This document shows positions 1 through 64,000 of a stretch of 64,000 nt of DNA, in pieces. Within the stretch, counting starts at the first letter, position 1. Every line of letters starts with the position of its first letter. The stretch is from Archilochus colubris. Lineage: Eukaryota > Chordata > Aves > Apodiformes > Trochilidae. The DNA lies in the NCBI GenBank assembly GCA_023079485.1, contig CM041083.1, positions 150,740,552 through 150,804,551 on the forward strand. Reading direction: 5' to 3'. The position numbers were made by a program, and so were the translations under genes. The notes under the pieces were generated by a model, which was not told the DNA's origin, made no database searches, and saw nothing but the letters and a program-made list of their open reading frames with translations.

Positions 1-1213
1 GATAGCAAGATGGAACAGAGTTGCTAAGTCAGTTGGTCTCAACACTTGCCCTGCCCAGAAGAAATTGGCTTGAGTATGTCATCTCCCCAAAATTTACAGT
101 AAGATACCTCTGACAAAACATAGATTTATTTTGCCATGATTTTGCCCCTTAGTCTATAAAGGGAAATAAGCACTAAGAAGACAAAGTTCATCTCATCCTA
201 TTGTTAAATTATCTAACTGTTAGGTGATATGGATACTTATTTTGGATCCTTTTGTCATTTGGGAAGGGTTTCCTAACTATTCTCCATTTCTACCTTACTT
301 TTTTTCTGCATTTCATTAGAAAAGTTTATATACTTTCTCCACATCCCTCTCCTCTCCTTACTCTCCAGCTAAAGAGACTTCTGAACTCTTGCTTCCTGGC
401 ACATGAAGTTTTCTTGCCCTATATTTTAGATGGTTAGTTACTTTTTATAAAAATGAACAGAATTTCTGCCAAAGCAAGATATTTACTTAATTGTTTAAAA
501 AAAAAAAAAAAAAGAAAAGAAAAAAAAGGGTCATATACTTGGGAAAGTTGCAGAAAGAGTGAGTTGGCTGCAGCAAGTAAAATGTGTAACACCTACTGTT
601 ATAAAATGGTTACCAATTACTCATTTTAAGCCAGTTATTTCACTGGATCCATTCTACCTACTGTACTGTAGTACATTTATCAACTTAATTCAGATAGTTA
701 GTCATTGGATTTCCCATTTCATTATTATATAGAGAGAGCAATTGTTTTTGTAATTATAGCAGTAAAATATGTTTGGACCCAATTTACCATTCCATAACTT
801 TAGGCAATGCAGTTAAGTGTGTAAATTTTGACTCTTTTTAGCTTTCCCAGTTGAGATGCTCCCTTTTTATTGGGTGGAAGAAGAAAAGGCACTTCCAGGA
901 AATTTAAGAACTTAAGTGGCCTCATGAAAGAGCTTGAATTAGGTAGGCTAGGTTTGGGTCATGCTTGTTAATACAGAGTTTCTGCTTCAATAGATTGAAT
1001 TCCAGAATGGTTTTGACAAATCTGGCACTGTTTTTCTTTAACAGACTTGCTTGAAATATAGTTTAAATTTTTCTGAAGTTTTTCTCAATCTGAGAACTTA
1101 AAACTTTTTTCTGTCACAGCTTTCCTGGTGTTAGTCAGAACTTTGTACACAGAAGATATGCATTGTATCCCTAAGGATTTATGCTATTGGTGTTTCTGTT
1201 CCTTTTTTTCTAG
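1..1213. other. AT-rich non-coding sequence
   Basis: No gene or recognisable repeat family is seen here apart from the A-rich tract at 497-527. Open frames are short and have low-complexity composition. The last 30 bases form a long pyrimidine run ending in TAG at 1211-1213, which acts as the acceptor of the candidate exon that follows. Confidence 0.6.
497..527 (+). repeat. A-rich simple repeat
   Basis: This is a run of A broken by two single G residues. No retrocopy body or target-site duplication is obvious around it, so it is treated as a simple repeat. Confidence 0.85.
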
Positions 1214-1273
1214 GAAGGCTTTGGACCCCAAACCAGGACCAAAATCAATGATAACAAGTCAACCTCCTATAAT
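1214..1273 (+). CDS. Candidate coding exon, gene unknown (weak)
   Basis: A strong acceptor (long T/C run ending in TTTTTTTCTAG) precedes 60 nt that are open in phase 0, 20 codons starting E-G-F-G-P-Q and ending S-T-S-Y-N. A possible donor GTATGC follows. The donor is only moderate and the frame stays open for 13 more codons past it, so the true end is uncertain. No protein family is recognised. It shares strand and intron phase with the candidates at 3104-3178 and 9345-9377. It may simply be a pseudo-exon, which is common in vertebrate introns. Confidence 0.2.
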
Positions 1274-3103
1274 GTATGCACTGCCTATAAAAGCACTCAT
1301 AAGTTGGCTGTTTAAATGGCTGAATTTACAAGAGGTAGTTAGAAATAATTTTAGGATTCTCATACAGTCCTTTGCAGTATGCAAATGAAGTGTTGTAAAA
1401 AGTAAGTATCAGACTTGCAGCTCTCATACAGAACAGTTTCTGATATGAGTCCAAAGTATCTTTGACAGTTTTTGTTATTTCTTGCAGCATCTTGTACGTA
1501 ATATCCCACTCCCTGTAATTATTTAGGACTTTATTGTCTTCTGCTTATTTCCACACCCAAGAATATTTTATTTCATGCCTTGGGAAATGTATATAACTTT
1601 TTCATAGAAAATCTAGTCTTAGTATTTGTTAAGTGTATTATTAGCTTTATCTCTGACCTTCTGTTTTTCAGCTGTGTTCATTTTACAAAGTCCCTTGGAT
1701 ACAGCCGCAGTGTATATTTTCAGGTTTGTGCTTCTTTGTTCATCAACATTACCCTTCTTTATTTCTGGTGTATTTTTAGCTAGATTACATGCATAACCCT
1801 TGGGCATACATTAATTTATCTTTGAATGTTTTCCATTTCCCTCTGTGTCCTTTATCTCTATTGATTTATCCTACTTGATTTCATCTTGTGCTTTTAAATT
1901 CTCCTAAAACTCACTCTTTGAAATTTAACATCCTTTTTTTTTCCTTCTGTGGTTTTACCTGTGTCCTAATTACCACACTAATTAGGTTATGAACACAATT
2001 GCAAAGAGCCCTGCTCACATCTGCAATCCTGTTATATTTACCACACACAGACCTAGGCAAAGATTGATTTTTAGGTTTTTTTTATTATCCAAATTCTTCC
2101 TTTTTCCCTCCTGGATATATAGTATAACGCTGTGTCTTAACCACAAAACTAATCAATCCCTTGATTTATTTTTATTCTGTAATGATCCTAAATTTACTAA
2201 GTCAGAACTTCAACATTTGCTTTAGATTACTCATCTCTTCTGTCATGGTTTAACACTGTAATTTTGTGTTTAGAAGTCCTATACTCTATGTATTTTTTCA
2301 TGCAGATTGCTATCAATTTGCTTATGTTTCATTTTCCTCTTTTGCTCTAATCTCATGATAAAAGACTTCTAGAGTCACATTATAAAAAAAAATAAACTAT
2401 ACTTCCACTTTTCTTAAGAAACAGGTTACAACCCTATTTCCTTTTCAAATTTGTTGTTGTCGGTTTCTCCTCCTCCTCTGACTTTCTAATTTCTCTCAGG
2501 TTTTTGTATCAATCTTTTGTAGACTCCCACAGCATTAATCTGCTTAATCTTGAATTAATGTATCACAGGTTCTTTTTATTTGTATGTGCCTGGCAGTCTT
2601 TACCATGGTGACAATGTCACAGTAATTGCTATGTAGAAGACAAAATTAAGATAGTTCTGAAATCTACTAGGCTATTGTACAGCTTTAAGATAATGAATAT
2701 TCAAAATGCAGTCACTTGTATAGAAGGAGCAGGTAGAGCCAAATACTTGATGCTTCTTTGAGACTTAATGTGTGGCAACAGCAAAAAACCTCCCATGTTG
2801 TTTTGTCTTTGTATTTGTTTCTGTCTCCTCGTTTAAGCAATTTTCTCTTGCTTACAGTAGATGGTTCCTAAAAGCACTCTCCTTGCTGTTAGCTCCTTCC
2901 TGCTGTTACTTCTGGATAAAGCATTTAACCTACTGATTTGCCAGTTCTTTCACCTATAATATCTTTGAGGACCAGACAGCATTTAAAGAGACTCAACTCA
3001 ATATTTGACTTCATTATCTCCAACATATTTATGCCTGTATGTTCAGAAAATTATTCTGTTTCTTAGAAAATTATCTTGTTGTATTTTTTTTCAAATTTTC
3101 TAG
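1274..3103. other. AT-rich non-coding sequence
   Basis: T-rich sequence with no recognised repeat. If the flanking exon candidates are real, this is an intron of about 1.8 kb. It ends in a pyrimidine-rich stretch with eight consecutive T and then TTTTCTAG. Confidence 0.5.
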
Positions 3104-3178
3104 CCACCAGGACCAACAGATCCTGAGATAAGAGGTCAGATTGCCTTCAGCAGATGTATACCATCTTTAACCTTACAG
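3104..3178 (+). CDS. Candidate coding exon, gene unknown
   Basis: The acceptor (T-rich run ending TTTTCTAG) and the donor (CAG then GTAATG) are both good, and they enclose exactly 75 nt. Phase 0 is open for all 25 codons, starting P-P-G-P-T-D-P-E-I-R and ending P-S-L-T-L-Q. The other two frames hit stops within nine codons, and the frame closes at once upstream at the TAG of the acceptor. The family is not recognised. A phase-0 exon with both splice signals and only one open frame is the best coding candidate in the window, but 25 codons are too few to exclude chance. Confidence 0.35.
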
Positions 3179-4633
3179 GTAATGGTGTAATTACTTCAAA
3201 ACTGTTCACCTGAAACTTCATTGAATTCTGAGAAAACACTTGCAATTGTTTAAATTAAAATTTAAATTGTAGCCTCTTAATTTTAAAATTCAATCCAGTC
3301 CTGCAGTTAAATATTATTTTTTTTTCCAGTGATAGCCTTGTTGTCTTTATTTCTCTTCAGCTACAACTGCAATAGCATGGGGGGCAGTGAGTGTGTGACT
3401 ATGGCTACTTGTGCTGTGACTCCTCAGTCACTTGTGCAGTTTCTGCCCCAGGTTCTAAAACACTGAAGTCCCTTGTGATCACATGTGAGTTACTTAAAAA
3501 ACACCACCTCCTATACGTGTCTTGCCACGACTTCATGATCCACATAATGTTTCACTTGTGGTTATTTTCTAGAAGGCTTTAAGTCTTTACCTCTCCAGGT
3601 TTGTCTCCCTAAGGAGGTCCTGTCCCACAACCAAATTACATGCCTTCTTTCCTCAGCATCTTTCCTCTTTTCTATTAGGTTGTCCTCTCTTACTAGTATT
3701 AAACCCAGGTGTCCTTGAGCTGATATTGCTATCTTCATCTTTTCCAGATATCCTTGCTATGAAGTACTTGTTCTAAACACCAGGCAATGTTGTAACTCAA
3801 TTCATAGGCTCAAATAAATATACTGCTGTCAGATATTTTGGTTAAAGTTGTAGATACTGTATGTATCTGCATTTCTCCTTGAATATCTTCCCTCAGAAAT
3901 CAGCACATCCAGACCTAATTGCAACCTCTGTGTTTTACTAAGTCTTAAGACATAAAGTCTTTCACAGTTTATAAGCCACCAGGTAAAACTAAAAGAGGAT
4001 GAACATGATACGAAGCAATCAAGGGCCTGTGAAGAGGACCCTTGTCACACACAGTCAGACCCCGGTGTAATCCAATTAAATTGAAGAGTTTGCTTCAAAA
4101 CCCAGAGGATTAAACACATTTACCCAAGCAAACCCACTTCCTACCACTTGAGGGGTATCGCTCTGAGGACATGCATCTCATTAAGTCATGTTCGACTTCC
4201 TAAAATGGCAATTAAGGCTAAAATGTTAGAGAAAGATAATAAAACATTATAGGGATTCGGCAAACTCCGTCTCCCTACACCTCCCTCTTCCCCCCATCCA
4301 GTGCCAGCTGTTTTCTAATTAACCCAATGGTAGGAAGGTGCCCACAAGAGTATATCTGCTGATTAGCCAAAGAATTCTTATTTGCTTGATCCTATTAGGA
4401 CTGTACCTTTAAAGGTCCCTGTTTTACAAAAGTCTTCAGATATTTTTGAAGTTATTCATATGTAATATGCAATTCCAGTCTCTATATACGAGAAGAGCCA
4501 CACAAATCCAGCTAAGCATTAGCAGCTGGGAAACTGAGATCAAGAAGATGCAATGAAACTGTCAGTCTTCTCATTTCCATCTTTCTTCTCAGTTTGGATC
4601 CTCTCTTCTCAGCACCAGGCTTTTTAATTAATT
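3179..4633. other. Non-coding sequence
   Basis: No recognisable gene or repeat. The part at about 4000-4400 is less AT-biased and less repetitive than its surroundings and could be conserved non-coding DNA or an old unrecognised element. Neither can be decided by eye. Confidence 0.45.
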
Positions 4634-5133
4634 TCCAGTTCTGGGCCCCTTAGTTCAGGAAGGAGATTGAAGTCCTGGAGCGGGTCCAAAGGAGGGCAAC
4701 TAGGCTGGTGAAGGGATCCAGCACAAGTCCTGTGAGGTGAGGCTGAGGGAACTGGGGGTCTTCAGTCTGGAGGCGGCTCAGGGGAGATCTCATCACTCTC
4801 TACAACTCTCTGAAAGGAGGGGGTAGCTGGTGGGGGTTGGTCTCTTTTCCCAGGCAACTCCCAGTAAGACAAGAGGGCAAGGTCTTAAGTTGTGCCAGGG
4901 GAGGTTTAGGTTGGACATTAGAAAGAATTTCTTTACCGAGAGGGTGATCAGACATTGGAATGGGTTGCCCTGGGAAGTAGTGGATTCTCTGTCCCTGGAG
5001 ATATTTAAAAAAAGACTGGATGTGGCACTCAGTGCCATGGTCTGGTAACCATGGCCATAGTGGATCAAGGGTTGGACGTGTTGATCTCAGAGGTCCCTTC
5101 CAACCCATCCGATTCTATGATTCTATGATTCTA
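4634..5133 (+). mobile_element. CR1 LINE, 5'-truncated 3' end
   Basis: This is the terminal part of a CR1 non-LTR retrotransposon in sense orientation. It carries the C-terminal tail of the ORF2 polyprotein (endonuclease plus reverse transcriptase). A clean stretch at 4830-5045 reads G-V-G-L-F-S, then [13 protein letters not shown], then H-W-N-G-L-P. It ends in the short 3' UTR and the octamer tract ATTCTATG at 5112-5133. CR1 is usually 5'-truncated and makes no clear target duplication, as here. It is very similar to the copy at 60015-60530 and has almost the same truncation point. Confidence 0.95.
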
Positions 5134-7479
5134 ACACTGGAATGTCTGCTAGGCTCTGTCCTTAGGGAGCAGCCTGGGCATGACTAGGAGCACCTCAGCA
5201 AGCTGCCATCACATTCACCTGACCAGGATGTGCGACTGGGAAATCATTTGTAGATACAAATTTTCAAAGATACAAGCACTCTTCTGTCTTTCCATTAATT
5301 TTAGCAGGCTGGGGTTTAGTCCTGGGGGGACTCGTGGGACTTGTAGTCCCTTGTGGGACTACAGAATTTACTAGTGCAGAGGAAAAGGTACTCCAGAAGA
5401 TTATTTAGACAAGCCAAGTTCTGGACTGCCCATTGGAAGTACCTGCCAAACACCTTGAGTGATTAGGCTCTCAACTTAGGGGTTTACATTTTAGTGGGAC
5501 AAATCCATTTCAGAGTATAGGCATTAAAGCAGATGTAATTTAATTAATATGCCTTTAGAGACTTAGGTAGAGTAAATGATAATAATCCTTTATGTGAAAG
5601 GGAGGGAAACTGCTTTACCTAGCCTTGGTATGTTAAGACATATTGGTAAGTCAGGCAAGAAGATTAATTCTGATTCTCTTAATGCTCTTTTTATTTCTGT
5701 ACGTTTCAAGTCCTAAAAGATTATTTGCTTGTGCTTAAGTGGAAGAGAATGCAATCTAAAAACACATTATACTTATTATTGCTAGAATATGTTATAATTT
5801 TTGTTGAGCTGACATTGACAAATGGTTTTTTACCTTTTGTTCAATAGCTGATTTGAAAGAGCATTTCTGCACACTCTGTACTCCTGTATTGTAAGATACC
5901 TTCTGAAAACCTGTCCCACTTTCACACACCATTCAGCCACAGCATCATGGGCAATCATTTCACAAATAATAATAGAGGTATTTTTCTATTGTAAGATGAT
6001 TATTTTGTGCATTCCAGTGTAACATACCCTGAAATTTCACACGCTACTTCTGAAGCAGCCTTTTTTTCTTTCTCAAAAGTGCTATGGCAAATCCTGACCT
6101 GACGTTTTTTCAAACATGTAATGGCAATGTTGTTGTAAGTCATCTGGGGATGACAGTGATAGAGCACAGATTTCATGAAATGCCAAAACTTACTTCTGTT
6201 ATGAAACTTTCATTCACTTGACAGCGTTTAGGTGGATGGATAGTACAGTATCTTCTATTATTTCCTTACAGCCACAAACAGCTCTGAAGCTGAAAGTTTT
6301 ATGTTGCTGTTTACCAGACGTTTTAAGTCAAGATTTTGTAACACTAAAATTAAACTTCAAAACAGTAGAAAAATCACTACACTAGGTAAATGTGAAATCA
6401 ACAAGGATATATGAGAGAAAACTTATTTTTTTCTCATTTTTAATGATATTAAGATCAACTATGCTAGTATAATGTGTTATTTTCTATTTTCACACCAGTC
6501 AAAACTGGTTTGTTCCGGTTAGTTCTAATTTCAATGTGAATATTTGGATTACTGCTAATGATAGCTATAAAGTAAACATAAATTGGATTACACATCCATA
6601 TATTTGTTTACCTTTTTTTGTTGTTTTTGTTTTTCATGGTTCCTGCAGTATATTAATCTCCAGATTTAAAATTCAAGTGCACCAAGATAAAAGTTCATTT
6701 ATCTCTGTCCAAGAAGCAAAAATATAGAGCATCATAAATTAAATTCCAAAGTTGGAGGCAATTTATTTGAAGAGCCACCACTTAAAAATTAAAGACTTGA
6801 TGCCAAAGGTAAGTCCAGAATTTTCTTGCAAAACTGTACTTTGTTGGTAATGAATAGGTTTTGTCACTATTAACAGTCCATATAATTCAACTTCATGCTG
6901 TAAAAAAAATTTATCCAGTACAGATGTAATTTCATTTCTGTACCACAAAGACTTATTTTAAGATTTGTCAGAACAGCTACTTCTTTTAAAAAGAACAGTT
7001 GCTTATGTACATTTATTGAAGGATCCCAAGTCATATGAAAAGTTTTAAAACTTTGCCAACTTCTAAATAGAAAACACTTGTAGTCTTCGCAATTGACATT
7101 AATAATCAGAATTCTAGAATGTGCTTTTGTCTAATTTTATAGGTACTAAATGGTATTAAGTGGCATAGGTGCTAGATGGTATTAAAATCTTATTAAGATA
7201 TTGAAAAAATTTAAAATAGTAATGTAAAATAAATAGGGCTCTACAAGATGATAATAAAAGATGGGGGAAAGAAGTAGACGTGCAGTTCAGTAGCTTATTT
7301 AAATTTAAGCAGATTTTAAGTAAGATGAAAATTATGAAGAAAGATAGTTTGAGAAATATTCCAGGCAAAATAATGCTGTGGGTGTTATGAACTTAGTAAA
7401 AAGCTAAAAGACAGAACTGTCATTGTTCAGTCAGTGCAAGTTTATGGAGTTCAAATTTAAATAGTTTCTTTATGAGTCA
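5134..7479. other. AT-rich non-coding sequence
   Basis: No gene or recognised repeat apart from the small hairpin at 5342-5363. Mostly AT-rich single-copy-looking DNA. Confidence 0.55.
5342..5363. repeat. Short perfect inverted repeat (hairpin)
   Basis: TGTAGTCCC and its complement GGGACTACA are separated by the loop TTGT, giving a 9-bp stem. A related copy of GTGGGACTTG just upstream makes this a small patch of repeated GGGACT units. No function is implied. Confidence 0.7.
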
Positions 7480-7772
7480 TAAGATCAGTGGAGATGGTAA
7501 AAGTGTTGAATTAGACTTACCAACAGCATTTGACTTGATGTTACATGGCACTTTAATTAACAAATTAAAATTATTTTAAAGCTCTGCAAGGGATATTTTA
7601 AAGTAATTAAAGATGGCTAACTGATAGGTCTCAAAATGCCATTGTAAATTGAAATCCTTCCTGTTCATCATCAAATCCTTTCAGTGAACTCCCTCAGGGG
7701 CTGGTTCTTGGCACTCAGTTACAACATGTATTTAACCAAGATCTGTAAGAAGTGGTAAAATTATTACTGATA
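7480..7772 (+). mobile_element. Ancient CR1 LINE reverse-transcriptase fragment
   Basis: This is a heavily decayed CR1 piece in sense orientation, with no octamer tail and no continuous frame. Two landmarks of the CR1 reverse-transcriptase domain survive in order: V-E-L-D-L...A-F-D at about 7508-7537 (the first catalytic aspartate region) and L-P-Q-G-L-V-L-G at about 7690-7715 (palm region). Base composition has drifted to the AT-rich background, and the fragment is clearly older than the other CR1 copies. Confidence 0.7.
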
Positions 7773-8035
7773 TTGTGCGAGGAAGACCCAGGGACATGGT
7801 GAGTGATAAAAAGGGAAGAAGCTTATTCCCAAATGCAGCACTTTGGGACCTGTCACACAAGCAAGATCCACAGGGCAGGATGTCCTCTGGCACTTCCCAC
7901 AGCCTTGGCCCCCAAGGTCAAGAGACTGCTCTGTTAACCAGAGAGCATTTTCTTTCACTAAGAGCCAAGCAGCAGAAAGAGAAAATGATTTTTCCTCCTG
8001 ACCTGCACATCTAGGGTGCAAACCAACAACTAGAA
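7773..8035. other. GC-richer block of unknown origin
   Basis: About 260 bp with clearly higher G+C than both flanks, starting abruptly at the end of the old CR1 fragment. Both strands are open for about 80 codons (7775-8014 plus, 7764-8021 minus), which mostly reflects the scarcity of stop codons at this composition. No motif, TG...CA ends or duplicated flanks were found. It may be an unrecognised LTR fragment. Confidence 0.35.
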
Positions 8036-9344
8036 ACAGGGAAGAGGTCCTAAATGGAAACCTCCTGCTTTAAATGAAATATAGCTGTGACTAACAGCTC
8101 TCTCTTAGAAAATCTTATAACTAATCAGAACTGGAAGTATTAGTGACACCAAAGCCTAAATAGTTGGCATCTGCAAGACATATCCACTCTCTGGCCGATA
8201 GTGCAGATGTATGAAAAGAATATTAAAGTGTATAGAACTCTTTCGCTTCCTTATGTTATTGGCATATGTGACATTAACATACTTTGTCTCATTTAGTCTG
8301 CAGATAGAATGGAAATGTCCCAGAAAGCTGTGAGAAAATTTACATTAGAGTGAAAAATTCAAGCTCTGTTTGTTCAAAAGTAATTTAGTTTTGTTCAAAG
8401 ATAGTACTCAGAGCTTTTATTTGGTTTCTGAATCACAAAGAGCTCTATACCCATCTGTACATCCTCCAGGGTCCCAATCCTATAATAATCTTGTCAGACC
8501 ATAATGCATCTCAAGATACCTCCTTATCTTTCTTCTTGGAAACACGAGGCTGCAAGTATCTTAAACTGTCCCTTTTGCCTCTGAATTTTGCTTGTGACAA
8601 AAAAATAGGTGTCACCATCTTGCAGAAGAGAAACAAGCTCTGAAAGGTTTGATTCCTAGAAATACACTGGTTTTACTTCTCTACATCTCTTTTGGAGGCC
8701 TGAACATTTTTTTTTCCTTTTGTGACTTCTGTCTCAATTAGACTAACTAGAATAAACACCTTGTTAGTGCAGTTCTGGCCTAAGGGAAAAAACCCACAAC
8801 TTTCCTTCAGGGGAACAGCCTACTCAGTTTGGAATGTAGTCTAAAGAGTGTAATGAGCACATAAGAGTTTAGTGCAGAACTTTAGTTCTGTGCTTCTTTT
8901 CTGATATTTGTGATTGTTTGATTAACATAGAAATAGGGACTATGACACTAAAGCAACAAAACTCTGTTTATATGAAAATAGCACTTGAGACCACTATTAA
9001 GCATGGGGTAGTCTGTTTTCTCACCTATACTCATACCTTCTCAAAAATCCTCTACAAGATCTTTAATAAGAATGCATTATGGATTGCCACCTCTTTTCAG
9101 ATTCTTGTATTTGCAAATTTTTCTTTAATCTTGAACGATCAGTAATTCTCTATATCTTGTCATGGTTTTGCTATTAGTTTAAAATAAGTTTAAGAAAAGT
9201 TGTGGAAATCTATAGACCTAAGAGGAGGCCTGATGGAAATGTAATTGGAAGTATCTTTGGCTGTTTACAGGGCAAAGAGAAATCAATGAATGTGTCTGTC
9301 ATTCTTTTCTTTCTAAATTGCTGCTGTCGTTATTTCTTTTTCAG

Positions 9345-9377
9345 TTTCTAGGAACTTGCCATGGATCATGCTCACTG
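9345..9377 (+). CDS. Candidate 33-nt micro-exon, gene unknown
   Basis: An excellent acceptor (TTATTTCTTTTTCAG) and an excellent donor (CTG then GTAAGATG) enclose 33 nt, open in phase 0 as 11 codons, F-L-G-T-C-H-G-S-C-S-L. It shares phase 0 and the plus strand with the candidates at 1214 and 3104, so the three could be joined in frame. The splice sites are the best pair in the window, but the exon is very short and the protein is not recognised. Confidence 0.3.
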
Positions 9378-10318
9378 GTAAGATGATGTCAGGGATGCTG
9401 TAAGACAACGATAATGAAGCAGAGAACCACTATGAGAAACCTGATTGTTGCTGCAAACTTTGGTTCAACTTTACAACATATTACAAGATGTGTTAAACCA
9501 TCCTTCATTGTCTATGGGAGCAAATAAAGATTGTGGCCTCTAGAAAGCCAGACCAAGTGGCCCAGCCCTGCCATGTACCTCTATGGCAGGATGCTCTTCA
9601 GGAATCAGATGCCCTGGTAGCAGAGCTGCTTCTTATCACACTACTGTGCTTTTGGACATCATTGCTGCTGCTGGGACTCCCATCCTCTTAGAGCTGGTTT
9701 GGGAATCACACAAAGCCAGCTAAAGCATGATGCACATCTGCTTCATGGAAAAGTTGTGTTTTCAATTTCAGTCCAATCCAAACCACAAAGCCCATGCTAC
9801 CAGCTAACTGATACAATTTGCACATCTGTCAATCCAAAAGCATGTGTGAAATCGGTATAATTGAGAGAAAGGAATTGACTAATTAAGGTATGGGACACAT
9901 CTCTTTCTTCTTTTATTACCAAAGCTTCATGAAGGATTTCAGACAAAATATGAAAGCAGCTGGTTTCTTTTTCTTTCATCACTTAGAGACTGATCTTTTT
10001 CTTTTTAAGCAGAAAACAGTTCTCAGGTGATATTTCAAAGCTTCTCAGGAGTAGCACAGCACTGCTGGAGTGAAAGCTTTACAATTGCCAACAATGAGAA
10101 CACGGTCAAGGTAAAGCTGGCTGAGTATGCCTGAAAATTATGCCTGCAGCAAAACTGTATTATTTCCCAGAAATTCATATTTTTTTCCCCTCAGGATTTA
10201 AAAAACCAAAACCCAACAAAAAACAACTAACAATTTTGTATTAGGAAACACACACATGCTTTGCTAGAGTGACAGATGTTTGTGTGAAATTCATCAAGCA
10301 AAATTAATCAGTCATTCT

Positions 10319-10345
10319 TATATATATATATAGATAAATATATAC
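10319..10345. repeat. TA-rich microsatellite
   Basis: About seven TA units, followed by an imperfect continuation with G and C interruptions. Confidence 0.85.
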
Positions 10346-10665
10346 ACATAAGCTCTGGTTGAAACTTAATAAGTCAAAACTTAGGAGCCTGCTTAAAACG
10401 TTTCACATCAGTAATTTACTTTTAATTTACAACGGTGCTACATTGGCTTTCCAAACACAGTTTACAATATAGTGATATATTTTTGTGAGATAAAACTAGA
10501 TTATAACTAGCTTTCAAATATATTTAAAGTCTGCCCTTTGGATGCCAGACCCTTTTGGTCTAAGAAATTTAATGTTTCATGTCTTTAAGGAGCTTAGAAT
10601 ATATAATACATTAAAATGAATTATGACTGAGGTCACCATCTACCTTATTCTTCCCTATAAAAAAT

Positions 10666-10689
10666 TATCAGACAATAGATTGTCTGATA
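10666..10689. repeat. Perfect 11-bp inverted repeat, 2-nt loop
   Basis: TATCAGACAAT is followed after AG by its exact reverse complement ATTGTCTGATA. The spacing is almost a true palindrome. No flanking T run suggests a terminator, and no transposon is recognised around it. Confidence 0.8.
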
Positions 10690-11056
10690 GGGATCTGCAA
10701 AGCTTATTATCTTTCTTTAAGTTTGTTTTCTTAGATGGAAAATGAATTCATAAAAATCTGACCTACAAAACAATATCACAATTGACTTCCAAAAGACAAA
10801 ATAAAAAAAATCTATAATAAAGTATTTTGTAATTTAGGCACTTTGATCTTGTAGCTGCTTATAAAGTGAAGGAGCTTGTTTCTGACTTAAATGATTCGAA
10901 TCACTGAGTACTGCAGACAGTTTCAATATAAATAGAATTACTTATATGCTCAAATATTCTCAGGATTAGGTCCATCTTTTCTGAAATGGAAACCAAGCAG
11001 AGATTGCTATATGAAGATATATTCCAGCTACAAATCTAATTTTGTGTATAGGGTAG

Positions 11057-11110
11057 TTTGTTTTTTTTTTACTTTGTTAGTTAGTTAGTTTGTTTGTTGT
11101 TTTGTTTTTT
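11057..11110 (+). repeat. GTTT/GTTA simple repeat
   Basis: A poly-T run is followed by three GTTA units and then several GTTT units. Confidence 0.85.
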
Positions 11111-11740
11111 AAATGCTGTATTTGTTTATAGAATTAGGGTTTCAAAGCTCCAAGAAATATCATGAAGAAAAGGAATAAATATGCATTAAAGCATATTTAA
11201 ATGGTAAATGAGCACAGGTTCTTTCTACTATGAAATCAGAAATTATCTGAGATGCATTACCCAAGGGATTATTTTCTATCTCTAACGGATATATTTAAAA
11301 GTTAGATTTTGTTCATTTAAATTCACATAGCTTGGGATCAGGATAAGAAGTTAATAACAAATTCTTGCTTTAATAAATGATCCATGGAAATCCTAGGATC
11401 AACAGGCAGGTGTCACACTTGTGTATATTTCTCATACGCTGCTTGGATCTCAAATGAGCAGCTGTCAAGTAGGAGAAATTCTCTTTCTTTTTCATCTAAG
11501 AACTTCTCCCTGTTGGTACATAATATATTTTCATCAGGAAAGCATGAATATGTAAAACCCCTGAATAAGATAAAATATGAATTTGTATAATCACTCATAG
11601 CCAGGTCATAATACTGCAATAAATTATACTGTTTGGTGTAATAGTGAGAATAAAATTATAGTAATCACAGAGAGAGGCTATACTTATTGGTGTTCTCACT
11701 CTTCTGGCACTACAACTACATTATTCTCATTTCTGCCATT

Positions 11741-11802
11741 TCCTCCTGGGAGGAGGATGGATCCTTCTTATGGGATGAAGAGGAGTCCTCCTCCCAGGAG
11801 GA
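11741..11802. repeat. 17-bp inverted repeat at a CR1 junction
   Basis: TCCTCCTGGGAGGAGGA at 11741-11757 and its exact reverse complement at 11786-11802 flank a 28-nt spacer. Each half is nearly self-complementary. The right copy overlaps the first bases of the CR1 fragment, so the structure sits on the CR1 5' junction. Confidence 0.75.
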
Positions 11803-12372
11803 CCCTGGGAACTACCAATCTGTCAGCCTGGGAAGATGATGGAAAAGATCCTCCTAGGAGAAATGCTAATGCACATGGAGAGCTGTAAGGTGATCCAAGA
11901 CACCTAGCACAGCTTTATTAGGGGCAAATCCTGCCTGACCACACTAGGAACTTTCTACAATGGAGTGACTAAATCAGGCAACAAGGGAAAAACAGTGGAT
12001 GTCCTCTATCTGGACTTCTGCAAGTCTTTGACATGGTTCCCCACAATATCCCACTCACCAAGTTGGAGAGATACAGATTTGATGGGTGGACTGTTCAGTG
12101 AATAAGGAACTGGCTGAATTGTCATTTCCAGAAGGTAGAGGTCAATGCTTAAAGTCTAGATGGAGACCAGTGACAAGTGGTGTCCCTCAAGGGCCCATGC
12201 TGGGACCTGTATTGTTTCATATTTTTATCAATGATATAGACAGCAGGATCAAGTGCCCCATCAGCAAGTTTGCAGATGACACCAAGCTGAGTGGTGCTGT
12301 TGATAAACCAGAGGGATGGGAGGTCATCCAGAAGGACCGGAATAAACTTGAGAGGTGGGCAAAAGTACACCC
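11800..12372 (+). mobile_element. CR1 LINE fragment, reverse-transcriptase domain
   Basis: This is an internal piece of CR1 ORF2 in sense orientation, truncated at both ends. In order it shows the D-F (first aspartate) region at about 12010-12035, [13 protein letters not shown] at about 12178-12215, and the catalytic box F-A-D-D-T-K-L at about 12268-12290. The frame of the last part is open from 12086 to 12406. Small deletions and shifts break the upstream part, so it is not functional. It lacks a 3' UTR and the octamer tail. Confidence 0.92.
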
Positions 12373-13276
12373 TGAAGCTCTAACACTCAGACATCTAGTT
12401 AGGTGAAAATCCTTCATATGGTAGTTTTAAAGACTAATGAAATCACTGTACTTTTTAAGACAATCTGTACTCAAAACTTCATAATTTTAGCCTCAGTGGT
12501 TCTAATCCAGCAATGGATTAGCATAGATTTAGTAAAATGTAATCTTACAATAATGTTCTGGTTTGCAGATTGCTTAATTCCCTAACGATGGGGAGAGCAT
12601 CTCCAGCATCTCCAGCATCTCCAGAGATCCTGGTCCAAAGTCTGGTCCAACCAAGCATATGGTGAATAACATGGGTGTAGACAACTGTGAGAAACAAATA
12701 TCAAAGCTCAAACTGAAGTTCAACAGCTGAAAATTCTCAGTGAACAGGACATAAGTAGCTACCTGAACAATTTATTTTTTATGTTATTATTGTAGATATT
12801 GGCTCAAAATTGAGAGTCCCTATTTGCTAAGTTACTTACAAGTACATAGTGCTAAACAACTTTTGTCATAAGAAATTAAAATCTAAATAAAATCTTTTTA
12901 TGCAGTGTGTTTACAATGTAAACATCCAAAATGCACACACTGAGAACACCCACACGACCTACTGAACTAGTTTTAGATGGGAGGAGCTGTGAGAATATAA
13001 TTATGAAATATAATTTCAGAAAGTTGTTATGCAGATACGAGTGTGCCCAAAAGGTAATTTCAAAGTATTTACCAAGCACACAAAGCCTTATAGCCTTCTA
13101 CCTGCTACATGACTGGAATATAGATCTTATATTTTTTTAAAGCAGGGATTGTATCTTTATCTTGTCAATCTGCATATCAAATTGGATCACTTGATGACAT
13201 ATGGTCTGACTGCAAATATGGTTGCTTTAACATCTCTGAAGCAAGGAAGCAAAAAAGGAGAAAATATCCGTCACTA
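12373..13276. other. AT-rich non-coding sequence between two CR1 pieces
   Basis: Apart from the GCATCTCCA triplication at 12597-12623, nothing is recognised. Confidence 0.55.
12597..12623 (+). repeat. 9-bp tandem triplication
   Basis: GCATCTCCA occurs three times without interruption. A degenerate CTGGTCCAA pair follows at about 12630-12655. Confidence 0.9.
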
Positions 13277-14243
13277 GTGAGGTGCCATAGTGCTCCATCC
13301 TTGGCACAGTCCTCTTCAACATCTTTATCAATGGCTTGGACACAGGACTGGAAGGAATTTTAAGCAAGTTTGCAGATGATACAAACTTGGGAGGAATATC
13401 TGACTCCCCCAAGAGCAGGCAGGCCCTGCAGAGAGACCTCACCAGGCTATAGAGATGGGCAATCACCAACCACATGAAGTTTAACAAGGGCAAGTGCCAA
13501 ATTCTGCACCTAGAATGGGGCAACCCCAGTGGCACGTACAGACTGGGGAATGAGTGGCTGGAGAGCAGGGAGGCAGAGAGGGACCTGGGGGTCCTGGCTG
13601 ATGGCAAACTGAACATGAGCCAGCAGTGTGTCCTGGCAGCCAGAAGGGACAACTCTGTCATGGGGTGCATTAAGCACAGCATCACGAGCCCATCAAAGGA
13701 GGTGATTGTCCCATTCTGTACTGGTACTGCCTCACCTTGAGTAGTGTGTGCAGTTTTGGGCACCACGATACAGAAAAGACACCAAGCTTTTGAAGAATAT
13801 CCAAAGGAGAGCAACAAGGATGGTGAAGGGTCTGGAAAGTATGAGGAGTGGCTGAGGTCACTTGGATTATTCAGTCTGGAGAAAAGGAGGCTGAGGCGGG
13901 ACCTCATTGCAGTCTATGGCTTCCTCATGAGGGGAAGAGATGGGACTGTCACTGATTTCTTCACTCCTGTGGCCAAAGACAGGACTTGGGGAAATGGTAG
14001 GAAGTTGAATCAGGGAAGGCTTAGGTTAGATATTAGGAAAAGGTTTTTCAGCCAGTGTGGTTGAGCAATGGAACAAGGTCCCCAGGGAAGTGGCTACAGC
14101 ACCAAGGCTGCCTGAGCTCAACTGTTTGGATGATGCTCTCAGGTGCATGGTGTGATCCTGGGGGTGCCCTACATGGGGACAGGAGTTGGATTTGGTGATC
14201 CTGATGGGTCCCTTCCAACTCAGCATATTCTATGATTCTATGA
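13277..14243 (+). mobile_element. CR1 LINE, 5'-truncated, RT thumb to 3' end
   Basis: This is the longest CR1 piece in the window, in sense orientation. It begins at the palm motif ([13 protein letters not shown]), includes F-A-D-D-T at about 13366-13381, and runs through the C-terminal region of ORF2 to the 3' UTR and the ATTCTATG tail near 14227-14243. Two blocks are still open (13474-13740 and 13744-14064), separated by a stop and frame changes. Its 3' end differs from that of the 4.6-kb and 60-kb copies, so it is another subfamily. It overlaps the domain present in the 11800-12372 piece, so the two are separate insertions. Confidence 0.95.
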
Positions 14244-14999
14244 TACAGTAATCACCAAACGTCACCAATATTTATCCTAAGTCCTATTTTGTGAACTGGT
14301 GGTGTCATGAGAAAACTTCTGACTGCTGTTACTGTCTGTCCTCAGGCATAATTCCATCGCTAATTATTTTTCTTATTATCAATATTTGCAATTAAAATCT
14401 TTGTAATTAGAGCAGCACCACCATGTTTTTATAAAACAATTTGCATTAGTTAATTTCTCATTATGTCATTTATTATCTCTCCTTTCCCACCCTCCCATGA
14501 ATCACAGTGAAAGGATCTCAGAATGTCTTTTCAGAAAAGATTAACTGGTTCTTCACTTCAAACCAGCTAAGAACCACTGGCCACAAACCATCCAGAACAG
14601 CTTGGTTCTGCCTCTGTGTGAATATAACACTAGTGAAAACATACCAAACCTACTCTTCAACAGTGTGACCCACCACTACTTTTCCTTTTTTTTGGTCAAG
14701 ATATGGCAAAAATCAGGTTTCACAAATGCAAAAGCACTATTGCAGTTAGAGCTAGGATAACTCTAGATAAACAGGAACAAATTAATCTTGCCAAGAGATT
14801 AATAGGAATCACATGGAAAAAAATATTCCACAGATAGGACTGCAGACATATCATTTGTAATAAGCTACAAAAAGATAAGGGAACAGCTTGTGAAGATCAT
14901 CTTAAGCTATACGTTTGGATCTGGATCCAACTTTATAAAAGAACATGGACATTTGTCCTTAAAGGTTCAGATCAAATAAAGGAGGAATGTATACAGAAC

Positions 15000-15650
15000 A
15001 CATTCATATTCAGCTGGTGTTGAAGTGCCATGACATGTGCTGGCTATTAATATGGTGGCATGACCCCCAGAAGCTATCTCTGGAAATCTTCCTGTTGTGC
15101 TCCCGAGTCCACAAGGACACATATGATTTTCCTGCATCCTGTTGATGCCATCTGTTGAGTGCAAAGGTCCCCAGCATTGTAGCTGCCCGTGCCATCTGCT
15201 TTGCACTCCTAACCTGTTTCTTGTGATGTGCTGGGAGGGAGGATAGCAGGCTAGCATGCTGAGCTTTACTGCAGGAGTATTTCTTTGCTTCTTCATTCAA
15301 TATGCTGTCCCACCTCTGTTATATAAATTGCCTCAGATGGCTGCAGTCAGCAGGTACATCCCAGCAGTGACCATCAGGCAATTCAGAGTAATTGTCTTAG
15401 GACAACTCATCACTCCTGGGATTTACTATGTGTTGAACTGGTGTTAGCTATTGAAATTGGTGTATTTGAGAAAGGAGACCATGTACTGACTCAGGCACTG
15501 TGTATTTCATGCAGTGTTGGGGAGTGACCTTACTTTGTTTTTCATATGCTGGACTTGCCCTGGCTAAACATGAAGTAACCTTTTTGCAAAATGACACCAT
15601 AGATGTAGCTTTTCTCTTCTGTGCCTTATCCAGCATCTAAATTACACTCA
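15000..15650. other. GC-richer block, possible decayed unknown element
   Basis: About 650 bp that are less AT-rich than the surroundings. The minus strand carries overlapping open frames (15010-15300, 96 codons; 14967-15296, 109 codons; 15448-15636), and the product of the first is rich in Lys, Arg, His and Ser. No family was recognised and no terminal repeats were found. It could be a decayed transposon or retrocopy coding on the minus strand, or just composition. Confidence 0.25.
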
Positions 15651-16738
15651 GGTTTTGCTGAAAGTTTTTTATACTTCTTGACGTGTATTTATTTCAGCTG
15701 GATTCATAAAAGTCCATCAAGGTTCCTCATGCATCTCAGGTGGAAACCACTCCTTGCAGCTCTCTTCAGACTTGCATATATTTTATTGCAAAGCTGAACA
15801 TTTTTCCAGTACACTACTACTGAAAATTAGTTGCTCTTCATAATTATTTTACACAGTTATCTTGTTTGATGATAAAAATTTATCTGCCACATATACTGTC
15901 AGTTTTATTACATTTAGCAATAATGTACCATCTGATGACTCTCAGCAACGACCTACCAGATTTCTGACTACAATACATTGGGTTTCTGGTCATGTAGGTA
16001 CGTAAAATGTAGCGACTATCTGCACCCAAAGTAACTCCAGATTCTATGTGCCTCAAATCAGACACAACCTGACCACTTTGAATTCAGTGTAGATACAATA
16101 ACAAGCCACATGGAAACTATCCTCATTTGGAGCTTACAGGCAAGAGCTGATCTGTGCATTTACAGTATAGACCAGATTGGCAGCACATGTACAGATGGTT
16201 TTATGGACACTTTGGATTCCTACCATTTTCTTCATTAGACTATTGGCAGGTATGAACGCTTCTTATTACAGGAAAATACAGAACATACTGTCACATAAAC
16301 CTCCCCTGGCTCCAGCTGCAAAAGATATTGAGGAAGATATTTCTAGGGCAATCTGATATTGCAGTACTAAAAAGGAAACCTGGTTATAAAACTGCCTATT
16401 TCATGCTGTGCATATTAACTATTTACTAATTCTTCAACTTTAGTTTTCTAAAAGTCATGCCTTGACTAAAAGCATTATTTTAGCTGTCTCCTTGCAGAAA
16501 ATAAAGAACAGGAGCAGGTACTTCCAGAGGATGCCATCTCACCAGTCTAACAAATAGTATCTCCACTATCTCCACCTGACATTTACTATCTCCATTTACT
16601 ATAAGGACATCTCAGGTGGCCACCTCTAGATTAGATACTCAGGTTTTAGATGGCTGAAGACATTTAAGGAGGTGAATCCTTCTCTAGATAGTGCTAGCCT
16701 TTGTTCAGTTCTGAGAATAGAGAACTAGAATCCGCCAT

Positions 16739-16763
16739 AAAAAAAAAAAAAAAAAAAAAAAAA
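16739..16763 (+). repeat. Uninterrupted 25-A tract
   Basis: A homopolymer of 25 A. The 250 bp upstream are not a recognised SINE or retrocopy, and no short direct repeat was found that would mark a retroposed 3' end. Confidence 0.9.
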
Positions 16764-19700
16764 GAGTGAGATAAAGGGCAGAGCTCCTCCTCTTGGGGTA
16801 TTTATAGTCTCAGTTCCTTGTCTGGAGCAGATATCCTATCAGAGGATGATAGACACCATCTCAAAGCTAAGGTTCACTTTCATAAATGCTGTGCAGCTGC
16901 AGTGCCTATGCCGTGTGCTTTTTCACAGAATTAGTCTGAGTTCCTTCTTACAAGGTTTCTAGGAAATATACTGTGACTAACCTGTGAGGTTAATCAACTT
17001 TTCCCATGATATCTAAAAACTATCATATTTTATTTATATGTTCTGGAGATGGAATGACATTAGACATTTTCCTGGCTTGTTGCCTTGATTAAAAAAATCC
17101 TCATATGAAATGTAAACTAATACTTGCTGACCATTGCAAAACAGCTTTTCCTTCTGGTTTTACTAATAGCAAGCATACCTTTGTATCAGCTGGAAATTAG
17201 GTAGACAACTTTGTGCGTTTATTTCCAAAATGTCTGCAAAAGGTCTGTGCCATATTTTCTTCAAGGAGAACCCCATGGGAAAGTTTACACATTCAGTATA
17301 AAGTAAACAAACTGCAAAGATATGAGCAGGTTTTATTTTTTTCCCTGTAAGACATTTCAAAGACAGTAAAAATGCCTTCATTTTGATCAAGCTTTTACTT
17401 GTCACTCAAGGGCTTTTTGATTGAACAGGTCAAACTCTTGTTGAGAAAAAAATGAATTTCAGGCTTTTTATAAAATCCCCCAGCTTCAAATGAAAAAGCT
17501 TTCTTCAATACATACAAAACCCAAACCAGTCCTCTAAACTATTGGAAAATATATGCAATTTCCATAGCTAATCCAAGAAGACTGATGGCTGACAATCTTT
17601 TAGAGAGGTCATAATCCAGTTTATATTAGAGATTTGTTTGGTGGAGGCTAAGAAATGCTCTGCCTTTCAAAGGATCCATTACCTTCACATTCACTTATTT
17701 TTTTATTATTTTTTTTTCTGATTTGTGAGTCTGGAGGGACTCACAGCTTTTCTCTCCCAGATGGCTGTAGCTCAAAAATCTTTCAGAACCTGCCTGTGCC
17801 ATATCCTTGGTGCTGGGTTCAAATCAGTGATCTCTGCAGTAGGCAATGGCAGTATGAAATGGTAAGAAGTTTCAACCTTTCCTTTTAGTTTTGCTCCTTT
17901 TGTATCCAATTCTTTGGGAAGCATTGCTCACTTGGATGTGAATAGATGAGCACATTTAAAGCCAGATGCCAGACATCTGTGCCTGTGCAATCCACCTGTC
18001 TCTGCTGCAAAGTAAGGATAAAGGGAAAAACTACCAGATCTAGAAGGTTTTGAGTTGGAAATGCAACCCCTGATGAAAATTACTAATTGAGTCGCCCGTT
18101 TCTCTGTCTCCAAGAGATCTCCTGGTACACTAAAAAATCTTACGTAGTTGTCATGAGAAAGTAACGTTGCAAAAACTTGCAAGCAAGAGAAGGACTCGTT
18201 GTTCTCTGTGCACTTGCAGAAGAGAAACTGCAAGTTCTTCTTTGGCAGAATTGAAGGTGTAGAAAGCAAATATCCAGTTCTGGTCTCCTGGTTTTGTGTT
18301 CTGGGAAAGGGCATAATCAGATCTGTAAATCTGTTTGCAAATACTGACCAATGGGGAGGCAACTGACTGCATATGGAATCTTGAAAATCGCACTATATCA
18401 GCTTTCAAAGACCTAGTGATATGTACACGTACTTGGTAGAAAGGGAATGATGCAGACATTAGTGCAGGCTGTGTCCAGCTCAGACAGTAGCACAAGGGAG
18501 TCAGGTTGAAACCAGAAACTAGATTATCCTTATTTCACACAGGTAAATAATCTTCTTGACTGGAGGAAAAAAAAAAGTCAATAAGTGCAGCTCAGGGATG
18601 TGGTTTGGAGCAAATGAGTAAAAAGAGCTGGGCAGGGAGAGAGGTGAAGACAGGAGCACCTTCTGTGATAATCCCCTCAGGAAATGAAATGATACTGAAG
18701 GAGTGGTAAATAGCTTGTACTAGTGGAGTTACCCTGTGATGGGATACAAATCAAGTGATTTCTCACAGCAAAGAGATGGTGAGGGGGAACTTCATTCTGG
18801 GGCAAATGTCGTCCCATTACACTCCAGAAGCAGTGCAGTGATATGCTGTGCCTCTCCCTTTGGCTGAACAAATGTCTCTTATTGCCAGACTTGAGTCAGA
18901 AAATGCTCACAAATCAGTAAGAACAGAGGTGAATGAGTTGAGATGTGAGATAGTTTCCAGGTCTAATTCCTTTCAATAAGATGGGAGAGAAAAGGAAAAG
19001 AAGAAATGCTGCCTGGACATCTCCTCAGGGAAAGCAGCATCTCACTCTGCTGTGGAGGTAGAGGAGATAGAGTTGAAACAGGAAAGCTCGTAAAAGCTGG
19101 AAATTTGTACTGTTTTGTGAGACCCAGAGTGAGACAAAAACAGTCAAAACAATTATGGTGCCAGACCCACTGCCATTTGGAGTGTGAACATCTTTGCTGT
19201 TGCTTGTAATGAGATAGCAAATGAAACCAGCAGTGTCTATAAAGCCAGTGTATTGCTGTTAAAGGTGATACTCAGAAACTTGGTCCACTTGCATTTACAC
19301 GCCTCCCTGTGTTGTTGCTAATACCCAAGCCACAAATGCTCATTGTTTTGCTTTTTTTTTTTTTTTTAATTTTCAATGACTTAAAAAACACAGGCAAGCC
19401 AAAGCAATCGTTTAGTTTATTATTTGGCAAAGGTACGCTGGTCACTCAAGTCCTCTCTAAGCATCAGCCTTGTCAGTATGTATGTTACTTTTGAGAAAGA
19501 AGACTGGATGCAAGCTATCAAAAATGCACCACCATAGATCTTTGGAGAAAACAGATGTGGGAAGCCTTAGTTTTCTTAAATGCCCATCTAAACAACCACA
19601 GATAACAGAGAAGACAGAGCATGTAAATGCTTTCCTTGGTCAGGTATGACAGTTATACCTTTTATGCTGAATTCAGCAGCTCTTCCTGCCTTTTTGCATC

Positions 19701-20052
19701 CTTTCACCTGCCATAGTTCATTAAATGTGTACCCCTACCACACACACGCTGTTTTCTTCAGCAGAAAAATGTGATGTGCAAAGCCAGGCTCCAGGATGAG
19801 AGCAGCTTACGACTGACTAAAATCAAAACCACAAACTGCTGCTGCATTGATTTAGTATGTATGCAGATATTTACCCATCCACTACATGTATGCTAATTAT
19901 TTTAAAATGCTCACCTTGTTTTTCTTTATTAATCCATGTCATACTTATTTTACAACACATTTTACTTCAAAAAGAAATCACAGCTGAAATATATAAAAGA
20001 AAATATATGTTTGTCATACGACACATGTATAAGGGAGCCTGATAAAGCTCTA

Positions 20053-20173
20053 ATCATAGACTCACAGAAGGTTTTCCTTGGGAAGGGACCTTAAAGATCA
20101 TCTAGTTCCAACCTCCCTGCCGTGGCCAGGACACCTCCCACTTGACTATGTTGCTATGTTGCTCCAAGCCCAG
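20053..20173 (-). mobile_element. CR1 LINE 3' end fragment (antisense)
   Basis: Antisense copy of the last 120 bp or so of a CR1. It carries a decayed octamer tail (ATCATAGACTCACAGAA) and then the antisense of the conserved 3' region (GGGAAGGGACCTTAAAGATC, ACCTCCCTGCC, ACACCTCCCACT). It is truncated just before the small hairpin at 20174. Confidence 0.9.
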
Positions 20174-20199
20174 CTTCTGTCTGTGAAACCAGACAGAAG
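20174..20199. repeat. Perfect 10-bp inverted repeat, 6-nt loop
   Basis: CTTCTGTCTG and CAGACAGAAG flank TGAAAC. It lies between the truncated CR1 and the GTTGTT duplication of the palindromic LTR element, 8 bp before the duplication. Confidence 0.85.
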
Positions 20200-20207
20200 G
20201 CAGAAGA

Positions 20208-20213
20208 GTTGTT
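20208..20213 (+). repeat. Target-site duplication, left copy (GTTGTT)
   Basis: This 6-bp direct repeat is identical to 20809-20814 and directly abuts the TG and CA ends of the palindromic element. A 6-bp duplication with TG...CA ends is the signature of integrase of alpha- or betaretrovirus-like (ERVK-class) elements. Confidence 0.85.
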
Positions 20214-20463
20214 TGTAGTGAAATGAGGCAACTAAGTGCCACTAATTGCCAGGGAGTGGGCATGAGCTTGTGTTAAGCCCACCTGTGCCTGATTAAGGCA
20301 GGCCCTAACTGTGCATGAGCAGGATTAGGGGGCCAATAAAAGGTAAGGCCTGAACTCACAAGCTCAGCTCATGCTGGAACTCACAATCTTGGCATGCTTG
20401 GCTTTAACTGCTTCTCTCAGCAGTGCACTACCTTCATTGCTCCACTAGAGCTCATCGCTGTCA
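20214..20463 (+). repeat. Left LTR-like arm (plus orientation)
   Basis: About 250 bp running from TGTAGTG to GCTGTCA, as expected for an LTR bounded by TG and CA. CAATAAAAGG at 20334-20343 can serve as a TATA box, and its AATAAA as a polyadenylation signal; several retroviral LTRs combine the two. By this reading U3 is about 150 bp and R plus U5 about 100 bp. The family is not known to me. Confidence 0.7.
20336..20343 (+). promoter_or_regulatory. TATA-like box of the left LTR
   Basis: ATAAAAGG lies 122 bp from the outer end and points toward the tRNA-like centre. Its mirror copy in the right arm points the opposite way, so the two predicted promoters converge. Confidence 0.45.
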
Positions 20464-20467
20464 GGGT

Positions 20468-20555
20468 GAGGCTTGAGTGGCGCAGCTGGCTAGCACGCAG
20501 TAACAGACAAACCCGAGCAATTCTGAGGCCACGGGTTCGAGATTCAGAAGCCTCA
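20468..20555 (+). tRNA. tRNA-like sequence between inverted LTRs (abnormal)
   Basis: A perfect 7-bp acceptor stem is formed by GAGGCTT at 20468-20474 and AAGCCTC at 20548-20554, followed by a discriminator A. An A box matching the Pol III consensus starts at 20478 (TGGCGCAGCTGG), and a B-box-like GGTTCGAGATT at 20534-20544 has one mismatch. An anticodon-like stem pairs CAGTA with TTCTG (4 of 5). From memory, the D-arm block resembles tRNA-Ile(UAU)-type tRNAs. Faults: three extra bases after the acceptor, an 18-nt anticodon loop with no clear anticodon, and a poor T stem. It is unlikely to be a working tRNA. It may be a copied primer tRNA or pre-tRNA, or a tRNA-derived sequence. Confidence 0.5.
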
Positions 20556-20558
20556 CTC
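20544..20558 (-). other. Primer-binding-site position of the right LTR
   Basis: Read on the minus strand, the right LTR ends in GCTGTCA. It is followed directly by GAGT (GGGT in the left arm; TGGT would be expected for CCA plus the discriminator) and then GAGGCTT, the complement of the tRNA-like 3' acceptor strand. This is where a retroviral primer-binding site lies. The first three bases differ from the canonical TGG. Confidence 0.5.
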
Positions 20559-20808
20559 TGACAGCAATGAGCTCTAGTGGAGCAATGAAGGTAGTGCACT
20601 GCTGAGAGAAGCAGTTAAAGCCAAGCATGCCAAGATTGTGAGTTCCAGCATGAGCTGAGCTTGTGAGTTCAGGCCTTACCTTTTATTGGCCCCCTAATCC
20701 TGCTCATGCACAGTTAGGGCCTGCCTTAATCAGGCACAGGTGGGCTTAACACAAGCTCATGCCCACTCCCTGGCAATTAGTGGCACTTAGTTGCCTCATT
20801 TCACTACA
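20559..20808 (-). repeat. Right LTR-like arm (minus orientation)
   Basis: Inverted copy of the 250-bp LTR-like arm, with TG...CA ends on the minus strand and the mirror TATA-like box at 20679-20686. It is probably the LTR from which reverse transcription read into the tRNA, since the tRNA 3' end abuts its U5 end. Confidence 0.7.
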
Positions 20809-20814
20809 GTTGTT
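20809..20814 (+). repeat. Target-site duplication, right copy (GTTGTT)
   Basis: Matches 20208-20213 exactly and directly follows the terminal CA of the palindromic element. Confidence 0.85.
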
Positions 20815-21468
20815 CATATCTTTCAATAGCTCCTTAATTTGGCAAGGATATTTTATAATTTTTGCTTTTCAAATTTCATTTCATTGTCATTACCTCTCTT
20901 TGAGTTCATCTTCACAATGTTGAGATAACAGCATCTCAAGTGACAATGAACCAAACCAAAATGAATCAGCCAGTCAAGTATGCCAGCATTCTTGTCCCAG
21001 ACAACTAAGACTAACCTGAGTGAATAGTTTTGTAAGTAATTTCAGTTTTCACCCAGAAGAAAAAGTTTCCTTAAGGACCCTGTGGTTATACTTACAATAT
21101 TTGGGTCTGCTCATTTCTGTGGGGAAGCTGATCATCTCTCTGTGAGCAGAGTTCTTAGGTGAGAAGTGTTCAAAGCTTTTAGAGCTTGGGCCTGGATCTA
21201 CCTCACACAAAGCTGGGTACCTAACTAAGAGCAACATTTTCTTGGTCTGCCTGGATATAAAAGGGAGAGGGAAGCAGCTCATACCTTGAGGTAGTGATAT
21301 GGAAACCCTTCTACCCTGACAGAGAGTGCTGGGGTCTATGCTTAGGGAAAATCTGTCCTCTAGGTGGGGATTTTTTAATGTTGCACAAGTAAGACAAGTA
21401 GATTACTTGAGTGCTTCATGAGGAAAATTTAGAAACAAATTGTGGGTACATAATAAAATAACATTGAA

Positions 21469-21502
21469 TTAGTATGTTCATTTCATTAGTATGTTCATTT
21501 CA
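21469..21502 (+). repeat. 17-bp perfect tandem duplication
   Basis: TTAGTATGTTCATTTCA occurs twice, head to tail, without mismatch. Confidence 0.95.
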
Positions 21503-24500
21503 TGGGCAGTTAACCTTTATGTCTTTAATAATTGATTGCTTTAGTACTTTGTTAATATTATTAGTTTCATTAGTTTATGATCCTTTTTCTTACCTTTGGC
21601 CTTTTATTACATTAGGTCTATAATTTTTCATGGAATTGATTAGTTACAAGAAAGAAGCTGTTATGCTGTAATATTATTCTGCCATTCATGCAAGGGAAAC
21701 ACTTCTAATTTTGTTACAAATCTCTCTTCAGAAGGATAATTGAAATACAGTGATTACTAATTGAATTTGTATAGCTACGCTAGCTCTGCCAAAATGTTAT
21801 GATTTATAGTTTTGGTGCAAAAAAATTGAGTAAAACTAAACTACTTTTATTGCTATTAACTTCTAATGCTGTATCTTAATCTTTCTAGAAATGTGTCATG
21901 ACCTCTAAGTAACTCAAATTATGTTACTTAATCAGGCAGGAACAAAGACAACTTGATGCTATATAACATATGATATTCTAGAGCAGGAAAGAGCAAAAGG
22001 GTCAGGTCAAGCATTCGTACTGTGTTTTGCATGAAAAATAAAAAGTGAATGAAACCCTGAAATGTAGGAAGCATTAGCTAAATCCATTAAGTTTCCCAAA
22101 TAAAATGTAAATCTAAAAATATATTGAGATGTGAATGAAATAAAACTTTCACAGGAAAATGGAAGCAGACAGTCAGATCTCTCTCACACAGGGTTGTGTG
22201 TTCTCAATTTTTTTCCAGTAATCCCGGGGCCTGACTGGTTTAGTTAAAATTTGCCAACTGCCTTTACTGATTTAACATTGCTACTGTCTAAAGTTTCTCC
22301 CAGATTCCAAATGAGCTTGATCCAACACCCACTAAATGGAAATGTTCTCAGAGGTTCTGACTGATACTGGAGCAGTTCCACTGTATCATTTATTAGCGCA
22401 TTTTGTTTGGCATGATTTGAGAAGTCCTTTGGTAAGACTCACACCTTTTTACCTGCATTAGGTTTGCTTTCCCAAATTCTGTCAATTCTAGAGAGCTTTA
22501 TTAAAGACCCAGAGAAACCTAATAGTATAATGTTCTTTAAAAGACATTTGCACTACCAGATGTAAATCTAAGAAAATCTGGTGACAAATAAAATGTCAGA
22601 GCATGCTTTTTCTGTTTGACCTCTTCATCTTCAGTGAACAATTTCCAAACCATCTAACATTTACAAAGTAATCATGCAACTTGCTGGAACAACAGGCTTC
22701 AGACTGCACTTGTGACTCCTCTGCACATTACAGGTCTATTGCTTTAATGGTCATCAAAGAACGGTCATCAGAGTTATATTAGCAAAATTTCATTTCTTTT
22801 ATATGAAGAAACATTTTGACTCTGCTTTTTGTACCCTAAATAACAGATTAAATAAGATGTTTCTTGTAATGTATTTTCCTGGCAAAAAAAAATGTATTAT
22901 GTAAATGTACCCAGTCCAAGGTACTTTGTACTAATGACCAGTAACCATATTTGAAATACGACTGGTTTAATTGCCAAAATTAAGCCAATTTCTTCCATAT
23001 GTCAGCAAAGGTAGCTGCTCCAATGAAGTCAGATTCTGTGCGTACTATGTTTAGAGCCTGGTCTATAAAATTTAATTTAGAGTAATTTCTATACCATTAC
23101 TAGGGAAAAAGCCTTTAATGTAAATATTAAAGTATTTGGTTGGTGGCCATTATGGTGCACTGTAGCTGTCAGCATGTGCCATGGTTAGGGGAAACACTTT
23201 CAAGTTCATACTTGTAGAGTAATGTGCTTCATTCAGGGAGCTTAAGCACCAAGTCAACTTATTTGACCTAAAATGCTTTTTATCAAGCTTTCCTTTTCCA
23301 TTCAGATTCAAGGACTCGTTAAACATTTCTGGATGTGGAAAACATGTGCTCTCATGTGAAACTTCCTTTTCTTAAATTTAAGTTTTATCTTGTGGGGTTT
23401 ACTGATGCAATTTAGCATGAACTGATTCTAAAGTGAATGTGGATAGCAGGCAAGATAAACTATGACTTCATCTGCCCTAGCTTTGCTTTTGTGACACTTC
23501 ACTGACTTTTGTAGACTCACTTCTTGCCCATTAAATGAGGTCAAAATCAGAGTAATATATATTTAATTTGCTAATATTCAAGGAATTTTTTCACAAACTA
23601 TTAGACTCATTTACATAGTATGAAAGGTTGAAAATATCCAGTCCTAGACTTCTGGGTTTCCTTTTTTTCTTTTTCTAATCTCTATAAAGATATGGAATAG
23701 AGATGATTTTTTAAAATGAATGTCACAAATGTTCCGGTTTATCTATGTAGCACTTTCTAGCAAGATTGCTTACACTAAAATCTTAGTGTTTGCTAAAAAA
23801 ACATGTAAGAAAATAACAACAATGGAACTCTGTTTTGAAGAAATGATATAAAAATTCTGCTGTTAATTGGAAAAATTATATTTACTTTCATCTGGTTAAA
23901 AATGGATCACTCTTAGGAGCTATTAGGAGATGCTAAACCCATATTTGCTACAGTGACTCAGGAACAAGGCAGCTGCTGTCATTGGGAGTTGATGGGCAAG
24001 GACAGGCAAAATGAGAAGATGCTGGAGGAAGCTGGGCTTCTCCACATGAGAAATTTATCTATTATGATTGGGGAGGAGGCTGTAGGGAGGTAGGGAAGGG
24101 TGACTCTTGTGTGTTTGAAAAGTTCCCTCTCAAAATCACATACTGCTTTGTTTGAAGATGCAATTTTCAGTCACTCTTTTAATTAGCTGTTGATCCCTAG
24201 GGGAAAGGGCTTATAGGTGTCTGCACAGTTGGACCACTTAACACAGATGGTGAATGGGATTGGAAACGTAGCCAAAAAGCTTTAGGACTGCAGAATTACA
24301 TATGCGGGCTTGTAGATAATCAAACAGCCCTGTAATTTTTGGGCCAGAGCAGCAGATCCAAAGGTCATTAACTTTATCTAGGTGTTGCCACAAACACAAA
24401 GAAACTGCAAGCAGAGCCCCAACATGAGTCACATCTGTAGCAGTACAGTTATGTTCATGTTGTAAGCTTTTTCTAAAAAAAAAAAAAAACCCATTTAGAA

Positions 24501-25091
24501 TAAAATTAGATTTAACTCAAGACTATTTCTAAACTTTTGTTGCCTTTGCTTACAATTTAACTTACGTCAGCATTTTTATATAGCACACACATAGTGTGAA
24601 CAGGTACTCATCTGTTCATAAGAGTACCTCAGTATGTTCTGTGACAGCATCTTTAGATCAGTATATGCAGCTGATGCTAGTGATCATATTTTGTTGGAAG
24701 ATTATGCATACACATCAAAGATGATGATAGAGGCTTTTAATAAGATGGATGCAGTTCCCTTTTTGAGCTGATATTTTTTAAAGACAATTTCTTTTTCCCA
24801 TAGTGTTTCAGATATCTTAGAAAATAGGTCATTTAGTTTTAGTTACTACCTGAGTGAGCTCAGCTAAATCGTTCTCACCTTGTAAAGATGAAAAGGCTTT
24901 ATTATATGTACTAGTTACAGCACCTGTTGCTTAGTATTGTTTAAAATGCTGACAGAGTGGCCTCCCATCATGTTGCAAAGAATTGCTGGTGTCCTAGATG
25001 CATTTGCAACTGGGAAAGAACCAAAAGAAGGTTAGATTTACTCATTGTGTTGGGGTTCTAGTCAATGATATTGCTTCTTTTTCTATTTTAG

Positions 25092-25145
25092 AATGTCAAG
25101 AGATAGTGAGATATCAATGAAGTCAAGTGTGCCTACAAGCTACAG
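25092..25145 (+). CDS. Candidate exon with GC-AG donor, gene unknown (weak)
   Basis: A strong pyrimidine-rich acceptor (CTTCTTTTTCTATTTTAG) precedes 54 nt ending CAG, then GCAAGT, which is the consensus of the rare GC donor class. Only one frame is open. It starts with ATG at 25093 and reads M-S-R-D-S-E-I-S-M-K and onward for 17 codons plus two bases. The phase (2 to 2) differs from that of the upstream candidates. No family is recognised. A pseudo-exon is quite possible. Confidence 0.2.
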
Positions 25146-25736
25146 GCAAGTGTCCCTTTTGGACTATGTTCAACAGCTTTTCTGGTGTTCCTAAATGCCA
25201 GGAGGCTAATAAAGTCCTAAAGATTTCTAGAAGAGTTTATAAATCTTAGGAAATGGGGTTTTTGGAAAAAAATAAGATACATGCATAAAAACCAAATAAA
25301 ATATCTGAGCTGACTTTGTATCAAAAGCTTTCTAAAAAAGACACCTCAAACAATTTAATAATGAAATCAGAAAGGTCAAAGGCTATCCTGTAATGGCATT
25401 ATAAGTCTTCTGTGGTAATTTTTGACATATTGTACAAATCTTCTCTGCTGTGCTGTGCACATACACATATGTTCAGTAACATCTGGAATAAAGCAGCTTT
25501 TCCTAGCAGCGTATTAGCCAGGGGATTTCTGAGAGATCACAGTTTTGCTTCTGACTAAGTTAATAATTTCTGCTTTCCAAAGGTGGAAACAAGGAAGGAT
25601 ATTTAGTGTTCACTAATCATTAAGTAGAACAGTCCATTACTGGAATATCCAACTATCAATGCTGGTAGAAAGAAGTCCCACCGTTGGAACTAGTATTCAT
25701 GTACAGATATGTATTTATGATTCTGTGTTCTTGTGA

Positions 25737-25850
25737 TTCACAGAATCACAGAAAATTTAGGTTGGAAGAGACCTCCAAGATCATCCAGTACAGATTCTAC
25801 CTACAGAAGGGGATCAGAAGCTCTGAGCTGATACAGATACCTTTGATTGT
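25737..25850 (-). mobile_element. CR1 LINE 3' end fragment, decayed (antisense)
   Basis: Starts with the antisense octamer remnant CACAGAATCACAGAA, then the antisense of the CR1 3' UTR (GGTTGGAAGAGACCTCCAAG, ATCATCCAGT). Similarity fades after about 60 bp. Confidence 0.8.
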
Positions 25851-28010
25851 TTTCAGACACTTTTCTGCCTTGAGTGATGGGACCTTCTGTACGAAAATCT
25901 CTTTGAGAGTGTTTGATAAAACACACTTAAATCACCATCAAGATATTCAGGCAGGAGAGAAACTCCACCAAGTCTCACATTCTTCTGTGCACTGAAGTAT
26001 TTACTATCCTGAGGGACATTACTGGTCACAGTATTGGCTTTTTTGGTCACAGCAGGTTTTCCTGATAATAATAGATTTTTCTATCATATCACTCTCTAAC
26101 AAGCACTGAAGGGCAGCTAAACTGTGGTAACTTAAGATGAGATCCCTGTTGTCCTGGCTGTTTTATTGCTTGTGACAGGTAGTTATCTGATAGAAGTGTG
26201 TTCAGCTGGAAACGCATTTCTCGGGTGACTGAATCCTTTCCTGTTGTCCTGTACTTCCCCAGCCCTGATTAAGATGGTGTTGTAATATACCATCAACTCC
26301 ATTTACCCTTCAAACCACAAACTCACAGCCATTCAAAACCCTCTATTATAAATCTATAAATCCATACAGTAGGAGAGAGCAGAAGCCACAAGCTATAATG
26401 AGCCACAAGGGAGCTCAAGGTCATCACCCGAGTCTGAGTGGCCTCCAATTTGAGAGATTTTCCTAGCTGACAAATGGATTCGGAAAAATGCATCCCCTAG
26501 AGAAGACAAGAAAGGAGATGAGCTCTTATGGTCTGATATAATCTTCTTTCCTTAGTCTGTTAACCTTAAAATTGGAAATAAGGTAAGGTGTTTTCAGAAC
26601 ATACTGGCTGTAAAAGGACACGGGGCTGCTGGCAAACAGCTGAGCTCCCCCAGCTGGGAGCCAGTCAGCAAAGAACTAGAATGGAAACTGTATTGCTTGA
26701 TGGACTGGGAATTAATGAAATAGTAATGTCATGTTCCAATTAAACCTAGTCCTTTGCATTCTGTCTAGGTACCCATATGCCCGAGACAACAAATTCAAGA
26801 AAACCAGAAGAGCTGATTGTCTTAGTAGAAATAAATAAAAGTATAAATAGAAAAATGTCAGCACTATGTTCCAGCTGAAAAAGGAGTAGAAAAGGTGTAC
26901 GAAGCAAGTTTTACATAATGACTTCTCAAAGGAGCAGTGGTTGGAGCCTTAAAGCAGCTGCTGGAGCAAACTCTTTAGCTGCTCTGACTCTCCAAACAGA
27001 TTAGCCTGCCTTTGAGACCAGATGAACAGGTCCAGTTTGCTGCATTCTTTTTATATGTTTTAATGCTAATGCATTCATATTTTCCTCCAGGAAATGTTTA
27101 CCCCCCCCTTCATTATCTCTGCCAGCCTAAAGTTTTAAGAACTTTTTTTTTTTTTTTCCTTGAAAAAAAAAGCTTATGTCAGCTCGGGCAATGGAGAGTG
27201 TGACTTTCAGGAATATCCAGTTCAAGACTGCCTTCAGCTGCTTTCTGCAGCCATGTCCTTCTGACTCTGTAATAAAATACCACTAAAATGGCCTGCAATC
27301 AGCACTGGGAAAAAAAAAGGGATCACCAGTGCAGAAAAACAGTGTCATGCTTCAAAGTCTGACAGCATACCTAAATCTGGATGCCAAATAGCAAAGGTCA
27401 AGTCCCACGGAAACTAACAGCAAACCTTCCCATAATTTCAGTGTGGGAGGAACATGGAGATGCACCTGAGCTTTCATATTCCCTGAGGAAGAAGAGTTCA
27501 GAGGTGTAGAAAAGGTGACCATCAGATAAAGTGCACTATTTAGATCCTGAAAAATAAGAGCAGCAAATTTACAGAGCATGTTGAGGTAGGGCTTCTGGGA
27601 GTTCCTTCCTACTTACCACTCATTTTTGGGAATAGGTCACTTTGGACCTGATTTTGAAAGTATTACCTTTATTTAGTCAGCCAGCTGAGGACCCTGGTTT
27701 ATGCAGTATTTATACATACCAATAGAACTATGCCTGTGTGAATATCTTCTGCCTTAACAGAGATCTTAGTCAGATGAACAAACAGGAGTTTAATGTGGCT
27801 TAGGATCAGGACCCTGTTTTCACAGCTGTTGAGCAGTTGTTATACCTATTCTGATTCACAAAGTATTGAGAATTACAGCTTTTTTTCAGCACTCTGATTT
27901 TTTTTACATGAAGCATTATCTGTTCATCAGAATATTAACATACCTCTCTGTACTTCGGATTTATCATAGGGGCTGGAAGGCACAAGCATTCTGATGAAAT
28001 TAATTTCAGA
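25851..28010. other. Non-coding sequence
   Basis: No gene or repeat family is recognised. It contains poly-T and C runs near 27100-27170. Confidence 0.5.
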
Positions 28011-28412
28011 GAACCATGAAATTCTAAAATGGTTCAGATCAGAAGGTACCTTGAAGATCACTTAGTTTCAAACCCCCTGCATGGGCAAGGACACTTCCCA
28101 CTAGACTAGGCTGGTGAAAGTTCCATTCAACCTGGCCTTGAACTCTGCCAGAGATGGGGCATCCACAGCTTTCCTGGGCAACCTGTGTCAGGGTCTCACC
28201 ACCCTCATAGTTTCCTCCTAATGTCTAGCTTAAAAGTACCCTTTTCCAGTTTAAAGCCATTACACCTTTTCTTAGAAGCACTCAGCCTTATAAAAAGTCC
28301 CTTCTCACCTTTCCTGAAGGCCACCTTCATGTACAGTCTGGTCACTATAAGGTCACCCTCCTCCTCCTCTCCAGGCTGAAAACATCCAGCTCTCTCAGCC
28401 TGCCTTCATAGG
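28011..28412 (-). mobile_element. CR1 LINE 3' end (antisense)
   Basis: About 400 bp of antisense CR1. It begins with a decayed tail (ACCATGAAATTCTAAAATGG) and continues through the antisense ORF2 C-terminal tail (CATGGGCAAGGACACTTCCC, AACCTGGCCTTGAACTC) to the region antisense to the F-S-L-E-K motif (CTCCAGGCTGAAAACATCCA). It has many point changes, so it is of moderate age. Confidence 0.93.
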
Positions 28413-31400
28413 CTTTATTTTTCATTTAGTTGAATTCATCCAGCCTTATAGAGGCCACTGCAATTTCTGCTGTGTGGCAGTTTTCAGAATGAAGAATAAA
28501 GGGGAAAAGTTAAAAAAAAAAAAAAGGCCAATAAAAATGCTAGAATTGAAGTGCAATTCCAACAAAAATAGCAAAAAGCATTGCTTCCAAGAAGGAATTA
28601 CACAGTTGAGATACAGAAGGGACAGAACATTCATAGTCAGAGATACATTGAGTATTATATCAGAAGAGCATAAAGATTTATAGTATCCTAAACATCCCAC
28701 TACACATTCTGATTTTGATGGGGACAATTAAGCACTACAGCAGGTGAAGACTTCCATCAGTACATGTGTTAATCTGGTCCTTGGGATGTCTGAGGAATTC
28801 CTGTGGAGACAGCTACACAAATGCTCAAACTCACAGAGAACAATTATGAAGTGCTAAAATGGATGTTAAAGGTTTCTGAAGTTGCCTGGTATCACATAAT
28901 AAAGTTGAAACAGAGAATTTATACAGTACTTTGAGAGAATATTGGCTTTCCTAATCACAGATGCAGACAGGGAAATTTCTAGCTGGATGATTAACAGAAT
29001 TTCAATGACAGCAAAAAGCAGAAGAGACAGAGTGCTCCATGAATGGAGAGATGACTTTTTATCTGATTCATAATTAAGAAAAAATATTTCACTCTTAGTT
29101 TATACAAAGTTATTTAACTTACAGAAGAAAGAACCCCTGGCTGTCTGTACAAGAATTAAGTCTTTTGCTCAGAACATTAAGGTGTGCCCATAAATATGTA
29201 TTGAATCTGTGTGCATTTGTGCTCAGTGTCCATACTTACATGATATAGCAAACAATATACAATAATCTGTTCAATTATTATGAGTTTATCAATGGAGGAT
29301 TCAGGAGTATATTGTAAACTGATCTTAAACAGGTAAGTATAAAACTTGCTAGACACATCAATTCAGCATGTATTCCTTTATCAGATCAATATTTACAGGA
29401 AAAAATGAATATTTTAGAGAGAATTCATGTTTTATCAGAAATACCTTCTCTCTCCTTTCAGTCAGAAGCTAGAGTGCCATTTTCAGCTTACCAGTGTATG
29501 AATCAAAGGCAGAAAAGAATACATTATTTAAAAATCCAAGTCTTATCAATACAAACGAAAGTGGTATTTTTCTATAAGTGAAAAATACAGCAATTCTAGA
29601 ATATAATGGTTGTATAATTCTCAAATATTGTATATGTCTATCTTTTGGCGATCAGAATCTTTCTTGAATGGTTACAAACTGAGGAAGCATGGATCCAAAG
29701 CTGGATGGAAGCAACCATCTTAAAATAATTGCAGTGAAACAACTCTAGCATTGAAGATACCTTCCCCTACATTGTCAGTCTGTACCACAAAGGCACTATC
29801 TTGGATGCCTTAGTTGGAATTAATATACATGTATGAGTCTACAAAGTACATGTGTTAATGTAAATAAGTGCCTGTGACTAAACTGCTGCCTTTAACACAG
29901 ATTTCAGGTGGGACTGAGCTCTTCTTCTTCTTTCAGATCTGTAAGCATTGGGTACCAGGTGTGAGTTACACAACTTGGATTTCTTTCATGATTGATGACA
30001 GGAAGAAATAAATGCTTCCTAAAAGGGATTCACCTGACCTACTTCAGACCTCTGTCTCGAGAAGAATTTAACAGCCCTCTGAAGTTATCTGTGTATATCT
30101 CCATTGACTGGAAAGACAAATTACTACTTGGAACATAATGATCTGCCTGTGAGAGCAATAGGTTATAAAGGATGATTCCTTTCTTTTACAACAATCAGTT
30201 CGTACTAAAGATCTCAAGCAGTGCTTCAGGGCTTCCTTCCATTCTTTGGGGCTGATTCCCAAAACATGTGCAAATGCAACCTGCTGTGAAATAGCTAATT
30301 AGTAATACAGGCATCTGACAACAGTGCATCTCAGTGATCCAATATTTTGTAATGGATCCCCAGAGAAAGAGCATTGCCCTGACTGACAATGACAATTCTT
30401 TTTTTTAATTTTTTTTTTTTTTTAAATATCCTAAAGTAATTTTGCACCTCATTTTTGATTACTAAGTGGTTGGGTTTGTACAGCTTACTTTGCATACAGA
30501 GAGGCTTCTCTAACTTCATGGCTGAGGTCTTGTGTTGCAGTGAACAGCCCAGTAAGCATGGCAAGTGCTGAGAGAACCTGGTCAAGGAGACTCTTTGATG
30601 TGCAGCTGCCTCGCTACTCATAAGCATTATGAGATGGACAACTTGCAGACTGGGTTTGGGAGTCTCTGTGCAGTCACAACCTTGCTAAACCTACCTAGAT
30701 CAGATGATTTTTCTCTCTGGCAACAGCTGACTTTCTGTGGAGTACGAATGCTTGCAAGGAACTCCATTCATGTGAAATCATTCCTTGACCTTTTACTTCT
30801 GTGCAGCGTTACTGGAAAAAAAGAGGCTAAGCTATGCAAAGGCCCATGAGGTTAGAGGAACAGACATGTTGAAACTGCAGATTACCAGTGTTTTATGTTT
30901 CTCTGTTGATTTCAGACAAGAAAAATAGAAACCCAATACTATACATGAGTAAAGATGTTACCATCATTTCCCTTTTTAAAAAATAACTATAATGATAACT
31001 CTAGAACAGGATTCATGACTTGGAATTTGGCATTGCACTGAAGTGCAAATACAGTTTATTTAAATTGCCAATAATAGCTATTTTTGGCTTCTCCAAAGTG
31101 AACGTTTTAATGTAAAGTTAAATTACTACTCACAGCCGCAAAAAGAAACTCTTTATTATTTGAGCTCTTAAAGCCTTACTATAAATTGCTAGAGGTGAAT
31201 TGTACACTAACACTATAAAAATAAAATGGAAAACCTCCTAAGTGCTGCAATTCAGAAAATATATACACTGTTATCACAGATCATAAATGCAACTACAGAT
31301 AATTTTAAACATATGGTAAGCTTCTCCTTAAGTACTTACATTTTAGAGAGCATAACTCTGCTTTAAATCTTATTGTAGGCATAGAATAATTTTGCTTTGA

Positions 31401-31908
31401 ACATTTGTGCAGGTAAACCTCATGCTGCTCATAATGATATTTATTGAAGCTGGATTGGTTTACAATTTGCAACTCGTTAATTCAGGATGTAATTCCAAAT
31501 AAACAAAGAGTTTCTTGTGTAGCTATTCAACTCAACTGCAACACATGTATGCAAAACATCAGCTATCAACAGTTCTTTCATTAGGAGCAAAACTGATGAG
31601 GTCCAGTGTGTCTGTCAGTTACTTTCTGGCATTTCTCTGTATACCAGTGTGTCTTCTGCTCTGCTCCATACCTCCAGCCTCTTCTTTTCCCACCACTACC
31701 TGTCAACTGAATTTAGTTGAAATTGGTCAATGGATTTGCCATCTGGTTACTTCTGAGGGCTGATCCTGACCTGATAATATCACAGTAAGGACCCTCAAGG
31801 GAGTAAGTCATCACTCATTTAAGCCAATGTTCACGCTTTTTAAAATTATATAAGGAAAATAATGTAGAAAGTCACAATCAGATAATTGTGACAGAATGGC
31901 AAAATGGC
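28413..31908. other. AT-rich non-coding sequence
   Basis: No gene or recognised repeat. A small acceptor/donor pair near 29937-29958 encloses only 22 nt and was not called as a gene. Confidence 0.5.
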
Positions 31909-32220
31909 AGAACCATAGAACAGCCCAGGTTAGAAGTGACCTCCAAAGATCATCTGGTCCAACTTGCCATGGGAAAGAGAACCTATATGGGATTTTCTAA
32001 CACCATCTTCAAATGTATCTTGAAAACCTCCAACACTGGAGACTCTACCAGATCCTTGATTAGGTTGTTCCAGTGACTGATTGTTCTCAGTGTAAATTTT
32101 TTTTTTCTTTTATCAAGATAAAAACTGTCTGAATGCAACTTGTACTCACTGTCCTTTGTTTTCTCCATGTGGCTCCTCATGAGAATCTCTGTCCTCTCTG
32201 AGGAAAAGACCTTGGGGTAG
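31909..32220 (-). mobile_element. CR1 LINE 3' end fragment (antisense)
   Basis: Antisense CR1 of about 310 bp, with a decayed tail (CAGAACCATAGAACAGCCC) and the antisense of the ORF2 C-terminal tail. The minus strand is open at 31983-32180 and still shows F-T-L-R-T-I-S-H-W-N-N-L in place of the usual F-F-T-E-R...H-W-N motif. It is old and diverged. Confidence 0.88.
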
Positions 32221-33224
32221 TTTTTTTTTAAAAGTTATTTTTAAGGTTTTAACATGTATTATTAATTATTATTAATTTAGTGCATAGTTTTTTATCTGAT
32301 TGCAACTTGAAGGGAAAGCTCCCCTTGGATCAGATTTCTGAAAGGCATTTATCCAAATGAGTGAGCAAGCTACAAATGCTATATCCTGATTTTCAGTTGT
32401 CTCTTTGAGAGCCAAGTAAAATGCTCATGGTCACTGAAACATGGGAGCCCTTTAATTCCTTATGTGATAAAGCTGTCTATTTTTTCAATGTCTGTTGCCT
32501 CTTGTCTTGCACACATGTGGACCTAAAGGCTAACATGAGTTCTTAATTTTAATATATCTTTTATTTTGAAGGTGGATTTTCTTAAGCCACCTCATTATGT
32601 TCTAGAGGTCCCCAAATATTCCTTAATTTATCTTTTTTTTTTCCAGGTCAGCAGGCCTCTTCTTATGTTCAGTGACATTAGACTATGAAGGGGTCTTGTC
32701 AGTTTTGAACCTGATCAGGTATCAGGCTTCAGACCATTCAGTCTTTGCACAAACATAATTTGATTGCAAACTGAATAAGAGAAACCAAAACCCCAACTGA
32801 ATGGAAACAGAAGGAGAAAATTGGGGACTATGAGTAATAAGAGTAATATGAGTAATAATTGGCTACTATTCTCTAAAGACATTTGATCGAGGAAACACTG
32901 GTGAAGGCAGGAAGGGATAAATCATACAGTCCACCAACAGAAGGTAGTACTTTGAAAGGAAAAATGATGATATTAATTTCTTTTAAAATATTTTTTTATT
33001 AGGAGAATATACACAAGTGGACTACAAAGGCAGAGAGCTTGTGAAGTGAGAAAAAAAGGAGGAAGAGTGCAGTGAGAAGAGTTGAAGAGAAATTCAGGTA
33101 AACACATAGTGCAGGATGCTGATTAAAAAACACCTTTTCAGCATAAAATATCAAGGACCCTGTCATATATCCTGAGTGTCAGTTTTGTATCTCTAGTACA
33201 TGAAACAGTTCAGATTTTCTGTCA
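32221..33224. other. AT-rich non-coding sequence
   Basis: Includes a long T-rich tract ending CCAG at 32646 and a weak exon-like segment 32647-32718 (72 nt, one open frame, phase 2 to 2, donor GTATCA). Also a GAGTAATA micro-repeat at about 32831-32858. Confidence 0.45.
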
Positions 33225-33660
33225 CTGGGTCCAGAGGAGGGCAATGAATATGATCAGAATTTTGGAAGACCTCTCCTATGAATAAGAGCTGAGGCTGTTC
33301 AGCCTGAAGAAGAGAAGGCTCTGGGAAGACATTTCAGTATATGAAGGAGGCTTATAAGACACGTAGAGAAACACCTTTTACCAAGGCCTGTAATGAGAGC
33401 ACAATGGGAAATGGTTTTACACTGAAAGAGGGTAGGTTTAGATTGGATACAAGAAAGAAAATTTTAACAAAGAAGGTAATAACACAGGTTGCCCAGAGAA
33501 GTTGTGAATACTTCCTCTCTGAAAGTGTTCAAAGACAGGTTTGATGGAACTTTGAGTAACCTGGTCTAATGGGAGCTGTCCTTGCACAAGGCAGGGGGGG
33601 TTGGAGCTAGACGATCTTTAATGTCCCTTCTGACCCCAGAAATTGGTTCTGTGATTCCAT
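33225..33660 (+). mobile_element. CR1 LINE 3' end (sense)
   Basis: Sense CR1 from the GGGTCCAGAGGAGGGCAA region through the ORF2 C-terminal tail (open at 33341-33544; F-R-L-D-T-R-K-K-I-L-T-K-K-V) to the 3' UTR (GTTGGAGCTAGACGATCTTT) and a decayed tail (GTTCTGTGATTCCAT). It is moderately old. Confidence 0.93.
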
Positions 33661-33908
33661 TAGCATTCAGCCAGGACAAGCTGTTACAAGGCATTTGAGC
33701 AGGAGACTGCTAACATGATGTGGATGTCACAACACTGTGTTTTTCCTTTATGATCATCAGTCACCCACTCTCTTCACACTATCATGCTCTTTAGTCCTCT
33801 TGTTTTCCTTTCCAGCTTTTGTGGTAGTGCTAAGTGCAATGGATGAACTAAGCTGACATGGCCAACTTTAGCAAAGTACTCTGTATCTATGAAATAGCAA
33901 TAACTATA

Positions 33909-34395
33909 TAGAATCACAGAACCGTCTGGGTTGGAGAAGACCTTCAAGTCCAACTTGCACACTCTCAAGTCCATCATTAAGCCATCTAATGATGTGACAT
34001 CTATATGTGTTATAAAGATCCTCAGGGACAGTGACTCAAGCACTGCTTGGGGCAGCCTGTTCCAGTGCCTGACAACCCTTTCAGTGAAGAATTTTTTCCT
34101 AATACTCAATCTAACCCCCCCCTAGCACAACCTGAGGCCATTTCCTCTTGTTCTGTCACTTGTTACAAGGGAGAAAAGAGCAACATCCCCCTTCTCTACA
34201 ACTTGCTTTCAGGTTTGTAGAGAGCTATAAGGCCTCCCCTCAGCCTCCTTTTCTCTAAGGTGAACAACCCCAGTTCCTTCATATGCTCCTTGTAAGACCT
34301 GTGCTGTAGACCCTTTACCAGCCTTGTTGCCCTTTTCTGGACACTTTCCCCCACCTCAATATCCTTCTTGTAGTGAGGCTGCCCAAACTGATCCT
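33909..34395 (-). mobile_element. CR1 LINE 3' end (antisense)
   Basis: Antisense CR1 of about 490 bp, from the tail remnant (ATAGAATCACAGAACCG) through the antisense of the F-F-T-E-R-V...H-W-N-R-L-P motif (minus frame 33774-34109) to the antisense of the upstream ORF2 tail (CAGCCTCCTTTTCTCTAAGG). Together with the sense copy at 33225-33660 it forms a tail-to-tail pair with about 250 bp between. Confidence 0.94.
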
Positions 34396-37300
34396 TGTTA
34401 ATTTGAACTGAATACAGTTTTTTGACTACTTAGTTGGTTAGTCTACAGTAAGTCCTTAGTCATTTAAATTAAATCAATATATATATTTTTTTTTCTGTTT
34501 TGCTTTATCCAAAAATGTTGCTCCAAAAAAAAAAAAGTTCCTGGAAAAATTAATCCAATTTATTTCCTAGGTCAAGGGCACCACTCTCAGAGGCTATGGA
34601 AGGTCCAGGTTTAGCTCAACTTAACTGGTTCTTTTTTTGGAATCTGCTCTGCCATCCTCTCTCTGTCACAGATTATTATATTCATTTTTATATCATCCAT
34701 GATGTAAAAACCCTTGAAACTTATTACTGTGTAAAATGGGAAGTGTTCTAGAACATTTTAGAGGATTTTCTAGAGTTTTAAGGTCAACTAATTCTAATTC
34801 TGAAAACAGAACAATGAATCAAAAAATCTGAAAAATCATGTATTTGTATATTACCAAATGCTAATCTTGTTAACTGTACTGACATATCTGGCGTTAAACA
34901 TCTGCTGCAGCATGAAGCAATAAAAAGCTGATACAACTTTTTGGATGCCTCGTTTTCCAACCAAATAAAATAGAAGTGGTATTGCTTTGGGTTTTTCTTT
35001 AATTTCAAATGCCTTTTCATAAACTGTATCTCATGAATATCAGAGAAAAGGTTAGAGATAGAAACCAACCCAAAAATTTTGGTATGGAGAAAGTGCAACA
35101 GCTGTCATGCCAAGAAAGAAAACTGCGGTGCATGAGGAAAAAAATTGATAAAGTTGAATAATTAACATGAGAAATAAGTTGTAGATCCTCATTAACAAAG
35201 ACTTTGGAATGCACTTGAGTGAAGGTCATTATTTACTGTCAAAGATTCAATCCAATTTCAGCAAAATCACACTGTGCTAACAAAACCTGAGGTCGCAGCC
35301 ACCTGACGAGAATAATTATAATCTTGGTACTTTAATTAAAGAAAAGAATGATAAGGTTGCTGAATCTCAAGTTAGTAATCTGAATTTTCCTTTGGAATCT
35401 GACTCAGCTGTTAAACTGGAAATCTGGTTTGAAAAAGGGCAATATGCAATTTAGAAAATGCAAAAATTATGTAATATTTGAGCAACTAGATGTATATAAA
35501 TTAATTATTTCATAAACATTTGATAGGCAGAGATAAGTAAAAAGGTCAGTGTAATTTGAATTAATAAATTAAAGGCAGGATAAAACTTAAAGTGTATTTT
35601 TGAAGTCCAGAGAAGGCTGGTTTTAAGATAAAATGTCAGATTTTGTAAGTTTCTGTCTCACAGGTCACTTTTGGGATGAACTTTCATGCTGTGATGAAGT
35701 GTTTTCCTAATTGCCTTCCTTCAGCGTACACACTTTCCAAATGAAAACTGCAGTGCAAAACATTGTGGAAATCTGGGTTGTGGGGATCTGATTTAAGAAA
35801 GCTCCCCTAGATTTTAATAAAATCTCTCTCCAGGCTTGCAGAAATGGAGTATACATCCCAAGAGGGCTCAGTCTCAAGGCTGTTGAATTTTAAAGTGACA
35901 TTTTGAAACTCAGAGACTAACTGGTGATTGCAAATGTAATTCAAGACAGTTGTTCCCAAATTCATTGCTGCTAAATTTGTGAATTCTAGCGTGTAGGATC
36001 CTACTGAATTTAGGAATATAGTTGCCTTCTATTGTCAGCCTAGAAATCTAGCTATCTCTAGAGGTGACTCACTTTTTAAAAAGACTCCTGGCTTTCAACT
36101 GAAGACCATCAATAGATGCTGAATTCTGCATACATAAATCTAGATCTTTGAGATTTTGCCCTATTTGTGCTGGATAGCTTTGGAAATACATATTTTCTAG
36201 GCACAGCAGGGGTTTGCATTGAATTTGTTATCAAAAGTGCAAAACTGCAAGGTAAGGTTGTACGTTTGAAGACTGATTATCCTAATTTTTTTTTTTTAAT
36301 TCCTAAGGAAGCCCCTGATTAATTACTATATTTGTTATTCAGCATAATTTGCCCAAATTCAAATGCCTTGACTGGCCTTTGAAAATGATGAAGCAATAAT
36401 GAGGTCTGCATGGTGATGCACTTATTCTTCATTTGGTAGTGCATTCCTTTTTGTTAGTCCTGCAGAAATGCAGAATTTGAGATTTTAGCTGTGATTCTGG
36501 GCTGGTGTAGTTACACTCAAATTGCTACAATTACTGGTGCTGCTCTGACATGTAGCATGGAAGGGTCTTGGCTTCTATGTTGGCCATACCTTTATCTACA
36601 TATATGAAATCTATTTGATCACATACTCATGAAACTGTATAGCCACTTGCTTTATTATGCAGTCATTTTAATAATCCACAGCAGAAAATACTTGAACTAT
36701 TATGTTTAAGTCTCCTTAATCTGTCATGATGACAGGCACAGATTTTAAGGTTAGCTATAAATATATAAAGAGAATAGGTAAATGAAATGGGGAATACTCT
36801 GACCTCGGTCCATTATGTAGGACTCTCATTTTTGCTGATAGTTCCATAAGCAGCTGCTTTCTCACTATTAGCTTAAATTCAGTTTATCATCAAAACAGCT
36901 ATACCTTGGTCCAGTATACCCTTAGATGCTTTGAGGTGTACATATATATATACATACATGCTTTAATACATTTGTCTGGTTGAGATATGCAGTACTAGTA
37001 AAAAAGGGGTCACACTCCTACACTCATACATACCTTGTACAGCAGTGAACTATTTGTTGCTAAAGTAATTTCTCTGTAACATGTGAAATCTTGTCAGGGA
37101 TTTTGTTTCAGAAGATAAGAATACCATAGTTATGTCAAATAAGAAATATTTTGATAAAATAAAGATTATTCAAAAGTTTTCTGTACATCATTTCGAGAGG
37201 ATTGCTTCTCAGGGGTCTCAGGGGACCCTGTTCTGCAAACCCTTACCTCAATAAAATGCCTTTGACACACAGATAGCTCTGCTTGCAGTGGCATGACAGC

Positions 37301-38052
37301 TTCAGTGAGCAAAAGTTTCAGGGTCCCATTGCTGAGATTTCTATCAGGGAACAGGTAGATCTTTAAGGAATATTCAAAAAATCTCTCAAGCCCTTCCAAT
37401 ACATATAGCCAAGAAACAGGAAAGATTTAATGAATAGTCTTGAAACTATGAAAGCTTATTTTTTATTAGAAAAAGTTGTGATAGCTATTTAAAAATTGAA
37501 CAACTCTCGTGCCTTAGAATGTTTATTGCTGAATTATCCTTTTAGGATTTTGCTGGAACCTGCTGTGCCACTTATCTTTCTAAGAAGCAAATTCTTAAAG
37601 ATTTCACCATTACCTGCTGGCTGTAACAAGAATGTGTTTGCTTTAAATACTTGAAAAGTGTATGTATGAGCAAGATGCCTTACACCTGTAGGTTTTTTAT
37701 TTCTCAGGTAGAGATTTGCAGTTGAAAGAACGAAACAGAGTATCCCATCTCCCTGCTTTCTTCTTAGCATGAAATGTTTTCAGATTGGTTCCAAACTGGA
37801 AGAGCAACAGCCTTTCTTTGGAGAACAGCAGATTGGTGCTTTCTCCAAACCCATCTCCAGGCTATGCTCTGTAGTTCAAACCTTTCCACTTGCAGCACCT
37901 GGGATATATGACTGTTGTGTATCCACCACCTTTCTTTCCTTGCTGCTACACATTTATTCTGTGATTCAAGCCTGTAACAGAACAGAGGAGGGAGGCTGCT
38001 TGCCCTCCTAATGGGCACCCATGTTTGGAGTGTGAAAGGATCAGGAGCCTCT
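34396..38052. other. AT-rich non-coding sequence
   Basis: No gene or recognised repeat, apart from short TA-rich runs such as 36942-36960. Confidence 0.55.
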
Positions 38053-38321
38053 GGAGATCACATCTTCCAACACCTTGCTCAGTGCAAGGTTATATGCAGC
38101 AGGCTGCCCAACACCTTGCCCCATTGGTGTGTGAACATATCTCCATGGATGGAGACTCCACAGCCTCTCTGCACAACCTGTACCAGTGTTTGACCATCCC
38201 CACAGTAAATTAGTTCTTTCTTATTTTTAAGCAACATTCCTGTATTTCACCTGGGGCCTGTTTCCTCTCCTTTTCTCCCTGGGCACCAGTGAAGGGCCTG
38301 GCTCTGTCTTCTTTAATCTTT
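38053..38321 (-). mobile_element. CR1 LINE (antisense), left part of an interrupted copy
   Basis: Antisense CR1 sequence (GGAGACTCCACAGCCTCTCT, CTCCCTGGGCACCAGTGAAG, GGCCTGGCTCTGTCTTCTTT) that breaks off at a sense CR1. The missing continuation resumes at 38533, so this and 38533-38745 are two halves of one older insertion. Confidence 0.85.
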
Positions 38322-38532
38322 CCCAAGAGGTGAGGCACTGCCACAGATTGCCTGGGAAGGCTGTGGATGTCCCCGCCCTGGAGGTGTTCAAGTCCAGGTT
38401 GGATGGGGCTTTGAGCAACGTGGTCTAGTGGGAGGCATCCCTGCCCATTCAAAGGGGTTGGAACTATATGATCTTTAAGGTTTCTTCCAACCCAAACCAT
38501 TCTATTATTCTATGATACTATGATTCTGTGAT
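38322..38532 (+). mobile_element. Short CR1 LINE 3' end (sense), inserted into an older CR1
   Basis: About 210 bp of sense CR1: AGGTGAGGCACTGCCACAG, then GGAGGTGTTCAAGTCCAGG, then GGTCTAGTGGGAGGC, then the 3' UTR and a tail of four ATTCTATG-like units at 38496-38532. It is less diverged than the host copy, as expected if it arrived later. Confidence 0.92.
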
Positions 38533-38745
38533 TTATATACATCAACAAGTCCTCCCCTAAGCCTTCTATTCTACAGGATGAACAGTCCCAGCTCTTTCAG
38601 CATCTCCTCTTAGGAGAGATGCTCCAAACCCTTTATCACCTTTTCTGGACTTGCCAGTATGTCCCTGTCTCTTCTGTACTCTCATTGCAGTCCCTGAGTG
38701 TGGAAGCACTGCATGGGGTGAACAGACCCACACGTGGGCCAGCAC
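38533..38745 (-). mobile_element. CR1 LINE (antisense), right part of the interrupted copy
   Basis: Continues the antisense CR1 of 38053-38321: TTATATACATCAACAAGTCC, then the antisense of the S-L-E-K region (CTATTCTACAGGATGAACAG), then GAGAGATGCTCCAAACCC and GTCCCTGTCTCTTCTGTACT. Order and orientation agree with a single element split by the sense copy. Confidence 0.85.
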
Positions 38746-40733
38746 AGACCCACCAAGAGCTGCCATAGCCATAACCCCAGAAAGAGGTGTTCCAGAATGT
38801 ATCTCTCCTTCTGGTTTGTTTCTTCAGAGCATTAAGGGTCCCCCACACCATGCCTTTGATGAATACAGGCAATCGATCTGTCTCACAGTGCCTGCTGTTA
38901 TCTCTCATGAAGTTATTTTTTTTTTTAAGCACAAATTGCAGGTCTTCTATACTGTTCCAAATAAGGAATGATCTGAACTTTCAAAGCTGCCAGATTCCAA
39001 GTAGAATCCAAACTATTTCTTTCAAGACACTGTTCACTAAGGACTTTGTTTGTTTGTTTGACTAGGATCACAGGCACATAACCTTAATTTCTAGTCAAAG
39101 ACAGTAAACAATTCTTCAGGGCATTGAAATCTCATCCTGACCAAACTCAAATCGTGATGATTAATGTATTACACAAATTTAGATTGGATTTTATTAGGCA
39201 TTTCTTAGCACTATACATCTTTGGCCACTCTGAAATACATTCACACTCTCAGAAGATATGGTAATTTGCCCTTCTGCTCAGGCATCTTTGCTGCAGATGT
39301 TGTGAGACTGACAAGTGCTTCTCAGTGTATTCCCTCAAGACCCTCTAACTTTAAACTGAATCTCAAAGATAATTTTCAGTCTCCTACTTCATATATACTG
39401 AGTTCAAGTTCACTGTTCATAATTATATTCAGCACCCTGTCACAAAAGGGAATCCATCTAGCCATACTTTGCTAATTCCTCCTTTCTTTGTTCTCAACAC
39501 AAAAAGTACTTTCCATGGAATTTTGTAGACATGAAGTTTAGAAATGGCAGGAATCAGTGCAAATGTCCAGTGACCCAAAATCTCCTGGAGAATGAAGTGT
39601 AGAAAGCACTTGCATCCTTTTATCTTGAAGAAACACATCAAAAACATTTGTGAAAAGTTGAAGGGTTTTTATTTCAAACTATGGATGAGGAATTTTGTTC
39701 ATTTTCTGGAAAGCTTTGTACCATTCACAAGAATAGGCTAAATGAAGAGTCATTAACCTTAATGACCACCCTGTCTACACAGGAGGTGTGTTCAGGAGGC
39801 CAGCTAGAAGTTAGAAAAGCTTTTTTTTCCCCTCCTCTTCCTCTGTAAAAGCAAGCAAAAGGTAAAGAATGCAAACTTTCTATTTGGGGCAGCAAAGATA
39901 AAGCAACAAAGCAGGGAACTAATAATGATTCACAGAAGGAATAAAAAGTGCCAGAAGTTGGTTTCTGGCAAAAGATGAGTTCATTGCCTACCACCTGTGG
40001 CCATGGAAAGCTTCTGGCCTTGGGAGGCTCTGGGAGAGATGCTATAAGTCAGGGCAGGCAACACAGAACTGAACCGAGCCACAAAAAATCAAGAATAGTT
40101 TCTTGTTTTTATCTGGGCTCTTTTGTCATTCACCCTGTCACATGAAGAACAAAATGGAATGTCCTGGGCAGCTATATAAAACAAGGGTGAAAGACTATTA
40201 AGAGATACAAGTTGGATTTCAACCTACTTTGCCCATGTGTCAAGTGGCAGCCTGACATGGAAGGCAGAAAATGGGGCTCTGAATGCTCCTAAAGTGCAGT
40301 CATAAGGGCAGCTCCCATCCTTATGAAGTCCTACATCTGCTTCAAATAAATCAGCTTCATCCTTGGGTGAAAAAGCAGAATATCCTACCCAATTAAGAAA
40401 CTGTTTCCCAAGATAACATGCAGTCTGCAAGTCCAAAAACAAAAGGTAGCACCTGACTTTCACAGTGCAAACATATTTGAAAAAATCCTTTGTTAGTGCT
40501 CCTCACTGTTTCACATAGTTTCCTGCTATTTTCAGGCATGCTTTATTAAAATGGACATAATTTTATATGGCAGACATTAGAATAATTTCCAATTATTATC
40601 TTTCCTTATTATTTAAGCTTTTTCATTTTATAAGTAAACATTATACATGTATACTTAATACTCTTTCAATTAATACTTTTATTTAACCTTTACCCCTGGT
40701 GAAATATACATGTTAAAGCAATAATTAATGAAA

Positions 40734-40765
40734 TTAAATTACTTTATTATTAAATTACTTTAAGT
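40734..40765 (+). repeat. 16-bp imperfect tandem duplication
   Basis: TTAAATTACTTTATTA is followed by a copy matching at 13 of 16 positions, in a very AT-rich stretch. Confidence 0.75.
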
Positions 40766-42843
40766 AATCAAAAGCATGTGCTAAACTGAGTAAAATCTAG
40801 AGCTTTACCCTAATTTTGTTTTTCCAAACTTAAAATAAATGATTGTTTTGTAAATATTCAGCCCTCAGGATTAAGGTAGAGAGTATGTGACTAAAGAAAA
40901 AAACAAAAGTAGAACTGATGTGATCACTGGCAGAAATGGGGGCTCCGGATCCAATTGATAGCTCTATCAAAGCCAAACTACAGACGAAAATATTTTTCAT
41001 ACTGCCATCACTTTACATGTAGCCAAACATGCAATGTGAAGCAGCAGTCTTGCAGTTAGGCCTGATCCAAAAATGGTACTGAGATGCCCATATGCAATTG
41101 AAATTAATGATTAATTTAAATCAAAGGGAGGAGAAATCTCAAAGCTGATGGAATTTTAGGGCTTCAAGCCCAATCCATAAAGAGATAAATCTCTGTCAAG
41201 CAATTGAGTCAAGTATGCAATGTCTTGTTGGCTAGTGAGTAATGCATTTCCATGCGTCTTTTTCTGTATACTCTGCACAGGTAGGGGTACCTTCAGAACC
41301 AGACACCTGAAAATTAGATATAATGATGCCCACTGCATTTAAGTCATTTGTGACATGCTCAGGTGGAAAGCACTGAGATTCCTAATGTGTTGGTGTCTAT
41401 GTGCTTTGGTGAGGCTCACTCTTATGTTCCCAGAACATTGTGAATATGGTTGTCTAGTATAAACCTTCTTTGAATGAGAACCATTCACCATAAAACTGCA
41501 GGAATGTGGTAATCTTGATGAAAATAAGTAAAAAACTAATTATGAAGGAAATCATCTTGAATGTGTTACTTTCAGATTGAATACTGAGTTTGTATCAACC
41601 CTTCAAGGCACAGACATAAGGAGCACTGGAAAAAGAAAAAAAAAAGTGTTAAAATTGGAGCATTGCCTCCATACCCTCGAGACTCCTTTTTTTTGAAAGT
41701 ATTTCAGTTATCTTGACAATAAAAGGGAAGGCATCTACATTACTATCATGTTATTTCCATACCAGTTATTTTCAGTCACTTCTGATCTGACAAATTTATA
41801 CACCTAAGAAGCTTGTTTTGTTTTTTTTCCAACCCCCTTGATAGAGTCTAAATCACACCACAGTTGTTTCACTGGAGAATCGCTATATGCACCATCCTAC
41901 AGAGCCTGTTACTAAGACAGAGTATATGGCAAGGCTCTGCCATGGCAACAATTACAAGCCCATGATATGCTAAAATCCTCAGCTCCCCTCCATTAAAGAT
42001 CATTGTGTCCTAAATCAGGATTCTATAATCTGAACAAACAGAAATCCCCTGCCCTTTCTGGTAGCAGTGCAATATCAGCAATTAGCTGCTGAGCCCCAGA
42101 CACCTTCCCAGAAGATGAGAAGAACAGCTGCTTTGGCTTATTAATGGCCACTGGCTTTATGCCATTATATTTTTAATTTGGGAAGTGTATTGTTCTGAAT
42201 TCCCCTCCAAGAAACAGAGGAATCTTTGTGGATCATCAAGAAAGTTTAGTCATCTTCATGAGTGCTCTTCATGGTGAGTTTTTTTTTAATGTCATCAAAC
42301 ACTACAAGAAGTTCTCTGCAAGGAACCTTCCCAAAGCTGCAGGCTGCTCTCAGAGAAAGCTGATTTTATTAAGACTCAGTTAGTCAGCATTGTGCATGCC
42401 ACACTGTAAGGAGTCCTGGGTATGTATCTACCCAAACATATGACTTCTGGAAGAATGAAAACAGTGTATGGAGGAGTTATGTCAAAAGACTCTGTTATAA
42501 ATGAGGTAAAACTGAGGTTGTGTAACAATCAACAGAGAGAGAGAGATATCTGTGCAGGCTTATATGATTGCTGCAAGTTCAATTATTTCAGCAAATGTAA
42601 ATACAAGGGAGATAAATATGCTAAACAGTTCAAAAATCTTTGACAAAAGCTAAAACTAATTTGTGTGCTATAATACTCAGTCTTGTTGAATGCAGTCATA
42701 TGAACTGTAACAATCTTGACCAGAGTTTAAAGGTATCCAGTCAATGAAATGTTCATTAAGAATTATCTCGAGAGGCAGCTCTGTTTGCTACAATGATCTT
42801 CTTTAATTAGTGAATTACAGAACCACATAAAAAAATCTTCAGC

Positions 42844-42871
42844 TGTTGTGTCAGCTTTTGCTGACACAACA
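42844..42871. repeat. Perfect 12-bp hairpin with TTTT loop
   Basis: TGTTGTGTCAGC and GCTGACACAACA flank TTTT. No mismatch in the stem. No transposon or RNA gene context is visible. Confidence 0.85.
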
Positions 42872-43397
42872 TCTTTCTACTGTCTAACAACAAAATTGTT
42901 CTGTAATTGTATCCTCCAATGCAAACAAGCAAAAAAACCCAAAACCTCCAGGAAAGTTCTAGCAGTTGTGGGAAAGCAAAGATAAATAATCATACACCTT
43001 ACGGGGTAGTTTTCTTTCTTGTGTTTTCAGAGTCTTTTAGCAATAGCTGTTTTGTTAAGAAGAGCAACATGACTGCTGATACCATGTGATCTGTGGGAAA
43101 CCGATCTACCAACTACATGTATCATCCACATACAGCTATGGTTAAAAATCATGCAAAATACATGTGACTGATGGAAGATGGAGGAACAGCCATTCTGACC
43201 AGAAATTAGGCAAAAACACCTAATCAAAATCTGGCTATAGGCCTGTTCTAATGCTTTAATAATAAGAATCCAGCTAGATTTTGTTGTGCCTTGTTTCTGG
43301 TTAGCTCTTCTTTTGACCTGTTTAATCATAGCCCATTGTCAGAACAACTGTGTCTTGTACTCTCTGTCTCAGAAAAAGGAGACTTGAAAGACCCTTC

Positions 43398-44217
43398 TGT
43401 CCTGGTTTGGGCCAGGATAAAGGTGATTTTCTGTCTTGTATTTGTGCTTTTAGCTAAGTCTCTTGTAAGTAGTTGCACTTGCTGAAATTAACAGCAAGTT
43501 TCTCAGACAGTGTGTGCTTCTGGGACTGATAACACTCAATGTTTATAGTTACAGCTAGAGACTGGTATGCAGAGCCAAGGACACTGCTCAGCCCTGAGGA
43601 AAACTTTTACCCTCCAGAAGGAAGAAAGAGGTCTCACATGCAGCCCTCCTTTGGGGAGGAACAGACAAGATAGATGCCAGAATTGACCAAACAGAGTATT
43701 CCATCCCATACACGTCATACACAGTATTAATTTGAGGGATCACGAGGGCCAAGCCAAGATTTCCTGCTTCTAGTTTCCAGCTACCTGCCCTTCCTGCCTT
43801 TTCCTGCTTCCCTTCCTTCACCCGGCATCCTGGAAGGATTCTGTCCATTCGTCTGTCTGTGGTCCTGATCCGTGCCAGCCCATATCTGTGTGTTCCTGCC
43901 CCCGGTTCCCGACTGCTGCCAACTCCAGGAGTCCAGCCTGGACTTTCCCAGGGCTGCCCTGCAGCCTCAGTGGTGACGTGAGAGTTATTGGGGGAAAAGG
44001 GGGGAGGAACGTGGTTTCCATTTTATTGTATATTTGTATATATTTAGTAATTTTTCCTATTTATCATTACTGTTTCATTAAAGTTGTGTAGTTTAGTTTC
44101 CAACCCATAAGTCTCTCTCCCTTATTCTCTCTCCTTTCTTTATCAAGGAGGAGAGAGAGATTAATAGAGAGCGTCTGTTACTTGGTTTAATTGCTGGGCC
44201 AGTGTTAAACCGTGACA
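43398..44217 (+). mobile_element. Solo LTR of an avian ERVL-type retrovirus, 820 bp
   Basis: It begins TGTCCTGGTTTGGGCC and ends TTAAACCGTGACA, the usual termini of avian ERVL LTRs. CCTTC is directly repeated at 43393-43397 and 44218-44222, a 5-bp target-site duplication as made by ERVL elements. A TATA-like region lies near ACGTCATACACAGTATTAA (43713-43731), and CATTAAAG near 44076 may be the poly(A) signal. No internal retroviral genes are present, so the provirus was lost by LTR-LTR recombination. Open frames inside it are not genes. Confidence 0.92.
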
Positions 44218-45621
44218 CCTTCATGTATGTATTGTAAACTAGTTTATTTACCAGCAAACTCGAAGTATTTTACTGACAGTAATCCATTCATCCAATTACT
44301 TCTGTCCATTTAGCAAATGCTAAAAAACAGAAAAAAATACAAATAGGAGCTTCTAGAATAGCATTTCCATCTAATGGTCACGAGAAGCTGATCTAAACCT
44401 GTGTATATTTGAAAATTCAGTCCATAACCAGGGACAGTAGGTAGGCAGGATGCGAAAAGGTCATGAAAGAGAGCATGAGGTTTATAGGATAATGTTGGAA
44501 GTACCAGATTTATATGTGTAAATAGACATTCTGTGAGTCAGTGAGAGTGCAATAAATAAGTGAGCACAAATCTTCCAATATAGCTGTTGGTATAAGCTGG
44601 TTGGCACTTCTGAAGTACTGTTAGGCTGTAGATAAGAATAGGTGTTTAGCTCAATATGTTATCTGAGTGCAGCCTGTACTCTTGCCTGCACTACTGACTG
44701 TACAAGGCTTGAGCAGGGCTGTGAATACATCAATACACAGGTGCCTGTTGCATCAGAAAAACAAATACGTGGACCAACCAACCAATAACCCCAGCTCAGA
44801 CAACAGTAATTTTTCCCACTGTTACCAATACATGCCTGCCTTAACTGAGAAGTGAGTGAAGGAACATCAGTCATCAAATTGTTTTCTGCATTATTTCAGA
44901 ATAAATGCATAGTGACTCTAGAATAAAAATCATCCACCACACCACAAAACAGTAGAGCTGGTGAAGACAAACGAGAAGCTGATAGAAAAAGTACATGATG
45001 CATAAAACATCCTGAAAGGAAGGTTCAGGAAATAGAGAAGCAGAACTGCAGATATGCAGCAGAGGAAGCTGGGGCTGAGTGACAACTCACAGAGAGCACT
45101 AAACCTGAGTTTGTCCCACGAGGACAACAGCATAGAGGAAATATCACCCTGAGCAAGTGGCACTTTTCTTTGCAACTTCGAGCATTCCTCTGCCAAAGAC
45201 ATTTTTAAAGGAAATTTGTTTTATTTCTCTTAGATATTCATCAACTCCTTGCAGAAGCAGTCAGCACTGGGATTAGCAGAAACAGCCTCAGTTCACTTCA
45301 GCTGGTTAATACCCAGATCAGAAACACATGCACAGAGGCAGCTCTTCCTTCTGATCATCTCCTTTGCTTTTATATTTTAATGAGTAATGACTACATGAAA
45401 TGTTGAGTCTGAAATGTAAATGATATTCTAATAAAAACAGTGTCACAGGTCAATTGCTTGATGGACACAGGAAAAAAAATCATGAATTGCTTGACTACTA
45501 GTGTTTGGTTTGAACTAAATGAGGGTATTTTTGAGGTCAGTTAAAATGCTGCTGCATCTTCACCTTACACATTCTTGAATTAGTAGCGACATAGCCTTAT
45601 CACAAGTATTATAAAAGCAGC

Positions 45622-45647
45622 TTTTTTTTTTTTTTTTTTTTTTTTTT
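45622..45647 (+). repeat. Uninterrupted 26-T tract
   Basis: Homopolymer of 26 T after AAAAGCAGC. It could be the poly(A) of a minus-strand retrocopy, but nothing recognisable follows on that strand. Confidence 0.9.
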
Positions 45648-46532
45648 GTCAGTCTCAGATGCTGCACTGTTATGCAGGGTTTTTTTAAAGGAAACTAGTC
45701 TTCCCTATAGGACATAATTTCCAATTCTTTTTGACCTTTTCATCTGTCACGAGGTGCTGAAGATAATTAAGCACAAAACACAACTTTATACTGCAAGTTC
45801 TCATCCACTAGTGCCCATTCTACTAATTTTAAGCTGGACCATTTGATCACCTATACTGCTCAACTGATAGTTCACTTTCCTGTCTATGATCTGAATGACT
45901 CCAACAAGCTGTCCTTAAGACACTGCTGAAGCACTACTCAAAATAGGTTTCATTCTGATATGCTTTGCCTAATTCAGTGCTTTTTGAGACAAAACTGCAC
46001 CAGGTTTGGTTTCCTCCATACAGCACTCCCCCAGTGAGCTTTATGTCCTCGATATCTCCACATTCCAGCAGATATGTCAAAGTAATGATTTTTTCATGCC
46101 ATATAAAGATCACAATTTTTTTACAGAGCCCTCAGATCATATCAGACACTTTGAATCAAGGCAACACACATTGTATCTTAAGGTCAGAGGAGCATGAATT
46201 TGAGTCCAGATCTGAATAGTATGCTGTGCAGAATACAGCTACTCTTCAGCAAGGGAAATCCAAGCCAATTAATGCTACTTGGTCTTCCTTTATTTGGAAG
46301 TGATGCTAGGGCTTGAGAGAACTCTGACCCTATTTTAATGGTTTGAGGTTGCTTAATACGCAGCAACTCAGCCCCAGTATGAATGAACCATAATGAAAAG
46401 CCATTCAACTCGACCTCTCCTTTTTTTTTTTTTTTCATTTTTAAAGGTATTGTCTTAGGAGAACTTTGCAAGTACTTTTCTTTGAAACAACGGACCTATC
46501 AACTACGGCCAAGAGAGGTCTAACATTAGAAG

Positions 46533-46562
46533 TTTACTCATGCAGATTTTACTCATGCAGAT
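46533..46562 (+). repeat. 15-bp perfect tandem duplication
   Basis: TTTACTCATGCAGAT occurs twice, head to tail, without mismatch. Confidence 0.95.
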
Positions 46563-48150
46563 TTCCTCCTCTGAGGGTATCGTGATCTGGAGTTCAGTTA
46601 CACATATACTCAATTCAAAGAGGAAAAAAATAATTAATTGCTGTTATTCTTGCTTTTTCCATAATTATAATGATTGGATTTTACCAGTAAAACAAACAAT
46701 CTGATCAAGACAACATTTGTTACCTGATGAATCAAGAAGCACAGTAGCTAGCAAAGGATATTAATCACAAATATCTGTACTGAAAGACAGTCATTGTCCT
46801 TGTTTTTCTTTTCAGATCCTTTCTTGCACATACCCTTACAGTATATTTCTAGCACAGATTTCGTTGCCATTTCTTCAACCTCAGTTTTACTAGATGCATT
46901 ATTCATGACTGGAAAAAAATAGACTCAGAGGATAAATAAGGAATTTTCTGGAGTGCAACAGAAGGTCCATTGGAGAGAATCGAGAAAATTTAAGCTGCAG
47001 GCAGAGGCAATAGCCTTGGTCCCTACCAATTTAGCAGCATATGCCATCCAATAAATTCTATTTAAACTCAATCCAGACTTAATAAAAAAGGTAAACAGAC
47101 ATTTTAATGGAGATCTGCAATGATTAAACATTAAAGGACTGATTATTTTTGTGTTTATAACAGGAATTATATTTCTTATTTTATTACAGTAAGTTAAACA
47201 AATAGGAGACAAAGACATTGCTTCCAACAGCTATTGTCCTATGTCTGGAAAGAATCAGCGTGTCATTAAGGTAATTACTGTTCTCATTTGGGATCCTGAT
47301 AAGTTCTTAAATAGTCTGTCATTAAGATATACACAGCACATCTCCTTAATAAGATCTCTTGATTTGATGAAGCCCTTATTAATGCCATGGAAGATCCCAG
47401 GACACCTCCATTTTTAGTGAGAGTTCTGTTCAAGATTACTCTGGTGTCATTCACACTGCTTTTGGTATAATCAAACTTGAATGTGGAGTCCTGTTCTTGA
47501 ATTTTCAAGACAGTTTAGCAGTAGTGTGGATGTACTGAAGTTGTATATGTCCCTTTGCAAACTCAGCTGCTAGCATCAAAATCATGTATTTTTTTTGGTG
47601 TTATTTTTAAGAACAAGTAGAAATTCTAATGATTATGATTATCCAAGAAGGAGAAATTTTATCCAGTGTTTTCACAGTAAAAGCATGCCAAACTTTAACA
47701 AACTCTCTTCTGAAATGACTGATTTCCAACATTTATACACTTTTGTTCCTCCTGTTCTTCTGTTATACAATGGATGCACTGCACAGATGGTTTGTAATGA
47801 GACGGATAAAATACACTAATACTCATTCATCAGCCTGGAGTTTGGATTAAGAACAGGCAGATACCTCCTTTGCTGTCTGGTGGGAGAAACAAAATCCATC
47901 CATTCATTAATCCCAGTATCCCAGATACAGAGCTACTACCTCCAATTAAAAACGGTTGCTTGATTTTCAGGTAGGAGGAAAAAAGAAAAGCTTGGATGGG
48001 TTAATGCTTGCTATTTTACAGGTGTTAAAAAGAGAAGGACCCCTCTGACCCACTGCCACAGCTGTGATCCACAGAAACACAGAACAGGCTGAAGCTGTCG
48101 GCTGACAGAGGCCGTGACTGCTGCTCTTTCCTGAAAATCAGACTCCTAGT

Positions 48151-48252
48151 CATAGAATCATAGAATCATAGAATCCTTGGGGTTGGAAGGGACCTCGAAA
48201 GATCATCTAGTCCAACCCCCCCTGTCAGAGCAGGGCCACCTAGAGCAACGCA
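48151..48252 (-). mobile_element. Very short CR1 LINE 3' end (antisense)
   Basis: Starts with a clean antisense octamer tail (three CATAGAAT units) followed by about 75 bp of the antisense 3' UTR (TTGGAAGGGACCTCGAAAG, ATCATCTAGTCCAACCCCCC). The clean tail suggests a fairly young insertion, with extreme 5' truncation. Confidence 0.93.
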
Positions 48253-50645
48253 GGTACTGGATGCATATCCTGAAAATTAAGCAGGCACCAAAAATTTCCC
48301 CATCCCTCCTATCCCCATGAATTCACTGTCTTTAGAATTGCTATCATTTCAGTTCACATGTCCATCACCCAGCAAGTCCTAAAGATTTTGCTCTTACAAA
48401 GAGGAGCATGCAGAGCACTGTTGAAAACCAGGCCACTTGTTTGTATATTTTATCAAGACCAGGGCTGAATGAAATACCTATTTATATTCACCTTGTGAAT
48501 CAGACTGCTTTGTAATATAAACCTTAAAGTTTCGTTGGTAATAGGAAGAACATGTGAGAATTTTTAATACCTCCAAGTTGTTTGATGACAGAAAACACTC
48601 TGGGAAAATATCAGAGAAAAAGTGCTCATTTAGAATAGTTTGCATGGTCCAAGAAGTTTTCACAGTAACTGTGATTTAAAAATGAATTAAAAGTTACAGT
48701 GTATTTGAAGTAATTTAAACACCATTAGTCTAGACAATATTTGTGGAGTTCTGCATGAAAAGGTCTTATATTCTTACTGCCTATCATTCTGAGATATTTT
48801 TGAGTGCAAAGAAAATTCTCCTCATCCTTTCCTTCCATTTTTCAATTTATTTATTTATTTCTTAACCTAAAAAGAAGTTTATCACCAAGAAGAAAAATAC
48901 AGAAATGTATCCAGTATTTCATCAATATGAATCAATCAAGATGAGGCATTTTTCTAATTCTCTTGGACATTTGCCTGATGTTTGTTCTGTTCATTCTGCA
49001 TAACTGCCAAAGGGCTAAGACTCCTGTAAAAATGGGTAGGCAATTCAGAATGTGGAGGAAAAAGGCTTTCTGCTTATCTGTCACAAGTTAAACCTGGGCA
49101 GACTGTGTAACAAGGTGACAGTCAACACAGCTGTCCATTGCTTTTGTAGCTGAGCAAACACATTTCACTAGTGGAGTGGCAATATCCCCATTCCTAGAGA
49201 GAGATCTTCTAGGATCCATTGCAAATGACTGTCCTGAAGGTTTACTTCAATTGCAAAGCAGGAGCAGTGGCAATCACCACAGTATTATTTAAACCATTAG
49301 GAAGGATGGATTCACTAACCCTGAAGAAAGCAAATATGGTAGACATCCTGATTTCTAAGAGTTCCCAGAAAGTAAGTACCTTAGGTTGTTTTCTCAGCTC
49401 TTTAGGTCCCTCTCAAATGAAAAAATATTCATCCAAATGCCTTATCTGGCAAATAATTAGGGTGGCTTATTGTATGTGAACTGCTTTAAGTTTTCTGCTC
49501 TTCAGTGTAATTAGTTTCCTTGAATCCTTTACCTTTTATATTCTTAAGCATATTGCCCCAATTTAGAAGAAAAAAAGGGAAAAGAGGCAAGTGGTAACAA
49601 CAACCACCAGAAGCAGTCTTTGTGATGGAACTTTGTCTTCAATAATTAATCTGCAATATTTTATACAATATCAGGGTGGGATAAAAAATAGTTGCATAAA
49701 GAACTCATGTACTTTTATGTTGCTAATCTTACTTAGTCTGAATTCTTTTCTTGCTGTACTTCTGGGTTCTCTTCTTACTTCCATCAACCATACCAATATC
49801 TCATCAAAGACATAAAACCCCTGCATTTTAAAATGTGAGCTCCATTATACCTTTTTCCTCTCAGCTAGGGAAAAAAATGTAAATAATTTGAAACTGTAAT
49901 TTTCTCTCATTTTTGATACACTCTGATTCCCCTTTCTCTGGGCCACAAGCCAAACTAGGATGAATGTGGATTGTGACAGGCAGAAGACCAGAGCATTAGA
50001 GCATGTGCCTGGCTCCCATCTTGTAGTAACTTAGTGTGAATCTTGTCATCCTCAAATCTGTGACCAAGTCACTGTTTTCATTCTAACATTTCCTGCAGAA
50101 TCACCTTGTATATCTTTAAATTCTTTACTATTAAGTCCTTCTAAAGTTCAAGCCTTAGATTCACCTCACACTAATAATAACTCTTGAATTGCTGCTAACC
50201 ATTACCTTGTTAAATATTTCTTCTTTGACAATGTGATCAAAAAACCCAACAAACCTCCAAGCTTTTCGTTTTGTTATTTCTTTAAAATAGCGTATGATTT
50301 ACCAAATTTGTTAAATATATATCTTACAGCTGTGATTAATGCATAAATACGTAATGATATATAATCAGTGCAAATGTCTTGTGTGTATGTATACGTATAT
50401 ATATATATATATAAAATTTATATTCTGGTCTAAGAACTTCCTCTCCTTTGCTGAAGTTGCAAACTGGCTTGCAACTATACTGTCCTGACTGCTTGAGCAA
50501 TTCATTAAATTAGCCTGGTACCAATTTCTCTTAGAGCAGGCAAGTTTTTAAAAGAAAAAAAAAAAAAAAGAAATGAGGGAGAAAAGTACCAAAGCATTAT
50601 CAGGAAATAGTAATAAATGGATTTTTTTCTTATTTATTTAAATAG
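48253..50645. other. AT-rich non-coding sequence
   Basis: No gene or recognised transposon. It holds a TA microsatellite at about 50385-50414 and an A-rich tract near 50551-50569. Confidence 0.55.
50385..50414. repeat. TA/TG microsatellite
   Basis: A GTGTGTATGTATACG lead-in followed by about nine TA units. Confidence 0.85.
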
Positions 50646-50650
50646 CCAAT

Positions 50651-51177
50651 TGTACTGAATCTGGCTGGAAAGTGGTTTCACTTTCTCCATGGTAGTGTGT
50701 GTGTGATAATGCATTTTAGATTTGAGACTGAAACAGTTTTGATAACACACCAGAGGTTTGGATATTGCTTAGCAGTGCCTGAAAGGTGTTGAGGTGTTCT
50801 CTGTTTCTGCTTTCCTCCCACTGAGTAGGTTGGGGGTGGGCAAGAAGCTGGGAGGGGGCAGAGCCAGGACAACTGGTCTGAACTGGGCAAAGAGACAGCC
50901 CATACTGTGTGACATTGTGCTCAGCAATAAACAGGGAGGTTGGCTTCTAAGGTTGGAAGACACTGCGTGGACACTGGCTCCTTGTGGGAGATAGTTAGTG
51001 AGTGCCTTTGGATCACTTGTAGGTTTTCTCCCCTCTTTTTCTTTTGGGTCTTTAATTGGACCCAAAGATATTCTTGCTTTTGCTTTTCCAATTCCCTCTC
51101 CCATCTCACTGAGGGGGAAGGGAACGAATGAGCTGCTGCGTGGATGCTCAGCTGCTGGCCAGGGTCAACCCACAACA
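50651..51177 (+). mobile_element. Solo LTR of an avian ERVL-type retrovirus, 527 bp
   Basis: Begins TGTACTGAATCTGGCTGG and ends GGGTCAACCCACAACA. CCAAT is directly repeated at 50646-50650 and 51178-51182, a 5-bp target-site duplication. Typical avian ERVL LTR landmarks occur in order: GGGCAAGAAGCTGGGAGGGG, then TGCTCAGCAATAAACAGGG (TATA region), then TTTCCAATTCCCTCTCCCAT and GAGCTGCTGCGTGGATGCTC near the 3' end. It is diverged at its 5' end but structurally complete. No internal genes remain. Confidence 0.92.
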
Positions 51178-51182
51178 CCAAT

Positions 51183-54100
51183 TAATATTAAACTATGGAT
51201 CCAGTAAATTAAAATAACATTTTTTTTAATGGAATCAGAAAATTTCTTAAGGGATAGCTCTTCTTTCGAACACATATGACCTATAAATTTTAGGACTCTA
51301 AAAGTAAAATAAATGCAGTTAAAGCTCCTGCATCTTGAGAACTATAAAGGAAATTAAAAGTTCAGGTTCAGTTTGACAAACTATTCAGAATTTTCCATAC
51401 TGGACCCACAAACCCATCTCTTTTTAATTAAAATGGGCATTTCAACACTAAATGAAAGCTCTATAGGGAAGAGTTCATGGAGTGCTGACAGTCGCACCCT
51501 CTGAAGAGTGTAAATTTACAGCCAAAATGCTAACTAAATATTAGAACTAAGGAAAGGGAGTCGGGGATGGATAGAGAACTGCTGCCAAAACTCTACCGTG
51601 TCACAGTTATAGTTAGTAACCCAATAGCTCTATTCCCTTTAGTTCAACTCTCTGTGCTGAGTTAGTTTATTCCTACTGAAAAAATAAGTATTGCAGTTTC
51701 TAGTGTTATAAGGTGCTACTAGGAACAGCACTGTATTTCATTTTGGACTGTACTTTTAAACAAACCTCTCTGTGATGGTAAGAGGCCCCTAGCAAGTATT
51801 ACTTAACAGTCATGAAGCACCAGATGTTACCAGAGCTTCAATTTTGATTTCAGCTGTTTGCCAATACAGATTTTTGATGTTGCCAGTGCTGATTTTTCCA
51901 GCAATTTGAAAACATTTATGACTACTGGCACTTCTTAAAAATATTGGGCACTTTTCTGAGTTAAGAAATACTGTTTGTTATTAGGAAACCTTGAAGGATT
52001 AGACCTTACTCCCTCAAGAGTAAAACTTTGGTTTCTAGTTTGAAGTGAATTTGATTAATGCATGTTAACAAACACGTGTTTTAATCTGTGAGGCTGTTAT
52101 ACAAATGTTTGCAGCTGGAGGAAATATTCTGTGGACTCACCTTGATTAGGATACAGTCTATTCCAATGCCTGTCCTTTAACAATCAAATATTAGAAAGCT
52201 ATTCCAAGTCTGTTACCAAGAGGTCATGAGTGTTTTATAGCAGAGAAAGGATAGGAGAAAATTTCCACTTAGACCCTTTTTTTCTTCAGGTTTTCCATTC
52301 TGAGGCAGTCTAAAAACTTAGCGTAATTTCTGTGACTATGGAAGGAAATAGGAGCTATGTTTGTAGGAGCTATGATTCCTATGACTGGTTCCATACATTA
52401 GTGGTTCCTTCCAGAAAAGTATTCAAAATGAATTTTTTTCTGTTTTACAGATATGAAAGGGCAAATGGGACAAATAGAACATTAAAAATAAAGAATACAA
52501 CCACTCAGGAAAAGAAAAGTAAATAGAGAACTAGTAGAGATACAAAGGAGTTATGCAACACTAGCAGTACAGGATGTGGGGTTTACAACTCTCCAAAGGA
52601 ATGAAGACAAAGGATTTGCAGAGGATCCATTCCAAGGAAAGAGCAGCCTCATCTAACAAAAAATGTGCTTAGTTTTAAAAATAATGGCCAGCTTTATGAT
52701 CTTGCTAGAAGGATACTGATGTTTACTACTCAGGTTTATGCTGGACCTAGGAAAGTGATTGCATTTGAAGCACTCAGCCCCTCTCAAGCTGCATCACATA
52801 GCAGCAGAGCTCCAAGTAACAAAATCCTTCTTCCTTTCTCTCTCTGAGCCCTTTCACCCACGTTTGTGTGTACCAATTCTCAGTGCTTCCCCTTTATGAT
52901 TAGCACTCCTTCTTCCAATTTGCTGACATTTATTGGCAGCACTAGAGAAAATAGTCTGGTGTGATTCAGCTTTGGCTAATCTCATAATTTATTTTTCCCT
53001 ACCTATTCTAGAAGTAGTGTCAAGCATCTGCAGGACATAAGCAGATACGAACTGCTCAGAAGGATAAATGAAAGTATCCCACCATCTCAGGTTGTGATGT
53101 ACTTTCCTGCAGTACCACATCCGAAAAAAATAAAGGGTTTTCCTCCATGCAGAGTATTCATGTTTATGTGTGCTGTTTCTAAAATGTCTCTGCAGCTCAC
53201 CAAAGACATAGTTCTCTGTGTTTATTGTAGGTTTATGTAGAACTATGTTATAAGCACTGAAGATGCAAAAGCAAGTTCTTGGAAATCAGGAAATGTCATA
53301 ATGTAGGTTATACATAAAACCCCAAAACTGCTGCTGCCCCCTGTGCACATATGGTATGACCATTTTTAATACTGTGCTTACACATTTTTCCCAGAGGAGA
53401 CTGGTTTCATCTAATGTGCACAATGGATACTGCTCAAGATATTCCCTCAGGAACTGTTTTAATAGTTTTTTGAAATTATAATTCAGTCTTTTACAAGTTT
53501 TTCAGTCCATCACTCAAGAACCTGGAAGCCTGTGACCTATCATTTCATCTCCAATATTACATTATATATTTCACAGCTGGAGAAAGAGAGACTAAGTCTT
53601 TTGAGGGCGACATATGGACTCAGCAGTAAATGAAAGGTTATAATTTATGATCACCTGACTGCCAGGCATGTGTTATGACATGATACATTTCTTTCAAATG
53701 TGATGAACATAAGGCTGTATAAACCAGGTTAGACTATAAGCTAGCATTCTGTCTCTGACCTTGGGAAGCCAACAGGAAAGCCTGTGAGGATAGGATGAGC
53801 CTGTAGTGAAATACTTAGGTTTTATTTGTAAGATTGTAGTATTTTCTGAAAAATCTTTTGGCCTCAAGCAATCTCTGCCTGTTGGACTTCCTGATCTATA
53901 GCTGATGTTTTTGGTAACATAGGATATCTTAGGCTTCAGTAAGGTGAACTGAATTGGTGTGTGCTCTTTATTTCTGTTGTAAAACACTGTAGAGATCAAA
54001 ATAAATACCAGGGAGCCGAGGACAAAGTGTGGGCACCTGTAAAAGTAATGGGTAAAGTAATTTCTGGGCAGGATGAAGGGGAAATTGTCACCTGTAGATA

Positions 54101-55693
54101 AATTAAAATTTTCACTGAGTTTCCAGAGCTGATTGGAAAGGCGTTGGTGAATCTGAGATCAAAATCTGTATTAACCACAAAACCATGTGTGTTGAATCCT
54201 TTAAAATTGATACACCTGATCCAATGTTCTGGCACCTCATATAGTGAACATCCAGCTAAATGTATGGGGATAGAAGCAAACACCTATTAAAGGGACCAAC
54301 CTAGGATTTATTCTTACTTTTCTGTTCCCTGTTATTGCTTTTGGTCATTTGGTGTCCCTCTATTTGGGACTATGAGATCAGCTTGGGTCTGGATCTTGTC
54401 TGATATCAGCATTCATTCAACCTCAAGTCATGCTCTTGGTTAGGACTATCAGCATGGGAACCACTTTACTGTACAAAATGTACTCACATAAATATTTAGT
54501 TACTTCCTTTGAACTTAGCTTGTTAAATGCTCTCAGAACAGCTCTGATGCAACAAAATCTGTGAGTTAGTGCAATTGTTGCAACACTAATATATTTAGCC
54601 TACCTATTCAGATAGTTTCTTTCCTCTGAATCACTGAGCTTTATATTGAACCTTTCCCCACTGCTAACACAAATGAAGCAGAACTGCTACAGACTATCAC
54701 GGGTCATATAGGTTCCCAGAACTTCCTCATTTCCTGGAGCACCACTCAGCCTTTTAAACAGCAAGAGATGCTCATTTAGAAAAAATATGTCATGAAAACA
54801 GGTGGGAAAATTCAGGTGGTGTGAATAACTTACATTCTGATATCTGCCAACTGATACTTCTCATTTTGCAACTTGAAAAATGTCATTTATATTTTTACAT
54901 ATTGAGTTTGTTCTTTTTCAGGTAAGAAGAACAAAGATGAATCCAAACTCTTATGTTCAACCTCAACAGCATATTAACCAGTGTTAAAAGGAGCTTGGAC
55001 TATAAACCATGGACCTGTCACTGCTGTATTTTAAATATTGCATACAAGGACCTCTTCCTCTTGTTTACCATTTTCCTTTTGTGGGGAACTGGGACATGCA
55101 ACAAAATGGTTTTGTTTTCATAAAATACTTATTTTATACTGCTGAAAAAATAAGCAATGTAATAAGGGATGATGTGCCAAGCACTTACAATGCTTTCTGC
55201 CATGGGTTTTTCAAACAGATATGTTAATCCATGCTAATCTGGCTCAGTGCTTTGAAAACTATTATATGTTTTTACAGCCCACTTGCCATCCATGCTAATA
55301 TTACAAATGTCTTCCATTGCATACATGTTTTTCTTTTATTGCACCTGTAGGCAAATTTAAAGCAAATTAAAAGGTATAATTATGTTTGATTAAGGCGGCT
55401 CGGTGGTGTATTTTTGTCATCCAGTTCAGTGTCTATAATTTTTTTCTCAGTTTCATTGAAGTAAGTACAAGGGATAAACAGATCTCAGAAGATGCTGAGT
55501 GATCTACCCTAGAGATCTAATTGTTCAATTTAATGGAAACAACTGCAGTATTATAGTAAAATGGGACAGACATGGCCACCTATAGTGGGTGATTTTGCAC
55601 GACCTGAATTACCTCTCAGAGATGCCCATCTGTCTCTGCTGATTAGAAAGACCACTTATAAAGACTACAAGCTGAAAGAGATTCTTCAGCTCT
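51183..55693. other. AT-rich non-coding sequence
   Basis: No gene or recognised transposon. A 101-codon minus-strand frame at 53694-53999 shows no domain. It contains the recursive-splice-like motif at 54911-54926. Confidence 0.55.
54911..54926 (+). promoter_or_regulatory. Possible recursive splice site (zero-length exon motif)
   Basis: TTCTTTTTCAG is immediately followed by GTAAG: a good 3' splice site fused to a good 5' splice site at position 54921/54922. In long vertebrate introns such fused sites act as ratchet points. No host gene is known here, so the role is inferred only from the motif. Confidence 0.35.
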
Positions 55694-55698
55694 GCACC

Positions 55699-56459
55699 TG
55701 TAATGGGTGTAGGTGTCACAGTGTTGTTGATAGTGTGGGCAGCAGGGGTGGTCTCTGACAATGTGTCCATGAGTGCCCCTATCCCTCACGCAGCCTTCTC
55801 CAACTCACCCACCACAGAGCACAGCTGAACCCTCCTCAGGCATGAGGGTGGCACCTTGGGAAAAGAGTATTTCAGAAAGGGTAAAAAGGCCAGACAGGCA
55901 AAGGAGGAGGGAAAAGCAGAGTGAGAAACAGCTCTGCAGACACCTAGGCCAAAGAAGGAGCTCTGGGAGGAGTTGCTCCAGGTGCTGGAGGAGAAAATTC
56001 CGCTGCAGGCTGTGTGAGAACCACGCGGGAGCAGCTTTTCCTTGAAGGACTGCATCCCATGGAGAGCCCTCACTGGAGCAGGAAAAATATGTGAGAGGGA
56101 AGTATGGGCATCAATAAATCATTTCGCACTGACCATTCCCTTTCTCCGTTCTGCCTGTGCTGCTCAGCAGGAATTGAGTAGTTTGGAGTCTGGAGTGAAT
56201 CTAGGTGCAAGTAAAGAAATGTATTGTTTCAATGTTTGTTTCTCATTATTCAAAGCTATTTTAACTGTCATGAAATTAAATTAATTTTCCACACATTGAT
56301 TTTGTTTAGCCCACGATGGTAATTGATAAAGGGCATCCTTGTTTTTATCTGGAGTCATAAGGTTTCTCACCCTATTTTCTCCCCCTGTCCTGCTGAGAAG
56401 GGATTGTGAGGAAGCAGGTGGGTGGGGGTCGGGCTGCTGACCAAGGTTGACCCACCACA
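55699..56459 (+). mobile_element. Solo LTR of an avian ERVL-type retrovirus, 761 bp
   Basis: Begins TGTAATGGGTGTAGGTGTC and ends GGTTGACCCACCACA. GCACC is directly repeated at 55694-55698 and 56460-56464 (5-bp target-site duplication). Inner landmarks of this LTR class: GAACCCTCCTCAGGCATGAG, CTCTGCAGACACCTAGGCCA, repeated units with GGAG-CAG and CATGGAGAGCCC, ATTAAATTAATTTTCC (poly(A) region), and CCCACGATGGTAATTG near the 3' end. It is a different LTR type from the 43.4-kb and 50.7-kb copies. No internal genes remain. Confidence 0.92.
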
Positions 56460-56464
56460 GCACC

Positions 56465-59400
56465 TAAACTTAAAAGGAATGATACCAAGTTGGAAATGGG
56501 GAAGAGGAAGCATGCCAGCATCCAATTTATTTGAAGTATTTGCATTATTTGTCTGAAAAGGAAAACTCTCTCTTAAAATTAAGGCATGCACTGCATAATT
56601 TTACTATTATTTCTGATTCAACTACAATTGGAAAACACAGCAATCCTTTACTTCTGGTAAGACAACTATATTTCCCATCAATCCCCTTCCTGTGACAGCT
56701 CATGGAATGTCAGATATGCCATAGACCAAAGCCACAACACTGGCTTGCACAAAATCATAAAGTTAATTAATTGATTCTGTCAGTTGCTTAGTGTTTGATT
56801 TTTCTTGAAAAACATAATTCTGGCTACTGGTACTTAAACATTACTATAGCATATTAGCAGAAGAAGCGAAAAATTACTTTGTGACATGGTTGGGCACATA
56901 CTACTTAGAATAAAAGCTGGCCTTGAAATTTTATGGTCTATATAACAAAGACTAAACCAGCAGGGCAGAAATTACTAATATAACCACAGCCTTAAACCAA
57001 GAAAGCTGAAAAACAAAAAGAAGACCCAAGATGTAGCCTAGGCCACTGCTGCTCTCCGGGTTTCCAAATTATCTGTCTCCGTTTGCCTTTTAGTGATGGT
57101 ATATGCTCTTCTACCAATATTTGTGCAAGATAAAAGGTGTAGTGTCTTTGGAACTGCAGCGTGTTAGCAGATGCACAATTAATCTAGTCATGTTTCCCTT
57201 CCCTAACTTTTTCTTGATAACCTTGAAGAAACATTGTTGCTGCTACGTTCCTCTGATTGTCTGTCTCGTTATGTACTGAGTAACAAGTGACAGCTCTGTG
57301 CTGCTGAAGAGATGCTTTATGGTATAAACGTGAGCATTAAAAAAAGCCATTTTAAGGGCTTCAAAACCCAGTTATTTCCTTCACGTATTTACATTTAATT
57401 AAAGATGCATCCACTTACAAGGACATGATCATCATGCTGCTGGGAAGTAAATCCCTCACTGTGAGACCTGTATCCTCCCCACTCAGTTCCTCTTGGGAAA
57501 ATTGGAGGACGGACTGCTAGAAATAGCTAGCTATCTAAAACTTCATCATGTGTACATTTTTATAATTTCAAAATTTTCATCCTTTCACACTGGTATCATC
57601 TGGAAACTTCATGTCACTTTTCACCAACAAAGAAAAAGAACAAGACCACAATGTTATTACTCCCTCCTACAAACGATGAACTTCAGGTCAGTCCCCCACA
57701 TCTGATGTGAGTGCCCTTATCTGAACAGATACTGGTACAGTGTCATGGGATCCTGCATTTTCCCCAGAAAAATTGCAGTTATGATGATCTAAGATACTTC
57801 ACCTCTTAGGGAAAAAAAAAAAAAAAGCTATTCAAGATTTATGATTTTCCATCCAGTTCCCAACCGTGAATGAGGCTGCAGAGTGCTGTGATGTACAAGA
57901 TGGGGTAGAATGTGGTATGCCCCACTGTAGGTTCATTTTCTGGGGAAGGTGAGTTTTCCTTCTGCAGTCCCCTCTGTGGGAAGGATGAAAAATCAGAGAA
58001 GATCTTTGTTCCTCAGTATTTCCACAAGCCTAGCTTTAGGTCAGCACTTGTAATGCCTGATCTTGTGATCAATTTTGCCATGAGAATGGAAATGAGACTG
58101 CTAATATTTGAAATCTTTTATTTTAAAATAAGTAGTCTATCTGCAAAGGCGTAAGACTTTGTAAGAGATGCAAATAAAGAGAAAATATTTCTTAAGATAA
58201 TCTACTTAAATCTTCCATTCCATGCAAGGGTCAGGCTGTTATTAGGTATTCTTTTGCAGCCAGTTTCTCAGCTGACTTTATGCTGCTAATCTAAAGTTTA
58301 CAGATGTTATATTGGTTAAGTTTGTCATCATTGTTAAGTTACACTGACATTTGCCTGTTAAGCAGCATGTGAGGCCTGTGCTTTATGAGATATATAAGTG
58401 TATGTATCAACGCGCTGTTACAATCAGTAATCTTGCTCTAAAGGTTTTATTGCCAGTATGCCACTGGTGAGTTATGCAGGTCATCCTAAACAAGTGGCAG
58501 AACAACTTTTACAGCCACGTGCACCATTATATTTCAGTCATGCCACCCAGAAGGTATCACAACAACAGAGTTAACGAAAAAATTTAGCAAGCTTTTAAAG
58601 TAAAATGTTGTTATTGAAACTGCTTTTATGTGACCCTCCACCTGCAAAGTGAGTTGCTTTGGTTGCCCATAAATCCCAAAGATTTAGGGGACTCTGCCGT
58701 AGGTTACACTATGCACATATTTAGTGCACATGCTTAGTGCAACTATAATGCTGTCTACTTCTTTTTATGTTCACTACCTTATCTTTGTTGCACAGTTTAG
58801 TTTTTAAGACATGTAATTATTTATCCATATTCTTTATGAGACGAAATTCTACTCTGAGTCCTCACAAATCAAAATTACTTTTCTGCCACACCATTATTTG
58901 TAGTTAGGCTTTAAATTTCACTCGCTGCCTTGAGCTAAAATGTATGTGAAAGGAGGTGCAAGGTCATCTACACAGGATATTAACATTTATACAAAACAGG
59001 AACCAATTCTACCCGTGTCACACTATGCTTCCAGTCCTATGGTATTAATAAACCCTGCTTATACACTGCAGTTATATCAAAATCTATTAAAATTCCAGGG
59101 ATCGCTTATTCAAACAAGGCTTTTATGGTTAATCAAGAAATTTAACATTGATTATACTGCATCTGCTTTTAAATAAAGTAAATGAAATTTGCCCACTTAA
59201 GAGTCACGATCAATCCCTTTGGGACAGTGAGGGGAATTAACATATTTAATTACCCTGCAATGGATTCTTTTTTCACTTGCTCAGTATTTAAGAGATACTG
59301 CAAAAAGGTGACTACCAGCTTTATGAACTGCACAAGAATACTGTGAGGAGGGGAACTACTTTTATTTCACATTGATACAGGTTGATGAATATTTTCTTCT

Positions 59401-60014
59401 ACCTGTTCACAAACATGCGATACCTAGATGATGCACTTTAAGTGTGAGACTGCCTGAAAATATATTGTTAAAAACAGGCAATGAAGTGCAAGATTGATTA
59501 AGGAATGGCCATACTCTTAAGAACCCAGTTCCAGGCTTCCAATTTTATTTCCCCTCTCATTGTCCAATGCCATTTGTAATTCTCGTAAAGATGCAATCTT
59601 TGCAGTAATGGTTCTCTTTCTACACTTAAAGAGGGGTACAGAAGCAAACTCAGGAGGAGGACCAAGGCCAAATTCACCTCCTCTCCACATTATGTGCTGT
59701 TATGTATGTTATGTGCTTGAGTGTCTTCAAGGCTGCCTTTGGGATAACTGGGGTAGTTATTGCAAACAAATTCAAATTTACCATAATTCTCACATGAATA
59801 TGTAGGTGATCCCAGAGCACTAAGCAGTGTCTTGTCTATTTGATTTTGCAGTGATCTTCCATGGTCAATGCTGGACAGAAAAGATGGTCCAGAGTTCATC
59901 ATAGGAGGGAAGACACATGACCTCAGGAGGAAGATGAGAATCTGCAACACGGTCTGCACATCAGGAATTTTATCCAGCCCAGGAGTCAGAAGCTCAGATA
60001 CATAACTATACATC
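56465..60014. other. AT-rich non-coding sequence
   Basis: No gene or recognised transposon. Open frames of up to 80 codons show no domains. An A-rich tract lies at about 57811-57826. Confidence 0.55.
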
Positions 60015-60530
60015 ATTGTGTCCAGTTCTGGGCCCCTCAGTTCAGGAAGGATATCGAGGTCCTGGAGCAGGTCCAAAGGAGGGCAACCAGGCTGGTGAAG
60101 GGACTCGAGCACAGACCCTATGAGGAGAGGCTGAGGGAGCTGGGGCTGTTCAGCCTGGAGAAGAGGAGGCTCAGGGGAGACCTCATCACTCTCTACAACT
60201 CCCTGAAAGGAGGTTGGAGCCAGGGGGGGGTTGGGCTCTTTTCCCAGATGACTTTCAACAAGACAAGAGGGCAGGGTCTTAAGTTGTGCCAGGGGAGGTT
60301 TAGGTTGGATATTAGAAAGAATTTCTTTACGGAGAGGGTGATGAGGCATTGGAATGGGCTGCCCAGGGAAGTAGTGGATTCTCCATCCCTGGAGATATTT
60401 AAAAAGAGACTGGATGTGGCACTCAGTGCCATGGTCTGGTAACTGCAGCGGTAGTGGATCAAGGGTTGGACTCGATGATCTCTGAGGTCCCTTCCAACCC
60501 AGCCAATTCTATGATTCTATGATTCTATGA
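60015..60530 (+). mobile_element. CR1 LINE, young 5'-truncated 3' end
   Basis: Sense CR1 from ATTGTGTCCAGTTCTGGGCC to an intact octamer tail (three ATTCTATG units at 60507-60530). The ORF2 C-terminal frame is open from 60095 to 60439 and carries [14 protein letters not shown], then [14 protein letters not shown], then H-W-N-G-L-P. It is the least decayed CR1 in the window and of the same subfamily as 4634-5133. Confidence 0.97.
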
Positions 60531-63500
60531 CAATGCAGCCTTGAGATGTGTGAACATGCTGATTTAGCCCACAGCCCTGATACCTCTGGGTCTCACTGCA
60601 GACCCTGTTACTCCAGAGACGTTTATATGTTGAGCCCTTGGCCACAGATTCTGGTCCTTTTGATCTTTTTTTTCCCCCCTTCCTTAGCTAATTCAAAATG
60701 AGGAGAGTGCCTCTTCTCTTTTATGAACTTTCCTGTTATGTGAATACCTGATCCATACTCCGTATAGAATTTCTTAAACAAGAAGAATTGATTGGGGTTT
60801 TTTGTTGGTGATTATTGCTGGATTATTAATTACCTTTAATTACCTTGTACCTCCAAGATTAAAATGCGTTCTAAAACTTGACACTTCAACCTTATTATCT
60901 TACAACAAGAGTATGGCAGTTTCTAACAATACTATTTATCAAAGGTAAACTGCTTATTAAGACCTTCTAATTATTAAGGTACTGTAATCAATCTTCAGTA
61001 AAATTCCATTAGAGATATAAGCCCTTGAGAAAACTGCTTGTGACTCTTATGAACTTGACCAGTTCTGAAATGTAAAAGAAACCTCTTTTCTCCCACCATG
61101 AGTTACCTATATTCAAATTTGCTAACTTGACAGTTTAGAAAGAAAGGACTTAGGTTGGTTGTTGATATGCCCCTGGGATGTTTTAATCATCTTGTACATG
61201 CTGACGTTCTTATTCTTCATTTTTTTAAAACATTTTTATTCCACAAGCAGATAATTTGATGACAGGGAGCATAATTCATAAATCTATTAGAGGACACAAT
61301 CTTTTCCCCAATGTCTTTATTGTCTAAATAGTTTAGAAATACTATCCTCCCTCTAATTTGCCTCTGTACTCTCTCACCGGGGTGTCATCCTCCTCATGCC
61401 CCATATTGTGCTCCTGTTTCCAGGTGAATTTTGTATTTTTTAGGTCATCTTCATATTCTGTGTAAGCCTTGATCTCACCACCATTTTGAAATTTTCAAGT
61501 CATTGTTCATTTTGGCCATGTCTATGTTGTTATGCTGGAAAGGCTTTCCATCTCCATGTGTGTCCTTGTGTTGCTACTTCTGTGCTGGGGCACAGCCTGG
61601 GCTTGTTCCCTCCTTACCCTCAGAGTAGGGTGACCAGCCTCCAGGGATGCTTGGGGCCCCCCTGGCTGTGGGATGCAGGTGTCTCCACCCTCCCCATGGC
61701 ATAGACGTGGACTTGATCTCTTATCTCACCTCCTTTCTTCTTTTCCCTTGAGCTAGGCCAGGGCATTGCTCACCTCAAGACACACAAAGAAAGCCAAATA
61801 TTGCTGGCATTGAACAGGGACACCACCTTTGAATGAGTTTCAAGCTGAATGAAAGGCTGCACTTTATGAACTTGCTCTGCTTCACCTAGTTGGCTGTCTC
61901 CAGGCCATATTGGAGCCCATGACAGCAGTGATACACAAAGGTGAAAAGACAGCCCACTGGGCTTCTTTGTTGGTGTATTATTGCTTGTCTGTGTCACAGC
62001 ATGACAAGGGAAGCTCATTTTGTAGTTTTTCCTATGTGAAAAGAAAGTAGCAGACTTTTTGGTCTTAAAAATTTCCACATGGGAGAAAGAAGATGAGTGG
62101 ACATACCCTGCCCTGCTTACAGAAGATGGAGTAAAGCAGAATTATTCCAAACAAAGCATTTATTCCAAACAAAACGAAAAGTTCTTTTATCCTACTTGAA
62201 TTGTGACCTTCAGAATCACAGCTACTCTTTAAAGATTCATCCAGCATGGTGCCGAGTCATTCAACACTAAGCTAAAATGCTTGCTTTCAATTTTTGCTGG
62301 TTTTCTCCCATTATCTAAATCAAGCTGTATTTCTCTCCCTTTAAACCAGTATTCAGCCAGTGTTCTCATCTACACCTGCTAGCATTTACCAAAGTATTCT
62401 GCATTTCTCCATCTCATCAACTTCATACCTTTCTACACCTTAAGCAGAATTTTTTTCCCCTTCATATATGTCTCCTAATATTCTGACTCAATTTATTCCT
62501 TATAATTTACCCAACAAATCAGCGTGTATTTATTCACCCCAAACCAACTGCAATAGCTTTCTGCAATTTTTGGTAGATAATTTTCTGCATTGCTAAGAAA
62601 ATAAATGCTTTGGATAAAGTTGAATTTAAAAGGATACAAAGGCATATTACTGACTCATTGCAGTTTTTACAGCAATTTAAACATGAAAATTATCTTTTTT
62701 TTTTTTTTTAATGGTTCCTTTAATATGGTTTTGCTGAATGAGCTTTCTGCTCAGAGAAGAGACAGAAAATTGAAAGAATGCATTTTCTAATTCTTCACTG
62801 TAAAAACTTGTTTTTTTCAGTTGACTTAAGGTACATCATGATTTTATATAAGAACATAGTTTTTAAAAGTTACACATAAACATCACAGAAATCTGTTAAA
62901 GAAAACCATGGTCAACATTAGAAGAGACTGATGACAACGAGATTTAAAAAAAGGAATTTAAGCTTTCTCTTATGGATGCATTTGGCCTGTTGAACCCTAG
63001 GCATTTGAAAAAAGGCCATAGTTCACTTTTTTCAGAGTCCTCATGGAAAGTAAGTATTCTGAAAAGAATAATGTAATTTTGGGATGCGAAAGATTTTTTA
63101 TGTTTTTGTGTATTTCTGAAAGCATAAGATAATTTCCACTATAGAACTGAGCTTACCTTACTAGTGTATATTTTCTACATATTTTCTGTACATTTTATTT
63201 GAGTTAGATTTTTTAAAGTAGAAGATTGTTTTTGTAGGAGAATAGGTTTTATTTGAAGAAGTTACTTTAACAATCTAAAGAAGACAGGTGTATATTACAT
63301 TCAACGCAAGAATTTCCATTCTGAAATAATCAAAAATGCTTTGAGTTTATTACACATTTTAAAACATAATTTATACCTTCCACAGTATAGAATTGTATTT
63401 TAGTTTAAGACGGACAGTTAAAGCCAGCAACATTATTTTTCAGGTTTTGCTAAGTAAGATCCTGCAGCATTGTATACTAATATCTGCTGTATTTCTGCAG

Positions 63501-64000
63501 AGCCCTGACACTTCTACATCTACTCAGTTTTTCAGGATTAGTTCAGAAAGATGAAATCAGGAAATCAGATGTATTGAATGAGAATTGTTAGCAAGGTACA
63601 AACAAGTATCCTTTCCACTTTTTTACCATTTGCTCAGCTTAACTGGTTTTAAAAACATGAGTTATAAACTGGAATGAAAAATTCTGGACATGCTAGAAAA
63701 CAAAAGACCAGGGGTTACAGTATTTCATCCCTTTGCAAACTCTTTCTTTGTTTTATGAGCCCCCACTGCTACATGTGTTCTTCCCACTGACAAAGTGATG
63801 TATTCTTTCCCTAGCATATAGACCTCTTCAGCTTTGTCATTCATGTAAGTAAGGTTTCCTTATAAGCCATTTTCTGCCAAGTTAATACACCAAAGCTTTA
63901 AAGGTGGAATGCAAGAGCTTTTTTAAAGGTTTCAGGGTACATTCCTTCATACTGCCAAGAGTAACTGCAATCCATTTAAGTCAAATGTTTCACATAAAAA
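60531..64000. other. Non-coding sequence
   Basis: No gene or recognised transposon. 61370-61720 is a little more GC-rich than its surroundings. Homopolymer T tracts occur near 62694-62709. The rest is AT-rich. Confidence 0.55.

What the first reader, a model, noticed from the sequence alone, without database searches (positions are those of the whole stretch)
20208..20814. A 595-bp palindromic retroviral insertion: LTR, tRNA-like core, inverted LTR, with 6-bp target duplication
Seen: two 261-bp arms in inverted orientation match at 259 of 261 positions without gaps. The outer ends are TG...CA and are bounded by GTTGTT on both sides. Known: TG...CA ends with a 6-bp duplication are made by integrase of alpha/betaretrovirus-like elements, whose LTRs are normally direct repeats around internal genes. 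Here they are inverted and surround a tRNA-like sequence. Inference: reverse transcriptase read past the usual stop in the primer tRNA and copied the whole tRNA. The acceptor-stem complement then snapped back and primed a second LTR copy, and integrase joined the two U3 ends to the host. This explains why complementarity runs without a break from the acceptor stem through the CCA position into both LTRs. If the unit exists in many copies, it would be a new self-contained mobile form.
Basis: partly seen in the sequence, partly recalled or inferred. Interest (0 to 1): 0.93.

Follow-up and report, generated by a model that had tools for sequence, protein, structure and literature searches.

The report
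tRNA hitchhiker with retrovirus end sequences
A short mirror-image DNA element in a bird genome belongs to a mobile family built from unspliced isoleucine-tRNA-like units capped at both ends by the integration end of an endogenous retrovirus, apparently a parasite that spreads by borrowing retroviral reverse transcriptase and integrase.

Summary
The palindrome is real: 259 of 261 positions pair, the ends are TG...CA, and GTTGTT lies on both sides. It is no one-off: 51 near-full-length copies were scored among thousands of candidates, and 31 of 40 inspected have perfect 6-bp target duplications.

Each arm is the U3 (about 158 bp) of a betaretrovirus-like ERV, present here as solo LTRs and longer copies, plus a reversed tRNA-Ile(UAU)-type unit. 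The core is a second such unit. Both fit the intron-containing gene; CCA, R, U5 and PBS are absent, so mature-primer read-through does not fit.

Relatives show how such elements may arise. They share [tRNA-inverted U3] on one side; the other side varies: U3 pieces from about 15 nt upward, an ERV LTR plus leader, or a cut one base from the tRNA 3' splice site, many with 6-bp duplications. I infer that ERV reverse transcriptase copied precursor-tRNA RNA joined to U3, and that the new strand then folded back or switched template. The arms' identity does not prove a fresh insertion: target-duplication mismatches suggest later arm-to-arm conversion. RNA, helper proteins and mobility were not tested.

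The parts
20208..20213 (.). left copy of 6-bp target-site duplication GTTGTT
   Evidence: perfect 6-bp duplications in 31 of 40 copies
20214..20371 (+). left U3 copy (arm positions 1-158), starts TGTAGT
   Evidence: first 140 nt 0.78-0.83 identical to U3 of seven solo LTRs; LTR match mapped in relatives; the boundary in this copy is by comparison with L075
20335..20342 (+). AATAAAAG, TATA-like motif of U3 (function recalled); its complement holds the TTTT of the right arm
   Evidence: sequence; AATAAA in 69 of 78 arms
20372..20451 (-). reverse-complemented tRNA-Ile(UAU)-type unit (tRNA2) in the left arm
   Evidence: arm 152-238 matches gene L045 at 72.5% over 91 bp, E 6e-8
20452..20470 (+). 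leader of tRNA1; holds arm positions 241-249, where the two arms of near-identical copies differ most
20471..20545 (+). core: tRNA-Ile(UAU)-type unit (tRNA1) with intron-derived bases, no CCA
   Evidence: 37 of 39 cores score higher against the unspliced gene than against the spliced form
20478..20489 (+). A-box-like sequence TGGCGCAGCTGG (Pol III promoter; consensus recalled)
   Evidence: A box in 35 of 39 copies, both boxes in 21 of 39
20534..20543 (+). B-box-like sequence GGTTCGAGAT; the strict pattern used is not met in this copy
   Evidence: B box in 23 of 39 copies; position read by eye
20546..20570 (+). linker between tRNA1 and tRNA2, largely complementary to the leader
20571..20650 (+). 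tRNA-Ile(UAU)-type unit (tRNA2), sense, in the right arm
   Evidence: 39 copies: unspliced mean 63.5, spliced 42.5, best shuffle 34
20651..20808 (-). right, inverted U3 copy, ends ACTACA
20681..20684 (+). TTTT, first T-run after the core; candidate Pol III terminator
   Evidence: first TTTT lies 127-129 nt from the right end in 36 of 39 copies
20809..20814 (.). right copy of 6-bp target-site duplication GTTGTT

Best explanation
The element is a member of a non-autonomous mobile family that parasitises an endogenous betaretrovirus-like ERV. Its body is two intron-containing tRNA-Ile(UAU)-type units; its two ends are inverted copies of that ERV's U3, the end that the ERV integrase recognises. 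Proposed cycle. (a) The internal promoter of tRNA1 yields a precursor-tRNA-like RNA that stops at TTTT in the inverted U3, so its 3' end is complementary to U3 (inferred). (b) In ERV particles reverse transcriptase joins this RNA's copy to U3, giving the strand U3-tRNA2'-tRNA1' that ends where the RNA's 5' end was (the join is seen; the process is inferred). (c) That 3' end finds a second template: its own or another molecule's U3 or linker (fold-back; window type), or ERV RNA (L055, L052) (products seen; process inferred). (d) ERV integrase inserts the DNA with a 6-bp duplication (duplications seen; enzyme inferred). In the window subfamily the leader is complementary to the tRNA1-tRNA2 linker, so that fold-back copies tRNA2 plus U3 and gives 261-bp arms. 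After insertion, arm-to-arm conversion can further homogenise the arms.
For: Family and target duplications. tRNA identity, retained intron, no CCA. U3 shared with solo LTRs of 320-323 bp (5 of 7 inspected have 5/6 or 6/6 duplications) and with ERV copies that run past the LTR; RT and integrase domains in a piece 3.5-6 kb from one such LTR. Constant [tRNA...U3'] side but variable other side in relatives: left U3 of about 15, 35-46, 63-80, 96, 116-129 and 150 nt or more (values shift by some nt with the alignment), with duplications of at least 5/6 in 19 of 25 loci where both ends were read. The leader between U3 and tRNA1 is 1-11 nt in 13 of 16 loci, about where Pol III would start (recalled). 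L086-L089 start one base past the first base of the tRNA 3' exon with flush duplications (6/6 in 3, 5/6 in 1); the fifth locus of this kind, L085, has 3/6. L055 joins an ERV 5' LTR plus about 1.2 kb of leader and gag-like sequence to tRNA1 (duplication 5/6); L052 joins LTR positions 160-293 to tRNA1. TTTT fixed in 36 of 39.
Against: No RNA data. A copy's own right U3 is the (tied) best match of its left U3 in only 10 of 22 loci (mean own difference 0.070, other copies 0.150), so intramolecular copying is not general; the two U3s of L055 are only 91% identical. Copies with unlike arms exist (L027, L039, L042), so switching between molecules must be assumed. Core distances correlate weakly with U3 distances (r=0.22, P=0.0035) and with right-arm tRNA2 distances (r=0.19, P=0.03), not clearly with left-arm ones (r=0.12, P=0.10): U3 is not acquired wholly independently of lineage. 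L091-L095, L052 and L085 show no clear target duplication. Both promoter boxes fit in only 21 of 39 window-type copies. Junctions at U3 71 and 96 show no obvious pairing to the leader (by eye). Shared junctions (near 40-46; 96) could be inherited. With recalled human tRNAs, Ile(UAU) was the best match for 15 of 27 cores and another tRNA for 12 of 27.
Confidence: 0.72

Rival explanations
1. One reading: the ERV's mature primer tRNA was copied to its end, the acceptor stem snapped back, a second LTR was made, and integrase joined the two U3 ends.
For: Inverted U3 ends, tRNA core, 6-bp duplications, fold-back geometry.
Against: Units keep the intron and lack CCA; arms lack R, U5 and PBS; the PBS seen in L055 does not fit tRNA-Ile(UAU); one core lineage is shared across copies; copies with unlike arms.
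Confidence: 0.06
2. The element is a terminal-inverted-repeat DNA transposon or foldback element that merely resembles LTRs.
For: Long inverted repeats and constant duplication size; unlike arms inherited in some copies.
Against: The outer 158 bp match the U3 of an LTR family with solo LTRs and longer ERV copies; chimeras with ERV R-U5 and gag-like DNA; ends at a tRNA splice site.
Confidence: 0.05
3. The variable left ends are secondary: all copies began as full palindromes (window type) and lost part of one arm by palindrome-driven deletion.
For: Palindromes delete easily (recalled); some junctions lie at short GGTGAG-like matches; L046 and L048 look internally rearranged.
Against: The tRNA1 units of the variable-end class are closer to the gene (mean score 126, 17 loci) than the window-type cores (52, 39 copies), so that class is not derived from the window type; the tRNA-side junction is nearly constant; L086-L089 end at the splice site flush with duplications.
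Confidence: 0.12
4. The near identity of the arms is due only to copying at insertion (all near-identical copies are young), without gene conversion.
For: In near-identical copies differences concentrate at arm positions 241-249 (21 of 135 sites, against 5 of 450 at 211-240), close to the predicted RNA 5' end.
Against: 15 near-identical copies have 4 mismatches in 90 target-duplication sites while their outer arms differ at 0.44%; P=0.0007. Only 4 events, and the difference from the other 23 copies (3 of 138) is not significant (P=0.44).
Confidence: 0.2

Closest known systems
tRNA-derived SINEs, e.g. TguSINE1 of passerine birds (tRNA-Ile head, CR1 tail; PMC5729268, passages seen)
   Same: tRNA-derived body with internal Pol III promoter boxes, short, non-coding, many copies, needs a helper
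   Different: No LINE tail. Ends are two inverted retroviral U3s, duplications are 6 bp, and the helper is an LTR retrovirus rather than CR1.
Non-autonomous LTR elements: solo LTRs, TRIMs, Cassandra with 5S RNA in its LTRs (recalled)
   Same: Use LTR-retroelement integrase; TG...CA ends; Cassandra also carries a Pol III gene
   Different: Those have direct LTRs with R, U5, PBS and PPT; here inverted U3 only.
LTR-mediated retrocopies (Tan et al. 2016, as described in PMC5408686, passages seen; the original was not seen)
   Same: Cellular RNA joined to LTR sequence by template switching in virus-like particles, then integrated
   Different: Those are mRNA pieces within an LTR element; here a tRNA precursor became a many-copy family with inverted ends.
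TguLTR5d / hitchcock-related LTRs (PMC4540587, one section and passages seen)
   Same: Abundant bird LTR-type insertions
   Different: 5-bp duplications are reported there; here 6 bp. Sequences could not be compared.
Polintons/Mavericks and foldback transposons (recalled)
   Same: Long terminal inverted repeats; Polintons have 6-bp duplications and a retrovirus-like integrase
   Different: Termini are TGTAGT...ACTACA, and the ends match an ERV U3.

Membership tests
SINE (tRNA-derived, LINE-mobilised) | tRNA-derived region with Pol III A and B boxes | tested here: met
   tRNA match on average far above shuffles; both boxes in 21 of 39 window-type copies and 15 of 19 relatives, so met by about half of the window type only
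SINE (tRNA-derived, LINE-mobilised) | 3' tail shared with a LINE | tested here: not met
   Right end is inverted U3 ending ACTACA; duplications 6 bp in 31 of 40
LTR retrotransposon / ERV (non-autonomous) | TG...CA ends and fixed-length target duplication | tested here: met
LTR retrotransposon / ERV (non-autonomous) | two LTRs in direct orientation with U3-R-U5, PBS and PPT | tested here: not met
   U3 only, inverted; in 19 relatives the LTR match ends at 134-165 of about 320
LTR-mediated retrocopy | cellular RNA copy joined to LTR sequence with LTR-type duplication | tested here: met
   L055, L086-L089 and others
LTR-mediated retrocopy | insert lies between direct LTRs of one parent element | tested here: not met
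   U3s inverted, or one side lacks U3
TIR / foldback DNA transposon | no relation to LTR retroelements | tested here: not met
   U3 homologous to solo LTRs and longer ERV copies
Any of the above | RNA intermediate and helper proteins demonstrated | not testable with these tools
   no RNA or cell data

The most novel reading that the evidence does not exclude
A new class of mobile element, a retrovirus-dependent SINE: a Pol III precursor-tRNA RNA whose own 3' tail is complementary to the helper's U3, so that it primes directly on retroviral RNA, captures the integration end, folds back to make a second one, and integrates. It supplies primer, template and both integration ends without R, U5, PBS or any gene.
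Probability: 0.45. Interest if true: 0.95.

Novelty: categorically new. Interest (0 to 1): 0.9.

Why it matters
SINEs are generally described as parasites of LINEs, and SINEs are considered largely inactive in birds (PMC5729268, abstract). A large family of tRNA-derived elements that rides a retrovirus would add a second way of making SINE-like elements. Its ends seem to record processing sites of a precursor tRNA (start, splice site) in DNA, giving a natural record of which cellular RNAs enter retroviral particles and how reverse transcriptase ends its work. The ends also bear on what retroviral integrase needs at the second end: in L086-L089 a terminal TG/CA of tRNA origin seems to have been enough.

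Tried and rejected
Tried without result: ARAGORN and Rfam on the window and the core. ARAGORN with introns on 16 loci found L044 and L045 but named them Ala, and reported three doubtful units elsewhere; Rfam on 8 loci scored L044 and L045 above its cut-off and units in L060, L068 and L093 below it. I keep Ile(UAU), which rests on 93-94% identity to a human gene recalled from memory. Ten literature searches (open-licence papers only; searches used words for the structure or mechanism) listed no description that I recognised; Wicker et al. 2005 on 'Hitchcock' was not seen (recalled).

Considered and dropped: the family as TguLTR5d (5-bp duplications); near-identical copies as simply young; fixed left/right arm lineages (alleles are found in both orientations). 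L037 was dropped from arm counts because its flanks are inverted too (probable assembly fold-back); L033 and L037 were dropped from the duplication test. L066 and L067 look like duplicates of one locus. L048 and L058 lack a readable right end; L061, L062, L063, L066, L067 and L069 were not fully parsed. The U3 identity printed for L104 is not used: the alignment there began beyond U3. L081 may be a separate solo LTR beside an element.

Full report
WHAT IS THERE. The window lies in a 1.10-Gb genome (contig C1, 200 Mb). Searching that genome with the element gave 80 matches at 40 distinct places, each matching on both strands as a palindrome should, out of 3,102 first-look candidates, of which only 40 were scored. 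A second search from another copy (3,903 candidates, 40 scored) added 12 places, 11 of them near full length. Of the 40 copies of the first search, 31 have a perfect 6-bp duplication flush with the TG...CA ends, 7 have 5 of 6, and 2 have none. The finding is therefore a mobile family; its true size is not known.

WHAT THE PARTS ARE. Rfam calls both tRNA at about 55 bits against a cut-off of 29. The element's core aligns to L045 with its intron better than to a spliced form in 37 of 39 copies (mean score 51.8 against 34.6; best of 195 shuffles 33; the weakest core scores 30, inside the shuffled range). So does the inner part of the right arm (63.5 against 42.5, 37 of 39; weakest 29, best shuffle 34). 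In 17 relatives the match is far stronger (126 for tRNA1, 111 for tRNA2, 17 of 17 each). An earlier comparison with recalled human tRNAs was less clear: Ile(UAU) was best for 15 of 27 cores. The outer 158 bp of each arm are the U3 of an LTR family. With the R-U5-leader part of L055 as query there were 901 candidates; of the 40 scored, 28 stop near the LTR end (taken as solo LTRs; one is the chimera L062 and one is L081) and 12, L055 included, run on past it. Seven solo LTRs were inspected: 320-323 bp, with 6/6 duplications in 2, 5/6 in 3, 4/6 in 1 and none in 1; their U3 is 0.86-0.91 identical to the right U3 of L055 and 0.78-0.83 to the window arm. A 2.5-kb stretch 3.5-6 kb from one of the longer copies' LTR holds RT, integrase zinc and integrase core domains; that it belongs to the same provirus was not proven. 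The closest solved integrases are 5cz2, 3jca and 7usf (I recall these as mouse mammary tumour virus), which fits a 6-bp duplication (recalled).

So the window element reads: U3, reversed tRNA2, leader, tRNA1, linker, tRNA2, inverted U3. R, U5, PBS and CCA are absent. The PBS read in L055 (TGGTGAAGACTGC, two bases after the U5 end) does not fit tRNA-Ile(UAU).

RELATIVES THAT SHOW THE MECHANISM. I fetched 45 further loci (L046, L048, L051-L055, L058-L095). Of the 25 parsed, 18 carry two tRNA units in the same direction; most end on the right in an inverted U3. Their other end varies. Left U3 pieces run from the U3 terminus to about 15, 35-46, 63-80, 96, 116-129 or 150 nt and more, the longest continuing into reversed tRNA2. 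In 25 loci both ends could be read, and 19 of 25 have duplications of at least 5/6, where chance is 0.005 each. Between the U3 piece and tRNA1 lie 1-11 nt in 13 of 16 loci (range 1-29), about where Pol III would start (recalled). L055 has instead an ERV 5' LTR and about 1.2 kb of leader and gag-like sequence (duplication 5/6; 'gag-like' is my reading, Pfam gave no match). L052 has LTR positions 160-293, beginning about where I place the R start. L086-L089 have no left U3: they begin one base past the first base of the tRNA 3' exon (splice site placed by recalled tRNA numbering), with duplications 6/6, 6/6, 5/6 and 6/6, while a fifth such locus (L085) has 3/6. L090 begins about base 3 of tRNA1 with a 6/6 duplication (read by eye). 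In L091-L095 I saw neither left U3 nor duplication (by eye).

A constant [tRNA-tRNA-U3'] part with different partners, joined near a start site, a splice site or a 5' end of tRNA1, is what one expects if reverse transcriptase ran to the end of a precursor-tRNA RNA and then took another template. Single-tRNA forms L059 and L070 join at CTCACC, shared by the tRNA T-arm and the inverted U3, which suggests how the founder arose. The TTTT of the inverted U3, complement of the ERV's TATA-like AATAAAAG, is the first T-run after the core in 36 of 39 window-type copies, 127-129 nt from the end in all 36. An RNA stopped there would have a 3' tail complementary to U3. This priming step is inference.

ARM IDENTITY. 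In 39 copies the arms form sister pairs in 26 by one tree method and 24 by another. Eight copies have no difference in the outer 240 nt, yet in the 15 near-identical copies positions 241-249 differ at 21 of 135 sites (positions): an edge near where the RNA 5' end should be. This favours copying at birth. Against it, those 15 copies have 4 mismatches in 90 duplication sites, far above their 0.44% outer-arm divergence (P=0.0007), while 23 divergent-arm copies have 3 in 138 against 7.9% (P=0.004); the two groups do not differ from each other in duplication mismatches (P=0.44). So some arms were probably homogenised after insertion and some copies were born unlike; L027, L039 and L042 combine two indel-distinct arm types. 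In the relatives a copy's own right U3 is the best match of its left U3 (ties counted) in only 10 of 22, and core lineages correlate weakly with U3 (r=0.22, P=0.0035). I therefore claim fold-back or template switching between molecules, not strict self-copying, and leave open how often U3 is renewed from the helper. From 7 mismatches in 228 duplication sites and a recalled avian rate near 2e-9 per year, these copies would be roughly 8 million years old, with wide error.

NOVELTY. It works like a SINE as to body and like an LTR element as to ends, but meets the full definition of neither (membership table). Ten literature searches in an open-licence library listed no such family; that is a limited search. 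If a repeat database holds it under another name, the structure and mechanism may still be undescribed.

Noticed in passing
L037 (G000:C10:8364437-8368009), around 1500-2073: The flanks just outside this copy are themselves inverted repeats of each other, suggesting an assembly fold-back or a local inversion.
   Followed up: no
contig C32 (32.4 Mb, 2.9% of the genome): 16 of the 40 scored tRNA-U3 places lie here; it may be the W chromosome (inference from recalled ERV richness). Some places look like duplicates of each other (1213114/1249062; L066/L067).
   Followed up: no
L062, 831-1103: tRNA2 unit joined to R-U5 of the ERV LTR in sense orientation: another kind of tRNA/LTR chimera.
   Followed up: partly
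L042, 2543-2847: An older single-arm relative: U3-type arm, tRNA core and about 19 nt of a second arm, followed by TTTT.
   Followed up: partly
L034 about 538-736 (minus) and L039 659-964: LTR-like sequences of a more distant family whose U3 resembles the arms but whose R-U5 differs; the L034 one has a 5/6 duplication by eye.
   Followed up: partly
window 4634-5138, 13749-13916, 20053-20155, 33286-33597, 48148-48219, 60021-60531: Dispersed repeats that look like CR1 fragments, some with (ATTCTATG)n tails (motif recalled).
   Followed up: no
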